Of a stretch of DNA of 64,000 nucleotides, positions 1 through 64,000 are shown one piece after another (position 1 is the first letter of the stretch; the number at the start of each line of letters is the position of its first letter). This stretch comes from Secundilactobacillus angelensis (GTDB lineage: Bacteria; Bacillota; Bacilli; Lactobacillales; Lactobacillaceae), in the NCBI RefSeq assembly GCF_012641075.1, contig NZ_JAAXLJ010000002.1, forward strand, positions 124,001 through 188,000, in the 5' to 3' direction. A model generated the notes under the pieces. That model saw only the letters and a list, made by a program, of their open reading frames with translations. It was not told the origin of the DNA and did not search any database. Position numbers and translations under genes: made by a program.

Positions 1-96
1 TGGCCCCTCCATTCTTGCACTTTATTTCAGTGTAAGTTTTCCCGTATAAAAAAGCTATTAGGGAAAGGGCGCAGTTCGGAAATCCTTCCCCCAAAA

Positions 97-144
97 AAAT
101 AAAGGGCACATCAACAATAAGAAGCATTGCTGATGTGCCCTTTA
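97..144 (-). terminator. Terminator after pox
   Basis: The arms at about 101-117 and 125-142 form a long inverted repeat around AAAGGGCACATC, followed on the minus strand by a run of T (positions 92-98 read as A on the plus strand). It lies just beyond the pox stop codon. Positions 1-96 hold no gene that I can see. Confidence 0.8.
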
Positions 145-190
145 TTTGTATACCACAAAATAGGATTAAATTTAACCCTGTAACAACAAA

Positions 191-1945
191 CTACTGGACA
201 TGATACTGTTTCAGATAAGCACTTAAGGGTGCCAGTTTTTCTGCATAATACCGTTTCTTGAAGGCGTCAATCGTAGCTTCATCGAACTTATCCGGGTCAA
301 GCGCCAACTTTTCAACTGGAATTGGCCGTTCATTTGTCATTCGGATGTCGATTAAGACGGGCTTACCAGACTGAGAAATCTTTAGTGCTTGGTCAAAAGC
401 ATTCGGTACTTCGCTAATTTTAGTGACGGTCATACCAGTTAACCCCTGGGCTTCCGCAACTTGAGCAAAATCAGTCTTTGGCAGATCGATACCGAACCAT
501 TCCTGCCCATCATCTTCCTGTTCATCTTCAATATAGCCTAATGCTAGATTGGTAAAGACCACGTTGATCACCGGCAAGCCATAGGTCACTTCTGTTGCCA
601 GGTCTTGCATCACCATGGCAGCAGCCCCGTCACCCACTAAATTAAACACCTGCCGTTGCGGGTAATCCAACTGAGCAGCAATAGCACCAGGTAAGCCAAC
701 ACCCATGGTTGCAAACAAACCCGATGTAATCCAAGGCTGCTTACCATTGACTTTTAATAATCGAACCGCGTTTTGAGTAACGTCCCCAACGTCAATTGAG
801 AAGATCGCATCGTCTGTTGCAATCCGGTTAATTTCCTTAAAGGCCGGTTCAAACCGAAGATCACCGCTAGTACGATTCATCATATCATCATTGTATTGAT
901 GCCAGTTGGCAACGTTTGCGACGTTGGCAGCATACCAAGGAGACACCGGTGCATCTTTCCCTAAGTCCAATAAGCGCTGCAGGGTCTGTTTTGCATCTGC
1001 CAAAATGGCGACGTCAGTATGGTGTCGCTTGCCCAAAATTTGAGGATTAGTATCCACCTGGACGAATTTAATATTTGGTTTAAACATTGCCTCAGCAAAC
1101 GGGTAATTGGACCCAACGAAGAGAATTAAATCGGTTTCTTGCAGTGCTTCGTTAGCCGGTTTAGAAGCAACCCGAGCCGCAGACCCGAGTAACGCTTCGA
1201 AATCATACGGAATGATTTCCTTTCCTAACGCCGTTGTGATAATGGGCACTTGGAATTTTTGGGCGAAAGCCATCACTTCAGAGGCGGCATTGATTGTTCC
1301 CTGGCCAACGTAGATCAGCGGTTTTTTAGCTTGCTTCAATAGTGCCAATACTTGTTTGACCTGATCATCAGCCGGTGGTGCCAATTGTGGCCGGGCAAAG
1401 TTTGCCGCTGAACTATAATACCCATCGGCCGGAATTGGCTTATTCGCTAAATCATTAGGGATCGTCACAAAGGCTGGTCCATGTTGGGCAAACGCCCGCC
1501 GAATAGCTTCGTCAATCACGTGAGGTAAACTTTCTGCAGTGGTTACCGTGCGGGCATAGACCCCAGGATCGTTAAACCACGGATCTTCATCAAATTCCTG
1601 AAAGAAGTCCTGGTTCATGAGTCCCTGCGGATTTTGACCAATCAGGAATAACACGGGCACCTTATCTGCCATGGCATCATAAGCCCCCTGGTATAAATGG
1701 GTTGCACCTGGCCCGGCTGAACCAAAGGCCACCCCAATATGCCCGGTTAACTTTGTGTCAGCCACCGCCGCCAAAGCCCCCACTTCTTCGTGGCGAACGT
1801 GGATGTACTTGATTCGTTCCTGCTCTTTGTCTAACGCATACATCAAATTATTGATCGTACCACCAGGAATCCCGTAAATATGATCAACGTGCCAACTTTC
1901 CAATGTCTTAAGGGCTGCAACACCCGAATTAATTGTCTCTGCCAT
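191..1945 (-). CDS. pox: Pyruvate oxidase (thiamine diphosphate- and FAD-dependent)
   Basis: This cytoplasmic flavoenzyme converts pyruvate, phosphate and oxygen to acetyl phosphate, CO2 and H2O2. The 584-residue protein has the three-domain layout of the thiamine diphosphate enzyme family: an N-terminal domain with the catalytic Glu in RHEEVGA, a central FAD domain, and a C-terminal domain with the cofactor-binding GDGAAAM motif and its downstream Asn (VVFTN). The open frame extends 13 codons further upstream. I chose the ATG at 1945 because GGAGGAGG lies about 8 bases before it and the protein then begins MAETINSG. The length is normal for the family. It is transcribed alone, next to the nitrate reductase operon; both act in oxygen- or acceptor-dependent metabolism. 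The family call is firm. Lactobacilli often carry several pox paralogs, so the exact paralog is not resolved. Confidence 0.93.
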   Translation of the reverse strand: MAETINSGVAALKTLESWHVDHIYGIPGGTINNLMYALDKEQERIKYIHVRHEEVGALAAVADTKLTGHIGVAFGSAGPGATHLYQGAYDAMADKVPVLFLIGQNPQGLMNQDFFQEFDEDPWFNDPGVYARTVTTAESLPHVIDEAIRRAFAQHGPAFVTIPNDLANKPIPADGYYSSAANFARPQLAPPADDQVKQVLALLKQAKKPLIYVGQGTINAASEVMAFAQKFQVPIITTALGKEIIPYDFEALLGSAARVASKPANEALQETDLILFVGSNYPFAEAMFKPNIKFVQVDTNPQILGKRHHTDVAILADAKQTLQRLLDLGKDAPVSPWYAANVANVANWHQYNDDMMNRTSGDLRFEPAFKEINRIATDDAIFSIDVGDVTQNAVRLLKVNGKQPWITSGLFATMGVGLPGAIAAQLDYPQRQVFNLVGDGAAAMVMQDLATEVTYGLPVINVVFTNLALGYIEDEQEDDGQEWFGIDLPKTDFAQVAEAQGLTGMTVTKISEVPNAFDQALKISQSGKPVLIDIRMTNERPIPVEKLALDPDKFDEATIDAFKKRYYAEKLAPLSAYLKQYHVQ

Positions 1946-2010
1946 TGCTCTTTCCTCCTCCAAAGCAAACTGTAATTGCATCACTTATTGCTTACCAATT
2001 AAGCGCCATT

Positions 2011-2039
2011 ATCATAAAAGATTTGTGATTTAATAGCAA
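2011..2039 (-). promoter_or_regulatory. Promoter of pox
   Basis: On the minus strand, TTGCTA (2034-2039) and TATGAT (2011-2016) are separated by 17 bases, a good sigma-A promoter. It would start transcription near 2004, about 60 bases before the pox start. Confidence 0.6.
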
Positions 2040-2168
2040 TTAACTTGACTTGGTAAAGTAGTTTTGACGAAATTTATCCAAAACACAATGATTAGATAAC
2101 GAATACTTCACGTTAAAGCCTTTCATGGCAACAAATAAAGCGTGTAAGTTGCGCCATAAGTCAATATT

Positions 2169-2275
2169 GGTAAGTATTTCGACCGTATCACACAAACTAG
2201 CACCATCCCGACAAAGGCCATCGGAATGGTGCTAGTTTGTGTAATATTTTAGAATCTACCAAGTTGCGTCACAGC
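2169..2275 (-). repeat. Dispersed hairpin repeat, copy 1
   Basis: This element fills most of the gap between narI and pox. Read on the minus strand it begins GCTGTGACGCAACTTGGTAG and contains a long hairpin (arms 2190-2210 and 2222-2242) around CATTCCGATGG / TCGGGATGG. A second copy in the opposite orientation lies at 15953-16061. In the two longest comparable blocks about 7 of 58 bases differ. It has no coding capacity and looks like a small non-autonomous inverted-repeat element. The rest of 1946-2300 shows only the pox promoter. Confidence 0.7.
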
Positions 2276-2300
2276 TGCACGCTTTAAGCGATTCAATATT

Positions 2301-2990
2301 TTAATACCTCGGTTTTCTCCGATAAACAATGTAACGACGGAAAATGTACTGCCATGGTAAGGTTAACGCGTGAATCAACCGGGTATACGGGAAGAACCCG
2401 AAGATGGCAAAACCACAGATAACGTGAACTTTATAGATCCACGGTACATCAGCCATCAGATGCCACTGTGGTTGCAAGTAAAACAGTGACCGGGCCCAGA
2501 CAGATAAGGTTGACCGGTAATCGAAATCTGGTAAAAACGGACTGGACAAGGTGGACGCCAACCCTAAAATAATGGTGATCAAAAGCGCCACGTTAACAAT
2601 CAGATCACTCCAGGAACTGGTGAGAAACACCCGAGCGTTGGTAAATCGACGATAGGTCAGAATGGTCATTCCGGCTAGCGCCAGTAACCCGGCACCAGTC
2701 CCCATCATCAGAGAACCAAACAAGTGATACATTTCATCCGAAATCCCGAAAAAAGCGGTCCAGGTTTTGGGAATCAAGATCCCTAGGATATGCCCAAAGA
2801 AGGCTAAAATAATCCCCACGTGGAAGAGCAGACTTCCCACCATCAGCTTACGTTTTTCCAGCATTTCACTGGAAACAGCAGTGATTCCCGCTCTAAACCA
2901 GCCAAACCGAATGATTGTCCCGAACACGAACGACAACAGCATCACGTATGGGTAAATCACCCACAACAGGATCGAGCCAAAATTACTCAT
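2301..2990 (-). CDS. narI: Respiratory nitrate reductase gamma subunit (cytochrome b)
   Basis: NarI anchors the nitrate reductase complex in the membrane, oxidises menaquinol and passes electrons through two b hemes to NarH. The 229-residue protein has five hydrophobic segments. His residues in the second segment (LFHVGI, FFGHILG) and the fifth (KVHVICG, RLIHALT) match the expected heme ligands. The length is normal. Its ATG overlaps the narJ stop by four bases (ATGA), so the two are translationally coupled as the last genes of narGHJI. Function depends on heme and quinone, which many lactobacilli take from outside. No biosynthesis genes for either are in the window. Confidence 0.95.
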   Translation of the reverse strand: MSNFGSILLWVIYPYVMLLSFVFGTIIRFGWFRAGITAVSSEMLEKRKLMVGSLLFHVGIILAFFGHILGILIPKTWTAFFGISDEMYHLFGSLMMGTGAGLLALAGMTILTYRRFTNARVFLTSSWSDLIVNVALLITIILGLASTLSSPFLPDFDYRSTLSVWARSLFYLQPQWHLMADVPWIYKVHVICGFAIFGFFPYTRLIHALTLPWQYIFRRYIVYRRKPRY

Positions 2991-3559
2991 TTGGAGGTCA
3001 CCTCCATCTCAACACAACTGCGTAATTCTTCACGAATCACTTGAATCATCCGGAAGTACGGATCTTCAATATCGCCAGCCGCGTTTTTCAATAATTCATA
3101 GGTGCCGTCTTCAATCACTTGAAAAGCCAACTTCAGATCCTGGCGGCGCTCATCGCCGTCAAAGCTGCCAAAGGCTAAGAATTCTAGCAGCATCGGCAGA
3201 AAATCAGCCAGCTCGTTACCGTCGATGGTCACACCAAACATTTCATAGAGCATCTTGAGCTTTGCCAAAATCGTGCCCCGCTCCCGGGAATCAGTCATCT
3301 TGTAATAGCTCATGTATAAGGTGTAACGCTTGTTCATTTCAAATAAATTCGAATAGTGAGCCTGTTGCTGCAGCAAATCTTCTCGCCGCATTTCGTCCAC
3401 GGCTGCCAACAGTTTTTGCTTCTGCGCGGTTTCCGGATAGTTCTTGACGAAGTCCACATAGGCTTCATCGCTGAAGGTGTCTGCATCTGGATAATCGATG
3501 AACCGGGAAAGATCCACGAAGGCATCGGAAAGCGCATGTAATTGTTTAAAATTAATCAC
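2987..3559 (-). CDS. narJ: Nitrate reductase assembly chaperone
   Basis: NarJ belongs to the TorD/DmsD-like chaperone family. It binds apo-NarG and helps molybdenum cofactor insertion and membrane attachment, but is not part of the final enzyme. The 190-residue protein is predicted to be all helical and carries the family's FSDEAYVDFVKNYPE-like N-terminal region and an acidic stretch near the centre. The open frame reaches an ATG at 3574, but that has no ribosome site. GGGGGGA precedes the GTG at 3559 by 7 bases, so I take that as the start. It overlaps the end of narH slightly and narI by four bases. Confidence 0.9.
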   Translation of the reverse strand: MINFKQLHALSDAFVDLSRFIDYPDADTFSDEAYVDFVKNYPETAQKQKLLAAVDEMRREDLLQQQAHYSNLFEMNKRYTLYMSYYKMTDSRERGTILAKLKMLYEMFGVTIDGNELADFLPMLLEFLAFGSFDGDERRQDLKLAFQVIEDGTYELLKNAAGDIEDPYFRMIQVIREELRSCVEMEVTSK

Positions 3560-5111
3560 GCCAAATCCCCCCATAGAAACTTTCTGCGTAAATCTGGTTA
3601 GTCGATTCGCCAGCTTCCGCCTTCTTGAACATCGAACCGTGTTGAGGTGCTAATGAGCAGCCTTCGCATTCGTCGTAGCCCAAACCACCCTGTTCACTTT
3701 GAACGTCTTCGAACTGCTCCTTGTGACTCTTTGGAATCACGAAGCGGTCTTCGTACTTGGCAATGGCCAGTAAACGATAAAGACTGGTAGCAGTGTTTTC
3801 AGTCAACCCAACTCGTTCAAGCTTAGAAGTATCGAATTCTTTGCCGCTAGTTTGCGCGCGCATGTATAATCTCATCATCGCTAATTTGTATAAGGCATAC
3901 TTGATAGCATCGACATTACCGCCAGTCAGCAGACTAGCCAAGTAATCAACAGGTACCCGCATTTCATCAATTCCTGGGAAAATCATGTCAGGATTTTTGA
4001 TGGAATCACGGCCTTCAAAGTAGCTCATGATTGGTGACAGCGGTGGAATGTACCAAACCATTGGCATCGTCCGGTATTCAGGGTGCAGTGGGAAAGCAAT
4101 CTTCTCCTCTACGGCCATCCGGTAAATTGGTGATTTCTGAGCGGCATCGATCATTTCTTCGGTGATGCCATCCGCTAACGCCTGTTCAACCACTTCTGGA
4201 TCGTTCGGATCAAGGAAGAGACCTAATTGGGCTTCATAGAGTTTGCTTTCATCCTCGGTTTCGGCTGCTGCTTCAACCTTGTCAGCATCGTATAGCATAG
4301 CGCCAATGTAACGAATTCGGCCAACACAGGTTTCGGAGCAGACAGTTGGTTCGCCTTCTTCAATCCGTGGATAACAGAACGTGCATTTTTCGGCTTTGTT
4401 AGTCTTCCAGTTAAAGTAAACCTTCTTGTAAGGGCAGCCGGTCATGCAAAAACGCCAGCCACGACAGCGTTCTTGATCAACCAGCACAATACCGTCTTCA
4501 TCACGTTTATACATGGCACCTGATGGACATGATGCCACACACGGTGCATTCAAACAGTGCTCACAAAGACGGGGTAAATACATCATGAAAGCTGACTCAA
4601 AGTTGGCCTTAATATCCGTTTCAATTTTGTCCATGTTAGGATCTTTTTTGAAATATTCAGGCGAACCAGCCAAATCATCATCCCAGTTAGGCCCCGTTTT
4701 CAGGTCCATATTCAGGCCGGTGATCTGTGACTTGGCGCGGGCAACTGGCTGATGTTTGCGTTCCTTACCAAACAGGGTTTGATAATCATAAGTCCAAGGT
4801 TCGTAGTAATCATCCAACTCCGGCATATCAGGATTCCAGAAAATCTTACCGAGGCCGACCTTGTTGATCTTGTTACCGGCTTTTAGCTGCAATTTTCCTT
4901 TGCTGTTGAGCTCCCAGCCGCCTTTGTAGTGACCTTCGTCTTCCCAGCGTTTAGGAAAACCAACACCAGGCTTGGTTTCAACGTTGTTAAACCACATATA
5001 TTCAGCTCCTGGACGATTGGTCCAAGTATTTTTACAGGTTACGGAACAGGTGTGGCACCCGATACATTTATCCAGGTTTAACACCATTCCGATTTGGGCT
5101 TTAATCTTCAT
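3552..5111 (-). CDS. narH: Respiratory nitrate reductase beta subunit (iron-sulfur)
   Basis: NarH carries the iron-sulfur relay between NarI and NarG on the inner face of the membrane. The 519-residue protein shows the expected four cysteine groups: CIGCHTCSVTCK near residue 19, CEHCLNAPCVASCP near 185, CRGWRFCMTGCP near 215, and CTFC with later cysteines near 245. The Trp in the CRGW group is typical of the [3Fe-4S] site. The length is normal for NarH. The start overlaps the end of narG by 11 bases, so coupled translation is likely. Confidence 0.96.
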   Translation of the reverse strand: MKIKAQIGMVLNLDKCIGCHTCSVTCKNTWTNRPGAEYMWFNNVETKPGVGFPKRWEDEGHYKGGWELNSKGKLQLKAGNKINKVGLGKIFWNPDMPELDDYYEPWTYDYQTLFGKERKHQPVARAKSQITGLNMDLKTGPNWDDDLAGSPEYFKKDPNMDKIETDIKANFESAFMMYLPRLCEHCLNAPCVASCPSGAMYKRDEDGIVLVDQERCRGWRFCMTGCPYKKVYFNWKTNKAEKCTFCYPRIEEGEPTVCSETCVGRIRYIGAMLYDADKVEAAAETEDESKLYEAQLGLFLDPNDPEVVEQALADGITEEMIDAAQKSPIYRMAVEEKIAFPLHPEYRTMPMVWYIPPLSPIMSYFEGRDSIKNPDMIFPGIDEMRVPVDYLASLLTGGNVDAIKYALYKLAMMRLYMRAQTSGKEFDTSKLERVGLTENTATSLYRLLAIAKYEDRFVIPKSHKEQFEDVQSEQGGLGYDECEGCSLAPQHGSMFKKAEAGESTNQIYAESFYGGIWRD

Positions 5112-8100
5112 TCCAGTTCACCTTCTTTAACTTGCGAACGTTCACGTACAGATCCCGTTGATTCCCAATTGGACCGTAATAGTTGAACCCGTAACTCAGT
5201 TGTGCGTAACCACCAACCATTTGAGTTGGCTTGATGTGAATCTGAGTTGGTGCGTTGTGTGACCCACCACGATTACCCGTAATGTTTGAGAGCGGTTCTT
5301 GAATTTCCATATCCTGCGCGTGATACATGTACATCGAACCTTCCGGCATCCGGTGAGAAACAACGGCACGGCAGGTCACAACCCCGTTCCGGTTGTAGAT
5401 TTCCAGCCAGTCATTATCTTTGATGCCGATCTTGTCCGCGTCTACCGGGCTCAGCCAAACGTTTGGCCCACCACGGAACAGTGTCAGCATTTCCAGATTA
5501 TCGTAGTACATCGTATGGATATTCCACTTCCCATGGGGCGTCATGTACCGCAACGTCAGTTCTTGATCGTCTTCAGCTGGGGCGATCTTGGTATCAGCTG
5601 GCCCCATGACTTGCGGTGGCAAGGTTGGCTTGTAGCTGGCCAGTGATTCGCCGTATTCTTGGAAAATCTCGTGATCCAAGAAGAACTGCTGGCGGCCAGT
5701 TAGGGTTCTAAATGGTACCAAACGCTCGATATTCACCGTAAATGGTGAGTAGCGATCGCCGTCATGTTTTGATGACGTGAAGATTGGCGTTGGGATAGCT
5801 TCGGCAGGTTGAACGGTGATGCTCTTGAAGGTCATCTGCTTTTCAGCTTGCCCCGCCGGAATATCACTGAGCTTTTGGCCGGTAACTTCTTCAGCATTCT
5901 GCCATGCCTTCACGGCTACGTGACCGTTGGACGTACTTGAGAGGTGCAAGATAGCTTCGCAAACCTTCTTGTCCTCATCCAATCGTGGGCAACCTTCGTT
6001 CAAGCCGCGATCAAAGGTGCCGTTCATATCTTTGAGTTCGTCATACTCGGGCGAAACATCGTATGAGTAACCTAAACCACCCACTTTACCTCGAGCGTTA
6101 GGCCCTAAAGCGACGTACTTGTCGTAAACGGCGGTGTAGTCCCGTTTGATTAACGCTAATGACGGCATGGTCTTACCTGGGATCGGTTCAACCTCACCCT
6201 TCTTCCAGTCCTTGATGACGCCCATTGGCTGGGTGATTTCACCCTTAGAATCGTGGCCTAGAGGCTGGGTCTTCAAGTCATATTGTGGTTCGGCGTAATA
6301 CTTCTTGGCCATGTTGGAGAAGGTCTTAGCCAAAGTCTTGAACTGCTGCCAATCACTCTTTGATTCCCACATTGGACTGATCGCCGCGTTAAATGGGTGA
6401 ATGAATGGGTGCATATCAGTTGATGATAAGTCTTCTTTTTCATACCAAGTTGCTGCTGGCAAAATCACATCGGAGTACATCGGTGTTGCCACCATCCGGA
6501 AATCCATGTCGATAACAAGATCTAATTTACCGGTAATCGTATCGTCGTTCCAAACCATTTCTTCCGGCTTATTGCGTTCATTAGTCTTCGCCAGTAAGCC
6601 GTTTTCGGTGCCCAGTAAGTGCTTCATAAAGTATTCTTGGCCCTTCCCTGATGAGGTGAAGAGGTTTGACCGCCAGATGAATAAACTCTTTGGTGAGTTC
6701 TGCTTAGCGTCAGGATTTTCAGCGGCAAAATGCAATGTTCCCGCTTTCAGTTCTGCAACGACTTTCTTAGCAATTTCAGTCACATCAGTAGTGCCGTACT
6801 GTTCGCTAAAGGACAGGTTGCTGCGGTCGAATTGCGGATATGATGGCAGCCAGCCCAGCCGAATGGCCAGCTCGTTGTAATCAGCCGTGTGATCGTAGCT
6901 GTGAGACGACTTGGCAACCGGTGACTTCAAAGCTTTGTTATCCAGTTCGTCGTACTTCCATTGATCCGAAGCAAAGTAGAAGAAGGAGGTTCCGTTCTGT
7001 TGACGGGCACCACCCTTTTGCCAGTCATTAGCAAAGGCAATCGTTGCCCAGCCCTCTTGCGGCCGCAGCTTTTCTTGACCAACATAGTGGGCCCAGCCGC
7101 CACCTTGAACCCCTTCGCAGCCGCACAGCATCAAGTTGTTGATGATAGAACGGTAGGTCATATCGGAGTTGAACCAGTGGTTGATCCCGGCACCCATGAT
7201 AACCATGGTTTTACCGCCGGATTCCAAGGCGTTTTGGGCAAATTCACGGGCGATTTGAACCACTTGGCTTTGCTTAACGCCGGTGACTTTTTCCTGCCAG
7301 GCCGGAGTGTAGAAGCTATCGGCATCGTCGTAACCCTTGGCAGCCAGTTCGTCATTGTCATCCCGTTTGATCCCATACTGACTCATCATGAGATCAAAGA
7401 CGGTGGTGACGAGATGTTCGCTGCCATCCGCGAAGGTCAACTTCTTGGCGTTGATGTGGCGTTTCAGTACGCCGTTCCCCTGGTTATTAAAGGTTGGAAA
7501 ATCAACGGTGACCTGCTGTTCGGCATCGATGGATAATTGTGGATCAATATCGTGACCATCAGCGTCCTTCAGCGTTAAGTTCCACTGTTTGCCAGCTTCC
7601 CAGCGCTGACCCATGGTCCCGTTTGGCACCACGATCTTTTGCTGGTTGGCATCGAAGACGACTGGTTTCCACTCAGCGTTTTCAATCGTCTCGGCAGTTA
7701 AATCTGAGATCCGCACGAAACGGTCTGACGTGTAATCGTCACTGTTAGCAGCACTGGGCTGTAACGTGATCAAGAATGGTAAATCAGTGTACTGTTTGAC
7801 ATAATTGCGGAATTCCGGCACGTTCTTTTCCTGATAGTACTCATTTAAAATGACGTGAGTCATCCCTTGCGCTAAAGCGGCATCGGTACCAGGATTTGGT
7901 GCGAGCCAGTTATCAGCAAACTTGACGTTTTCAGCGTAATCTGGGCTAACTGCCACGATCTTAGCACCGTGGTAGCGGGCTTCGGTCATGAAATGAGCAT
8001 CAGGCGTCCGGGTCAATGGCACGTTTGAGCCCCACATCATGATGTACTGGCTGTTGTACCAGTCGGCTGATTCTGGAACGTCGGTTTGCTCACCCCAAAT

Positions 8101-8775
8101 TTGCGGTGAAGCAGGCGGTAAGTCAGCATACCAGTCGTAGAAACTGAGCATTTCGCCACCCAGCAATGAAATGAACCTCGCGCCAGACGCATAGCTCATC
8201 ATGGACATGGCTGGAATTGGTGTAAAACCAGCAATCCGGTCGGGACCATATGTTTTAATGGTATACAGCAGTTGTGCTGAAACCAGCTCTAAGGCTTCTG
8301 GTCGGTGGACCCGAACCATGCCGCCATGACCACGAGCGGATTTATAGGCCGCACTCTTTTCTGGATCTTCAACAATACTGCCCCAAGCATCGATGGGATT
8401 GTCATGCTGCTGTTTAGCTTCGACCCATAACCGCCATAATTTACCGCGAACATACGGATACTTAATACGAACTGGGCTATATTCATACCACGAAAAACTA
8501 GCCCCTCTAGGACACCCACGAGGTTCATAACCGGGCATGTTGGCACCACACTCAGGATAGTCAGTTGCCTGATGTTCCCAAGTAATGACGCCTTGCTTCA
8601 CGTACACATTCCAGCTACAAGAACCCGTACAATTTACACCGTGAGTTGTCCGAACAACTTTGTCATGAGCCCAACGTTGACGGTATAACTTCTCCCAGCG
8701 ACGGTTGTGTTCTTCTAACTGGGTGAAGGTCCCGTTAAATTTCTCAACGCGGTTAAAAAAGCGGGATTTTTTCAC
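5101..8775 (-). CDS. narG: Respiratory nitrate reductase alpha subunit (molybdenum)
   Basis: NarG is the catalytic subunit: it binds bis-MGD molybdenum cofactor and reduces nitrate to nitrite at the cytoplasmic face. The 1224-residue protein has the N-terminal [4Fe-4S] pattern His45-x3-Cys49-x3-Cys53-x34-Cys88, the same spacing as NarG of E. coli. It also has WGSNVPLTRTPDAHF with the Asp expected to ligate molybdenum. A C-terminal MopB-type domain contains GNRGGSHNAPTQ. The start is GTG at 8775, with AGGAGG 9 bases upstream. There is no twin-Arg signal, as expected for NarG. It is the first gene of narGHJI, which diverges from the cofactor operon. An open frame of 191 codons on the opposite strand (6961-7536) is a shadow. 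Confidence 0.97.
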   Translation of the reverse strand: MKKSRFFNRVEKFNGTFTQLEEHNRRWEKLYRQRWAHDKVVRTTHGVNCTGSCSWNVYVKQGVITWEHQATDYPECGANMPGYEPRGCPRGASFSWYEYSPVRIKYPYVRGKLWRLWVEAKQQHDNPIDAWGSIVEDPEKSAAYKSARGHGGMVRVHRPEALELVSAQLLYTIKTYGPDRIAGFTPIPAMSMMSYASGARFISLLGGEMLSFYDWYADLPPASPQIWGEQTDVPESADWYNSQYIMMWGSNVPLTRTPDAHFMTEARYHGAKIVAVSPDYAENVKFADNWLAPNPGTDAALAQGMTHVILNEYYQEKNVPEFRNYVKQYTDLPFLITLQPSAANSDDYTSDRFVRISDLTAETIENAEWKPVVFDANQQKIVVPNGTMGQRWEAGKQWNLTLKDADGHDIDPQLSIDAEQQVTVDFPTFNNQGNGVLKRHINAKKLTFADGSEHLVTTVFDLMMSQYGIKRDDNDELAAKGYDDADSFYTPAWQEKVTGVKQSQVVQIAREFAQNALESGGKTMVIMGAGINHWFNSDMTYRSIINNLMLCGCEGVQGGGWAHYVGQEKLRPQEGWATIAFANDWQKGGARQQNGTSFFYFASDQWKYDELDNKALKSPVAKSSHSYDHTADYNELAIRLGWLPSYPQFDRSNLSFSEQYGTTDVTEIAKKVVAELKAGTLHFAAENPDAKQNSPKSLFIWRSNLFTSSGKGQEYFMKHLLGTENGLLAKTNERNKPEEMVWNDDTITGKLDLVIDMDFRMVATPMYSDVILPAATWYEKEDLSSTDMHPFIHPFNAAISPMWESKSDWQQFKTLAKTFSNMAKKYYAEPQYDLKTQPLGHDSKGEITQPMGVIKDWKKGEVEPIPGKTMPSLALIKRDYTAVYDKYVALGPNARGKVGGLGYSYDVSPEYDELKDMNGTFDRGLNEGCPRLDEDKKVCEAILHLSSTSNGHVAVKAWQNAEEVTGQKLSDIPAGQAEKQMTFKSITVQPAEAIPTPIFTSSKHDGDRYSPFTVNIERLVPFRTLTGRQQFFLDHEIFQEYGESLASYKPTLPPQVMGPADTKIAPAEDDQELTLRYMTPHGKWNIHTMYYDNLEMLTLFRGGPNVWLSPVDADKIGIKDNDWLEIYNRNGVVTCRAVVSHRMPEGSMYMYHAQDMEIQEPLSNITGNRGGSHNAPTQIHIKPTQMVGGYAQLSYGFNYYGPIGNQRDLYVNVRKLKKVNWNED

Positions 8776-8917
8776 TTTTTACTACCTCCTTGTGTTCGAA
8801 TTCAATGGTGCATTACTTTCGCGAGAACTGGTGAATTTAAAAGTAAGCCATTTCCCTAATACCAACATTAGCATGTGAATTGTTATACTTCGACTAGGGA
8901 AAGTCCTATATTTCATA

Positions 8918-9033
8918 GCGTGAGTCCAAGCGTTTAGAGACTGGAGTATAGGGGGCTTCTCCCGTAATAACGCGGTTTTGGCGGTGTTGCGGGAGAAGTC
9001 CCCTATATGCAAGTCTCTGCTTGGGTGAACGCG
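8918..9033. repeat. Long imperfect hairpin
   Basis: The arms 8918-8964 and 8990-9033 pair over about 45 bases with a four-base bulge; the loop is about 25 bases. The inner 14 bases of each arm (GGGGxCTTCTCCCG) are almost perfect. It could be a pair of inverted regulator sites, a small mobile repeat, or a transcript-level structure. Confidence 0.75.
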
Positions 9034-9096
9034 TTTAGGCTATGTTGCACAATAACCGCAAGTCTCTGCTTAAACGAACTCATTTAAACGATGTCG
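9009..9096 (+). repeat. Two direct repeats of a roughly 38-base unit
   Basis: The units at 9009-9047 and 9058-9096 both begin GCAAGTCTCTGCTT and continue with a similar GAAC-TTTA-ATGT pattern; the period is 49 bases. A third, weaker unit lies at 16082-16119, upstream of the orphan operon. Confidence 0.65.
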
Positions 9097-9168
9097 TCAA
9101 AAAAGTGACCACAACCCCAATTAAAAAATAATTTATATTAAACAAAATCACTGAAAGGAGTCCTCCAC

Positions 9169-10206
9169 ATGAACCGTTACGATCGCCAAGAACGCGTCAA
9201 AGTCATCGGCAAAGCTGGTCAGCAAAAAATTGCTAAGGTGACCATCCTAATTGCTGGGGTCGGTGCCTTGGGCAGTTACACTGCCAGTCAACTCGTGAGA
9301 GCCGGTGTGGCGCACCTGATTCTAATTGATCCAGATGTGGTTTCGATGACGAATTTACAGCGCCAAGCTCTTTTCACGGAACAGGATGTAGCCGATGGTG
9401 TGTTTAAAGTCGACGCTGCCAAGAAACATTTACTTGCCATTAATCATGCCGTGACAATCGACGTCTATCCAGAACCACTGAACGAATCCCATTTGACAGA
9501 TCTCAAATTTGACCTTGTATTGGACTGTTTGGATAATTTTCGAACCCGCGATTTTCTCAATAAAATGGCATTGAAACAACACTTTGACTACATTTTTGCC
9601 AGTTGTGCTGGGACCTTTGGCAGCGTCATGCCCGTTTCTCCATCTAGTCACGCTTGTTTAAGCTGTCTGTACCCGAATTTGGAAGAACTCAAACAAACTG
9701 ATTGTGATTTGATTGGCGTCAACACCGCATTAGTACCATTGGTTTCCGGACTCCAAGTTTCATTGGCAATTCACTATTTAGTTGATAAAGTATCCGTAAA
9801 CTTCGAACAACTTTCAACAATAGATAACTGGCAAATGACTTTCCAGAATTTCAGAGTCAAGAAAAATGCTAATTGTCCAATTTGCCAGCAAAACAATTGG
9901 TCAATTTCAACAGCCGAAAACTCGAATCAAGTGACCGTGCTTTGCGGCACCAAAACCTACGCCGTACAAATGAGTTCTTCACCGACTCTAGAAAACCTTA
10001 ACGGCTGGCTGACGCAACACGGCATCGCTTTTCGCCAGTTCAAAAGCTTTTCCGCTTTTACGTGGAGCGGCTACTCAGTAAGTGTCTTCAAAACGGGTAA
10101 AGTGCTGATGTATGGCGTTCCCAACCTTAAAGACGCCACTGCAATCTATCAGAGTCTAACGCAGGCATTACGGCCCGGCGCAACCCAGGAGGCGACGTCG
10201 CTATGA
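9169..10206 (+). CDS. moeB: MoeB/ThiF-family adenylyltransferase
   Basis: E1-like enzymes of this family adenylate the C-terminal glycine of a sulfur carrier, here most likely MoaD of molybdopterin synthase. The N-terminal nucleotide-binding fold is clear: residues 28-36 read IAGVGALGS, followed by the acidic LIDPDVV and the NLQRQ motif. Two CxxC pairs (CLSC near 160 and CPIC near 235) would bind zinc. The 345 residues include about 80 beyond the usual core domain that I do not recognise. The gene starts the cofactor operon, with GAAAGGAG before the ATG, and overlaps moaB by four bases. ThiF for thiamine synthesis is the alternative, but the context favours MoeB. moaD and moaE are not in the window. 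Confidence 0.85.
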   Translation: MNRYDRQERVKVIGKAGQQKIAKVTILIAGVGALGSYTASQLVRAGVAHLILIDPDVVSMTNLQRQALFTEQDVADGVFKVDAAKKHLLAINHAVTIDVYPEPLNESHLTDLKFDLVLDCLDNFRTRDFLNKMALKQHFDYIFASCAGTFGSVMPVSPSSHACLSCLYPNLEELKQTDCDLIGVNTALVPLVSGLQVSLAIHYLVDKVSVNFEQLSTIDNWQMTFQNFRVKKNANCPICQQNNWSISTAENSNQVTVLCGTKTYAVQMSSSPTLENLNGWLTQHGIAFRQFKSFSAFTWSGYSVSVFKTGKVLMYGVPNLKDATAIYQSLTQALRPGATQEATSL

Positions 10207-10670
10207 CAACAGCAATGATTTTAACTATAAGTGATACCCGTGACTTAACCTCTGATAAATCGGGTCAATACTTAGAAACAACGCTCCGAGCACATGGTGT
10301 CTCCGTCACAGATCGACAAGTAGTCATTGACGACACGGTTGATATTCAGTCACAATTTTTACAATTTGAACAGCAATCACCGGATTTAATTATTACTAAC
10401 GGTGGTACTGGAATTGCTCAAAGAGACGTGACAATTCCTGCCTTGACACCATTATTACCTACCCTAGTTGAGGGCTTTGGGGAGACTTTTCGTCAACTCT
10501 CATTTGCCGAAATCGGCACCCGCGCCTTGGCTTCACGGGCTGTGGCTGCGTTTAACCAGCGCAACCAGCTTGTTTATTGCCTTCCAGGTTCAACTAACGC
10601 GTGTCAGACTGCGATGGAAGAACTCATCCTACCTGAATTTGAACATCTCATATTTGAACGACATAAATAA
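10203..10670 (+). CDS. moaB: Molybdenum cofactor biosynthesis protein MoaB/MogA type
   Basis: Proteins of this fold adenylylate molybdopterin before metal insertion. The 155-residue protein shows the family motifs SDTRD near residue 9, TNGGTGIAQRDVT near 67-79, and a C-terminal LPGSTNAC loop. Small Firmicute versions are usually called MoaB and take the role of MogA. The ATG overlaps the moeB stop, and moeA follows after 12 bases with its own AAAGGAG site. The annotation as a cofactor gene is firm; the MoaB/MogA naming is a convention. Confidence 0.9.
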   Translation: MTTAMILTISDTRDLTSDKSGQYLETTLRAHGVSVTDRQVVIDDTVDIQSQFLQFEQQSPDLIITNGGTGIAQRDVTIPALTPLLPTLVEGFGETFRQLSFAEIGTRALASRAVAAFNQRNQLVYCLPGSTNACQTAMEELILPEFEHLIFERHK

Positions 10671-10682
10671 AGGAGAACCACT

Positions 10683-11903
10683 ATGCTAACCAAAAGAAAC
10701 CCCATTTCAATTGATGAAGCTCAAGAAAAAATAAACCAAGTTAAATTACCCATTCAAACCGAAACGATTCCCGTGGAAGAAGCGAACCACCGGGTGCTGG
10801 CAACAGCTATCACGTCACCTTACGCTTACCCTCATTTTCGACGGTCAGGCGTTGATGGTTTCGCCATTCGTGACTCGGATGATCACGACTACCCCAAAAC
10901 GTTTAAAGTCGTGGGTAACATTCCAGCCGGTGAGACTTTTGATGGGCCACTAGGCGAAAACGAAACAGCACGAATCATGACGGGTGCTTTCGTTCCAGAC
11001 AACGCTGATAAAGTCATCATGTTGGAAAAAACGACCGCAGTTGATAATAATGAACAGCTCATCAAAATAATGGGCACTGAAAAGCACAGCAATATCTCTG
11101 AAATTGGGAGTGAGTTTGTGCAAGGCCAAGAACTCATTGCAGCTGACACAGAACTGAACCCAGGCGGACTTGCGATTCTGTCCGCATTTGGTATTCGTGA
11201 GGTCACCGTATTCAAACGACCAACCGTGGCTATCATTACCACTGGCAGTGAATTAATACAGCCCGATGAACCCTTACAAGCAGGTAAAATCTATAACAGC
11301 AACGGTCCCATGATCAAGAACTTAGTTGCTGAAAGTGGCGGTGAAGTCACTCGTTACGAGCAGTTGGTGGATGATTCAGACTTGCTGAAAGCCTCGTTAC
11401 AAAAAGCCATCGCTGAAAACGATATTGTGATCACGGACGGTGCGGTTTCGGTTGGCGACTTCGATTTCGTGGGTGACGCCGCGAGAAGTGCTGATATCCT
11501 GCTATTCAACAAAATAAAGATGCGGCCAGGCAGTGTCACCACCGCTTTCGTAGAAAATAAGACGCTAGTAATGGCTCTTTCTGGCAATCCTGGTGCCTGC
11601 TTCACCGGTTTTTACCTCTACGTCGAACCAGTCCTACGTCGATTTGTCCACCAAAAGACCCGCATCCAACAGACCACGGCAATATTAGCCGCACCCTACC
11701 ATAAAACCAATAATTTTGACCGAGTTCTTCGCTGCCAATTCCAAATGAATTCTGATGGGCTAAAAGTCTATCCCAATGGTTCAGATCAATCAGGTGCACT
11801 GGGAAACTTACAGACCACGACTTGCCTAGTTAAAATCCCACATTCAAAAACACCCATCGAAGTAGACACAGAGGTGACAACATGGCTGCTACCCTTCAAA
11901 TAA
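10683..11903 (+). CDS. moeA: Molybdopterin molybdenumtransferase
   Basis: MoeA inserts molybdate into adenylylated molybdopterin to form active molybdenum cofactor. The 406-residue protein has the MoeA N-terminal domains with [11 protein letters not shown] (near residue 54), the MIMTGAFVP-like loop, and the MogA-like domain with [20 protein letters not shown] and [13 protein letters not shown]. The length is normal. It overlaps the next gene by 22 bases, a tight coupling typical of this operon. Confidence 0.94.
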
Positions 11904-12844
11904 TCGGTTATAAAAACAGTGGTAAAACAACAGTGACTGAAGCGCTCATTAAAGCGTTAAGCCCTGACTACCAAGTGGCTGCGATCAAGCACGATGCACA
12001 CGTTGCCGCCATGGACAAAAAGGGCACTGATACTGACCGGTTCGCACGAGCTGGTGCACACAGTGTTGTTTTACAGTCAGATGATGATTTGTTTCTCCAC
12101 CAAACAAAAGACGCCCCAACTTCTGCAACTAAAATTGCTAACTGGTTGCCAGACGCGACGGATATTTTACTCATTGAAGGGTTTAAACCGGACCCATTTC
12201 CCAAAATTGCAATGCTTCGAGCCTCTGACTCCCGAACTGACTTCAATGATTACAAACAAATTCAAGCCTTCGCGAGTTTGACCCCACATGCTGAAGCTGA
12301 ACTCGTTGGTTTGCGAGCTATTATTGACTGGGTAGCTGCCAACATTTTGAAAGGAACTGATCACATGACAGTCGAATTGACCCACTTTAACGATCAAAAC
12401 CGCGCTAAGATGGTGGACGTCACAGACAAAGAAATTACCCACCGAGTTGCGATAGCCACGGGGGAAATCACGATGCAACCTGCCACTTTAGAGCGAATTC
12501 ACCAAGGTCAAATCAAAAAGGGAGATGTATTGGCGGTTGCTCAAGTCGCCGGGATTATGGCTGCCAAACAAACCAGCAGTCTAATTCCCATGTGTCATCT
12601 GATTCCGCTGACTGGCGTGGACATTCATTTTGAAGATAATGATCAAGACACGATCACGGTGACCGCACAGGTGAAGACCAAACACGTGACGGGGGTGGAA
12701 ATTGAAGCCCTTCAGGCCGTTCAAACCACCCTCTTAACCATTTATGATATGTGTAAAGCCATTGACCGCGGGATGCTCATTTCTAACGTCCACTTAGTTG
12801 AAAAGGACGGCGGCAAGAGCGGGCACTTTATTTATCAAGGCTGA
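11882..12844 (+). CDS. MobB-MoaC fusion protein
   Basis: One uninterrupted frame joins two cofactor proteins. Residues 1 to about 160 are MobB, a GTP-binding adapter for guanine dinucleotide addition, with the P-loop GYKNSGKTT at residues 9-17. Residues 162-320 are a complete MoaC, cyclic pyranopterin monophosphate synthase, with the conserved [22 protein letters not shown] and KDGGKSGHF stretches. MoaC acts at the first step of the pathway and MobB at the last, so the fusion is not an obvious substrate channel. An internal ATG at 12365 has AAAGGA 9 bases upstream, so a free MoaC could also be made from the same message. The two family calls are firm; whether one or two polypeptides exist is unknown. 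Confidence 0.9.
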
Positions 12845-12857
12845 AGAAGGGGACAGT

Positions 12858-13430
12858 ATGATGATTGGCGTGGTGTTAGCTGGCGGTGAATCCCGCCGAT
12901 TCAAACAAGATAAAGCCTTGTATCGGCTACCTGGTCAGTGTGTGAATAATGCCCAACTGGCAGTCGACAAACTCAGTCTGTTGTGTGACCGCGTTTTAGT
13001 GAGTGCAAACGCAAAAAACGTATCGACACTGACCAGACAATTTGCTCATTCTCAAAATGTCGAGGTAATCTCAGACCTGCCACCATTTGATAAACGCGGT
13101 CCGCTCAGTGGCATCTACGCTGCTGCCTGTCAGTTCAACACGCCAACTGACCTGCTAATTCTGGCGGTGGACTACCCCTACGTTTCAATTGAGGTCCTAT
13201 CCCGCCTCGCGGATCATGATAACTGCTACGCCCGGACACCCGATGCCGATCACTACACCCTTGCCCATTTCTCAACGACTTCACAAATTCTGCACGATTT
13301 TTTAATGCTGGATGACTATCGTTTACGCCATTTCATTACTGAAGTTCAGCAGTGTGACCCAATTTCATTTGCTAACGCTGAGCTTTTTATTAATTTCAAT
13401 ACTCCGGAGGCTGATTTCCATGCTCACTAA
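12858..13430 (+). CDS. mobA: Molybdenum cofactor guanylyltransferase
   Basis: MobA adds GMP to molybdenum cofactor, giving the MGD form that NarG needs. The 190-residue protein begins with the nucleotidyltransferase motif GVVLAGGESRRFKQDKA and has the later GPLSGIYAA and AVDYPYVS blocks (metal-binding Asp). The open frame extends 20 codons upstream into the mobB-moaC gene. I chose the ATG at 12858 because AGAAGGGGA precedes it and the conserved motif starts immediately after. The gene overlaps the next small gene by 11 bases. Confidence 0.92.
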   Translation: MMIGVVLAGGESRRFKQDKALYRLPGQCVNNAQLAVDKLSLLCDRVLVSANAKNVSTLTRQFAHSQNVEVISDLPPFDKRGPLSGIYAAACQFNTPTDLLILAVDYPYVSIEVLSRLADHDNCYARTPDADHYTLAHFSTTSQILHDFLMLDDYRLRHFITEVQQCDPISFANAELFINFNTPEADFHAH

Positions 13431-13677
13431 AAACCAAATGTCCGATTCAGATTTTCAAAAGTTGCTGCAAGTTGCGCTCACCGACCTCACCATTAGACGA
13501 ACCCTAGTCGAAAATACCGTGGCCGAAGTCAACGAGGAAATGCGGTCGTTGGAAAAAGATGACCGCCTGGATAAACTAGATATGCAAATTCAAGCCATCG
13601 CCCACGACTACGATCATTACAAACAATTTGTGAACCCAAATTTCAAGCTTGATATCAATCAGGAATATTCAGAATAG
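13420..13677 (+). CDS. Unknown 85-residue protein between mobA and nreA
   Basis: I do not recognise this protein. The start at 13420 has CCGGAGG 9 bases upstream and lies inside the end of mobA, so it belongs to the cofactor operon. The product is hydrophilic, probably helical, rich in charged residues and without cysteines or membrane segments; the middle (residues 30-60) could form a short coiled coil. An open frame starting at 13312 in the same phase lacks a ribosome site. Its place at the junction of the cofactor genes and the nre sensor genes suggests a role in nitrate reductase maturation or its control, which is only inference. Confidence 0.75.
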   Translation: MLTKNQMSDSDFQKLLQVALTDLTIRRTLVENTVAEVNEEMRSLEKDDRLDKLDMQIQAIAHDYDHYKQFVNPNFKLDINQEYSE

Positions 13678-13720
13678 TAAAAATATTCCGTTTTTATGTG
13701 AATAATATGAATTTTTAGAG

Positions 13721-13734
13721 TCAAAGCGCTTCCA
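13721..13734 (+). promoter_or_regulatory. cre-like site upstream of nreA
   Basis: TCAAAGCGCTTCCA matches 12 of 14 positions of the CcpA consensus TGWAANCGNTNWCA. It lies 38 bases before the nreA start, where it could repress or roadblock nre expression on preferred sugars. A single match of this quality can arise by chance. Confidence 0.4.
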
Positions 13735-13771
13735 ATTAGGGACAAAAATGTTATCATAGGAGGTAATCAAC

Positions 13772-14206
13772 TTGAGTCTGGAAAACGTGGATACACAGCA
13801 CGATTATCAACACTTGGTTAACCATATTTACCAGGTTGATGACTTCGATTTCGTCGGCGTTGCACTGTATGCTACCGATCAATCAACCATCAAATGGTAC
13901 TTCGTTGCTGGAAACCAGAACGAGCAATTTCGAAAAATCGTACTTCGAAGTGGTATTGGTATTGCCGGATTAGTCGTTAGAACAGGTAAGCCCTTTTGGA
14001 AGAACAGCCTCCAAGATTACGAGTATACTGACAAGATGTATACGCCAATCGCGCGAGTGGAGTCGCTGCAAAACGCGGCTGCTGTTCCCATTTATCTGTC
14101 TGCGGTAAAGTTAGTCGGTGGTGTGCTTCTTGCCGGCTACCGGTCAAATCACCCCGTCTCAAACGAAACAACCAGTCGGCTTTCCCAATACCTGGACACT
14201 TTTTAA
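13772..14206 (+). CDS. nreA: Nitrate sensor NreA (GAF domain)
   Basis: NreA binds nitrate and controls the kinase NreB; without nitrate it holds the kinase down. The 144-residue protein is a single GAF domain, recognisable from the SGIGIAGLVVRTGKPFW stretch near residues 57-73 and the AAAVPIYLSAVKLVGGVLLAG strand pair near 110-130. The TTG start at 13772 is preceded by AGGAGG 8 bases upstream. It is followed by nreB after 26 bases. The call rests on both the GAF pattern and the nreABC order; I could not check individual nitrate-pocket residues. Confidence 0.87.
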   Translation: MSLENVDTQHDYQHLVNHIYQVDDFDFVGVALYATDQSTIKWYFVAGNQNEQFRKIVLRSGIGIAGLVVRTGKPFWKNSLQDYEYTDKMYTPIARVESLQNAAAVPIYLSAVKLVGGVLLAGYRSNHPVSNETTSRLSQYLDTF

Positions 14207-14232
14207 AGTGCGGCGTTGGGAGGTCGGCTTTT

Positions 14233-15273
14233 TTGTTAGAAACACTCAATTGGATTGAACGTTACTTCGATGAGGTTACGGATGCAGTCTTTATTTTTAA
14301 AGAAGAACAGTTATTGGTCAGCAACCAGTTGGCTAAAAGTCTTCAAACTGAACTGAACATCGATCCAAACTACTTAGCAGAAGTGGCTAATACGTCCGTT
14401 AAGCAAAAGCTTTCCCCCACTGACGACTGCTTTAAATGTTCAATCCGCAATCTGATGAAAGAAATTTCAATTCCCATCACGCTAGCAAACGATAAATTAC
14501 ACCCGTTGGAATACTTCCTGATCTACCACGTCATCGATGCGGATAACCACATTTTTTCACTAACGCTCAAGAGTCGCGGCATCATTGAACGAATGGACCA
14601 AGTGGCGGAACAGAAGCAACTTAACCAATACGTCAACCGGGCACATGAAGAAGAACGCAAGAAGATTTCGGCTGACCTGCACGATAGCATTGCCCAAGGT
14701 GTTTATTCCGCCATTATGGGCGTTCGACGCCTGCAAGAAGAATCACTGGATGAGGCCAGTACTAAAGCACTGGCTCAAATTATTGAACGTCAGCTAAACG
14801 ACACCTTAACCGAAGTCAAAGGGATGGCACTAGATATCCGCCCATCCGTTCTGGATAACTTTGGTTTGTTGCCGGCACTTCGTGTATTGGCCCAACGAAC
14901 TGAAGAAAACTCGGGCGTCGACGTTGAAGTTGTTGGCAAAGCTGAGACGGATCAATTATCGACGAACGTGCAAAGCGTGCTTTACCGAATTGCGCAAGAA
15001 TCCATTCATAATGCATTAAAACATGCCCAAGCCAGTGAAATTAGTCTGCTACTGGTGGCACACGACCATTTCATCAATCTAGAGATCATCGATAATGGCG
15101 TTGGTTTTGATATTCCTAAACATCGGCAATTTAACGGTCGATCACTTGGCTTAATGAACATGAATGAACGGGTAAAGGCACTCAACGGTTCTTTTGAGAT
15201 CTCGTCTGAGCCGGGAAATGGCACCACGGTTACTGCCAAATTTCCTATTACCCACCTAAAGGGGGCACATTGA
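14233..15273 (+). CDS. nreB: Sensor histidine kinase NreB
   Basis: NreB is a cytoplasmic kinase that senses oxygen and phosphorylates NreC. The 346-residue protein has an N-terminal PAS-like region (residues 1-125), a HisKA_3 dimerisation segment with the phosphorylation motif DLHDSIAQG (His150), and a HATPase with the N-box and GLGL-type GRSLGLMNM. There are no membrane segments. In staphylococci the PAS domain holds an oxygen-sensitive iron-sulfur cluster on four Cys. Here I find only two Cys in the whole protein (Cys66 and Cys69, CFKC). The TTG start has GGAGG 9 bases upstream. The stop overlaps the nreC start. Confidence 0.92.
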   Translation: MLETLNWIERYFDEVTDAVFIFKEEQLLVSNQLAKSLQTELNIDPNYLAEVANTSVKQKLSPTDDCFKCSIRNLMKEISIPITLANDKLHPLEYFLIYHVIDADNHIFSLTLKSRGIIERMDQVAEQKQLNQYVNRAHEEERKKISADLHDSIAQGVYSAIMGVRRLQEESLDEASTKALAQIIERQLNDTLTEVKGMALDIRPSVLDNFGLLPALRVLAQRTEENSGVDVEVVGKAETDQLSTNVQSVLYRIAQESIHNALKHAQASEISLLLVAHDHFINLEIIDNGVGFDIPKHRQFNGRSLGLMNMNERVKALNGSFEISSEPGNGTTVTAKFPITHLKGAH

Positions 15274-15926
15274 TGTACAAAGTATTAATTGCCGATGACC
15301 ACGCCGTTGTTCGTTTTGGCCTATCAACATTAGTGAATAAACAACCTGAGTTTCAAGTGGTCGATGAAGCCGCTAACGGTACAGATACTTATTTGAGGGT
15401 GGAACAAGGCGACATTGATATTTTAATCATGGATCTCAGTATGCCCCCTGGCGAAAGTGGTCTGATTACGACTAAACGAATTCACGATAATTTTCCTAAA
15501 GTCCGTATTCTGATTCTGTCCATGCATGAAGAACAGGAATACATTAATCAAGCGCTCCATAACGGTGCCATGTCATACGTTTTGAAGAGTTCCTCTGATG
15601 ACGAGCTGCTTCATGCCTTGCATCATTTGATGAACGGTCAGCAGTACGTTGATCAAAATATCAAACTGACAACCGATGATTTAGCCAAAATCAACCAGGA
15701 CGGCGCAAACGTTAATTTGGAGGGCTATAAGGGCCTGTCAAAACGCGAGAGTGAAGTCTTACCACTCATCACCCTAGGCTATTCTAATAAGGAAATTGCC
15801 TCAGAGCTCTTCATTTCTACCAAAACCGTGGAAGCTCATAAGGCCAATATCATGGCTAAGCTGCATTTGAAAAACCGGGCAGAATTGATTCGCTACGCAA
15901 TTCATAATAAATTAATTGATTTATAA
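15273..15926 (+). CDS. nreC: Response regulator NreC (NarL/LuxR type)
   Basis: NreC activates the nitrate respiration genes when phosphorylated. The 217-residue protein has a receiver domain with Asp8-Asp9, the phosphoacceptor Asp54 (IMDLSMP) and the conserved Lys in VLKSSS. A C-terminal LuxR-type helix-turn-helix starts at LSKRESEVLPL and includes TVEAHKANIM. I chose the ATG at 15273, whose first bases overlap the nreB stop (TGATG), because AAAGGGGG lies at 15258-15265; a TTG one codon earlier is less likely. The targets are presumably the nar and cofactor promoters and perhaps the orphan operon downstream. Confidence 0.94.
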   Translation: MYKVLIADDHAVVRFGLSTLVNKQPEFQVVDEAANGTDTYLRVEQGDIDILIMDLSMPPGESGLITTKRIHDNFPKVRILILSMHEEQEYINQALHNGAMSYVLKSSSDDELLHALHHLMNGQQYVDQNIKLTTDDLAKINQDGANVNLEGYKGLSKRESEVLPLITLGYSNKEIASELFISTKTVEAHKANIMAKLHLKNRAELIRYAIHNKLIDL

Positions 15927-15952
15927 CTCATTTTAAGATTGCATCATTGTGA

Positions 15953-16061
15953 GGCTGTGACACAACTCGGTAGATTCCAGAATATAAAGCCAAATAACGT
16001 CATTCCGATGGTTTTTATCGGGATGGCGTTTTTGGTGTTATATGGCCGGAATCTGAGTCGT
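15953..16061 (+). repeat. Dispersed hairpin repeat, copy 2
   Basis: This copy begins GCTGTGACACAACTCGGTAG and shares the CATTCCGATGG / TCGGGATGG hairpin (arms 15998-16009 and 16017-16028) with copy 1 at 2169-2275. The outer halves are also complementary (ATTCC-ATATAA against TTATATGGCCGGAAT), so the whole unit can fold on itself. TTTTT directly after the inner hairpin means it could also terminate nreC transcripts. Confidence 0.7.
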
Positions 16062-16266
16062 AGAACAGGCTAAGCCTATATGCAAGTCACGGATTAAAGC
16101 AAATTTTATGATGTGTGTGTGTCAAGAAATTGAACTAAATCCTTGTCCATATAGACTTATATCACAAGCCCATTTTATTAATAATGTGTCTGAAAACCGT
16201 CAGCATGTTTATCTGCTGTGTCGGTGCTGACTGCTGAAGGTCATTTCATAACAAGCGTTCACTCTT

Positions 16267-16310
16267 TAGGCCTTTTCCCTATATCTCCCATACCATTATT
16301 CAGCTAGAAT
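16267..16310 (+). promoter_or_regulatory. Candidate activator site and promoter of the orphan operon
   Basis: TAGGCCTTTTCCCTA (16267-16281) resembles the NreC palindrome with one extra central base and one changed base. A TAGAAT -10 box lies at 16305-16310 with no recognisable -35. The site would be centred about 42 bases before the predicted start, the classical position for an activator touching RNA polymerase. This is inference from pattern only. Confidence 0.35.
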
Positions 16311-16347
16311 AAATATAAGCAGTTTAAACTGGAAGGAGTAATAGCTT

Positions 16348-16614
16348 ATGGCACACAACGTTAGTCACGATGCAGAATTACTGGGGATTTTAAACGATGT
16401 CAATAATCACCGATTTCGGCAAGGCCGTCAACTGAATCCAAACTCAATGCTCTATACCACGATCAAAGCAGCAAACGATGCTGGTTATTTGAACGACGCT
16501 GTTTTAGACGATACTTATAGTGCAACTCTTGCCAGTGCAGATTTATCAACCGCAACGCTTACTGAGAGCGGTGAACGAAAATTACAAGCCTTGATCAAGG
16601 CTTCTGAAGCCTAG
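16348..16614 (+). CDS. Unknown 88-residue protein, first gene of the orphan operon
   Basis: I do not recognise this protein with confidence. It is soluble and without cysteines. The segment from about residue 33 to 80 (YTTIKAANDAGYLND, then LTESGERKLQAL) has the spacing of a small winged-helix domain of the YjcQ type, which is a weak resemblance. The ATG has AAGGAG 8 bases upstream. The next gene follows after 9 bases, so the three genes form an operon. Position directly after nreABC suggests a link with nitrate respiration. Confidence 0.8.
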   Translation: MAHNVSHDAELLGILNDVNNHRFRQGRQLNPNSMLYTTIKAANDAGYLNDAVLDDTYSATLASADLSTATLTESGERKLQALIKASEA

Positions 16615-16623
16615 GAGGCAGCC

Positions 16624-17610
16624 ATGATGGATATGGACGCTAAACAAAAATTAGCTGACAAATACGATAATATTGCAATTTACACATCGGGTTTTTACGC
16701 CGACCCGGAAGATTCTTTGGGCTCTCGCAGCAAGTTAATGGAAACTTTGAAATCGCTGACGATGAACCAACACGCTGACACCCCGTTTTCTCTGCAAATT
16801 ATGACTACCAATGGCGAGATCAACGTGATGCCCTTAGGACTTTTAAGCTTGGATGAACTTAAACAATATGAAAATGAGCACCGTCAGGCAGTTGGCCTAA
16901 ATGATGACGATGATCGCATCCCGATGGTGATTCAATTTGCGCCGCACACAGAACACGGGAAAATACAGAAGCAAATTGTCGGCACCACCAATGATCTATT
17001 TGATCACTTTAATGATCAGTTTCCAAAGATTTGGGCAGTTGTACAAGATTATTTAGCGGCTAATCAAGAAATTCTGATTGGGATTGAGCGCGATCTACTG
17101 ACGGATGCTAAGGACGTGCAATCAGAGTACCTCAATAATTTTAAAACTATGACGCCGGAAGAACGAAAGCAAAACGTTGGCTATGAATTGAAAAACGAAG
17201 AACTGGAACATTTCAGTTATTTTATGGCTGATATGCACGAAATTCAGGCAGTGGTTATGTCAGCCGCGTCATTTACCCAACACGAGATTATGGGCGATAA
17301 TTTATTTGCCGCTGTGATGAATGACCGGGTATTACGGAATACGTTTTTCTGGGTACTTGATAATACTTTTTATGAAATTATGTATTACTTCATTGAAAAG
17401 ACCCGTGCAATGTCCGACAGTGATAAAGCCATCAAACATTTACGCCATCAAAAGAAACTCATGATCATTAATATGCGAAACGATGCCTTTGAACGGGCGC
17501 AACAAGCACTGGATGACCCCAAGCAAACCATTGATCTCAATCATTATTTCACGGATATCTTTATCCCAGTAGCAGAACAGTTCTCTGCCGAATTGGATAA
17601 ATTTAACTAA
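16624..17610 (+). CDS. Unknown 328-residue protein, second gene of the orphan operon
   Basis: No family is apparent to me. The protein is soluble, acidic and rich in Met, Asn and Asp. The N-terminal third looks mixed alpha/beta (YDNIAIYTSGFYADPED, then VIQFAPH); the rest is probably helical, with several Phe/Met-rich stretches around residues 190-260. No cysteine, nucleotide-binding loop, signal peptide or membrane segment is visible. AGGAGG precedes the ATG at 16624; ATGs at 16627 and 16633 are also possible starts. The gene sits between the possible winged-helix gene and the prenyl-synthase-like gene. Confidence 0.85.
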   Translation: MMDMDAKQKLADKYDNIAIYTSGFYADPEDSLGSRSKLMETLKSLTMNQHADTPFSLQIMTTNGEINVMPLGLLSLDELKQYENEHRQAVGLNDDDDRIPMVIQFAPHTEHGKIQKQIVGTTNDLFDHFNDQFPKIWAVVQDYLAANQEILIGIERDLLTDAKDVQSEYLNNFKTMTPEERKQNVGYELKNEELEHFSYFMADMHEIQAVVMSAASFTQHEIMGDNLFAAVMNDRVLRNTFFWVLDNTFYEIMYYFIEKTRAMSDSDKAIKHLRHQKKLMIINMRNDAFERAQQALDDPKQTIDLNHYFTDIFIPVAEQFSAELDKFN

Positions 17611-17629
17611 CTAATGAGGAGATGCTGAT

Positions 17630-18577
17630 ATGGCCTTTAACGCCAATAATTATACCGTTGATGTTGCACTGGAAGATGATTTTCAGTCGTGGCTAAGCCA
17701 ACAACCCGCTGTCGTCAAAGAGCCAGCTAAAACCGTGGCCAATGACCAACACCGCCATTTTCGACAAGCCCTGTGGACCCTGTTTTGCCAATCTAAAACT
17801 GATCGTCATGACAGGGCTGAACAATCATCGGGAACAGTTGAAGCCCTGGCACTAGCCAGCGGTTTAATCCCAGCTACGTTCAGGCCACGGCAGCTTTCGC
17901 TCAGTGATGTGGCTATGGCCAAAGCTCAGGCTTATAGTAGTCAATACTTATATGGATACGTTGTTGCGAACATTGCAGCCGCCGAACTCCCTCACACAGA
18001 AGCCACCACCCTACTCCAAACGGCACAAAACTTCTGGTTGGCAAGTACGGCACGTCTGCAGCTCAATTTCAACCAGCGTGAGCGGGTTGCTGACTATTTG
18101 AAAGATGCTAAAGCTCGGTCCGGTGCGCTTGGCGCCATGACTTGTCGATTAGCCGCCGTGGTGTCGGGCACTACTGACAGAGCTATCACTGACTTGATCA
18201 GCACGATTGGTGAGACGCTGGGTGTGATTGAGCAAATCTTGACAACCGTTAATAAATGCCATGACAGTTTGGATTTCAAAACACTGATTATGAGCGGGAA
18301 CTACCCACTGTCGTTACTTTTCGCCTTAGAGGAAGAAGGCGACTGGTTTGATACTTTCTTTAAGGCCACTACCAAGCCAACACCAGATCAATTTGAAATT
18401 GCACGAAAACTAACGATTCAAACTGGCGAACAATCAGCCATCCAACTGGCCAAAGAATTGGTTAACCAGACCCAATTGGATGCCAAAGCTTTACCTGAAG
18501 GGTCTCAACGTGAACCATTGACCAACTTGTTACAGCAATTAGAAAATGACTGTCACTATGAATCAAGTCACCAGTAA
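17630..18577 (+). CDS. Polyprenyl synthetase-like protein lacking catalytic motifs
   Basis: The 315-residue protein resembles trans-prenyl diphosphate synthases in its C-terminal half. KARSGALGAMTCRLAAVVSG (near 160-180) corresponds to the helix before the second metal motif, LGVIEQILTTVNKC to the helix normally reading LGxxFQxxDDxxD, and SGNYPLSLLFALEE to the GK-x-TLPLLxAL segment. Both Asp-rich metal-binding motifs are missing, so it is unlikely to make prenyl diphosphates alone. It could be a non-catalytic partner, as in two-subunit heptaprenyl synthases that supply menaquinone tails, or a protein that has kept only the fold. GAGGAG precedes the ATG. A strong terminator follows. The family link is my reading of the pattern. 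Confidence 0.6.
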   Translation: MAFNANNYTVDVALEDDFQSWLSQQPAVVKEPAKTVANDQHRHFRQALWTLFCQSKTDRHDRAEQSSGTVEALALASGLIPATFRPRQLSLSDVAMAKAQAYSSQYLYGYVVANIAAAELPHTEATTLLQTAQNFWLASTARLQLNFNQRERVADYLKDAKARSGALGAMTCRLAAVVSGTTDRAITDLISTIGETLGVIEQILTTVNKCHDSLDFKTLIMSGNYPLSLLFALEEEGDWFDTFFKATTKPTPDQFEIARKLTIQTGEQSAIQLAKELVNQTQLDAKALPEGSQREPLTNLLQQLENDCHYESSHQ

Positions 18578-18598
18578 GGTGGAAAAACTTCTGACTAT

Positions 18599-18627
18599 AA
18601 AAAAACGACCCTCACAGGTCGTTTTTT
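18599..18627 (+). terminator. Bidirectional terminator between the orphan operon and ldhD
   Basis: AAACGACC (18603-18610) pairs with GGTCGTTT (18617-18624), flanked by A and T runs. It can end both the orphan operon on the plus strand and ldhD on the minus strand. Confidence 0.9.
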
Positions 18628-18643
18628 TGCTTATTCATTCGAT

Positions 18644-19639
18644 TTAGAATTTAACTTGGCTATCGTCAGAACCCTTTTCGATTAAGTTAACGTTGCTGTT
18701 CAACGCAAACTGAACCATGTTCTTAACAGCAGTTTCAGTATAGAAGGCAACGTGTGGTGTAACCAAAACGTTATCACGCTTGAGCAAGTTCTTCAAACGT
18801 TCGTCTGGAATAGCATCAAAGCTGCCAAAGTCGGTGTTAAAAATACCAACTTCGTCTTCGTATACATCAAGAGCAGCCCCGGCAACTTTACCTGAATCCA
18901 AGGCACGAATCAATGCATCAGTATCAATCAAAATACCACGTGCAGCGTTGATGATGAAAACACCATCTTTCATCTTGCCAAAGGCTGCATCGTTAAGCAT
19001 ATGTTCGTTTTCCTTGGTGGCTGGTGAGTGAACAGTAATGACATCAGCTTTGGCGTAAAGTTCATCCAAAGTATCAACGTAAATACCGTCTTTTTCTAAT
19101 TCTGGATTATGATAAACATCATAACCAATGATTTTAGCACCAAAGCCGCGGCAAATATCGATTACTTTGCGGCCAATCCGACCAGTAGCAATCACACCAA
19201 CAGTCATCTGATCTAATTCTTTAGCAATGGTTGGAGCCCACCGAAGATCACCCTGAGCAATTTTACGGTCAAAGGTGTTCGTCCGACGTAGCAAACGCAT
19301 TAATTGGGTAACAGCCAATTCGGCAATTGCGCTTGGTGAATATGCAGGTACGTTAGTAACTTTGATGTCGTTACGCTTGATAGCATCTGCGTCAACATTA
19401 TCAACACCAACGTTACGTAATGAGAGTGACTTGATTCCGAAACTAGCTAACTTGTCCAAAACTGCGCCGGTGTATGGCTTTTGTTGGTAAACAACAGCAC
19501 CGTCATACCCCTTAGCTTGGTCAACAGTTGATTCATCTAACAACTCGGCAACGGCTTTAACCTCGATACCCTTGTCTTTTGACCATTGTTTCAGATAAGG
19601 CATTTCATCATCACGAATACCATATGCAATAATTTTCAC
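18644..19639 (-). CDS. ldhD: D-lactate dehydrogenase
   Basis: This NADH-dependent enzyme reduces pyruvate to D-lactate and regenerates NAD in fermentation. The 331-residue protein follows lactobacillar D-lactate dehydrogenases closely: KIIAYGIRDDE at the start, SLRNVGVDN, NVPAYSPSAIAE, RWAPTIAKEL and the catalytic His in TPHVAFYTE. The dinucleotide loop reads GVIATGRIG: the first Gly of the GxGxxG pattern is Ala here. An open frame begins at 19654, but GGAGG lies 8 bases before the GTG at 19639, which gives the usual N-terminus. A weaker role on another 2-hydroxyacid is possible. Confidence 0.9.
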   Translation of the reverse strand: MKIIAYGIRDDEMPYLKQWSKDKGIEVKAVAELLDESTVDQAKGYDGAVVYQQKPYTGAVLDKLASFGIKSLSLRNVGVDNVDADAIKRNDIKVTNVPAYSPSAIAELAVTQLMRLLRRTNTFDRKIAQGDLRWAPTIAKELDQMTVGVIATGRIGRKVIDICRGFGAKIIGYDVYHNPELEKDGIYVDTLDELYAKADVITVHSPATKENEHMLNDAAFGKMKDGVFIINAARGILIDTDALIRALDSGKVAGAALDVYEDEVGIFNTDFGSFDAIPDERLKNLLKRDNVLVTPHVAFYTETAVKNMVQFALNSNVNLIEKGSDDSQVKF

Positions 19640-19776
19640 AATTGTTTCCTCCATTCACTGATATACAACCATTTTATCATGTTTTCATCAGCTTGATAAG
19701 CGTTTCATTGAATTGTGATGAAAAAGCTACCGTTAGTAGTTACATTTTTTAATTGATTTATTGAAAACTCATTCAC

Positions 19777-20070
19777 TCACTTCTCAATTTGGTCAATGGA
19801 AAGACCATGCGCCATCAAATATGCAATTTTGGCTCTTCTCGATTGGTGTTTAAACGCATATTCTGCCTTTAAAGCAGCCGATTTATTGTCAAACGTCTCG
19901 AAGTAAATCAACTTTAAGGGGTGTCGGCTTTTAACCTTTGTGTACTTGGCACCCTTGCCAGCTTGATGCGCGGCAAACCGTTTGTAAACATCCGTGGAAT
20001 AACCACCATACAGCGTGTTATCGGCACAAAGCAGCACGTAAAAATAATACGCTTTAATCTCACTAGTCAC
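19777..20070 (-). CDS. yazA: GIY-YIG domain protein, YazA family
   Basis: This 97-residue protein is a stand-alone GIY-YIG endonuclease fold. [18 protein letters not shown] at residues 8-25 is the core motif, with the Arg in YKRFAAHQ and the Glu in ALKAEYAFK. Members of this family (UPF0213) have no well-established role. Its start overlaps the end of the methyltransferase gene by 8 bases, the usual yabB-yazA arrangement in Firmicutes. Confidence 0.9.
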
Positions 20071-20827
20071 CGTAAAGCATCTTCTTCACAGGTTCAGAAT
20101 AATCGCCAGATTCATCATATGTCATTAATGATGGGAGTACTTTTAGCCCGGTCATCTGGCCATCTTTAATCGCCTCAACCAACACAATGTTGGCATCGCG
20201 TCCTGGCTTGGGGTAAACGAATTGTAGTCGTTTTACCGCTAAGCGATGGTTGGCCATAATAGACGTCAGATCAAGTAACCGGTCAGGCCGGTAGACGAAA
20301 AAAGCCTTGCCAGTCGTCTTTAACAGACCACTGGTCACCTCAACAACCGTCTCAAGCGAGGTGGCAATTTCATGTCGGGCAATCGCTAAGTATTGGTTGG
20401 GATTCTTCTTGCTATCTGGTAAGTCCGCAAAGTACGGCGGATTGCAAACCACTGTTTCGACCGAATCTTTACGAATTTGATTATAGATCGTGGCTAAATC
20501 TTGCTGATAAACCGTAATCTTATTCTCAAGTTGATTTAACGCAACCGAGCGCCGGGCCATATCAGCCAGTCGCGGTTGAATTTCCACCATGGCAATTGAT
20601 CCCTTCACCCTCGGTGCCATGAATAAGCCGACTGCCCCATTGCCAGCACATAAATCGACGAGTTCACCTTTTTGCTTTAATGGCGGCTTCGCAAAATTCG
20701 CCAGCAATACAGCGTCAAGTGAGAAAGAAAAGACTTGTGGGCTCTGAATAATTTTAATTTCCTGGCTGTAAAGCTGATCGATTCGCTCACCAGGTAGCAG
20801 TTTTGGAGTTATCAAATAATCACCCAT
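20063..20827 (-). CDS. yabB: tRNA1(Val) A37 N6-methyltransferase-like protein
   Basis: This 254-residue SAM-dependent methyltransferase has the SAM-binding [12 protein letters not shown] near residue 58 and the N6-adenine methyltransferase signature NPPY near 129. The N-terminal [13 protein letters not shown] block is typical of YabB/YfiC (TrmN6) proteins that modify adenine next to the tRNA-Val anticodon. It is co-transcribed with yazA. The family is clear; the exact substrate in lactobacilli is inferred from homologs. Confidence 0.88.
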
Positions 20828-21069
20828 TTCATTGATGTTTCGACTATTTATCCCTATAATAGCCAGTATTGTAATCGCTTATGCCAAATGACTCGGTTAG
20901 ATCAACGCCTAACCATCTTACTATTTTATTAAAACATATCAAGTGTTAAAGACCGTTAAAATTTGTATGATTGAACACCTAATCGTCATCGATACCACTA
21001 TTCAAGATTTTTATGCCCCAGTGGTTTATAATAATTAAGACTATAAACTTTACGTAGGAGAGGAACAAC

Positions 21070-21702
21070 ATGTTTTATTCTTTTATGCGAGTTATTGCTC
21101 GCCTGGTGGTCTACATCATTAATGGTAAACCACGCTTCGAACACACCGAAAGATTACCCAAGGGCAACTACATTCTGGTCGGTCCGCACAGAACTTGGTT
21201 TGACCCAATTTACTACGCCTTAGCTGGCAGTCCTAAAAAATTCAGTTTTATGGCAAAAATCGAATTATTTAAGAACCCGATTTTACGTTGGGTACTGGAC
21301 CATGCCAATGCTTTTCCAGTCGACAGAAAGAATCCTGGTCCTTCAGCCATTAAAACGCCAGTCCGTCTGTTAAAAAACAGTGACTTGTCGTTAATCATGT
21401 TCCCGTCTGGCACTCGTCATTCCAAGGAGTTAAAGGGTGGTGTGGCCGTCATTGCTAAATTATCGAAAGTACCAATTGTGCCCACTGTTTATCAAGGTCC
21501 CTTAACGTTTAAACAATTGTTTACTCGTCAAAAGATTACCATTTCCTTTGGAGAATCATTTACGGTCGATCCAAAAATGAAGTTGAACGATGAAGGATTC
21601 AAACTGATTGAAACCAAAATGCAGGAAGGATTCGATCAGCTTGATAAGGAAATCGATCCTAACTTCCACTATGTGGATCCAAAAGCAAAGAAGCAGGCAT
21701 AG
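21070..21702 (+). CDS. plsC: 1-acyl-glycerol-3-phosphate acyltransferase family
   Basis: This membrane-associated enzyme transfers an acyl chain to lysophosphatidic acid in phospholipid synthesis. The 210-residue protein has one N-terminal hydrophobic segment, the catalytic HX4D motif (GPHRTWFDP, near residue 41) and the substrate motif FPSGTRHSKELKGG near 115. GTAGGAGAGG precedes the ATG, and TATAAT near 21024 is a probable -10 box. It may share a message with the carbonic anhydrase 33 bases downstream. Confidence 0.88.
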   Translation: MFYSFMRVIARLVVYIINGKPRFEHTERLPKGNYILVGPHRTWFDPIYYALAGSPKKFSFMAKIELFKNPILRWVLDHANAFPVDRKNPGPSAIKTPVRLLKNSDLSLIMFPSGTRHSKELKGGVAVIAKLSKVPIVPTVYQGPLTFKQLFTRQKITISFGESFTVDPKMKLNDEGFKLIETKMQEGFDQLDKEIDPNFHYVDPKAKKQA

Positions 21703-21735
21703 TGCTGGTCGCATGTTTACGAAAGTAGGCCAATT

Positions 21736-22371
21736 ATGTTTAATTATCAGCATCAGACTGCTTGGCAACCAATTACTGGCCGGCAACAATCTCCAATTGA
21801 TTTATTAACTGATCAAGCGACGAAAGTGCATGCGCTTTTACCAATCAAAACTATCGCACCTTACCACCTGGACTTAGACACCGATGACCGTACAACGATC
21901 AAGGTATCGGGAACTGGCCGTATAACACTGTTTCAACGTGAGTTCAGCTTCACCCAACTACATTTTCACCGCCCATCAGAACACTTGATCAATGGCAAAA
22001 AGTCACCATTTGAAATTCATTTTGTGCATCAAAACGACATTGGTCAATTAGCTGTAATCGCTCTGTTGGTACCCGTTGGTAATCAGAATTTGCCACTGCA
22101 GTACCTAATCGAACACTTTCAGCAAGGCCAGCAAACACCGATTGATTTCCATTTAAATGACTGGCTGCCAAGTGTCCCTGAAGGTTTCCATTACCTAGGT
22201 TCTTTAACCACTCCACCGTTAACCGAGGGCGTTGAGTGGGCTGTTATAACCAATCATCGAATAACCATCAGTCAACAACAGTTGGACTGGTTCAAACAAG
22301 TTTTTCCAGCAAATAATCGACAGGTTCAAGCTTTGAATAAGCGATCACTCTTTTATTACCAGAAACACTAA
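21736..22371 (+). CDS. cah: Alpha-class carbonic anhydrase
   Basis: The enzyme interconverts CO2 and bicarbonate. The 211-residue protein carries the alpha-class signatures QSPIDLL (near residue 18), LHFHRPSEH with two of the three zinc His, EIHFVHQN with the third, and SLTTPPLTEGVEWAV near 158. No signal peptide is visible, so it is probably cytoplasmic, whereas many bacterial alpha enzymes are exported. A short AGG lies before the ATG, so translation may be coupled to plsC. Confidence 0.92.
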   Translation: MFNYQHQTAWQPITGRQQSPIDLLTDQATKVHALLPIKTIAPYHLDLDTDDRTTIKVSGTGRITLFQREFSFTQLHFHRPSEHLINGKKSPFEIHFVHQNDIGQLAVIALLVPVGNQNLPLQYLIEHFQQGQQTPIDFHLNDWLPSVPEGFHYLGSLTTPPLTEGVEWAVITNHRITISQQQLDWFKQVFPANNRQVQALNKRSLFYYQKH

Positions 22372-22415
22372 AAGGACAGGCTTCACGCGTAGTTGCGTGG
22401 CAAGCTTGTCCTTTT
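22370..22415. terminator. Bidirectional terminator after cah and the ABC exporter
   Basis: AAAAGGACAGGCTT (22370-22383) pairs with the AAGCTTGTCCTTTT region ending at 22415. It overlaps the cah stop and lies four bases from the end of the minus-strand ABC gene. Confidence 0.8.
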
Positions 22416-22418
22416 GCT

Positions 22419-24215
22419 TTAATCTAAATGTGCTGTATTTTGTAATTGAATCATATCGTAGTAGGCACCCTTCTTGGCCATTAACTGGTCATTCGTACCC
22501 CGCTCGATAATTTTACCATGGTTGAGCACCAAGATCATGTCGGCGTTTTGAATTGTCGATAACCGATGGGCAATCGCAATGGTCGTACGCCCGGACTGCA
22601 ATTTGGCTAAACTTTTTTGAATTTCCTGTTCGGTTTCCGTATCAATATTTGCAGTCGCTTCATCCAAAATTAACACTTTGGGGTCGGTGACCACCGTTCG
22701 GGCAAATGAAATCAGTTGTTTTTGACCACTGGAATAACCATTGCCGCGCTCGATAACTTTGGAATCGTAACCACGCGGCAGAGATTCAATCATATCATCC
22801 GCATTTACGAAGGCCGCTGCAGCACGAACTTGTTGATCGCTAATCGACCGATCAAACATTCTGATATTTGAAGCCACCGTGCCATAGAAAAGGAACGGCT
22901 CTTGAAGAACTAATCCCATTTTTTGACGTAAAGCTGCATAATCATATTCGCGAATGTCGTGACCATCGATTAAAATCTGACCAGACTGAAAATCGTAAAA
23001 ACGCATTAAAACGTTGATAATCGAAGACTTACCGCTACCAGTCTCGCCAACCAGTGCAACAGTTTGGCCCGGCTCAGCAACAAAAGAAATATCCGTTAAA
23101 ATTGGCGTTTCACTATCATATGAAAAACTAACGTGGCGAAATTCAATTTTACCAGCTGTAATCTGCCTCCCAGCTACCGGTCGCTGCTTTGGAATGGCAG
23201 TCTTATCTGCCATCAACTTCATCACTCGCGATCCAGAAACGATTCCTTCTTGAAAGTCACTAAGATTGTCCATCATGCTAGTCATTGGGTTAAATAAATT
23301 ATTTAAATAAGTGACAAAAGCATAAATCATTCCGGCTGGAACAAAACCATTGAGACCGCGAACACCAAGAAGCGTCAGTACAAAAATAACGCCTAGAGAA
23401 TAAAACAAATCGATCAGGGGACTCAGTAAGAGTGAATTAACCCGAATCATGGCCTGCCGCGACTTGAAATACGCGCTGTTGGTTTCATCAAACTCATGGT
23501 TCATCCGCTTTTCTTGCCGGAATTGTTGAATAATACTAATTCCCGTAATTGCTTCTGCAAGCCGAGCATTTAGTTCACTCAACCGTTCACGCATCCGACG
23601 ATAAACCTTTGAACTGTATCGCTGATAGTACCAAATTGTGAGCAGCAAGAGCGGTAATAAAACTAATAACCACACGGCCACTCTGGCGTTTAGGAAAAAC
23701 ATCGCAATCACTGATGAAATCACGGAAAATAAAGCGACAATCAAGCTACTGAACAGCTGCCAAAATGTGCTAAAGGACATCGTGTCGTTGGTCAGCCGTG
23801 ACAAAATTGATCCACCAGGAATTTGATCATAAAACCGCATTCCTGAGTGGTGCAATTTTTCAAACAACTGACGCCGAACGCTTTCTAGCATGTACTCGGC
23901 ACCCATACTGTAGAGGTAAGTTTGAAAGAATTGCATGACGGCACGGGTAATCATTGAAAAGAAGTACAAGCCAGCAAATAGCCACATGACCTTCAAATCA
24001 GCTCGACCCACTTTAAGGTAATTATCCATATAATTGCTTAAAATCATCGGTAGCATAATATTGACGACGCTGACAAGAGCAGCTAAAACGATGGCAACAA
24101 TAAAGTGCCGCCAGTATGGCTTAGCGTACCCAATCAAACGTGAAACAATGCTCATCTGCTCCTTCACTGGGATAGTCTTCGCCCAGGCGGATTCACGTCC
24201 ATTATTTTTCACCAT
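22419..24215 (-). CDS. ABC exporter half-transporter, subunit with catalytic Walker B
   Basis: This 598-residue protein has six membrane segments followed by an ATPase domain: Walker A GETGSGKSS near 395, Walker B LILDEAT with the catalytic Glu, and H-loop IAHRLST. The signature motif is atypical, YSSGQKQ instead of LSGGQ. With its partner upstream it makes one competent and one degenerate ATP site, the layout of heterodimeric multidrug exporters such as BmrCD and LmrCD. AAGGGGGG lies before the ATG. The gene overlaps the partner by 14 bases. The substrate is unknown. Confidence 0.9.
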   Translation of the reverse strand: MVKNNGRESAWAKTIPVKEQMSIVSRLIGYAKPYWRHFIVAIVLAALVSVVNIMLPMILSNYMDNYLKVGRADLKVMWLFAGLYFFSMITRAVMQFFQTYLYSMGAEYMLESVRRQLFEKLHHSGMRFYDQIPGGSILSRLTNDTMSFSTFWQLFSSLIVALFSVISSVIAMFFLNARVAVWLLVLLPLLLLTIWYYQRYSSKVYRRMRERLSELNARLAEAITGISIIQQFRQEKRMNHEFDETNSAYFKSRQAMIRVNSLLLSPLIDLFYSLGVIFVLTLLGVRGLNGFVPAGMIYAFVTYLNNLFNPMTSMMDNLSDFQEGIVSGSRVMKLMADKTAIPKQRPVAGRQITAGKIEFRHVSFSYDSETPILTDISFVAEPGQTVALVGETGSGKSSIINVLMRFYDFQSGQILIDGHDIREYDYAALRQKMGLVLQEPFLFYGTVASNIRMFDRSISDQQVRAAAAFVNADDMIESLPRGYDSKVIERGNGYSSGQKQLISFARTVVTDPKVLILDEATANIDTETEQEIQKSLAKLQSGRTTIAIAHRLSTIQNADMILVLNHGKIIERGTNDQLMAKKGAYYDMIQLQNTAHLD

Positions 24216-25959
24216 TAGCCCCCCTTACCCGCATTTCAAGCTCTTGCCGTTCAAACATCTGCCGGTACCAGCCGTCATGCGCCATTAATTGATCATGAGT
24301 ACCGCGTTCTGCAACCATCCCGTGGTCCATCACGATAATCTCATCTGCTCGCATCACTGAACTCAACCGGTGTGCCGCGATAATCGTTGTTTTTCCAACT
24401 CTCTCACGATGCAAGTTGGTTAAAATTTTACTTTCGGTTTCAGCATCCACAGCTGAAAGGGCGTCGTCCAAAATGAGCAATTCCGGCTGGATCAGTAACG
24501 CCCGGGCAATTGCTACCCGCTGGCGCTGTCCACCAGACAGCGAAACGCCCTCTTCGCCAACTAATGTGTCATAACCATTTTCAAGCTGGTCAATCTGCGA
24601 TGCCAAATCAGCATCTTCAACCGCTTGTTCGACTTCTTTATTAGTTGCTTCAGGCTTGGCAAAAGCAATGTTTTCACGAACCGATTCTGAAAACAGGAAA
24701 CTGTCCTGAGGCACGTAGCCAATCGCTGGTAAATAACTATCTAATTGATAATCAAGAATGTTAGTATCGCCGTACTTGATCCACCCTTGATAACGTTCAA
24801 ATTGCCTAAGCAGCAGCCGCATGATTGTAGTCTTCCCAGCACCAACTCTGCCAACGATACCCAGTGTTTTGCCCGCTGGAATTGTAAACGAGACATTCTT
24901 AAGTGCCACTTGCGGGTCATCTGGATAATGGAAGTTGACCACGTTAAAATCTAAATCCCCCTCTGGCCGGTGACCAACACCTTCTGTTTGATCAACCACT
25001 TGAGACTTCTCGTTAATCAGGTTCATCACCCGGTCGTAGCTGGCATTACCACGTTCCATAGTGTTAAACAGCATTCCCACGGCAAAAATCGGCCAAATCA
25101 TCATCGAAAGGTAAGTAATGAACGAAACCAAATTACCAATCGTAATCACGTGACTGACGACCAATGATCCCCCCATGACGATGGTAGCAACGTATGCTAA
25201 AGCAATAATCACCGTTGTAATAGGATCAAATAACGCATCTAACCGGTTAACCCGACGATTCACGTTAATTGTTTGATCAACCTGTTGATTAAAATCATCG
25301 ATGTCTTCTTGTTCTTGGCCGAGACTCTTGATGACCTTGACACCACTGATGCTTTCCTGGGCCTTATTATTTAAGCGAGAAAAAGCGGCCTGCGAATCAC
25401 GGAAGGCGATGTTGATTTTCTGACCCAAATAGTACGCCATCACGGCTAATAATGGGAAAGGCAGAACCGCAATTAACGTCAGTCGCCAATTAACTAAGGT
25501 CATCATCGCGATCAACGTTGTTCCACCGGTGATGATGGAGTCGGCAAATTGTAAAATACCGCCACCAGCAACACGCTGAACAGCCTGCAAGTCATTGGTA
25601 GCACGAGCCATCAAATCCCCCGTACGATACTTCTGATAGAAGGTTTGATCCATCGTCATGTAATGACCAAAGAGCCGCTGTCTCAGCGTTTTTTCCAGTT
25701 TTGCGGCAGCACCCCAAATCGCAGTCCGCCACATGTAGCGGGCACCATACTGGCCAAGTGCTGCAGCCAAAAGAATCAATAAATCAACCACTAAACTTTT
25801 GACTGTTAACTGATGTCCATGAATCAAATCAACGAGAATACCAATCATCCGTGGCGGAATAACTGCTAACAGAGCAGTGATTAATAACCCAAGTAAGCCG
25901 AATAAATAAGTCTTCCATTCTGCCTTGAAATACCAACCTAATTTTTTAAAGATACTCAT
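24202..25959 (-). CDS. ABC exporter half-transporter, subunit with degenerate Walker B
   Basis: This is the first gene of the exporter pair, 585 residues, with six membrane segments and an ATPase domain. Walker A is GRVGAGKTT and the signature is canonical (LSGGQRQ), but Walker B reads LILDDAL, so the catalytic Glu is Asp. Together with the partner's altered signature, this predicts an asymmetric transporter with a single hydrolysing site. Such pairs usually export drugs or lipids; nothing here defines the substrate. GGAGGTGGGG precedes the ATG. Confidence 0.9.
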   Translation of the reverse strand: MSIFKKLGWYFKAEWKTYLFGLLGLLITALLAVIPPRMIGILVDLIHGHQLTVKSLVVDLLILLAAALGQYGARYMWRTAIWGAAAKLEKTLRQRLFGHYMTMDQTFYQKYRTGDLMARATNDLQAVQRVAGGGILQFADSIITGGTTLIAMMTLVNWRLTLIAVLPFPLLAVMAYYLGQKINIAFRDSQAAFSRLNNKAQESISGVKVIKSLGQEQEDIDDFNQQVDQTINVNRRVNRLDALFDPITTVIIALAYVATIVMGGSLVVSHVITIGNLVSFITYLSMMIWPIFAVGMLFNTMERGNASYDRVMNLINEKSQVVDQTEGVGHRPEGDLDFNVVNFHYPDDPQVALKNVSFTIPAGKTLGIVGRVGAGKTTIMRLLLRQFERYQGWIKYGDTNILDYQLDSYLPAIGYVPQDSFLFSESVRENIAFAKPEATNKEVEQAVEDADLASQIDQLENGYDTLVGEEGVSLSGGQRQRVAIARALLIQPELLILDDALSAVDAETESKILTNLHRERVGKTTIIAAHRLSSVMRADEIIVMDHGMVAERGTHDQLMAHDGWYRQMFERQELEMRVRGANGEK

Positions 25960-26037
25960 ATGGTCCCCACCTCCTGTATGCCTAACGAAATTAAAAAAGA
26001 CTCGGGATCACCCAAGCCTTCGCTTCAAGAATGCGTA

Positions 26038-26265
26038 TTAGCGCTTTTCTGATTGCTGCTGTTTCATGCTGTTCATCATCTGATGCAACTTCTTTTCTGA
26101 AGGACGTTGTCCCATTTGCATCATCATCATGCGCAATTGGTCTTCGTTGATCGGCGGGTTCTCACGAATGTACTTCTCCATGTACCGACGAGCTCCAAAG
26201 AAACCAAGTGCTAAACCAGCTAATAAAGCAACGATTACAATTAGAATCCAAATTCCAGTGCTCAA
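26038..26265 (-). CDS. yneF: YneF family small membrane protein (UPF0154)
   Basis: The 75-residue protein has one N-terminal membrane segment (residues 4-25), then [19 protein letters not shown] and a Met-rich tail, the pattern of the conserved Firmicute family UPF0154. Its function is not known. AAAGGAGG precedes the start. Confidence 0.9.
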
Positions 26266-26358
26266 GTGGCTGTGCCTCCTTTACAGTAACTTCCAGTAAT
26301 CAATATTACACAAGTTTAGACCATTTTAAAAGGGATTCTGAAGGAATCTATCAAACGG

Positions 26359-26601
26359 TTACCGTAAACCCTTCTTTTTTTGAATTTCCTGAACCTTTTT
26401 CGGGGTAACTTCCTTACCGGATTTATCGAAAACACGTAACATTTCAATATCGCTTTTAAAACCTTCACGGAACTTCTTCAGATACTTTTGCCGAAGGTCT
26501 TTGCGTTCGATTTTTTCTAACTCTGTTAAGCCCTCTGCTTTTGCTTTTTTTGCTAATTCATTGATGCGGGCGATTAACTCTTTCATTTCAGTTTCTGCCA
26601 T
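26359..26601 (-). CDS. ynzC: YnzC family protein (UPF0291)
   Basis: The 80-residue soluble helical protein has the family pattern: INELAKKAKAEGLTELE, ERKDLRQKYL and a C-terminal VTPKKVQEIQ. In Bacillus it lies next to lexA and is part of the SOS-linked yneA operon; here it is divergent from lexA. The frame extends 7 codons upstream to 26622, but GGGAG fits the ATG at 26601. The molecular role is unknown. Confidence 0.9.
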   Translation of the reverse strand: MAETEMKELIARINELAKKAKAEGLTELEKIERKDLRQKYLKKFREGFKSDIEMLRVFDKSGKEVTPKKVQEIQKKKGLR

Positions 26602-26744
26602 TAATCTCACTCCCTTGTACAAACATGCTTTAACATAATAACTCGAAACCCTTATTGGTTCAAGGAAGAAAGCTCATATATAGTAAGGAATTTTAAATAA
26701 CGTGATGAATGGTCGATTAAAAATGCTAAATATCGCCAAAAAAG

Positions 26745-26809
26745 CGAACACTTGTTTGAAATAGGCCGTCAACTATGCTATGATAGCGTTAAATCAAACG
26801 GAATGTTCG
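26745..26809 (+). promoter_or_regulatory. lexA promoter with two SOS boxes
   Basis: TTGAAA (26756-26761) and TATGAT (26779-26784), 17 bases apart with an extended TG, form the promoter. CGAACACTTGTTTG (26745-26758) is a perfect Gram-positive SOS box overlapping the -35. CAAACGGAATGTTCG (26795-26809) is a second box read on the other strand, with a 5-base instead of a 4-base spacer, near the transcription start. This predicts autoregulation of lexA. Confidence 0.85.
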
Positions 26810-26819
26810 AGGTGAAACC

Positions 26820-27449
26820 ATGACAAAATCTTCAGACTCAAAGCAACTCGCAATTCTGCGATTTATTTATAACCAGACACAATCACACGGTTATCCGCCA
26901 ACAGTGCGTGAAATTGGTGAAAAGGTTGGTTTAAGCTCTACTTCAACCGTGCATGGTCACATCGCAAGATTGGCCAAAAAGGGGTTATTAATTAAGGATC
27001 CTACAAAACCGAGGGCCTTGGAAGTCACAGAATTAGGTGTCGAAGCTCTGGGTATTGTGAACACCCCCACCAAGATCCCTGTTTTAGGAACGGTGGCTGC
27101 TGGAGAACCGATTTTAGCAGTTCAAGAAGCGACCGATTACTTTCCGATTCCCGACGAGTTAATGGATGAAGCTAGCGACTTATTCATGCTTCAAATTCGC
27201 GGTGAAAGTATGATTAACGCTGGTATTTTGAACGGTGACAAAGTGATCGTCAAAAAACAGCACTCTGCCGAGAATGGTCAGATTGTGATCGCGATGACCG
27301 AGGAAAACGAGGCTACCTGCAAACGATTCTACAAGGAAGATCACTACTATCGCCTACAACCTGAAAACGATACAATGGATCCAATCATCCTAAATCAGGT
27401 CACTGTCTTAGGCAAAGTCGTTGGGCTGTACCGCGACGAAATTTTTTAA
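26820..27449 (+). CDS. lexA: SOS repressor LexA
   Basis: LexA represses DNA-damage genes and cleaves itself when RecA is activated. The 209-residue protein has an N-terminal winged helix ([16 protein letters not shown]), the cleavage site Ala94-Gly95 (VAAGEP), and the serine-lysine dyad Ser130 (RGESM) and Lys168. GAGGTG precedes the ATG. It ends at a strong hairpin facing mvaS. Confidence 0.97.
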
Positions 27450-27472
27450 AGAACCCGGTTTCACCGAAACTC

Positions 27473-27507
27473 AAAAAGTCGATTTCATCATTGAAATCGA
27501 CTTTTTT
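27473..27507. terminator. Bidirectional terminator between lexA and mvaS
   Basis: The AAAAAGTCGATTTCA arm (27473-27487) is mirrored by TGAAATCGACTTTTTT (27492-27507), giving a 15-base stem with A and T runs on both sides. Confidence 0.92.
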
Positions 27508-27515
27508 GTTGCATT

Positions 27516-28682
27516 TTACTTGTTATTCCGATCTAAATATTGTCGCTGATCATGCTGTATCCCCGTCAAAACAAACCGGGCGTCATCATCACTTAAATCA
27601 AGTAACACATCATGATTTGGTAGTTGTTGCGTAAACAGCCGCTCATACTGTGTCATGTCCAACCGCTGACGACTTTTAAAATAGGTCGAAAACCACTTTT
27701 GTGATTCAGTAGCATCGAATTCATCACTCACTGTACCGCTGAAAAATTCACCTTCTGCACCTGATCCATAACTAAACAAACCTAATCGCTGTCCTGGTTT
27801 CAAAGCAGCGTTGTCGAACAGCGAGCGTAGACTCAAATACAATGATCCTGTGTATAGGTTCCCTACTTGCCGGTTATACTGCCGACTAGCTTCAAAGTTT
27901 GCCATGAGTTCTTTTTGCTGTGACTCACTTGCCTCAGGTAGAATCGCACGCAAGGCTTTTAAGCCCATCTTCGTAAAGGGGAGGTGGAAAGCAAACGCCG
28001 TAAAGTCCCCAATGCTGCGTTTGCTTTGCGCTTGATAATCGCGCCAAACGGCTTTAAAGAAATCAATGTAAACATTTTCCGAAAACCGACCGTCCACTAA
28101 AGCTTCAGTCCGGTAAAGGGGGCGCCAGAAGTCCATAATATCTTCAGATCTAAAAGCCGTTTCATCATCCAGATTGAATAGTTGAGGGTTTGCGCTGATA
28201 GTCATAGCGACTGCGCCACCCCCTTGAGTCACCTCACCTGGCGTGTTCAACCCATAGCGAGCGATGTCGGCGCCGATAACTAACACTTGTTGATCTGGAT
28301 GTAGTCGAACGAAATCATGTGCGAATTGAACACCCGCTGTGGCACCGTAACAAGCTTGTTTAATTTCCACGGCCCGAATTGCATCTGGTAATTTCAATAA
28401 CCGTTTAAGATAAATGGCTGCTGACTTAGAGTTATCAATGCCAGATTCAGTACCAAATAATACCATGGCAATCTTATCGCGATTAGCATCTGTAACTACC
28501 CTAACCGCTGCATTAGCAGCCAGTGTCACAGCATCTTGAGTCACTGGAATGACAGCCTGCTCAGACTGACCAATGCCAATTTTATATTTATCCGGTTCCT
28601 CGCCCCTTGCATGTGCTAAGTCGACGAGGTCCAAATAAGTCTTGGGCGTATAAAACGCCAACTGGTCGATTCCAATTTGCAT
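27516..28682 (-). CDS. mvaS: Hydroxymethylglutaryl-CoA synthase
   Basis: MvaS condenses acetyl-CoA with acetoacetyl-CoA to HMG-CoA, the first committed step of the mevalonate route to isoprenoids. The 388-residue thiolase-fold protein has the general base Glu79 (GTESG), the nucleophile Cys111 in KQACYGATAG, and the His in AFHLPFTKMG. The length is normal. The unknown gene upstream ends 25 bases before it and may be co-transcribed. Confidence 0.95.
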   Translation of the reverse strand: MQIGIDQLAFYTPKTYLDLVDLAHARGEEPDKYKIGIGQSEQAVIPVTQDAVTLAANAAVRVVTDANRDKIAMVLFGTESGIDNSKSAAIYLKRLLKLPDAIRAVEIKQACYGATAGVQFAHDFVRLHPDQQVLVIGADIARYGLNTPGEVTQGGGAVAMTISANPQLFNLDDETAFRSEDIMDFWRPLYRTEALVDGRFSENVYIDFFKAVWRDYQAQSKRSIGDFTAFAFHLPFTKMGLKALRAILPEASESQQKELMANFEASRQYNRQVGNLYTGSLYLSLRSLFDNAALKPGQRLGLFSYGSGAEGEFFSGTVSDEFDATESQKWFSTYFKSRQRLDMTQYERLFTQQLPNHDVLLDLSDDDARFVLTGIQHDQRQYLDRNNK

Positions 28683-28707
28683 AATATTCTCCTTACTGCA
28701 GTTTTCG

Positions 28708-29097
28708 TTAGTCTCCTAAATAGTGATAATTATAATCCATGCCTTGCTTATACAACTGATAGGAGGCCTCAGTTTCATCCGCAAAGATCACCGAAATGGC
28801 AGGTGTTCCCCATGATGAATAACCCCAAAAAACGGTGTCATCATAGTCGTAACTGTCATTAGGTTTACGGTAAAATCCCCGTGTACGGTCCCAGACCGTG
28901 CCATGAGTCCGTATCCAGTCCTCTGCGATGCCGGCTTTGACTTCATCCAGCCGTTCGTCGTTATCTAAGATCAGCTGTCGCAACTGATCCCAGTCAATCT
29001 GCCAATCATGCTGCTTGGGCCGGGGCTTCCCCGGTTGATAAACCGTTGAAGATTCAATAACGTTTAATTCAATCGGGACCAGGTCTTGAAAACGCAT
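28708..29097 (-). CDS. Unknown 129-residue Trp/Tyr-rich protein
   Basis: I do not recognise this protein. It is soluble and acidic, without cysteines, and unusually rich in Trp and Tyr, with a dense aromatic stretch around residues 70-105 (TRGFYRKPNDSYDYDD, then FWGYSSWGTP). The open frame begins at 29106, but AAGGAG lies 8 bases before the ATG at 29097. It precedes mvaS on the same strand with a 25-base gap, which suggests a common message but not a common function. Confidence 0.8.
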   Translation of the reverse strand: MRFQDLVPIELNVIESSTVYQPGKPRPKQHDWQIDWDQLRQLILDNDERLDEVKAGIAEDWIRTHGTVWDRTRGFYRKPNDSYDYDDTVFWGYSSWGTPAISVIFADETEASYQLYKQGMDYNYHYLGD

Positions 29098-29261
29098 TTG
29101 AATCACTCCTTATAATTAAATTCACTAATTACTGCTTCTGCTTTTCATTTATTCCCATACCATGCTATCATAGTATTAACCGCTTACCAAGCAGTGTCTT
29201 CACAACGAACGGCTGTTACAAAGAAACGCAAACTAATTTTATCTAAGATGGGGTGTTGAGA

Positions 29262-29528
29262 TTGGTAAGTACTACAATTAAGGTCGTTGCATCAGATGGA
29301 TTAACAGGCGATGTTGTCAATCAACTGACCAATGAATTATCAAAATATCAATTTAAAATCATGCTTAAGTATCAGGGAACCACCACGATTGCCACTAGTT
29401 CACTTGGCGTCATGAGTTTAGGCGTCCCCAGTGGTGCTAATATAGAATTGAGTGTTGATGGTACCACTGATCAATTGGAAAAAGTTATTCAAACTTTGAT
29501 AGATAAACAGCTGGTTGCCAAAATATAA
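29262..29528 (+). CDS. HPr-like protein without His15 (Crh-like)
   Basis: From the TTG at 29262 the product is 88 residues, the length of HPr, and aligns with Bacillus HPr without gaps. Gly13, Gly49, Met51 and the LGVMSLGV segment after Ser46 are in register. The phosphotransfer His15 is Thr and the following Arg17 is Asp, so it should not carry phosphate for the PTS. The regulatory Ser46 position is kept. That combination is the hallmark of Crh, a catabolite-control cofactor known from bacilli, where residue 15 is Gln. GGGGTG lies before the start. It is monocistronic, and the PTS itself is not nearby. Family membership is my alignment by eye; the role is inference. Confidence 0.8.
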   Translation: MVSTTIKVVASDGLTGDVVNQLTNELSKYQFKIMLKYQGTTTIATSSLGVMSLGVPSGANIELSVDGTTDQLEKVIQTLIDKQLVAKI

Positions 29529-29648
29529 CCTCCAATCATTAACCGATTGCCGATGAAGCAGTCGGTTAATTTAATAAAAAATAAATTTTATCCGAGTTAT
29601 ACTATTACTACAACCATTACAACGAAAATGTTTAAGGGGATTTTATTA

Positions 29649-30752
29649 ATGCAATTATCAAAACAATTATTAACTGGGCTGGTTACAGCTGGTGCCGTCT
29701 TTTTTGTCGGCGCACATAGCGCCAGTGCCGCTCTTAGTCCTAACAGTTCACAGCCACGAACTGATATGGTCGACTTATCCAGTTGGCAGTCCAATCTGGG
29801 GGCCAGCGATTACCAAAAAATGCACGATGCTGGGGTTAAAGCGGTGGCTATCAAAGCTACTGAAGGCACATCTTATAAGAGTCCCGTTTTGTCTTCACAG
29901 ACACAGAATGCGCAAAACGCAGGCTTGTCCGTTAACTATTACCATTTCGCTCATTTCACCTCCATCGATAGTGCTAAAGCAGAAGCTCAGAACTTTATTA
30001 ACGCTGTTCAGTCTGTCACCAGCTCAAAGAGTATGGTCATGGTAGTAGACTTTGAATCCAGCGAACTTTCAGGCCTATCCAAGAGTCAAAACGACGCTGA
30101 CCTTGCAGCCTTCGACAGTGTCTTAAACGCAGCTGGATACAATAAAACTGACTTATACACAATGGCCAGCTGGGTTGGCAGCAAAATTGATACCAACGAT
30201 AGTAATAAGGGCTGGATCGCACAGTGGCCTTCAAACCCAACCGGCACTGAGTATCCTTCTGCTAACGCATGGCAATGGGCTTCCGACTATCGCTTCAATG
30301 GTGAGTCTCAGAACCTAGACGTCAGCCAGCTAAATAACGATTTCTACGTTAATGGTGATGCCAACACTGCAGCGCACACCAGTTCAAGCAGTTCAACACC
30401 AAAAACGACTCTGGTTAAAGTGCCAGCGCCAGCGCCAACTTCGACTTCCAGCTCAACTTCTAACTACTCGGCTAGTCGCTCAAATTCAGTTAAGTTAGTT
30501 TGGCGGGGTTCAATGCATCGCCACGCTTATTGGACACTTTCTGGTGCCCGCTACTCAAAGCATTTAGGGATTAAGTATGCTGAGATGAAGAACTTGCCAC
30601 ACACGACCTGGTACACAGATGGTCATGAAAAATTATACCGAAAAGCTTCAAACAACTCGGCAATTTACTACCACGTTAGAAGTGGCAATGGCAAACATGC
30701 CGGATGGATTTGGCGCGGATATCTCCATGCTGGCGTTAATCCAAACGCATAA
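29649..30752 (+). CDS. Secreted GH25 lysozyme with C-terminal repeat domain
   Basis: The 367-residue protein has a signal peptide (residues 1-28, ending AHSASA). A GH25 muramidase domain follows, with the active-site acids in MVDLSSWQ and VVDFES and the QWPSNP / NAWQWASDYRF walls. Next comes a Ser/Thr/Pro linker and a basic, aromatic C-terminal region of about 80 residues that probably binds the cell wall. Enzymes of this family hydrolyse the MurNAc-GlcNAc bond. The open frame begins 34 codons upstream, but AAGGGG 9 bases before the ATG at 29649 and the signal peptide fix this start. Confidence 0.92.
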   Translation: MQLSKQLLTGLVTAGAVFFVGAHSASAALSPNSSQPRTDMVDLSSWQSNLGASDYQKMHDAGVKAVAIKATEGTSYKSPVLSSQTQNAQNAGLSVNYYHFAHFTSIDSAKAEAQNFINAVQSVTSSKSMVMVVDFESSELSGLSKSQNDADLAAFDSVLNAAGYNKTDLYTMASWVGSKIDTNDSNKGWIAQWPSNPTGTEYPSANAWQWASDYRFNGESQNLDVSQLNNDFYVNGDANTAAHTSSSSSTPKTTLVKVPAPAPTSTSSSTSNYSASRSNSVKLVWRGSMHRHAYWTLSGARYSKHLGIKYAEMKNLPHTTWYTDGHEKLYRKASNNSAIYYHVRSGNGKHAGWIWRGYLHAGVNPNA

Positions 30753-30769
30753 ATCAACCATTCAATCAC

Positions 30770-30808
30770 AAAACGGCGGAAAACCTGAATTGGGTTATCC
30801 GCCGTTTT
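30770..30808 (+). terminator. Terminator after the GH25 lysozyme
   Basis: AAAACGGCGG (30770-30779) pairs with CCGCCGTTTT (30799-30808); the inner bases AACC and GGTT extend the stem. Confidence 0.9.
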
Positions 30809-30851
30809 AAGTATTTTCAGCAGCGTTCCCCACTCTCTTTTAAAGGGAAAA

Positions 30852-30860
30852 TGCTATACT
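30852..30860 (+). promoter_or_regulatory. Extended -10 promoter of the zinc-ribbon gene
   Basis: TGCTATACT is a strong extended -10 box 25 bases before the ATG at 30885. No clear -35 is present. Confidence 0.5.
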
Positions 30861-30884
30861 ATTCTTTGAGAAGGAGTGACAAAT

Positions 30885-31046
30885 ATGACTGAAAAACCCG
30901 AAAAGCCGAAGACGACATTTAAAAAAATTCGTCGCGGTATGCCTGGCAACTGTCCTCAATGTCACCACGAAATGACGATTTATTACGGCATGAATCACTG
31001 CCCTTCATGTGGTTATCTATTCAGATCAAATTTCATTGTCAAATAG
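30885..31046 (+). CDS. Small zinc-ribbon protein (53 residues)
   Basis: This short gene has AAGGAG 8 bases before its ATG. The product has a basic N-terminus and two CxxC pairs, CPQC (residues 23-26) and CPSC (39-42), spaced as a zinc ribbon that could bind RNA, DNA or a protein partner. The next gene follows after 15 bases and is probably co-transcribed. I know no specific function. Confidence 0.8.
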   Translation: MTEKPEKPKTTFKKIRRGMPGNCPQCHHEMTIYYGMNHCPSCGYLFRSNFIVK

Positions 31047-31061
31047 TTTAGGAGCATGCTG

Positions 31062-31448
31062 ATGATTCAAAACTACCTCGATTACTGGTCGAAAATGACT
31101 GTCTTCAATGCAACTGCAACGAGGAGACAATACTGGACAGCCTATATCATAAATGCTTTCGTCATCTGGCTTTACGCACTGCTCACCCATCAATCTCAAT
31201 ATTATATGAGTGGGCACTATCAAATTGCAACTGACGCGAATTCAATCATTTTCGGGCTCATTTTAATGCTTGTGTGGCTCGCCAATTTTACGATCCGTGC
31301 TCGGCGACTCCACGACTCCAACCACAGTAATTGGTGGCTGATCATTTCGATTATCCCCGTGATTGGTGTGGTGTGGCTGTTTATTCTACTTCTGATGCCA
31401 ACAGTAGATAATCAACGTTGGCCATTAAATCAGTCTCAAGTTCAGTAA
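31062..31448 (+). CDS. DUF805 family membrane protein
   Basis: The 128-residue protein has about four membrane segments and the DUF805 signature RARRLHDSNHSNWW after the second or third segment, with the typical N-terminal ATRRQYW. Members are small inner-membrane proteins of unknown role. I chose the ATG at 31062 because AGGAG lies 7 bases upstream; an ATG at 31056 is too close to it. Confidence 0.88.
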   Translation: MIQNYLDYWSKMTVFNATATRRQYWTAYIINAFVIWLYALLTHQSQYYMSGHYQIATDANSIIFGLILMLVWLANFTIRARRLHDSNHSNWWLIISIIPVIGVVWLFILLLMPTVDNQRWPLNQSQVQ

Positions 31449-31478
31449 TATTGTCTAAGCACTTAATCTACACAAAAT

Positions 31479-31521
31479 AAAACATCAGTCACATTTTCTC
31501 AAGGTAAATGGCTGATGTTTT
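31479..31521. terminator. Bidirectional terminator
   Basis: AAAACATCAGTCA (31479-31491) pairs with TGGCTGATGTTTT (31509-31521), between the DUF805 gene and the convergent universal stress protein gene. Confidence 0.85.
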
Positions 31522-31530
31522 GTCGTTTCA

Positions 31531-31971
31531 TTATTCAGTTTTCTCTTCGTCATTAACAACTAAAACTTGGACGTTTGCATGCCGCACAACGTAAGCGGTA
31601 GTAGATCCAATCAGGATGCGGTTCAACGCATCCGCACCCGATTTACCAATAACGATTAAGTCAAAATCTTTTTTATTAGCCGTCTCAACAATAACATTCT
31701 TTGGTGACCCATGATCAATCACTGTTTCGGCGTCAATTCCAGCCGCTTCAGTGGTCTTTTTCCCCGCGGCGATGACCTCTCTGGCATGCTGCCTTAATTC
31801 ACTTTGGATATCCATCGGAACGTTTCCAGCAGCTAACGTCATTCGAGCCTCATCAACCACCGCCATTAACGTAATCTTAGAACCAAAATAACGACTGATC
31901 TTAATCGCAACATTTAACGCCGACATTGAATTATCACTACCATCAAGTGGAACTAAAATATGTGAGAACAT
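31531..31971 (-). CDS. Universal stress protein family
   Basis: The 146-residue protein has the UspA fold: HILVPLDGSDNS at the start, and near the end the ATP-binding signature IVIGKSGADALNRILIGSTT. The G-2x-G-9x-G-S/T pattern suggests that it binds ATP. Roles in general stress survival are inferred from the family. AAAGGAG is 8 bases before the ATG at 31971; the ATG two codons upstream is too close to it. The gap upstream to 32259 shows no gene. Confidence 0.92.
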   Translation of the reverse strand: MFSHILVPLDGSDNSMSALNVAIKISRYFGSKITLMAVVDEARMTLAAGNVPMDIQSELRQHAREVIAAGKKTTEAAGIDAETVIDHGSPKNVIVETANKKDFDLIVIGKSGADALNRILIGSTTAYVVRHANVQVLVVNDEEKTE

Positions 31972-32259
31972 GGTCATCGCTCCTTTGACGAGCCCTGCTA
32001 GAGCTCCATGGCAAATCCGACTTCCAACTACTTATAGTATGAATCATAAATTTAATGAAATCAATTGATATGCCCAGTAATTGTTAAACATCAAACAAAG
32101 TGGAAATAATCCGTGGGTTTCAGTAGTCGTGATATCGAAATTATCGCAGTTTTGTCACCAAACAGAATAAAAATTGAATTAATTGAAATCTTTTACTGGT
32201 AATTAGTTCCAACTTAGCGTAATCTTGTAAAAGTGATTTTAAGTAAGGAGTCGATATTG

Positions 32260-32811
32260 ATGAAATTAAAAAAAGCAACCTTAGCAGATCTTGATACAAT
32301 TATTGCGATTCTAAAAGATGGCAGTAACCAATTAGCAGAATCCGGTGTTGACCAATGGCAAGGCGATTACCCTTCCCGTGATCAGATCACCTACGATATC
32401 AACAACGGTTTCGCTTACCTGGCACAGTCAGACGACAGTGAAACGGTTGGTGCCATAGCCGTTGTCACTGCGCCAGATCCTTCGTATGACACCATGCAAG
32501 GCACGTGGCTGAATAACTCGGAGGACTACATTGTCATTCACCGGGTAGCGATTCATTCTGAACACGCTGGTCATGGTTATGCCACTCGCTTATTTGAAGC
32601 AGTGATTGACCACGTGATTTCGGATCACCCAGAAATCAAGAGTATCCGAATCGACACACATGCTGATAACAAGCCAATGCAACATTTGATCGATAAGATG
32701 GGGTTCACCAAAGTTGGCGAAATTTTTGGTGTCTACCACCCCACCGATCAAAGTTTTGTATATGAAATGCTGCCTCATGAAGATAATGCGGCAAAACACC
32801 AAGCAAGTTAA
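32260..32811 (+). CDS. GNAT family N-acetyltransferase
   Basis: The 183-residue protein has the GNAT fold, with the acetyl-CoA loop HAGHGYATRLFE near residue 100 and the C-terminal MGFTKVGEIFGVYHP motif. Such enzymes acetylate small molecules or protein N-termini; the substrate is not predictable here. AAGGAG precedes the ATG at 32260; the open frame starts 9 codons earlier without a ribosome site. Confidence 0.9.
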   Translation: MKLKKATLADLDTIIAILKDGSNQLAESGVDQWQGDYPSRDQITYDINNGFAYLAQSDDSETVGAIAVVTAPDPSYDTMQGTWLNNSEDYIVIHRVAIHSEHAGHGYATRLFEAVIDHVISDHPEIKSIRIDTHADNKPMQHLIDKMGFTKVGEIFGVYHPTDQSFVYEMLPHEDNAAKHQAS

Positions 32812-32823
32812 TTTAAGTATCTG

Positions 32824-32867
32824 AAAAAGCAGGTAAGCCGTCCTCTCGGTTTACCTGCTTTTTTTAA
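32824..32867. terminator. Bidirectional terminator overlapping the end of the ArsR gene
   Basis: AAAAAGCAGGTAA (32824-32836) pairs with TTACCTGCTTTTT (32851-32863). The last codons of the minus-strand ArsR gene lie inside the stem. Confidence 0.9.
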
Positions 32868-33195
32868 TCTGTGAAGCATTTTTATACGGATGAGGTTCGC
32901 CCTTTATTTCGTGTGAAACGTGGCCCAGCATCGCGTCCACCATTTCAAGGATATGCGGATCATCCAAGCAATAGAAAACGTGAGTGCCCATTTTATTCCG
33001 ATTTACCAGCTGGTACTGATATAAAATTGCTAATTGATGTGATACCAGCGGTTGCGGCAAATTGACGTTATCAACAATTGTCGACACATCCGCCTCATTA
33101 TCTTCCAAAAAATACAGAATTTTAATGCGGTTAGTATTGCTTAAAACCTTATAAATTTTAGCGGCTTCCTCTAAAAGCGCATTGCTGACTTCCAC
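32851..33195 (-). CDS. ArsR/SmtB family metal sensor, CzrA-like
   Basis: This winged-helix repressor is predicted to release DNA when it binds zinc or a similar metal. Near the C-terminus, DPHILEMVDAMLGHVSH fits the DxHx10HxxH pattern of the alpha-5 zinc site of CzrA and SmtB; the cysteine site of cadmium sensors (CxC) is absent. The recognition helix is LPQPLVSHQLAIL. The product is 114 residues from the GTG at 33195, preceded by GAGGTG; a GTG at 33204 lies inside that site. It follows the CadD-type transporter after 51 bases, as in cadD-cadX operons, and probably represses that operon. Confidence 0.9.
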   Translation of the reverse strand: MEVSNALLEEAAKIYKVLSNTNRIKILYFLEDNEADVSTIVDNVNLPQPLVSHQLAILYQYQLVNRNKMGTHVFYCLDDPHILEMVDAMLGHVSHEIKGEPHPYKNASQIKKSR

Positions 33196-33246
33196 GTCGA
33201 TCACCTCAACTTTAACGGATTAATTATCTCTATTATGGTACAACTA

Positions 33247-33810
33247 TCAGAAGAAAGCCATGATATGACTAATTAATCCACTATCCCAGAATACCCATAG
33301 ACCAATCAAAACGTAGCAAACCTTCATTAACTTTTCACCGTATCGTGTCATTAGATTAGTAATAACGGGAATTTCCGCTACTAATTTAATGATTAAAACA
33401 ACTAGCAACGTTAATGAGCCGATGAAAACAAGCGTCAGTAAGAAATGTGTGAAAGATTCACCAACTAATACGGGCAGAAAAATGGATAAATTACACCCTG
33501 CACAGACCGATAAGTAAGTCATTGTCACACTCAGAATCTGAGACCGCTGGTGCTTATCACCAGTCTCATCGTCATTATCATGAAACGCCAGGTAAATTGG
33601 CAGAATTCCTAAGATACCTAGCAGCCATTCTGGTAGAAAGACTAACAGCGCCTTACCTACTGCATAGCTTAAAATCAGCAAAATCAAGTTTCCAAACAGA
33701 TAGCCGAGCATCACTTTGACAACCTGATATTTCTTGAGTAGAAAAATCAGCATAAAGAAAAAATCAAGGTTCACGCTTAAAAACGTTAACGTTAATAACC
33801 AATAATTCAA
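33247..33810 (-). CDS. cadD: CadD-family heavy-metal resistance transporter
   Basis: The 187-residue membrane protein resembles CadD of staphylococci: hydrophobic N-terminal segment with SVNLDFFFML, then GILGILPIYLAF and a loop rich in Asp and His. CAGCNLSIFLPV follows, where CadD has a similar Cys-containing helix, with further segments to the C-terminus. It probably exports or sequesters cadmium or zinc. The open frame begins at 33879, but the AT-rich start of that frame contains a promoter and operator. GAGAAGGA lies 8 bases before the TTG at 33810, which gives the usual CadD N-terminus. It is co-transcribed with the ArsR gene. Confidence 0.8.
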   Translation of the reverse strand: MNYWLLTLTFLSVNLDFFFMLIFLLKKYQVVKVMLGYLFGNLILLILSYAVGKALLVFLPEWLLGILGILPIYLAFHDNDDETGDKHQRSQILSVTMTYLSVCAGCNLSIFLPVLVGESFTHFLLTLVFIGSLTLLVVLIIKLVAEIPVITNLMTRYGEKLMKVCYVLIGLWVFWDSGLISHIMAFF

Positions 33811-33840
33811 ATTATTATCCTTCTCTCTTATTACGAATAT

Positions 33841-33858
33841 ATTATATGCCACATATAA
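33841..33858 (-). promoter_or_regulatory. Promoter and operator of the cadD-arsR operon
   Basis: TTATATG-CCA-CATATAA (33842-33858) is a perfect 7-base inverted repeat overlapping the minus-strand -10 box TATAAT (33841-33846). The AT-rich dyad over a promoter is typical of ArsR/SmtB operators. Transcription would start about 23 bases before the TTG start of cadD. Confidence 0.65.
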
Positions 33859-33928
33859 CATATTTAAAAGTAAATTCATAAAAAAACATCTCCAAGACGA
33901 CTGGTCGTCATGAAAATGTTCTTTGGCT

Positions 33929-34834
33929 CTATTTCAAAATTTGGTTCAACTGCTGATATTGACTTAACATCCACTGCTTGTACGTTAGATTTTGGGGCAG
34001 CGTTTCAGTGACCTTCAAAACCGGAACGTGATTCTGCTTGGCTATCGCCACCAGATTATTAACCGTCTTACTATCAACTTGCTGATTGAAAACAAAGAAC
34101 GCCACTCGCTGTTTCTTCAGGCCATTTTGCATTTGCCGAATCGATTTGGGCGACGGATCACTGCCATTTTCGATTGCTTCTTCAAAACCATGGTTAGCCA
34201 CTTTAAATCCTAGTGCTTGAATCGCATAGTCAAAAACGGGTTCACTGACATAAACTTGTTTTTGTCCCCGCTTAGCACTGAGCCGTTTAATTTCAGTGAT
34301 TTCATTGTTGATGGGTCTCAGCGATTGAATGTATCGGGCAGCATTTTTATCAAAATACGCTTTATTTCGAGGTTGTTTCTTACTAAACTGCTTGGCCAAT
34401 GCTCGAGCTAAAGTCGGCATAGTTTGCGGTCGATACCACAGATGCGGATTATCACCGTTTTGTTTATTTAACAAATCATTGCCGACCCGAATGTATGTCA
34501 CCTTCTTGCCCGTAACTAACCGGTCCATCCAACGATCATAACCAATACCATTAGCCACCACCACGTTGGCTTGGTGAACAATCTTCGCAACCTTTGGTGT
34601 GGGTTCATAATCGTGCGGATCAGTTGCTGGCTGGTTAATTACCGAATGCACAGTTCCCTTATTACCGACCACCGCACGAGCAACTTCACCATAAAAATCC
34701 GTGCTAGTGACCACCTGAATTTTACCAGCTGACGACTGCTTTGCGGCATGACCGCATCCACTTAATAATGTCCCAGCACCGACTACCGCTAATCCTATCG
34801 CCACTACCATTCTCGCTCTCTTAACACCAAACAT
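33929..34834 (-). CDS. Metal ABC transporter substrate-binding lipoprotein, ZnuA type
   Basis: This exported lipoprotein should capture zinc (or manganese) for an ABC importer. The 301-residue protein has a lipobox LSGC with Cys27 and the cluster A-I binding-protein fold with metal-ligand candidates His74 (DPHDYEP), His131 (NPHLWYRP) and a later His in ANHGFEE. The His-rich loop of classical ZnuA is absent. No ATPase or permease gene is adjacent, so it must serve a transporter encoded elsewhere. GGAGG precedes the ATG. Two Zur-like boxes upstream point to zinc. Confidence 0.9.
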   Translation of the reverse strand: MFGVKRARMVVAIGLAVVGAGTLLSGCGHAAKQSSAGKIQVVTSTDFYGEVARAVVGNKGTVHSVINQPATDPHDYEPTPKVAKIVHQANVVVANGIGYDRWMDRLVTGKKVTYIRVGNDLLNKQNGDNPHLWYRPQTMPTLARALAKQFSKKQPRNKAYFDKNAARYIQSLRPINNEITEIKRLSAKRGQKQVYVSEPVFDYAIQALGFKVANHGFEEAIENGSDPSPKSIRQMQNGLKKQRVAFFVFNQQVDSKTVNNLVAIAKQNHVPVLKVTETLPQNLTYKQWMLSQYQQLNQILK

Positions 34835-34860
34835 ATCATTGCCTCCAAAAAAAATAAATA

Positions 34861-34920
34861 GTAATAATTACTCTTTAAACCATACAGTAAATTTGTTTAC
34901 ATGTAAATGGTAATTATTAC
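34861..34920 (-). promoter_or_regulatory. Two Zur-like boxes around the promoter of the ZnuA-type gene
   Basis: GTAATAATTAC (34861-34871) and GTAATTATTAC (34910-34920) both match the core GTAATnATTAC of the Gram-positive Zur box. Between them, on the minus strand, TTTACA (34902-34907) and TATGGT, 17 bases apart, form a promoter. Repression in zinc excess is predicted. Confidence 0.7.
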
Positions 34921-34952
34921 TGTTTCCGTAAATTACGTTGATATTTGCCTAT

Positions 34953-36125
34953 TCATGGCGTCGTTTGGTTTCTTATGATCCGGTTTAAACCGAGAATCAA
35001 TAACAGTGAAATCAGCGAATAAATTGCGGCACCGAAACTGATATCCCTTAACCCGATCACATCAAACATGATGGAAGCAGTCGCTGACCCCAGCGAAATA
35101 CCGTAGTTAAAAAAGATTGAGCTCAAAGAAGACGCCAATAACAACGCCTGAGGATAATCCGTTTCCGCGATACTTAAGAAATAAACCTGAAGCGGTGCGC
35201 TCAACAAGGTTACGATCATCGTTAAAATCAGTAATGCACCGAAGCCAAATACCTGACTGTTCAGTGCTTCCGGTAATAACATCAAAATCACTAAATCAGC
35301 TAAATAGTACTTCGGCAACTGGTTAAGTCCCCCGTGTTTTGCCAGATGACCGGACCAACGATTAGAGGCAATGCTCATGAGCCCAATGGCAAATAAAAGC
35401 AAGTTTAAATCACTCCGGTGAAAACCTAAACCACTCGTTAATAGTGGCCGAATATAAGTGTAATAACCATACATAGTAGCTGCTGTAAACAAGGCTAACA
35501 GGATACCAATTTGAATCCGGCGATCTCGTAATAATTTCATTTGATCCGAAAATGTGCCGGTGGCTTGCATAACGTGTTTCGGCAATAGCCATATTAATAG
35601 GCCATATGCAATAACAGTCAACATCGACACCAGCATGAAGGCATTTCGCCAGCTAGATTGAATACTAATCATGGTGCCAATGGGAACCCCAAAAACTGAC
35701 GCAATGCTGTACCCCGCAAAGACCCAGGCAACTAAACTAGCACGTTTTTCTTTTGGCACAATGACGGCCGTAAAAGTCATCAGAAATGAAATAATGGCGC
35801 CCGCAACACTGGCAGCTATCATCCGTGACAGCAGCATCCAAAAATAGTTCGGTGCCATTGCAGTTATGGTATTCCCAATCAGAAAAATGGCCATTAACAC
35901 CAAAAGTGTCTGGTACCGATTATATTTACTGGTAAAGATTGTGATCAATGGTGTGCTGATCGCGTACACGACGGCAAAAACGGTCACTAGATCACCCACC
36001 AAAGTGAGTGAAACGTGCAAATGTCGGGCAATTTCGGACAGGATTCCCACTACCATAAATTCATTACAACCAAGTAGGAAAGTGACCAAAATAAAAACAA
36101 GTGCCCTCAACCGATCCTTATTCAT
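34953..36125 (-). CDS. MFS transporter, drug or sugar efflux type
   Basis: The 390-residue protein has 12 predicted membrane segments and resembles the AraJ/DHA1 group: an N-terminal GCNEFMVVGIL segment, and the loop after the second segment (TSKYNRYQTLL) is a variant of the GxxxDRxGRR motif. Members export drugs, sugars or metabolites; the substrate is unknown. The start at 36125 has GGGAG 8 bases upstream; two earlier start codons lie too close to it. It runs divergent from the aldo/keto reductase. Confidence 0.88.
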   Translation of the reverse strand: MNKDRLRALVFILVTFLLGCNEFMVVGILSEIARHLHVSLTLVGDLVTVFAVVYAISTPLITIFTSKYNRYQTLLVLMAIFLIGNTITAMAPNYFWMLLSRMIAASVAGAIISFLMTFTAVIVPKEKRASLVAWVFAGYSIASVFGVPIGTMISIQSSWRNAFMLVSMLTVIAYGLLIWLLPKHVMQATGTFSDQMKLLRDRRIQIGILLALFTAATMYGYYTYIRPLLTSGLGFHRSDLNLLLFAIGLMSIASNRWSGHLAKHGGLNQLPKYYLADLVILMLLPEALNSQVFGFGALLILTMIVTLLSAPLQVYFLSIAETDYPQALLLASSLSSIFFNYGISLGSATASIMFDVIGLRDISFGAAIYSLISLLLILGLNRIIRNQTTP

Positions 36126-36260
36126 CCCCATCACTCCCGGTATTTAATAGTTGATGAGTGGCTCCCCGCCTCCGTTTCAATCATGACCTACATCTTAATC
36201 AAAGGCAGTATAACCTATTTTCCCGCGAAATACTTAAACAACAAGCGAAACTAATTTCTC

Positions 36261-36306
36261 AATCATTTTCACAGACAAGTCGTTTGCAATCGTTAATCAT
36301 TTTCAC
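36261..36306 (+). repeat. Direct repeat upstream of the aldo/keto reductase
   Basis: AATCATTTTCAC occurs at 36261-36272 and 36295-36306, 34 bases apart, in the divergent region between the MFS and aldo/keto reductase genes. The spacing is close to three helical turns, as for tandem operator sites, but the regulator is unknown. Confidence 0.45.
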
Positions 36307-36354
36307 CATAATTAATGGTGAGCAACCAAATTTAAAATCAAAAGAGGGATTATT

Positions 36355-37299
36355 ATGTTCGATGCAAAAGTTGCAATTGGTACCTGGTCTTGGGGATCAG
36401 GTCTAAACGGCGGTGATCAAGTTTTTGGTAACCATTTAACTCAAACTGATCTTCAAGCCGTGGTTGATTCGGCAATGGCAAACGGCTTAAATCTCTGGGA
36501 CACTGCTGCCGCATATGGTGAAGGCTCTTCCGAAACGCTATTGGGTAATTGTTTGAAGGCATACAATCGCGATGAATACTTTTTATCTACGAAGTTCACA
36601 CCACGCTTTGCTGGCGATGGCGAGGATCCCGTGGGTGACATGTTGGCAGGCAGTTTAAAACGGCTGCACACAGACTATGTTGATTTGTACTGGATTCATA
36701 ATGCTGAAGGCGTTGAAAAATGGACGCCAATGATTGCACCGCTCGTTAAAAAGGGACTGATTAAACACGTTCGGGTTTCCAATCACAACCTGAAGCAAAT
36801 CAAACGTGCCAGAGAAATTTTGAACGCAGACGGTGTCGAACTTGACGCAGTTCAAAATCATTACAGTCTACTCCACCGGAATTCTGAAGATGATGGCATT
36901 TTAGATTATTGTCATGAAAATGGGATTACCTTCTTCCCGTACATGGTACTGGAACAAGGCGTTCTCACCGGCAAGCACGATGCTGCTCATCCGTTTGAAG
37001 GCGACAGTAATCGGGCAAAAAAGTACAACCCCATGTTGCCAAAACTGAACGAATTGCTGGCCAAGATGATTGAATTGGCTGGTAAATACCACGTCGCAGT
37101 GGCCGATGTGGCAACCGCTTGGGTGATTCAAAAAGGCACCACCCCAATCATTGGTGTGACAAAGCAACATTATATTGCTGATACCAAACATGCAATTTCA
37201 CTTAGTCTAACACCGGACGAAATGAAGACATTAGAAACTTTGGCCGATCAAGCACAAGTTAATACACAGGGTAGCTGGGAACATAGTATGGATGAATAA
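36355..37299 (+). CDS. Aldo/keto reductase
   Basis: This NADPH-dependent oxidoreductase has 314 residues in a TIM-barrel fold. The catalytic tetrad is visible: Asp and Tyr in WDTAAAYGEG, Lys in STKF, and His in YWIHN. The C-terminal cofactor segment includes GTTPIIGVTK. The substrate is probably a small aldehyde or ketone; nothing in the context narrows it. AGAGGGA precedes the ATG. Confidence 0.93.
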   Translation: MFDAKVAIGTWSWGSGLNGGDQVFGNHLTQTDLQAVVDSAMANGLNLWDTAAAYGEGSSETLLGNCLKAYNRDEYFLSTKFTPRFAGDGEDPVGDMLAGSLKRLHTDYVDLYWIHNAEGVEKWTPMIAPLVKKGLIKHVRVSNHNLKQIKRAREILNADGVELDAVQNHYSLLHRNSEDDGILDYCHENGITFFPYMVLEQGVLTGKHDAAHPFEGDSNRAKKYNPMLPKLNELLAKMIELAGKYHVAVADVATAWVIQKGTTPIIGVTKQHYIADTKHAISLSLTPDEMKTLETLADQAQVNTQGSWEHSMDE

Positions 37300-37316
37300 C
37301 TAAAAATCAGACAACC

Positions 37317-37364
37317 AAAAACGGGTCGGCACACCTCTCAAAAGAGGCATACCGACCCGTTTTT
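37317..37364. terminator. Bidirectional terminator
   Basis: AAAAACGGGTCGG (37317-37329) pairs with CCGACCCGTTTTT (37352-37364), with a further inner stem CCTCT/AGAGG. It lies between the convergent aldo/keto reductase and alcohol dehydrogenase genes. Confidence 0.93.
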
Positions 37365-37385
37365 AATCATCCGCTTTTACGGACT

Positions 37386-38423
37386 CTAAAGCACGATCAA
37401 TGATTTAATTGCTTCACGCTTAGCCATCGCTTGGTAAGCGTCATCGATATCATCTAACTTAAACGATTTCGTGAAGACTTTGCCGGGATGAATGTCGCCA
37501 TCCAAAACAGCTTTCAATAAAATTTGCTTGTCATAAGTGGTAACTGAAGCAGGACCACCCGCGATAATGGTGTTCTTGTAGAAGGAACTAGACATATCCA
37601 TTTTAGGCTCATGTGGTAAGCCGACGCGACCAACAATTGCGCCTGGGCGACCAACCTTCATAGCTGTATCATTAGATTGTTCTGTCCCGACACATTCTAA
37701 GACGGCATCTGCGCCAGCATTATTGGTCAGCACCATAACCTTTTCAACCGCCTCATCGCCCCGTTCTGCAATGATATCCGTCGCGCCAAACTCGATGGCT
37801 AATTGCTGACGATCTTCATGACGGCTCATAGCAACGATACGCTTGGCACCACGTAATTTAGCGGCAATCACACCGCAAAGACCAACGGCCCCGTCACCAA
37901 CAACGACCACGGTGTCACCCGTTTTGACATTAGCAACCCGAGCAGCGTGATATCCCGTAGCCATCACGTCAGCAAGGCTCAACAATGACTTCAGCATTTC
38001 ATCGCTATAATCAGCTGGTTGCCCTGGAACTTTAATCAAAGCCCAGTCAGCATGCTGGAAGCGCACATACTCCGATTGAACCCCTTCACTGAAGTTATCT
38101 GTATGACTTTGGCAATCACCGTCAAAACCTGCGAGACAAGCCGCACAATGGCCGCAACCGTGGGTAAATGGTGCAATGACAAAATCCCCTGGTTTGACCG
38201 TCGTAATGTCACTACCAACAGAGTCAACAATGCCAATGGCTTCATGACCTGAGTTAGCCGAATGAGCAGCTTTATCTTCTAACCCGCGATAGGCCCACAA
38301 GTCAGACCCACAAACGCAAGTCCTCACGACTTTGATGATTGCATCATCACCGGCTTTAATCACTGGCTTATCCACGTTTTCGATTGCAACTTTACCTGCT
38401 TGTTCAAAGATGGCAGTTTTCAT
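37386..38423 (-). CDS. Zinc-dependent alcohol dehydrogenase family
   Basis: The 345-residue medium-chain dehydrogenase has the catalytic zinc ligands in TCVCGSD and SGHEAIG, the four-Cys structural zinc loop CGHCAACLAGFDGDC near residues 95-109, and a Rossmann fold with GDGAVGLCG near 172. The Cys before the usual position (TCVCGSD) is typical of the glutathione-independent or threonine-type branch. The substrate is unknown. It is monocistronic. Confidence 0.92.
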   Translation of the reverse strand: MKTAIFEQAGKVAIENVDKPVIKAGDDAIIKVVRTCVCGSDLWAYRGLEDKAAHSANSGHEAIGIVDSVGSDITTVKPGDFVIAPFTHGCGHCAACLAGFDGDCQSHTDNFSEGVQSEYVRFQHADWALIKVPGQPADYSDEMLKSLLSLADVMATGYHAARVANVKTGDTVVVVGDGAVGLCGVIAAKLRGAKRIVAMSRHEDRQQLAIEFGATDIIAERGDEAVEKVMVLTNNAGADAVLECVGTEQSNDTAMKVGRPGAIVGRVGLPHEPKMDMSSSFYKNTIIAGGPASVTTYDKQILLKAVLDGDIHPGKVFTKSFKLDDIDDAYQAMAKREAIKSLIVL

Positions 38424-38600
38424 TTAAATATCCCCTTCCGACACATAGCTAGGATCGAATAAATCGCTCCACTAATAGTTCAATGTCAGTATATCAGTTA
38501 GAGTGCAGTCGAAGTCAAGATATCTTGAGCAGAACTGAACAAAAACCTAGGTGAAAAATAATGGTAGAATGAACTCATTAAATGATAAGGAGTTGGTATT

Positions 38601-39335
38601 TTGACAATCAAAAATAAAGTTGTTGTCATCACTGGTGCTTCAAGTGGTATTGGTCGCGCAACAGCAGAAAAATTAGCACATGCTGGTGCCAAGGTAGTTA
38701 TTGGTGCCCGCCGTACAGACCGACTGAAAGAGATCGCAGGTAGCTTTCCCACAAATAACGTTCTATATCAGCAAACAGATGTCACGGATCGCGATAGTGT
38801 TGCCAACTTGGTTAAGCTAGCCACTGATACTTTTCAACGGGTTGACGTACTCTATAATAATGCCGGCCTCATGCCCATCTCTAAGATGGCTGAACTGAAA
38901 GTCGATGAATGGGAGCGAATGATCGACGTCAACATCAAGGGTGTGTTGTATGGTATTGCGGCTGTCTTGCCCGTCATGATTCGCCAGCAGAGTGGTCAAA
39001 TCATCACCACCGACTCTGTTGCTGGACACGTTGTCCATCCGGGTACAGCGGTCTACGCTGGCACTAAGTACGCCATTCAGGCAATTATGGATGGTCTGCG
39101 TCAAGAGCAAATCACTAACCACATCAAAACGACCATGATTTCACCTGGTGCCGTCAACACTGAACTGTTCAGCACAATCAGTGACCCGCAGCAGCGCGCC
39201 CAAACGGAAAAGCAGGAAAAAGAAAATGGGTTAAACGCTGAAGACGTTGCGAATGCTGTTGCATACGCGATCGATCAACCAACTGAAGTCGCCATCAACG
39301 AAATTTTAATGCGACCATCTTCACAATCCATTTAA
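38601..39335 (+). CDS. Short-chain dehydrogenase/reductase
   Basis: The 244-residue SDR has the cofactor loop TGASSGIGRA at residues 11-20, NNAGLMP near 86, and the catalytic Ser (TTDSVAG) and Tyr-Lys (YAGTKYA) near 138-155. Basic residues after the second strand (GARRTDR) suggest NADPH. The TTG start has AAGGAG 8 bases upstream. The substrate is not predictable from context. Confidence 0.93.
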   Translation: MTIKNKVVVITGASSGIGRATAEKLAHAGAKVVIGARRTDRLKEIAGSFPTNNVLYQQTDVTDRDSVANLVKLATDTFQRVDVLYNNAGLMPISKMAELKVDEWERMIDVNIKGVLYGIAAVLPVMIRQQSGQIITTDSVAGHVVHPGTAVYAGTKYAIQAIMDGLRQEQITNHIKTTMISPGAVNTELFSTISDPQQRAQTEKQEKENGLNAEDVANAVAYAIDQPTEVAINEILMRPSSQSI

Positions 39336-39363
39336 GCTTATAATGCTAATCGTATTCATCAAT

Positions 39364-39413
39364 AAAAGAGCGATAGACATCCCCGTTATGGAAGAGATGT
39401 TTACCGCTCTTTA
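39364..39413 (+). terminator. Terminator after the SDR gene
   Basis: AAAGAGCG near 39365 pairs with CGCTCTTT (39405-39412), with additional pairing ACATC/GATGT inside the stem. Confidence 0.85.
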
Positions 39414-39725
39414 TGACGTCGGGTGTAGTGGACCGACATCTGTAGTGTAGTTGAGAAATGTATTTCGAAAGAAAGTACAGTATTGAGTCTACTAAAAATG
39501 TCTATTAATTACAATACTTTTTTGTAAATTTGTTTAAAATTTGTGAAGTCTTATTCAATTGAAAGGCCTATATTGTGATTTAGGATACAATTGTTATTAC
39601 TGTATAAATCTTTTTGAATGCCAAATGATTCCATGATTGTGAAGATAATAGTCTAACGAAATATGATTTTTGAATTGCTGATTTAAAGTAAATATATTAT
39701 AAATCCGCAATAATTGTAACGTGAA

Positions 39726-39756
39726 TTTGTTGTCAATAACAGCTATTGACAACAAA
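39726..39756. repeat. Perfect 13-base inverted repeat
   Basis: TTTGTTGTCAATA (39726-39738) and TATTGACAACAAA (39744-39756) are separated by five bases. It lies about 210 bases upstream of the membrane protein gene and could be an operator; there is no T run for a terminator. Confidence 0.85.
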
Positions 39757-39965
39757 TGATACAACTACAACCATTACAATTGATATCATTACCTTTTATG
39801 ACTATTATGATTAATAATAGCAATGATGCGTACTTTGATTTTGCATTGATTGAACAAGTCTTTATTGTACGAGCTCAGTGTCCACAGCATTTAAATTTTG
39901 TCAGTGTAAACAATCGTCCAAACCTGATCGACGCAAAAAGCTGAAATTTGATTGGAGGTAATGAT

Positions 39966-40415
39966 GTGGTACAAGTATTATCGTTAATTAGTGTTGGGCT
40001 AGGATTGTTCGCAATCACTGGTGCAATCATTGGTTTTTTCGTTGCAGAATGGTCAGGTTCAGTGACGAAATATTGGGAGATTATCGTTGGATTGCTAGTA
40101 GTTTGGCTGATTGGTGTGTTCCAACTCTTTTCCTTATTCACCGGATATAGCAAGAATCTTGATTTAATCGGTAGCTGCGTTTTCTTGATTTTAGCAATTC
40201 TTCTAGTGTGGGGCCTGTTCAGCCAAGGGTTCAACAAACATCTCTCATCTGGGAGAGGTTTGAAAATTCCTGTTATTTGGGTCCTAGGTACTTGCTTGTT
40301 CACCGTGGTCGTTGGCGGACTGGGGACTCATTATTACATTCAACACGAAGTGAATCAATTCGAACAAAAGTTGAATCAAGAAATTGATAAAGCCAATCAA
40401 GAATTGAACAAATAA
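39966..40415 (+). CDS. Unknown membrane protein (149 residues)
   Basis: I do not recognise a family. The protein has about four membrane segments and a charged C-terminal tail of some 25 residues (FEQKLNQEIDKANQ) that is probably helical. The open frame starts at 39948, but GGAGG lies 7 bases before the GTG at 39966, so I take that start. It stands alone between a long AT-rich region and a tRNA gene. Confidence 0.8.
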   Translation: MVQVLSLISVGLGLFAITGAIIGFFVAEWSGSVTKYWEIIVGLLVVWLIGVFQLFSLFTGYSKNLDLIGSCVFLILAILLVWGLFSQGFNKHLSSGRGLKIPVIWVLGTCLFTVVVGGLGTHYYIQHEVNQFEQKLNQEIDKANQELNK

Positions 40416-40462
40416 TTATCAAAAAAGCTGTTAACAAATTGTTAACAGCTTTTTTGATAATT
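40414..40462. terminator. 22-base perfect bidirectional terminator
   Basis: The arms 40414-40435 and 40441-40462 are perfectly complementary (AAAAAAGCTGTTAAC core) with an AAATT loop. It ends the membrane protein gene and also lies downstream of the tRNA on the other strand. Confidence 0.95.
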
Positions 40463-40482
40463 ATTCTCTTATTGTATCCATA

Positions 40483-40570
40483 AGGAGAGTACAGGATTTG
40501 AACCTGCGCGCCGGTATAAGCCGGTTCGCCGGATTTCGAGTCCGGTGCATTACCACTCTGCCAACTCTCC
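40483..40570 (-). tRNA. tRNA-Ser (anticodon CGA)
   Basis: On the minus strand the acceptor stem GGAGAGT / ACTCTCC encloses a D arm, the anticodon arm CCGGA-CTCGAAA-TCCGG with anticodon CGA, a long class II variable arm and a T arm (GCAGG-TTCAAAT-CCTGT, one G-U pair). The discriminator position reads T and no CCA is encoded. It decodes UCG codons. Confidence 0.95.
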
Positions 40571-40649
40571 ATAACACACTAAACAATTATAACAAAACTA
40601 GACAAACTTGCAACTGCTAGCCGCTAATATTCAGTGTGATGATGTGCTT

Positions 40650-41168
40650 TTAAAATTCCATCAAACTAAAGATATCATAATCTTTAATCTTATCCCGGCC
40701 ATGAAGATCCTTTAATTCAATGATAAAGGCTGTCCCAACGACAATGCCACCTAGATCTTCCACAAGATCAATGGTTGCACCAATCGTGCCACCAGTAGCC
40801 AGTAAATCGTCGGTGACTAAAACTCGTTGTCCCGGTTTAATGGCGTCTTTGTGCAGGTAAAGCGCAGATTGGCCATATTCGAGATCATAGGTTGCTTTAA
40901 CCGTCTCACGGGGTAACTTACCCTCTTTACGAGCTGGAGCAAAACCAATCCCTAATTCATAGGCTACTGGACACCCAACAATAAATCCCCGAGCTTCAGG
41001 CCCTACAACCATATCTACATTCTTACTGCGAGCATAATCAACCAACTGATCGGTGGCGTAACGATATGCTTCCCCATCTGACATCAGTGGCGAAATATCA
41101 CGAAACATGACACCAGGCTCAGGGTAATCCGGCACTGTTGCAACGTACTTCTTTAAATCAATGGTCAT
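40650..41168 (-). CDS. apt: Adenine phosphoribosyltransferase
   Basis: Apt converts adenine and PRPP to AMP in purine salvage. The 172-residue protein has the PRPP-binding motif [16 protein letters not shown] near residue 119 and the family blocks [11 protein letters not shown] and [10 protein letters not shown]. The start at 41168 gives the usual length; the open frame continues 4 codons upstream through a TTG that abuts the AAAGGAG. It follows recJ after 17 bases, a common order in Firmicutes. Confidence 0.96.
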
Positions 41169-41185
41169 CTTAAATAGCAACTCCT

Positions 41186-43516
41186 TTAATCTTCTGCAAT
41201 TAGCGAGGTCAACAATGTTTTCAAATCAGCCGTTTCGCTATACAATAGTTGTTTTTCAGTTTCAATCTGCTGTTGTCGTTTTTGGTAACTCGGTGCGTCA
41301 GTAATTTGCCGATGGGCTGGCTGCTTAACCTCATTCAGCTGACCATTGGAAATAGTGACGAATTCAAGCTCACGAAAAATCTGCAACATCAAGACCAGCT
41401 GTGCCGGAGCAATTTGTAAATACTGCGCCAACTCATTCAATCGATGAGAGACATCGACGTCTTGGTGTGTTTGAACGAACCTAAATAGTTTAGCATATTG
41501 TGCGCGATCTGGCATCCCCAAAAGATAATGACTTTCTTTTAAATAAAAATAAGCAACAATTTGATCTGCCTGCACAGCTTTTAATGCTGCTTTCAAATCG
41601 CTAATTTGAGCTGGACAGTCCACCAAATACATTGTGGGTGTGTGGACCTCTCCCAAACGTTTGGCATCCGTCAACAGCCAGGAATTGGCTGTTGCTGGAA
41701 TTTGTGACTGTATCTTTTCATAAAAGCGTTGATTAAAGAAGACATAAGTTGCATTGACATCCTGAAACATTTCCTGACGTAACTTCTGAGTTCGCTGGTC
41801 GCTAATCACTAACCCGTCTACTGCTAAATCTTTCACCATGACTTGCATTGAAGTCCGACCCTGCCAGACATTAATATCGATCTGACCGACGACTTTGACC
41901 TGCTCAGGTGCACTTTGCAGGACTGGAGCCAGTTCACCTGCACCAAAATCAATTGCACTAAGTTGACTATTTTGGTCACTTAACTGAAATTTCAGGTGCT
42001 TACCTTCAGCACCAATCGCCTTCACATTTTGAACAGTACTGGGTTTGAAAACAAACATCGGCACTGGATTGTCGGTTCCAAATGGTCCCAATTGACGTAA
42101 TTGATGGTATAGCTCTTCTGAAACATCACCAACTGACATCTCCGAAGCCACTGGTAATGGCGTTTTCGGCTGATCAGCTAAATTTTGATCAAGGGCAGCT
42201 TGATCAAAGCCAAGCTGTAATTGACTTAATTCATCAGCCTTTGCAGTCATCCCAACAGCGGCAGCGTGTCCACCAAAGTTAACTAGAAGGTCACGTTGAC
42301 CATCAAAAGCATCAAATAAATTGAAACCTGCAACACTACGGCCAGATCCTTTGGCCGTGCCGTTTTCCGAATTAACGTCCAAAACAACCGTTGGCTTACC
42401 AGTCGCTTCAACTACCTTGCTGGCTACAATACCGAGAACCCCTTCATGCCAGCCCTTACCAGTGATTAACATGGTGGGATGGTCACGGTGATTTTCGTCT
42501 TGGGCTTGTGCTAACGCGACTTCGCTAATATCAGCAACTAACTTTTGACGATACTTGTTTTGTTTTTCGGTTAATGCCGCTAATTTCTGCGCACGCTCTT
42601 CGTCCAATGTTGTCAGCAATTCAACTGCGGGCGCCGCATCGTCGAGCCGACCAAGGGCATTTAACCGAGGAGCGATACCAAAACCAATCGACTGTTCATC
42701 AAGTTGGTCGGGCTCAAGTCCGGCTTCTTTAATCAGTGAAACCAATCCCAAGCGATCCGTTTGAGATAACAACTGTAAACCAGCCGTCACTAAGACCCGG
42801 TTCTCATCAACCAGCGGAACCAAATCGGCCACTGTTCCAATTGCTGCTAAATCAAGCATCTCTTGCGGCACTTCATCTAGCAGTGCTGTTGCAACCTTAA
42901 AGGCCACTCCTGCTCCGGATAAGCCGCCAAAAGGATACTGCCCTTCCGGATGGCGAGGATGAATAATAGCGTAGGCGTTGGGAAGCTCAGTGGGCAATTC
43001 ATGGTGATCAGTGACCACTACATCACAACCCAGCTCGTTGGCGCGAGCAATGGCATCATTACCAGAAACCCCGTTATCGACAGTCACGATTAACTGAGTC
43101 CCACCTTCAATCAAACGCTCAAAAGCCGCAACATTTGGCCCGTACCCATCGACAAAACGATTGGGAATAAAGTAATCGACGTTGGCACCAATCTGATCCA
43201 GTGTTTCGTATAGGATTGAAGTACTTGTTACCCCATCAGCGTCATAATCACCATAAATCGTAATATGATCACCGTTAGCAACAGCGTTTTGAATCCGCTC
43301 AACACCCTTTTGCATGTCATGCATGGTCATCGGATCATGTAATTGGGATAAATCGGGATTCAGAAATTGGGTCGCTTTTTCTTGGTTATCATAACCGCGA
43401 TTCAGCAATATCTGTGCAACCATCGGCTCAATAGAAAGTGATTCTGCTAAATGGGTCGCCGCATCACTGGGACGATCAACGTGTTTTATTTGCCAATCAT
43501 AATGTGACTCAATCAT
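41186..43516 (-). CDS. recJ: Single-stranded-DNA exonuclease RecJ
   Basis: RecJ degrades single-stranded DNA 5' to 3' in recombination and mismatch repair. The 776-residue protein has the DHH phosphoesterase motifs ([12 protein letters not shown] near residue 85, VVTDHHELP near 160), the DHHA1 part with [10 protein letters not shown] near 415, an OB-fold, and a C-terminal extension of about 200 residues usual in Firmicutes. AAAGGATG lies 9 bases before the ATG at 43516. It overlaps the end of the LapA-domain gene. Confidence 0.96.
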
Positions 43517-43862
43517 GAACATCATCCTTTACTTCTGGTTGACTGCTGTTGGACTTCATCGATGCGTCTGGGTGAGTCTTTCCAGCTACACGAGTCTTAT
43601 TTTGGTCCAACCGGGTCTCTAAAGTCTGAATCCGGCTGCTCTGCTGTTTGATCATTTTCTTATTTTGATAATTAGTAATCGTTGCAAAGAGAAACATCAA
43701 AATTGCACCCAAAAAGACTGCCGCTAACAACACCAGCACTAGTGGCCATGATACGGTCGCAAAGCCAAAATGGACTGGAATGGATTCCGTATTCATGACC
43801 GAAAAAACGGCAATCAAAATCACAATTAAGATGGCGATAATCACTTTACCTTGACGCTTCAT
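43509..43862 (-). CDS. LapA-domain (DUF1049) membrane protein
   Basis: The 117-residue protein has two N-terminal membrane segments with the LapA pattern (NTESIPVHFGF between them, then SWPLVLVLLAAVFLGA), a coiled-coil stretch around residues 65-90, and a disordered polar tail. Members may take part in lipopolysaccharide or membrane assembly in other bacteria; the role in lactobacilli is unknown. It sits between rnz and recJ, overlapping recJ by 8 bases. Confidence 0.88.
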   Translation of the reverse strand: MKRQGKVIIAILIVILIAVFSVMNTESIPVHFGFATVSWPLVLVLLAAVFLGAILMFLFATITNYQNKKMIKQQSSRIQTLETRLDQNKTRVAGKTHPDASMKSNSSQPEVKDDVHD

Positions 43863-43873
43863 TGAATTGCCCC

Positions 43874-44812
43874 CTATTTCCGTTCCTTATCAAACGGAAT
43901 ATCAATTACATCAAAATCCTTCACAACTTTCGAGTTACTGAAGACGGCTTGCGCCTGTTTTTCAAGATCATGAGCCAGTTTGCCCGTATAACGAGCGGAA
44001 ATATGATTCAGCAATAATTTCCCAACGTGGGCAGTCTTAGCGATGTTGGCTGCCTGCACGTTCGTTGAATGATAATAACTATGAGCCATAGCCGCTTCGT
44101 CCTTAGCGAACGTACTTTCATGAACCAAAACATCCGCATTCTCTGCCAGATGATAACTGTTAGCCGTTTTTCGAGTATCACCTAGAATCGCGACTACTCG
44201 TCCCTTTTGGGCATGACCAATGTAGTCTTGTCCGTTGATCTCACGACCATCTGGCAGTGTCACGGTTTTACCCGCTTTCAACTGACCATATAGTGGCCCT
44301 GATGGCACGTTGTCTTCTCTAAGTTTATCTACCATTAATTCACCCGGATGATCCCGTTCTTCGACCCGATAGCCAAACGTTTCTATTTTATGATCCAAAT
44401 GTTCAGCATATACAGTGAACTTATCATCCTGGAAAATCTCGCCACCGTGTGACAATTCCACAAACTCAATAAAGTAGGATAATTTTGTTTCAGAAACTTT
44501 CAAGCTGGTCAACACAAAGTTACGAATTCCCTTAGGGCCGTAAATGGTTAACTTGTCATTACCGCCCTGAAACGAGCGGCTGCTCAGTAAACCTGGTAAG
44601 CCAAAAATATGGTCACCATGTAAATGAGTAATAAATATTTTATCGATTTTACGTGGCTTGATTGTTGTTCTCAAAATCTGATGTTGAGTACCTTCGCCGG
44701 CATCAAACAGCCAGATTGAATTACGTTCTTCTAGTAACCGTAATGCTAAACTACTGACATTTCTAAACTTTCCAGGAGAACCAGCACCGGTTCCTAAAAA
44801 TTCGATTTGCAT
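43874..44812 (-). CDS. rnz: Ribonuclease Z
   Basis: RNase Z cuts tRNA precursors 3' of the discriminator base, which is needed for tRNAs without encoded CCA, such as the serine tRNA in this window. The 312-residue beta-lactamase-fold protein has the metal motif [10 protein letters not shown] near residue 61, the exosite-type insertion around 155-175 ([15 protein letters not shown]), LGDTRKT, and the C-terminal HISARY motif. The length is normal. It heads the rnz-lapA-recJ-apt series. Confidence 0.96.
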
Positions 44813-45000
44813 ATTTGTCGTCCTTTTCTATCTATCTTGCACCACACATCTGGCCAGTGCGAACAAATCCTTTTTAGCGGATTCCAACTCTATAATTGTA
44901 TCAGATTCATGGTGGGATTGTTTGATTATTTGCCTAAATGATAAAGCTTACGGATAAATCGCCTAGTCACCAATAAATGATATTGTCACCAAAGATAAGG

Positions 45001-45006
45001 TATAAT
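45001..45006 (+). promoter_or_regulatory. -10 box of the 88-residue protein gene
   Basis: A consensus TATAAT lies 23 bases before the TTG start at 45029, so the leader would be very short. No good -35 is visible. Confidence 0.45.
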
Positions 45007-45028
45007 AGCATTAGAGGAAGTGAAAAAC

Positions 45029-45295
45029 TTGCGCCTAGGAGAATTGATCACATTAATGCACCAACTAGATCCTAGCCTGAAGCTCGGAATTGACAGTCAA
45101 TCGATTTTACCCGTTTCTGGTATGTCAGCCTCTGACAATCGTCTCTTGTTCCATACCGCTACCCAGACGCCCTTAACCGTTGGTACATTTCAACAACATG
45201 CCGTCCACTTTGATCAACAATTAATCGTTTTCCGCTCTAATGATGATCGACTGTATGGGTTTCGCCAATCTGAGCACTGGCTTTTATTCAAATAA
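45029..45295 (+). CDS. Unknown 88-residue protein
   Basis: I do not recognise this protein. It is soluble, has no cysteines, and contains several Leu/Phe-rich segments alternating with Gln/His-rich ones. The open frame starts at a GTG at 45020, but AGAGGA is too close to it and fits the TTG at 45029. The lipoprotein gene follows after 13 bases, so the two form an operon. Confidence 0.7.
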   Translation: MRLGELITLMHQLDPSLKLGIDSQSILPVSGMSASDNRLLFHTATQTPLTVGTFQQHAVHFDQQLIVFRSNDDRLYGFRQSEHWLLFK

Positions 45296-45308
45296 CGGAG
45301 GTTTTACT

Positions 45309-46037
45309 ATGTTAAATAAGCGTCTGATGCTGACTACCATTCTAGTAGTGAGCTTCATACTAACCGGCTGTAACGGTCAAGGAAAATCAAACCATCAAGC
45401 TCAGTCGAACTCGACAAGTTCATCTAGCCAACAAGTCAAGACACCAGAAAAATCGGCCTCAGATCAAGCAACCATGAAACCGTATAAAGTACCAAGTGCC
45501 GAAAAAAATAACCGTAATTATCGAAAATCAGGTTTATTGTCATTCCCAGGTCAGTTTGCCTACGACCAAGCCGGAACAAAGTTGACTTTATCCCAAAATA
45601 AACGGCTCAATCAAAAAACCACCAGTCAGGGAATTAATTATCAAATTACTGATATCAAACGATTTAAAAACAATGCCAAGACCAAGCGGGCCTTACAAAT
45701 GGCACAACAAGCCTTTAATATCGGACAAATTCCGAACCCTTATCAAACGTTGCAAATTAAATTTAACGTGAAAAACACCTCTTCCCATGCAGTCAAAATT
45801 GATGGCATCCAAAAAATCAGTCTGAATGGTTCCCGAAGTGTTGCTGCGAATGGCATCAGTGACCCAAGTGCCGGCCAAGTAATCAATAAAAACAGCACCC
45901 GGACCTTTTCAGCAATGATTCTAGTTGGGCCGACTAGTTTTAAAGTAGGCCAAGTAAGTGTTCAATTTTCAGGCAGTTTCAATGATTCCGGTCAGTCCGT
46001 TGCCAAAGCTCCTGCTCCAATCATCGTAAACCTATAA
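45309..46037 (+). CDS. Predicted lipoprotein with Ig-like C-terminal domain
   Basis: The 242-residue protein has a lipoprotein signal with lipobox LTGC (Cys near residue 21) and a Ser/Gln/Asn-rich linker to about 60. The C-terminal beta-rich region (ITDIKRFK, LQIKFNVKNTSSHAVKI, VSVQFSGSF) resembles DUF4352-type or other immunoprotective Ig-like domains. The function is unknown. GGAGG lies 8 bases before the ATG at 45309; the longer open frame to 45240 overlaps the upstream gene without support. Confidence 0.85.
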   Translation: MLNKRLMLTTILVVSFILTGCNGQGKSNHQAQSNSTSSSSQQVKTPEKSASDQATMKPYKVPSAEKNNRNYRKSGLLSFPGQFAYDQAGTKLTLSQNKRLNQKTTSQGINYQITDIKRFKNNAKTKRALQMAQQAFNIGQIPNPYQTLQIKFNVKNTSSHAVKIDGIQKISLNGSRSVAANGISDPSAGQVINKNSTRTFSAMILVGPTSFKVGQVSVQFSGSFNDSGQSVAKAPAPIIVNL

Positions 46038-46054
46038 TTATACTTCCGCCGTCA

Positions 46055-46101
46055 AAAACACCGTGTATCCAAGCTGAAACGCTTGTACACGGTGTTTTTT
46101 A
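46055..46101. terminator. Bidirectional terminator
   Basis: AAAAACACCGTGTATCCAAGC pairs with the GCTTGTACACGGTGTTTTT arm ending at 46101, between the lipoprotein gene and the convergent acyltransferase. Confidence 0.93.
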
Positions 46102-46104
46102 ATG

Positions 46105-48045
46105 TTATTTCGGTTCAGAGGCTGCATTAGAGTCAGTAAGCCGTGTGACTAACAAATGAGTATAGTAGCGGTTACCAGTTGGATTAGGATGGACATTATC
46201 AGAATAGAACCAGGATTTATGATTTTTACTCAAATCATGCCAATCAACTAGCTCAACATTGGGATAACGTCTGGCTGCTTTTTCAATTGTCTCGTTAACT
46301 GAAGTTTCCCAGTTCCGGGTGGGAACGTGGGTGTTAACCCAAAAGATATGCCGTTTAGGTCCCACCATCCGAATAACTTTATCGATTTGATCATCAGTCA
46401 TTGGACTATTGGTTCCTAAATTAATTACAACTGTGTTCGCTAACGCTCCCTGCGCTTTAAGCGACTCGATCTGCCTAGGTGCTTGCCAAATTTGACGGCC
46501 GACACCCGCGGAGACATAAGTGTTTGGAACCACCTGACGAACATCTCTCGAAACATCCACCATAACAGAATCCCCAATGGCCGTCACAGCAAGGTCCTTT
46601 GCTTGAACGACTTGACGCTTGGACAAACCATACGTCTGGGCCAATTCCTTTTGATGAGGGTTTAACTTTACTTTTCGCCATGCTTCTTGACGTTTCTTCT
46701 CAGCAGCGGCCTTTTTTTCAGCTTCGTGCTGCTTTTTTAAAGCTGCTTTATTAGAAGACGCATCCTGCTTTTGATTATGCTTGATATTGGTTTGAAGTGC
46801 AGAATCATTAGCTTCCGAATGTGCAGGACTCGTAAATGCACCAACCAGTGCAACCCCTGTTACTAATACAGCAGGAATCACTGCGTATCGCTGCCAGCCA
46901 AAGTTTTTAGGGCTCTGGAAAAACTGTTTCAGCATCACCGGTAATTGACCGTAATCATAATGGCGTAAAGGCCGTTCCAAATATCGATAGGACAGATCAC
47001 TAACGATTAGAATTAAAATAGTCTCAACAAGCGCATTAAATACTGGATGAGCAGCAATATTGGTCACTTTCGCTTCATAAAAAATCATGATTGGAAATTG
47101 ATATAGGTAAATCCCATAACTCCGAGTACCCACCCAATCAAAAACCTGATTAGTAAACAATCGATTCATAAAACCGGCTGGATGAGCGACAGTTGCCACT
47201 AGAATGGTGGACATAAAAGTAAAGAAGAACATCCCGCCATGGTAAGTTAAACTGGATTGACCTGACATCTTAAAAAACATGACGATTAAAAGTATCAGGC
47301 TCAAAATTCCAGTACCGTTTAATATTCGCTTAGCTTGGGGCTTCAGTTCACTTTTTAGCTTGGTTGCAGGCCAAACAAAAGCTAGCGCAACCCCCAGTAG
47401 AATCGCAAACATCCGTGTATCAGTACCGTAATAGACTCGGTTGGTCATAGCTGTACCCGTATACAAGTACCCCATCCAAACCGCTGACAGTGCTGACAGC
47501 CCTAAGACAAAGTAAAAAATAGGCTTTCGGGCTTTAAAAATAAACAGCAGGATGACCAAAATAAGTGGCCAAAACGCATAAAACTGCCCTTCAATCGAGA
47601 GTGACCAAAGGTGTGTAAACGGAGATTCACCATTAAACCGGTCAAAGTATGATTGGCCGTGGCCGATTTCCCACCAGTTGTACACATAAAGTAAATTGGT
47701 CCCAATAATGGCCTTCAAACTGACAAACAGCGACCGTTGAAACAGGGTAATGTATGCCGCTGTAGTTAGTACCATCGTGACCAAGGCTGGATAAAGCCGT
47801 TTCATCCGTCGAACATAGAAACTAACAATATCGATCTTACCGTTTTGTTCATATTCTTGTAGCAACAAATCAGTAATTAAATAACCCGAAACCACAAAGA
47901 ATATCGGAACTCCCAAATAGCCACCCTGCAAGCTGTACGGCAATAGATGATAAACAATAACACCAATCACCGCAATTGTCCGGATTCCGTCGAACCCAGA
48001 AATGTAACGACTATGCTTAAGCCGCTTGCTCCCCGCGTGCTGCAT
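46105..48045 (-). CDS. OatA-type peptidoglycan or glycan O-acetyltransferase
   Basis: The 646-residue membrane protein combines an acyltransferase-3 domain (about ten membrane segments, residues 15-390, with GFDGIRTIAVIGVIVYHL and RRMKRLYPALV) and a C-terminal extracellular SGNH esterase-like domain. That domain has AIGDSVMVDV near 490, NLGTNSPM near 545, and the catalytic Asp-His in SDNVHPNPTG near 620. A Lys/Ala-rich charged stretch joins them. OatA proteins O-acetylate cell-wall MurNAc and give lysozyme resistance; GlcNAc-specific OatB or exopolysaccharide acetylation are alternatives. Confidence 0.88.
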   Translation of the reverse strand: MQHAGSKRLKHSRYISGFDGIRTIAVIGVIVYHLLPYSLQGGYLGVPIFFVVSGYLITDLLLQEYEQNGKIDIVSFYVRRMKRLYPALVTMVLTTAAYITLFQRSLFVSLKAIIGTNLLYVYNWWEIGHGQSYFDRFNGESPFTHLWSLSIEGQFYAFWPLILVILLFIFKARKPIFYFVLGLSALSAVWMGYLYTGTAMTNRVYYGTDTRMFAILLGVALAFVWPATKLKSELKPQAKRILNGTGILSLILLIVMFFKMSGQSSLTYHGGMFFFTFMSTILVATVAHPAGFMNRLFTNQVFDWVGTRSYGIYLYQFPIMIFYEAKVTNIAAHPVFNALVETILILIVSDLSYRYLERPLRHYDYGQLPVMLKQFFQSPKNFGWQRYAVIPAVLVTGVALVGAFTSPAHSEANDSALQTNIKHNQKQDASSNKAALKKQHEAEKKAAAEKKRQEAWRKVKLNPHQKELAQTYGLSKRQVVQAKDLAVTAIGDSVMVDVSRDVRQVVPNTYVSAGVGRQIWQAPRQIESLKAQGALANTVVINLGTNSPMTDDQIDKVIRMVGPKRHIFWVNTHVPTRNWETSVNETIEKAARRYPNVELVDWHDLSKNHKSWFYSDNVHPNPTGNRYYTHLLVTRLTDSNAASEPK

Positions 48046-48085
48046 CGATTCTCCCTCGTTTCATCTCTTAAATTAAGCTCTAAAA

Positions 48086-49390
48086 TTATTCCACGAATTC
48101 AAAGGTAAAGTCGTCGATTTGAACTAAATCGCCATTATGAGCACCCTTTTCTCGTAAGGCATCATCGACTCCCATTCCTCTTAATTGACGTGCAAAACGC
48201 AAAGTGCTTTCTTCATGATCCATGTTCGTCATCTGGAATAATCTCTCCAACTTGGCTCCAGAAAGAACCCAAGTTCCATCTGCATCGCGATTAATTTCAA
48301 ATGCTTCAGATTCAATCGGTTGATCATCAGTAATCAGCATCTTCTCCAAATCGTCTACACCCTTCACAGGGAATGCAGGCGTCTGGTCGAGAATTTCTAC
48401 CGTCTTTTGAATCAACGGCGTTAAGCCATCATGGGTAACGCTAGAAATTGCCATGACAACCGGTGGGGTAGCAAGCGTTGTATCACTAGCCAACTTTTCT
48501 TTAAGCGTTTCGAGGTTTTCTGCTGAATCAGGAAGATCCATCTTGGTTGCCACAACGATTTGTGGTCGTTTCAGCAAATCTGGATCATACTTGTTTAATT
48601 CAGCGTTAATCTTCAGAAAATCATCGTATGGATCCCGGTCTTCAAAGCCACTAACATCAATCAAGTGAAGCAAGACTCTAGTTCGCTCGATGTGCTTCAA
48701 AAATTCGATCCCCAGACCGATACCACTGGCTGCGCCTTCAATCAAGCCAGGTAAATCAGCTACCGCAAAATCACGGCCATCACTAAGTTTGACCATCCCT
48801 AGATTAGGAGTGATCGTCGTAAAGTGATACTCGCCGATTTTAGGCTTCGCACTGGTAATTGCTGCCAGTAAAGTAGATTTTCCAACGGATGGGAATCCGA
48901 TTAACCCAACGTCTGCCAGTAATTTTAATTCCAATCGAACGCGACGCTCTTCTCCTGGAGCGCCGTTTTCAGCTAATTCTGGTGCGGGATTCTTAGGCGT
49001 AGCAAAATGAACGTTGCCACGACCACCACGGCCACCCTGAGCAACCACGACTTGATCACCAACATCAACTAAATCAGCAATAACCATGTTGGTTTCATCG
49101 TCAATGAGAGTAGTGCCTTGGGGGACTAAAATCACACGGTCTTCTGCACCGCGACCAGTCATCCCTTTGATACCACCATTTTGACCATGATCAGCCTTAA
49201 ATTTTTGATTATAACGGAAGTCCATCAGGGTACGAAGCCCCGTACTTACTCTAAACACAACGCTACCGCCGCGGCCACCATCACCGCCGGCCGGTCCGCC
49301 GTTGGGCTCATACTTTTCCCGCCGGAATGCAACCATCCCGTTGCCACCATTCCCAGCCTTAACATTAATTGTAACGTGATCTACAAACAT
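48086..49390 (-). CDS. obgE: GTPase Obg/CgtA
   Basis: Obg is an essential GTPase in 50S ribosome assembly and stress response. The 434-residue protein has the glycine-rich Obg domain (residues 1-158), G domain motifs GFPSVGKST, the switch Thr region [18 protein letters not shown] and TKMD, and a C-terminal OCT domain ending in FTFEFVE, typical for Firmicutes. Confidence 0.97.
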
Positions 49391-49496
49391 ATCATTTCTC
49401 CATTATTCCAATTCATTCGGACATTCCTAACTTTGCTATTATCTAATGAATACCGTTAAATTACCACCGTTTATTGAAACTTTTTTAACTTTAGCG

Positions 49497-51287
49497 TCAA
49501 TCAGTTTCGGCAGTCTTCGCTAACGTCAGATGAATTGTATCTGCCACTGCCTTGGAAATACCTAATTCATGCATCTCTTCAGGAGTTGCTGCAGCAATTT
49601 TTTTCATTGAACCAAACTTGCGAAGTAATTTATTCCTGGTTTTTGGACCAACGCCGTTAATATCATCCAACCGTGAACTGAGAGAGTTTTTTGCGTGAAC
49701 CTTGCGATGAAAAGTGATGGCAAAACGGTGAACTTCATCTTGGATGCGTTGAAGTAAGTAGAAGCCCTGTGATTTTGGATCGAGATGCAATGGCGTATCG
49801 TTAACTTCCGAAAGTAAATCAGCGGTCTTATGCTTGTCATTTTTGACCATTGCAGCTACCGGTACAGTCAAACCCAGTTCATTTTCCATGACGTCTTTAG
49901 CGGCTTCCAATTGAATCGCGCCACCATCCATTAAAACTAAATCCGGCATGGCTTCGTGTTCCTTAAGCAACCGGGTATACCGCCGTCGAATGACCTCACG
50001 GGTGCTGGCAGCTTCATCAGCATGATCCACGGTTTTTAGCTTGTACTTTCGATAAAGGCTTTTATTTGGCTGACCATCAACAAAAACGACCATCGCGGAA
50101 ACTAAATCAGCACCTTGAATGTGTGAGTGATCAAAAGCCTCAATTTTATGTCCAGGAGCCAGTCCCAATGCATCGGTAATTTCCTTCATTGCACCGGTTG
50201 TCTTTTGTTCATCCAACTCCAGCAAACGGAACTTCTCTTCCAAAACTAACCGGGCATTTTTTCCGGCCATCTCCAGTAACGCACGCTTCTCACCACGTTG
50301 CGGCGTTCTCACGGGCATCGGTAACATCTCTTCCAGAATATCCTTCGGCAAACTATCCGGAACTAGGATTTCCTTTGGAAAAACACTATTCTTACGGTGA
50401 TAAAACTGAATAATAAAACTGGTCATTTCCTCAACGGCATCATTGACGATTGGAAATAACCGCTTCTCCCGCTTGATTAACCGTGCTTGTCTAATAAAGA
50501 AGACTTGCACAGACAGCCAACCTTTATCCATGTAAAAATTAAAAATGTCTCGCGGCGTCTGGTCGTTTGAAATAATCTTCTGTTTTTCGACGGTCACTTC
50601 AATATAATGCATCTGATCCCGGATTTCAGCAGCTCGTTCGAATTCCAAATTATCTGATGCCTTCTTCATTTGAGAATTTAAATGACGCTTCACAGTGGCA
50701 ACATTGCCATTCAAAAACGACTTGATTCGCTCAATCTGCTTATCGTACTGCTCTTTGGGAACTTCTTTAAAACAAGCGCCCAAACATTGCCCCATATGAT
50801 AATACAAACAAGGCCGGTTCTGGTAACCATTACAACGCCGCAACGGATAAACCTTCTGTAAAAAATGCAAGGTCTCTTCTGCCGCGTAAACGTTAGGATA
50901 CGGACCAAAGTAATACGCACCGTCTTTGCGTATCGAACTCACGATCAACATTGTTGGATCTCGCTCATTGGTAATCTTAATGTAGGGGTAGCCGGTGCCC
51001 TGCTTCAGTTTAATGTTGTAATGCGGCTGATGCTTCTGAATCATCGTGATTTCGAGCAAAAAAGCTTCTTTATCAGTAGAAGTGACAATCGTCTCAAAGT
51101 CCGCAATTTCTGAAACTAACCGTGCCGTTTTGCCTTCATGACTGCTCTTAAAGTAGGAACGCACCCGGTTTTTTAAGTTTTTGGCTTTACCCACATAGAT
51201 AATATGCCCATTGATGTTTTTCATCATATAAATTCCTGGCATGTCGGGTAATAGCGCCAATTTATGTTCAAGATATTCGGTGGCCAA
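49497..51287 (-). CDS. uvrC: UvrABC excinuclease subunit C
   Basis: UvrC makes both incisions in nucleotide excision repair. The 596-residue protein has an N-terminal GIY-YIG domain (PGIYMMKN, then IIYVGKAKNLKNRV), the UVR motif LEFERAAEIRDQM near 205, an RNase H-like endonuclease domain with FDHSHIQG and LMDGG, and C-terminal HhH motifs (INGVGPKTRNKLL). The open frame begins at 51311, but AGGAGG lies 8 bases before the TTG at 51287. Confidence 0.96.
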   Translation of the reverse strand: MATEYLEHKLALLPDMPGIYMMKNINGHIIYVGKAKNLKNRVRSYFKSSHEGKTARLVSEIADFETIVTSTDKEAFLLEITMIQKHQPHYNIKLKQGTGYPYIKITNERDPTMLIVSSIRKDGAYYFGPYPNVYAAEETLHFLQKVYPLRRCNGYQNRPCLYYHMGQCLGACFKEVPKEQYDKQIERIKSFLNGNVATVKRHLNSQMKKASDNLEFERAAEIRDQMHYIEVTVEKQKIISNDQTPRDIFNFYMDKGWLSVQVFFIRQARLIKREKRLFPIVNDAVEEMTSFIIQFYHRKNSVFPKEILVPDSLPKDILEEMLPMPVRTPQRGEKRALLEMAGKNARLVLEEKFRLLELDEQKTTGAMKEITDALGLAPGHKIEAFDHSHIQGADLVSAMVVFVDGQPNKSLYRKYKLKTVDHADEAASTREVIRRRYTRLLKEHEAMPDLVLMDGGAIQLEAAKDVMENELGLTVPVAAMVKNDKHKTADLLSEVNDTPLHLDPKSQGFYLLQRIQDEVHRFAITFHRKVHAKNSLSSRLDDINGVGPKTRNKLLRKFGSMKKIAAATPEEMHELGISKAVADTIHLTLAKTAETD

Positions 51288-51422
51288 AAAAACGACCTCC
51301 TTCCGATTCATTATCTGGCTATATCAATCATGTGATATCCAGTTTCGACGTTTCATTATAACCCCGAATGCGTGTTTGGGGCAAGCTACGTGCCTAGCTA
51401 TGGCACTGCTCTATTTTCACTC

Positions 51423-51458
51423 AAAAAAACACCACCATTCAATTTGAATGATGGTATT
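51423..51458 (-). terminator. Terminator after the amino-acid transporter operon
   Basis: On the minus strand, ACCATCATTCAA pairs with TTGAATGGTGGT and is followed by seven T. Confidence 0.88.
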
Positions 51459-51468
51459 CGTGTATCTA

Positions 51469-52215
51469 TTAACTATTGATAATTTTGCTGATAAAATCTT
51501 TGGTCCGTGCATTTTGAGGGTTACTGAATATTTCGTCCGGTTTGTTCTTTTCAAGCAGATAACCATCAGCCATAAACCAAACTTCATTGGCAACTTCCCT
51601 AGCAAAGCCCATTTCATGAGTAACGACGACCATCGTCATCCCATCTTCAGCTAACTCCTTCATTACAGCAAGCACTTCACCAACCATTTCGGGATCCAAA
51701 GCACTGGTTGGTTCGTCAAACAGCAAACATTCAGGATCCATGGCTAAGGCTCTCGCAATAGCAACACGTTGAGCTTGGCCACCTGACAAACTGCTTGGAT
51801 AAACATTAGCTTTTTCATCCAGACCAACTCGTTTAAGAAGTGCTAAAGCTTTTTCCTCAGCATCTTTATCAGACATTTTTTTGACCCGAATTGGTGCTAA
51901 CTTCAAGTTTTCAAGTACTGTCAGATTAGGGAACAAGTTAAAACTTTGGAAAACCATTCCCATCCGTTCACGTAAAGTCGTCAATTCTTCTTCCGAAAAC
52001 TTCTGGGTATCTTTGCCTTCAAACAGGACTTGTCCGGCAGTAGGTGTTTCCAGCATGTTCAAGCAACGTAAAAACGTACTTTTACCAGCACCTGAAGGGC
52101 CAATCACACAGATAACTTGACCAGGCATAACCGTACCATTAATTTCTTTTAGGACTTCGGTATCGCCATAGCTTTTTTTCAGCTTTTTAACTTCAACTAA
52201 CGGTTTATCTTGCAT
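51469..52215 (-). CDS. glnQ: Polar amino acid ABC transporter ATP-binding protein
   Basis: The 248-residue ATPase has Walker [10 protein letters not shown], signature LSGGQAQRV, Walker [15 protein letters not shown] and the H-loop VTHEMGF, the exact pattern of the GlnQ/HisP family that imports polar amino acids. It overlaps the end of the fused binding-protein/permease gene by 11 bases. The substrate is not certain: glutamine is the usual annotation, but arginine is possible because argGH lies beside it. Confidence 0.92.
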
Positions 52216-53683
52216 GTTTCATTCTCCCCTCAGCATAGTTTAGAACTCTCGTTAAAATAAAGGTGATCACGAAGTAAATGATCATGGCAACAAACACTGG
52301 CATAACACCACGATACGTATCGGCACGCACAATGTTTAATTGGTAAATCAAATCAGTAACACCAATGATAGAAACGATTGAACTTTCCTTGATCAGTGAA
52401 ACGAATTCGTTACCCAGTGCTGGCCAAATATTCTTCAAAGCCTGAGGTAAGACAACGAACCGCATGGTATCACCCTTCGCTAATCCAAGACTTGCAGATG
52501 CTTCTGTTTGCCCTTTATCAACGGAATTAATCCCGCCACGAATAATTTCCTCAACGTATGCACCACTGTTCAACGAAACGGCAATGATACCCGATAATAA
52601 CGCCGGTAAGTTAACTATTATCCCAATACCGAAGTATACAAACATCACTTGAACCATCAAAGGTGTACCACGGACGAATTCAACGTAGGCAACAGAAATG
52701 GCTTTAAGAATCTTGCTTCGACTAAACCGCATTAGAGCAAGGATAGTACCTAAAAGTACCCCCAAAACAACTGAGATAGCCGAAATAATCAGCGTATATT
52801 CGATCCCTTTAGCAAAGTAAGTCCAGTAGTGGAACATTGAAGTATTATTGGTATTAACCTTCATATACTTCCCTGCATCAGCCAGGTATTGTGTGGTTAA
52901 GTGCTTTGCCTTGATCTTATCAATACTCTTGTTAACGGCTGCGGCTAAAGTACCAGAACCCTTCTTAAAGGCCATGGCAGAACCAGTTTCGTTCTTATTC
53001 AGCTTATAACCGGATTTGATCATTGCTAAATCATGGTCATTCTTAACGTAGGCTTCAGCTGAAGGTGTTTCAATACCCAGTGCATCGATTTTGTGAGTCT
53101 TTAATGCCAGCACTAAGTCGGTGTTCTTGTCCATTCCTTTAACGGTAGCACCAGGAATCTTGGATTTGGCTAAGTTGTATTGCAACGTCCCAGTCTGAGC
53201 ACCAATCTTCTTATGTGCCAATGCGGCTTTGTTCTTATACTTACCCACGTCGGTCTTATTGATCAGGAAGCTTTGACCACCATTGTAATAAATTTCCGAG
53301 AAATCAACACTTTGGCGACGCTTAGCTGTTGGGTTGATCCCACTCATAGCCACGTCAGCTTTACCAGTCTCGACGGCGACTAAAACGGAATCATATGACA
53401 TGGACTTGATTTCTAGTTTAACGCCCAAATCCTTAGCAACTTGTTTCATAATGTCGACATCCATACCAACAATTCTGGATTTTCCATTTTTGCTGACTTG
53501 GAATTCATAAGGTGGATAATCTGGCGAAGTCGCCATAACGATTTTGCCCCGATCCTTAATCTTTTGAAGCGAATCATCCGCTGCGTATACAGTATGATGA
53601 GTTGGTTGAACAGTAAATAAAAATAATAATGACAAACACAATGTCATGATGGTGAGTAAGACGTTTCTCCCCTTGACTTTCAT
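52205..53683 (-). CDS. Fused substrate-binding protein and permease of an amino acid ABC transporter
   Basis: The 492-residue protein has an N-terminal signal anchor and then one type II periplasmic-binding domain (residues 40-275: [41 protein letters not shown]). It ends in a permease domain of about five segments with the [23 protein letters not shown] loop that contacts the ATPase. GlnP of lactococci is built the same way but with two binding domains. It forms a complete importer with the next gene. Glutamine, glutamate, arginine or another polar amino acid may be the substrate. Confidence 0.92.
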
Positions 53684-53902
53684 TCGCGGTAACTCCCTCT
53701 CTAAATTATTTAAGTAACACCTACCTTACACCAAAATCATTCTTTATGCAATAAAAAACAGGAAAAAGTCTCATTTATACAATAAATATTTTTATCCACC
53801 ACAAATATTCATTTTTATATACATTATTCATTAAATGATGACTTTGTCTTAAACTAAAAATTTGAATACTTTCCTCAGTTGGCTTAGGCATCTGCATCCG
53901 AC

Positions 53903-53932
53903 TTGCATTTTCCCCTTTCAACATGATAAACT
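53903..53932 (+). promoter_or_regulatory. Promoter of the 56-residue protein gene
   Basis: TTGCAT (53903-53908) and TAAACT (53927-53932) are separated by 18 bases, with an extended TG before the -10. Confidence 0.5.
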
Positions 53933-53959
53933 AGGCGCAATAAAGGAGTTGACTGCATC

Positions 53960-54130
53960 ATGGGATTGAAAGTGAAACGTCAGAATAATCTCGACGCAAT
54001 GTTCGGTAAATTTGCCGAAGCCGATATTAAAGATGAAAAACGTGATAAGTTTTTAAAACACGATGAACAAAAAGATGACTCTAAAAAGGCCAAAGCATTA
54101 ATCAAAGAACATCGCAAATATCATAAGTAA
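53960..54130 (+). CDS. Small charged protein (56 residues)
   Basis: This short gene has AAAGGAG 10 bases before its ATG, its own promoter-like sequence, and a strong terminator right after the stop. The product is very rich in Lys and Asp (about half of its residues are charged), probably helical, and has no Cys or membrane segment. I do not recognise a family. The clean transcription unit is the main argument that it is real. Confidence 0.75.
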   Translation: MGLKVKRQNNLDAMFGKFAEADIKDEKRDKFLKHDEQKDDSKKAKALIKEHRKYHK

Positions 54131-54133
54131 GAC

Positions 54134-54166
54134 AAAAAACGGCGCCCATTTGGGTGCCGTTTTTTT
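54134..54166. terminator. Bidirectional terminator
   Basis: AAAAAACGGCGCCCA (54134-54148) pairs with TGGGTGCCGTTTTTT. It lies between the small charged-protein gene and argH, whose last codon touches it. Confidence 0.93.
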
Positions 54167-55547
54167 ATGATTCAATTTCCTTTTTGGCTTGTTCAATCTG
54201 CTTACGAACCTGATCAAAGCCTGTCCCGCCTTCAGAATGACGACGTTCAACAGCAACCTCTGATTTCAGCTCATTGTAGACATCCGCTTCTATCTTTGGC
54301 GATGCCTCTTTCAGTTCGCCTAACGACATATCCTGCAAGTTTTGGTGGGTTTGAATTCCCTTCAAAACCAGTTGCCCCACAATACCGTGTGCTTCCCTGA
54401 ATGGGACCCCCTTAGTTGCCAAATAATCAGCCAGTTCAGTCGCATTAGAAAAGTCATTTTCCGTAGCAGCTTTCATATTATCTGCCTTAACGGTTACCGT
54501 TGAGAGCATCCCATTAAAGACCTTTAGTGCTGGCAGCAAAGTTTTGACTGTATCAAAAACGCCCTCTTTGTCTTCCTGAAGATCCTTATTGTACGCTAGC
54601 GGTAATGATTTCATGGTTGCTAATAACCCCATCAAATGACCATAAACCCGACCACTCTTACCGCGAATTAGCTCCGCCATATCCGGATTCTTTTTCTGTG
54701 GCATGATTGAACTACCGGTGGTGTAAGCATCCGATAACTCTAAGTACTGAAATTCATGGCTGACCCACATACTAAGTTCTTCACAAAATCTGGATAAATG
54801 CATCATCAAAATCGAACTGTTGCTGAGAAATTCCAACGCAAAATCACGGTCAGAAACAGCATCCAGCGAATTGGCGTAAACTTGGCTGAATCCTAAAGTC
54901 TTCGCAGTCATTTGACGATCGATTGGAAAGGTTGTCCCAGCCAAAGCCGCCGCACCCAGCGGTGAAATATCCGTGTGCACTTCATTAAACGTAAAACGTT
55001 CCTTGTCACGTTTGAACATTTGGTAGTAGGCCATGAGGTAATGACCGTATGAAATCGGTTGGGCGTGCTGTAAATGCGTATACCCTGGCATAATGGTCTC
55101 AACGTTTTCCTCTGCTAACCTAATTAGCGTTTGTTGAACGGTAGTGATCTCATCAATAATTTTCGGCAGTCGTTTCTTCAAATACAAGTGAAAATCCGTA
55201 GCCACTTGGTCATTACGTGATCGAGCAGTATGCAACTTGCCCGCCACTGCACCAATCCGATCCGTTAAGATACTTTCGATATTCATATGAATATCTTCGT
55301 TTTCGACGCTAAAGGTCAGCTTACCTGCCTCTAGGTCTTTTTGAATACCTTCCAATCCGGCAATGATCTGATCACAGTCGTTAGATGGTACAATCCCAGT
55401 TTTTTGAAGCATTTTAACGTGAGCCAAAGAACCTTCGATATCTTCTTCAGCCATTAGTTGATCAAAGGAAATGGAAGCCCCAAAAGCATCGACCCAAGCG
55501 GCCGCCTGTTCTTGAAATCGGCCACCCCAGAGCTTTTTGGTTGCCAT
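54165..55547 (-). CDS. argH: Argininosuccinate lyase
   Basis: ArgH splits argininosuccinate into arginine and fumarate, the last step of arginine synthesis. The 460-residue fumarase-superfamily protein has the signature [11 protein letters not shown] near residue 278, [13 protein letters not shown] near 105, and [10 protein letters not shown] near 155. Its ATG overlaps the argG stop by one base, so argG and argH are translated together. Confidence 0.97.
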
Positions 55548-56845
55548 TACTTAGTCGCCTCCGTTTGGTGCTCTTTTTCGGCCTTCACAGCTACCTTCAC
55601 CTTACTCTTAGTGTTCTGGGTAACTGCATTAACGAACGCCGACTGCTGGTTCTTCATCTTGACTTGTGAGTAAACCGTTGTTGGTAAGCCCCATAGCTTG
55701 ATGAAACCCTTGGCAGCTTCTTGATCAAATGAGTCAGCTGCGGTATAAGTTGCCAAATTCTTGTCATACAGTGAACTTTCTGACTTCCGGCCTAAAGTGA
55801 TCACGTTGCCCTTGAACAACTCAAGCTTGATTACACCGCTAACAACTTCTTGACTCTTCTTCAAAAAGGCAAGTAAGGCGTCCATCAATGGTGAGAACCA
55901 AAGCGCGTTATAAATCATCTCACTCAATTGCTTTTCAATAACCGGCTTGAAGTGGGCTAAATCCCGCTCAAAAGTTAAATCTTCAAGTTGCTTATGGGCC
56001 TTCATCAGGACCGTCGCAGCTGGTGCTTCGTATACTTCACGAGACTTGATGCCCACTAACCGGTTTTCAATGTGGTCGATCCGGCCAACACCATTCTCAC
56101 CGGCAATCTTATTCAATTCCTGGATTAAATCAGCCAACTGCATTGATTTGCCATTTAACTTAGTAGGTACACCTTTTACAAAGGTAATTTCAACATCCGT
56201 TGGTATATCCGGCGTTTTGTCAATTGGGTTAGTCAATGCGTATGCATCCTCGGGAGCGCTGACCCATGGATCTTCAAGCACGCCAGCTTCATTGGCACGA
56301 CCCCAAATATTGGCATCGATTGAATATGGTGAATCTAAATCGATTGGGATTGGAATATTGTGCTTCTTAGCGTAATCAATTTCTTCTTCCCGTGACCAGT
56401 GCCAGTCACGAACTGGGCTCAGTACTTCAAGTCCTGGGTTCAACGCATGGATGGCCACTTCGAACCGCACTTGATCGTTTCCTTTACCGGTACACCCATG
56501 TGCAACCGCTTGGGCATTTTCCTCTTGAGCGACTTCAACCAACTTTTTACTAATCAGTGGCCGTGATAATGCTGAAATCAGTGGGTATTCACCTTCGTAG
56601 TATGTGTTACCTTGCAGAGCAACCATTGCGTAATCTTCAGCAAACTCTTCCAGGGCGTCAATCACATAGACTTTAACCGCACCGACATTGAGTGCTTTTT
56701 GCTTGATGAAGTCTAAGTCTTTACCTTCACCAACATTGATGCAGCAAGCGATAACATCGTAGCCCTTATCCTTCAACCAAGGAATTGCAACTGAAGTATC
56801 TAATCCACCTGAATATGCTAAAACTACTTTTTTGTTATTTGTCAT
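55547..56845 (-). CDS. argG: Argininosuccinate synthase
   Basis: ArgG joins citrulline and aspartate with ATP. The 432-residue protein has the PP-loop [15 protein letters not shown] at residues 10-24, [13 protein letters not shown] near 115-127, and [20 protein letters not shown]-type blocks near 175-195. It is slightly longer than usual, with a Lys/Glu-rich tail of about 20 residues. The other arginine synthesis genes are not in the window, so citrulline must come from elsewhere or from carbamoyl phosphate and ornithine made by distant genes. Confidence 0.97.
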
Positions 56846-56885
56846 ATTAACGCCCTCTCATTTCTTCTTTTAACTTAATGATACG

Positions 56886-56914
56886 AGATTACCACCTGTA
56901 TTCAGTAAATGCAA
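56886..56914 (-). promoter_or_regulatory. Promoter of argGH
   Basis: On the minus strand, TTGCAT (56909-56914) and TAATCT (56886-56891) are 17 bases apart. The spacer contains the imperfect dyad TGTATT-AATGCA. Upstream (56922-56972) two AT-rich TATACAT motifs could be ArgR contacts, which is speculative. Confidence 0.5.
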
Positions 56915-57029
56915 GTGTTTTTTATTATTTATACATAAAAATCGTCAATATTACAGTTTATATACATATTTTCCACATAATTTCATTTCGTAAAAAGAAG
57001 TGCTTAGACAGTTGACACCGCTCGTAACC

Positions 57030-57073
57030 AAAAAGCGCGAGTATCAGTTAATGACTCAACTGACACTCGCGCT
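57030..57073 (-). terminator. Terminator after the engB-mazG operon
   Basis: A 16-base stem (AGCGCGAGTGTCAGTT on the minus strand) with an eight-base loop is followed by TTTTT. It lies 33 bases beyond the MazG-like gene. Confidence 0.9.
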
Positions 57074-57105
57074 GATTAATCATATTTAAGGTTTAAAATT
57101 CTTTG

Positions 57106-57402
57106 TTAATGATTATTAGGTGTATCCGGGTAACGTTTATTCAATCGATCAATATTACCACTTGCAACGTCTTCAAAGGGAATATCTGCCCATTCGGCCA
57201 CTTGTGATAAATACCAGAGTACGTCACCCATCTCTTTGACCAATTGCTTTTTATCAAGAGTTTCGCCCTGAAAAGTATACTGTTTAACTAAGTCCACCAC
57301 TTGACCAGTCTCACTAGAAAGTCCAAGCGCACAATTCGTTAAAACCTGTTCGCTACCGAAGAGAGTTCGGTTAGCAGCTTTTTGATAGTCGTTAAATTCC
57401 AT
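57106..57402 (-). CDS. MazG-like nucleotide pyrophosphohydrolase
   Basis: The 98-residue protein has the all-alpha NTP pyrophosphatase pattern: LSSETGQVVDLVKQ near residue 28 and KEMGDVLWYLSQVAEW near 55, where the acidic residues bind magnesium. Small MazG-type enzymes hydrolyse non-canonical or excess nucleoside triphosphates. The first motif has fewer acidic residues than usual (SETGQ rather than EExxE). Its ATG overlaps the engB stop. Confidence 0.85.
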   Translation of the reverse strand: MEFNDYQKAANRTLFGSEQVLTNCALGLSSETGQVVDLVKQYTFQGETLDKKQLVKEMGDVLWYLSQVAEWADIPFEDVASGNIDRLNKRYPDTPNNH

Positions 57403-57998
57403 TATGCTTTTCCCCCAAACGCGTGTTGTTCAATCCATTGCCAAACTTCTTCTTTACCAGACTTGGTCTGAGCTGAAAACGGCAACAAATCATCTTGTGG
57501 ACTGATCTGTAACGTTTTTTTGACCAAACTAAGCTGTTTGTTCCACTTGGCCCCTGGAATTTTGTCCATTTTTGTTGCCACTACCAAAGTGGGAATATCA
57601 TAATAACTCAGCCAAGTATACATCGTTAGATCATCGGCGGTAGGTGCATGACGCCCATCAACCAATGAAATCACACCACGCAGAGTGTCTCTAGAAGTCA
57701 GATAAGTTTCAATCATCTGACCCCACTTCTCACGTTCCGTTCTGGAAACCTTGGCATAGCCATAGCCGGGAACATCCACGAAATAGAGCTTTTCTTCTAC
57801 ATGGTAAAAGTTTAGGGTTTGGGTTTTCCCCGGTTGACTGGACGTTCTGGCGTAACTGTTCCGATTGATCAACACGTTTGTCAGTGATGATTTACCGACG
57901 TTGGAGCGCCCAACTAACGCAATCTCTGGCTGCCCTGTTTTAGGATACTGTTTGGGATCAACCGCACTCATGACTAATTCAACATTGTGTACTTCCAT
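57402..57998 (-). CDS. engB: Ribosome biogenesis GTPase EngB (YsxC)
   Basis: EngB is an essential GTPase in 50S subunit assembly. The 198-residue protein has G1 GRSNVGKSS near residue 30, G3 [11 protein letters not shown] near 75, G4 TKMDK and G5 SAQTKSG. It follows clpX on the same strand, the conserved clpX-engB order. Confidence 0.96.
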
Positions 57999-58021
57999 GG
58001 TTACCTCCGTTCGGTTTTAAG

Positions 58022-58064
58022 TTAAATAAAAGCCGCATGCTCCATAACGCGGAACATACGGCTA
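58022..58064 (-). terminator. Terminator or attenuator between clpX and engB
   Basis: On the minus strand AGCCGTATGTTCC pairs with GGAGCATGCGGCT and is followed by TTTTATTTA, so part of the clpX transcripts should stop before engB. Confidence 0.75.
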
Positions 58065-58100
58065 AAATGTCAGTGACATTAATTGCAGATCAGCGGGCCC

Positions 58101-59351
58101 CTAAGAAGCTTTTTGATCCTTTAAAATTAGCTCAGGTTCTTGATGATCTTTGACAGTATCACCCGTAACAATGACCTTATCAACATCATCTCGACTTGGT
58201 AATTCAAACATAATATCGCGCATAACATCTTCAATAATTGATCGAAGACCACGTGCACCAGTATTCCGTTTTAATGCCAGACGAGCCATTTCCCGTAAAG
58301 CTTGGTCTTCGAAGTCCAGTTCAACGCCATCAAGCGAGATTAATCGCTGATATTGCTTAACCAGTGCATTCTTAGGTTCCGTTAGGATTCGAACCAAATC
58401 GTCCTCAGAAAGCTTCTCTAAGGCTGTCAAGATTGGTAAACGACCGATAAATTCTGGAATTAAACCAAATTCCAGCATATCTTCAGGAACAACCCGTTGC
58501 ATCAGGCTTTCTGATTTGTCAATTGGTTGGTGAGTTGAGTCGGCACCAAAACCAATAGTTTTATCACCAAGACGGTTTTTAACAATAGTTTCGATACCAT
58601 CGAAAGCACCACCAACAATAAACAGAATATTTGTGGTATCAATTTGAATAAATTCTTGTTGAGGGTGCTTACGACCACCCTGAGGCGGAACGTTAGCAAT
58701 TGTTCCTTCAAGAATCTTCAAAAGTGCTTGTTGAACACCTTCACCGGAAACATCACGAGTGATCGAGACGTTTTCAGCTTTCTTAGCGATTTTATCAATT
58801 TCATCAATGTAGATGATACCCTTTTCAGCACGCTCCACGTCATAATCAGCGTTCTGTAACAGCTTCAGAAGGATGTTTTCAACATCTTCACCAACGTAAC
58901 CTGCTTCAGTCAAAGTCGTGGCATCTGCAATCGCAAACGGCACGTTCAAAATTTTAGCAAGCGTCTGTGCCAGGTAGGTTTTACCTGAACCAGTCGGCCC
59001 AATCATAGTAATGTTACTCTTTTGTAATTCAGGACCATCATTTTGGTTAGTGGTCATTTCATTCACACGTTTGTAGTGATTATAAACAGCAACTGATAGC
59101 GTCTTTTTAGCTTCAGTTTGACCAATAACGTACTGATTTAAAGAATCAACAATTTGCTGTGGAGTTGGCACATCAAACACGGTTTGTGAGCTTTCTTCAC
59201 TAAATTCTTCATCGATGATTTCTTTACATAAATCGATACATTCATTGCAGATGTACACGCCAGGACCAGCAACAATCTTCTTGACCTGATCCTGCGACTT
59301 ACCACAAAAAGAACAATTTACGGGGCCAGTTGTATCAGTATTTTCAAACAA
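58101..59351 (-). CDS. clpX: ClpX, ATPase subunit of the ClpXP protease
   Basis: ClpX unfolds substrates and feeds them to ClpP. The 416-residue protein has the N-terminal zinc-binding domain (Cys13, Cys16, Cys35, Cys38), Walker [13 protein letters not shown] near 122, the pore loop GYVGEDVE, Walker [11 protein letters not shown], and the IGF-type ClpP loop (TIGFGAD). Length and motifs are normal. Confidence 0.97.
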
Positions 59352-59550
59352 TTAAGAGTCACCCCTCTTTAATTTCTATAGTTATCATTTTCTTTAACGC
59401 AACTGCTACTATACCATACAAAGACGGGAGTGGGAAAGGAAAAGCTCAATTGAAATCACCCGTAATCACTGATAGGTGTACGGTTTAGAACCTGACACAT
59501 TTTTCTCACTTAGGAGCAATCTCTAGTTTCTCAATCGTTCTGGGGACACA

Positions 59551-59600
59551 AACAAAGGCCCTAACAAGAATTGAACGTCCTCGTCTTTAGGGCCTTTGTT
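59551..59600 (-). terminator. Terminator after tig
   Basis: AACAAAGGCCCTAA (59551-59564) and TTAGGGCCTTTGTT (59587-59600) form a perfect 14-base stem; on the minus strand TTTGTT follows. The remaining bases up to clpX (59352-59550) show no gene. Confidence 0.85.
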
Positions 59601-59620
59601 GGCAATACTAACGTCAAAAA

Positions 59621-60943
59621 CTACTTTTCGTCTTTTTCGTTTTCTTCGTCTTTTTTAGACTTGTCTTGTTTAGCTGAATCAGTAATCAAGTCAACAGCCT
59701 TCTTAACGGCAATATCATGCTTCAGCATGTCGTCTGAAAGTGCTGAGCGAACAGCGCTTTCTTCCATACCGTATTGGCCAGCAAGATCTTTAACTTCAGC
59801 TTTCAGATCGTCTTCTGAAGGTTCAATTTTTTCTGCTTCAACGATTGCTTCCAGAACTAGATTGGTCTTTACACGACGTTCTGCGTCGGCAGCAAACTGC
59901 TTGTGCAAATCGTCTTCGCTGGTACCAGTCAACTGGAAGTAAGTCTTAGGATCGATACCTTGTTGTTGCATGTTAGCTAAGTATTGATCCATTTGACGAT
60001 GAATGTCGTCTTCCTTCATTGCTTCAGGGATGTCCTTGACTTCAGCGTTATCAACTGCTTCGCTAATTGCTTCATCTTCAATAGCGTCATGAGCAGCTGT
60101 AACTTTCTTTTCCTTCAGTTCATCCTTGATCTTAGCTTTCAATTCGTCTAAGCTGTCAACCTCTTCATCGACATCCTTAGCAAATTCGTCATCAAGCTTA
60201 GGTAATTCCTTTTGCTTAACTTCGTGAATAGTTGTTTTGAAAGTAGCTTCCTTGCCTTGTAAGTCTTCAGCTTGATAGTCGTCTGGGAAAGTAACCTTAA
60301 CCTCAACATCTTCACCAGCTTTGTGACCAACTAATTGATCTTCAAAACCAGGGATAAATGAGTTAGAACCCAATTCTAGTGAGTAGTTATCGGCTTTTCC
60401 ACCATCGAATTGCTTACCATCAACGTAACCATCAAAGTCGATAACAACAGTATCGCCCTTAGCAGCTGGTTCGTCTTCCTTAAGAACCAATTCAGCTTGT
60501 GATTGACGACGGCTCTCCAACTCTGCATCGATATCTTTTTGATAAACACGAGTGTTTTGTTTAGTAACGCTAAGATCTTTGTAGTCGCCAAGTTTAACGT
60601 CAGGCTTAACCGTAACAACAGCCTTTAAAACCCATGGTTGGTTCTTTTCCATTGATTCAACGTTAACTTCTGGTTGATCAACTGGTTCGATTCCTGCTTC
60701 TTTGATTGCTGCCTCATAAGCATCTGGTAAAACAATGTTCAAAGCATCTTGATAAAGTGCTTCTTCGCCATACATCTTGTTAAAGATTTGACGAGGAACC
60801 TTACCCTTACGGAAACCAGGAACAGCTAAGTTCTTCTTGGTCTTTGCGAAGGCTTGGTCTAAGCCCTTCTTAATTTGGTCGGCATCAATTTCAAAGGTTA
60901 ATTCACCCTTGTTGGTGTCATTTTTTTCCCATTTTGCAGCCAT
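59621..60943 (-). CDS. tig: Trigger factor
   Basis: Trigger factor is the ribosome-bound chaperone with peptidyl-prolyl isomerase activity. The 440-residue protein has the ribosome-binding signature GFRKGKVP near residue 44, the FKBP-type domain (about 150-245, [14 protein letters not shown]) and a helical C-terminal domain. GGAGGG lies 6 bases before the ATG at 60943, whereas the open frame runs 16 codons further. A charged Lys/Glu tail of 20 residues ends the protein. Confidence 0.97.
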
Positions 60944-61136
60944 TATATTCCCTCCGAAATTAAATATATCTTCGAATACGATCATATTCAAATTGCGTAC
61001 AGACTTTAGTTTAACGTAAGGGAGCTAAAAAGTAAACATTAGAGTGCATCGCAACCCATGGAAGACATTCATTTTATATCAATTTAAGTTTCTGTGAAAT
61101 GCTTGAAATTCGTTACAAACAATTCTTCACTCAAAT

Positions 61137-61172
61137 AAAAAAGTCCGAAAAGGAAACCTTCTCGGACTTTTT
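61137..61172 (-). terminator. Terminator after tuf
   Basis: AAAAAGTCCGA pairs with CTCGGACTTTTT around an AGGAAACCT loop, 20 bases beyond the tuf stop. Confidence 0.92.
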
Positions 61173-61191
61173 ATGTTCATTTAGGTAGGTA

Positions 61192-62379
<1,188 letters not shown>

Positions 62380-62566
62380 TAATGAAACCTCCTGTATTTT
62401 TCACAAAGATCATGCCAACAAACGAGTTGTTGGCAATCCTTTGATGTAAATTATACTACTTCTTCTCGAAAAGGTAAATCGAGAATCCCTCAAGAAGAAT
62501 CCTTAAATATTATATAGATTAGGTTATCGTTTGTAAACAATAAACTCTAAATTTAGGTGAACTTTT

Positions 62567-63457
62567 TTACGCGCCTGTCATCTCAGACATAATCTGAGAT
62601 AGTTTTCGTTGCCACCATTCGAGACTATATGAAACTGGCAACGCCGCTGACTGAACTTGATCTCCCTGAATTAAACGGGTTACCCAAGCTTTAGGATCTG
62701 GAATTGCCCGATCTATAAACGGGTATAAAAGTGTTACTTGTAACCCTAACTCATTTTGATATAACTGCTGAGTCACAGGGTCGTGCCCGCCAATCATCTC
62801 CTGGAGACTGTCCTCTAGTATACCAACTTTTTCAAATTCCGCCAGTGCTTTTAGCTGACTGCCCACAATTTCATAGGTTTTATTATCCAGCCAGCGAAAA
62901 TTCATGGGTGTGGTCAGTTTAAGTTTTTGAACCATTTCCAGTAAACTCACCCGAATAATCGGCTTAACAAACGGATCCACTAGTAACGCTTCCGTGGCTG
63001 TTTCCCACTCTTTCAGTGGTAACTCCTGGCCTTTCTTAAATGCCCGTTGCTGCTGTGTCAACGTTAATGCACTCAATTGATAAAAGGTTTGATAAGCCTT
63101 CTGAAAATCGGGTTTCTGGCGGGCTTGTGATTCAGCCTGTTCAATCAACTGGGTAACCGCCTCGGGCAACGGCGCAACGGTAGCCGTCAGCACGTGTGCC
63201 ATTAACAACTGCTGATTGGCCAATAACACCTGGACCATCAGAATCACGTGCTGCTCATCCATCAGATAACTATTTAAGTTATCCATCATTACAGTGTACG
63301 CCAGGTTATTTTGATGATTTTCAAACAGGCTTTTGACTAACAAATGATTAATTTTTTCACTTGGTGCAGTTTGATATTCCTGTTCGTAAAGCTGAGCAGC
63401 CTGCCCCCACTGCTGATTTTTAAAGGCTTCATTTGCTAGTTGTAAATTTCTGTCCAC
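62567..63457 (-). CDS. TPR-repeat protein
   Basis: The 296-residue soluble protein begins with tetratricopeptide-like helices (LANEAFKNQQWGQAAQLYEQEYQ near residue 6) and continues all-helical with many Gln and Leu. Lactobacilli carry such a gene between tuf and rnj; the role is unknown. The open frame extends to 63505, but GGGGGCGATCAC places the start at the GTG at 63457. Confidence 0.85.
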   Translation of the reverse strand: MDRNLQLANEAFKNQQWGQAAQLYEQEYQTAPSEKINHLLVKSLFENHQNNLAYTVMMDNLNSYLMDEQHVILMVQVLLANQQLLMAHVLTATVAPLPEAVTQLIEQAESQARQKPDFQKAYQTFYQLSALTLTQQQRAFKKGQELPLKEWETATEALLVDPFVKPIIRVSLLEMVQKLKLTTPMNFRWLDNKTYEIVGSQLKALAEFEKVGILEDSLQEMIGGHDPVTQQLYQNELGLQVTLLYPFIDRAIPDPKAWVTRLIQGDQVQSAALPVSYSLEWWQRKLSQIMSEMTGA

Positions 63458-63518
63458 GTGATCGCCCCCATTAAACGAAAATCCCGTACGTTTTGATTCA
63501 AACATACGAGATTTGAAA

Positions 63519-64000
63519 TTATTCTTGTTCAGCTTGATGATTCTTCTGGGCCGCTTGTTTTTTGTGCTTGCTCTTTGGCTTGTGACGACGTGGATCGACT
63601 TCCATGATGACAGGTAAAATCACTGGATGACGCCGAGTCTGGTCAAACAAGTAGTGGTTAAGTTTCTCACGCACATCTTGCTTCAAATGAGTCCAGTCAA
63701 ACTCCTTATTATCCAAGTTGGTCTGAACCGCCTTCTTAATAAGCTCTGCACTTTCATGCATAAGATCCTTATTTGCTTTGACGTAAACAAAGCCGCGAGA
63801 GGTGATTTTAGGTTCGCCAATAATCTGTTTCTTCTTGTGGTCGATCGTGATGACCGCAACAAAGATACCATCTTCAGATAGTACCTTCCGATCACGGAGA
63901 ACAATATTGCCAATATCTCCAACACCAATACCATCGATCATCGTATTACCCACTTCGACGCTACCACTGAGTACCATATTTTTGCCATCGTACACCAGCT
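63519..64000 (-). CDS. Ribonuclease J, C-terminal part (gene cut by window edge)
   Basis: The last 160 residues of an RNase J protein are visible; the rest lies beyond position 64000. RNase J enzymes are 5' exonucleases and endonucleases that process and decay RNA. IDGIGVGDIGNIVLRDR, SRGFVYVKANKDL and RHPVILPVIMEV are typical. The IDGIGVGD and WTHLKQ segments resemble RNase J2 more than J1, by eye. A Lys/His/Gln-rich tail of about 22 residues ends the protein. Confidence 0.9.
   Translation of the reverse strand, partial: LVYDGKNMVLSGSVEVGNTMIDGIGVGDIGNIVLRDRKVLSEDGIFVAVITIDHKKKQIIGEPKITSRGFVYVKANKDLMHESAELIKKAVQTNLDNKEFDWTHLKQDVREKLNHYLFDQTRRHPVILPVIMEVDPRRHKPKSKHKKQAAQKNHQAEQE

Follow-up and report, generated by a model that had tools for sequence, protein, structure and literature searches.

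A Secundilactobacillus HPr paralog with Thr15 and Ser46 as a possible regulatory protein outside sugar transport

The window analyzed here, a 64,000-nucleotide stretch of the Secundilactobacillus angelensis genome, contains an HPr-like gene in addition to ptsH that is a real, conserved and working gene restricted to the genus Secundilactobacillus. Its 88-residue product (MVSTTIKVVASDGLTGDVVNQLTNELSKYQFKIMLKYQGTTTIATSSLGVMSLGVPSGANIELSVDGTTDQLEKVIQTLIDKQLVAKI) has lost the phosphocarrier residue His15 and retains Ser46. We propose a regulatory role without transport for this genus-specific HPr paralog, in which Ser46 would serve as a switch acting via a partner of its own rather than via CcpA; judging from the sequences, we assign this reading a probability of about 0.48. 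Catabolite control in Firmicutes is centred on HPr kinase and Ser46, and to our knowledge little has been described about them beyond HPr itself outside Bacillus-like species. A strictly conserved HPr paralog with lost transport and a rebuilt contact face would show a signalling hub duplicating and gaining a new target, here in plant-associated lactic acid bacteria that are used in fermented feed and beverages.

The original prediction of an HPr paralog of 88 residues agreed in reading frame and position with our analysis (Table 1). The product matched PF00381 with 41.7 bits (cut-off 23, E = 1.2e-10) and HPr chains of the PDB at E = 7e-10. The NCBIfam HPr models returned E-values of 1e-11 to 3e-11 and stayed below their cut-offs, TIGR01003 only just (43.3 versus 47.9 bits) and PRK13780 clearly (44.6 versus 110 bits), so that standard annotation may leave the protein as an unnamed HPr-family member or miss it. 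Structure prediction had been named beforehand as a way to refute the assignment. AlphaFold on the alignment of 13 orthologous sequences gave a model with the HPr order of elements (mean pLDDT 86.9, pTM 0.74) and a first helix at residues 16–26. When this model was searched with Foldseek, the top match was HPr from the HPr kinase complex (1kkl, TM 0.84, rmsd 1.8); HPr in 1rzr, its complex with CcpA, reached TM 0.82 and Crh ranked lower. By sequence and model the product is an HPr-family protein with a predicted HPr fold. The alignment to HPr, thought to be gapless from residue 1 onwards, is indeed ungapped over about residues 1–66, but phmmer introduces a gap of one residue near position 67.

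Table 1. Position of the paralog gene, its elements and its neighbors in the window
Feature	Position	Strand	Basis
HPr paralog gene, 88 codons and TAA, TTG start	29262..29528	+	translation, PF00381, 13 intact orthologs, dN/dS
RBS GGGGTG (GAGGTG in most orthologs), 6 nt 5' of the TTG/GTG start	29250..29255	+	position kept in 13/13 upstream sequences
Possible sigma-70 promoter TTTTCA-18-TATCAT with extended -10 (TGc), tentative	29142..29171	+	promoter scan
Codons 15–17, Thr-Gly-Asp in place of the HPr active-site His-Ala-Arg	29304..29312	+	ortholog alignment
Codon of Thr15, ACA	29304-29306	+
Codons 19–26, VNQLTNEL, first helix, invariant in the paralogs and unlike HPr	29316..29339	+	alignment and model
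Codons 46–56, SSLGVMSLGVP, including Ser46 (HPr kinase target position in HPr)	29397..29429	+	invariant 13/13
Codon of Ser46, AGT	29397-29399	+
Conserved 132-aa protein adjoining mvaS, no Pfam match	28708-29106	-
Secreted GH25 lysozyme-like protein 3' of the paralog	29547-30752	+

Intact and syntenic copies of the paralog were found in 13 of 15 Secundilactobacillus species. Named records carrying it comprise Secundilactobacillus yichangensis, pentosiphilus, mixtipabuli, silagei, odoratitofui, hailunensis, silagincola, folii, paracollinoides, similis, collinoides and kimchicus. The two species that lack it are those with the smallest genomes (1.9 and 2.1 Mb), and the gene is absent from their mvaS locus where the contig allows inspection. 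The order lexA - mvaS - (132-aa gene) - paralog is common to most species and recognisable in all 13. The reading frame is open in every copy, and pairwise dN/dS values of 0.04–0.13 among the orthologs indicate strong purifying selection. At conserved residues the variation is synonymous only: Thr15 is encoded by three codons, Ser46 by two and Ser47 by both serine codon classes. Within the family Lactobacillaceae (398 genomes, E<=1e-9) the paralog was detected in one of 40 genera and not in the other 39 sampled; likewise only one of 80 genera carried it in the sample of the order (395 genomes, E<=1e-11). A pattern scan across 84,980 species, which needs near-exact blocks of 8–9 residues and would miss distant relatives, returned only Secundilactobacillus. 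We also considered an origin from phages or plasmids and rejected it, as no close match was present there, only ordinary HPr at 29–37% identity.

The start codon is TTG in 11 of the 13 orthologs and GTG in two, whereas ATG, the start of the ptsH genes compared, does not occur. In the upstream regions of all 13 species GAGGTG or GGGGTG lies exactly 6 nt from the start codon, and this conserved spacing together with the conserved TTG/GTG supports the TTG start of the window copy. Since non-ATG starts are used throughout, in contrast to ptsH, output of the paralog might lie below the level of HPr; this is a weak suggestion, and a low level would, again weakly, suit a protein dedicated to regulation better than a bulk carrier or a decoy. 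The promoter scan upstream of the gene gave no more matches than shuffled DNA, and a TGCTATCATAGTA block at the possible promoter is kept in the 7 closest species. No cre site with at most one mismatch to TGWAANCGNTNWCA was detected near the paralog, no RNA element was found upstream of it in Rfam, and no intrinsic terminator was found 3' of it. As possible operon partners we considered mvaS, which is divergent, and the 132-aa and downstream GH25 genes; none of them is consistently linked across species, and the paralog appears to be monocistronic. These neighbors offer no functional link either. The 132-aa gene is present in most Secundilactobacillus loci. The GH25 gene has the orientation of the paralog, without a detected terminator between the two, and adjoins it in about two thirds of the species.

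We next turn to the residues that distinguish the paralog from HPr. Replacement of His15 by Thr and of Arg17 by Asp, as originally predicted, can be read from the translation and extends to the orthologs: Thr15 and Gly16 are invariant and residue 17 is Asp or Glu in all 13, in place of the His15 and Arg17 of a PTS phosphocarrier. Enzyme I phosphorylates histidine, and therefore phosphocarrier function is excluded by chemistry. Retention of Ser46 and of an intact GVMSLGV block was likewise borne out when conservation was checked across the 13 orthologs. GVMSLGV is a typical motif of HPr in Gram-positive bacteria, and residues 46–55 are the best-kept and most HPr-like part of the protein. By contrast, Arg17, Pro18, Lys45, Ile47 and Met48 are replaced in every ortholog, with a charge reversal at position 17 and with Thr/Asn45, Ser47 and Leu48 now flanking Ser46. 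As a proxy for the contact face we used the 30 positions listed for docking of HPr to Enzyme I (PMC3724859). Among the 13 orthologs 20 of these 30 positions are invariant compared to 13 of 57 elsewhere (Fisher p = 1.4e-4), the list being derived from an Enzyme I docking model and not from a complex with CcpA or HPr kinase. Only 13 of the 30 are identical to the HPr of the same genome, most of them within residues 49–55. A face that is largely invariant and yet differs from HPr points to selection for something different, although part of this conservation may serve folding rather than binding.

Apart from the paralog, the genome contains a single HPr, an ordinary ptsH on contig C96 (MEKRNFRITAEAGIHARPATLL...NLKSIMGVMSLGVG) with intact His15, Arg17 and Ser46; the search for a genuine ptsH that had been suggested thus yielded one copy, separate from the paralog. 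Both proteins share the fold, the length, an ungapped alignment up to about residue 66, Ser46 and GVMSLGV, but they are only 25% identical over 88 positions. In contrast to its own HPr, the paralog has His15 and the five residues named above replaced, begins with a non-ATG codon and lies outside the clpE-ptsH locus. Genes for HPr kinase (hprK) and Enzyme I (ptsI) are present in all 15 Secundilactobacillus species and ccpA in 14, the species without a ccpA match being represented by a 91%-complete assembly. The 14 genomes have one CcpA each, highly conserved where aligned. This single CcpA must serve HPr, and there is no obvious second version for the paralog. No ptsI follows ptsH at the ptsH locus, and we considered whether the genome lacks Enzyme I; this was ruled out by a ptsI elsewhere, accompanied by ascorbate-type EII genes. 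It ends an operon resembling ascorbate-type EIIA-EIIB-EIIC on contig C46 (locus L106, 5435-9390). In 7 of the 15 species ptsH and ptsI are located on different contigs.

The original prediction compared the protein to Crh and saw in it a possible CcpA cofactor. Crh of Bacillus and Geobacillus relatives and the paralog are alike in being HPr paralogs without the phosphocarrier His15 and with Ser46, and a simple Crh rule based on these two positions applies to the paralog. This part of the comparison stands, but the likeness does not reach the remaining contact residues. Arg17, Lys45, Ile47 and Met48, which contact partners in HPr and Crh, are all changed; together with Pro18 they are kept in Crh of B. 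subtilis, whose sequence was verified in the PDB, and none of the five remains in the paralog. Identity to the HPr of Secundilactobacillus angelensis is 47% for Crh, whereas the paralog is no closer to Crh (23%) than to HPr. In the tree, proposed as a further check, the 13 paralogs are joined in a single clade (100/100) whose stem measures 2.45 changes per site. This clade lies apart from HPr and from Crh, the latter being placed elsewhere on a long branch whose own position is unsure. The second known function of Crh is inhibition of the methylglyoxal synthase MgsA (PMC13130090, PMC9631020). We found no mgsA in any of the 15 Secundilactobacillus genomes, with control genomes positive, so that this function is impossible here.

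Could the Ser46-phosphorylated paralog still join HPr as co-effector of CcpA in catabolite repression? Loss of His15 and retention of Ser46 in all orthologs, the intact GVMSLGV block, the presence of single hprK and ccpA genes and the low-expression start codons would suit such a role, which Crh, another protein with Ser46 but without His15, also plays together with CcpA (PMC9631020). We nevertheless consider it unlikely. HPr residues His15 and Arg17 take part in CcpA signalling according to the title of Horstmann et al. 2007 (cited in PMC4591507), and the five changes, including the charge reversal at position 17, speak against the cofactor proposal, as do the separate position in the tree, the lack of MgsA and the fact that the same CcpA, highly conserved across the genus where aligned, serves ordinary HPr. 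Arg17 of HPr matters for its binding to CcpA. The label Crh is right for the logic of positions 15 and 46 and probably wrong for CcpA. A different possibility is that the paralog acts outside phosphorylation; Ser46 would then cap a helix, and the protein would be a scaffold or a partner that binds constitutively. Ser46 is also found in HPr of bacteria without HPr kinase, such as E. coli, and its presence alone is therefore no proof of phosphorylation; the altered neighbors of Ser46 and the very long stem branch point in the same direction. However, this explanation leaves the strict invariance of residues 46–55 unaccounted for, with GVMSLGV kept while most of the rest diverged, and it too seems improbable to us. 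Finally, the paralog might be a decoy or brake that binds HPr kinase, Enzyme I or EIIA without passing on phosphate and thereby modulates HPr. The HPr fold and the helix facing HPr kinase are shared, and genes for Enzyme I and ascorbate-type EII proteins are available in the genome. Yet an acidic residue has taken the place of Arg17, whose salt bridge with Enzyme I is conserved (PMC3724859), and the high amounts needed to compete with HPr are hard to reconcile with TTG/GTG starts kept throughout the orthologs; we regard a decoy as very unlikely.

For a non-transporting regulatory paralog with a partner of its own we envisage the following mechanism. Without His15 the protein could not take phosphate from Enzyme I. 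HPr kinase/phosphorylase would still read the 46–55 block and phosphorylate Ser46 at high glycolytic flux; we infer this recognition from the conservation of that block and its GVMSLGV motif, and the paralog is probably still a Ser46 substrate of the kinase. As Lys45, Ile47 and Met48 beside the phosphosite are changed, HPr kinase may on the other hand no longer accept it. A dedicated partner would recognise the altered face formed by Thr15-Gly16-Asp/Glu17, Asn20-Gln21-Asn24 and Ser46-Ser47-Leu48, and the output would not run through CcpA by the binding mode of HPr and Crh. By analogy GapA, to which both HPr-Ser46-P and Crh bind in B. subtilis (PMC12445079), is one candidate partner. The more specific idea of a genus-specific third output of HPr kinase, in which the docking face was rebuilt and a partner unconnected with CcpA, MgsA and the PTS would come under the control of Ser46 phosphorylation, is possible but rather doubtful. 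The invariant residues of the paralog are immediate targets for pull-downs and point mutants.

The original prediction stated that no such protein was known to it from lactobacilli. Our full-text literature search for Crh, HPr-like proteins and HPr paralogs in lactobacilli and Secundilactobacillus, with most subscription journals outside its coverage, found no description of the paralog. However, Crh look-alikes do occur in another Lactobacillaceae genus (g14, four loci). Like the window paralog, these are second HPr copies beside ptsH with Met or Thr at position 15 and a retained Ser46, but they keep Arg17, Ile47 and Met48 and fall inside the HPr/Crh part of the tree. On sequence grounds they are better Crh look-alikes than the Secundilactobacillus paralog, and lactobacilli are therefore not without Crh-like proteins. 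NPr of Proteobacteria is likewise a regulatory HPr paralog additional to HPr; unlike the paralog it keeps a phosphorylatable His, and Foldseek placed it much farther away (5t17, E = 0.25). In addition we noticed a very diverged HPr-like ORF of 87–93 residues lacking both His15 and Ser46 (MKTIGFPLY...DGPDEAQLAAAIHQQL) with a marginal PF00381 score, at six loci of genus g16 and one of Secundilactobacillus (G008). In both loci examined (G096 and G008) a potD-like gene and an ORF of 111–116 aa are found nearby.
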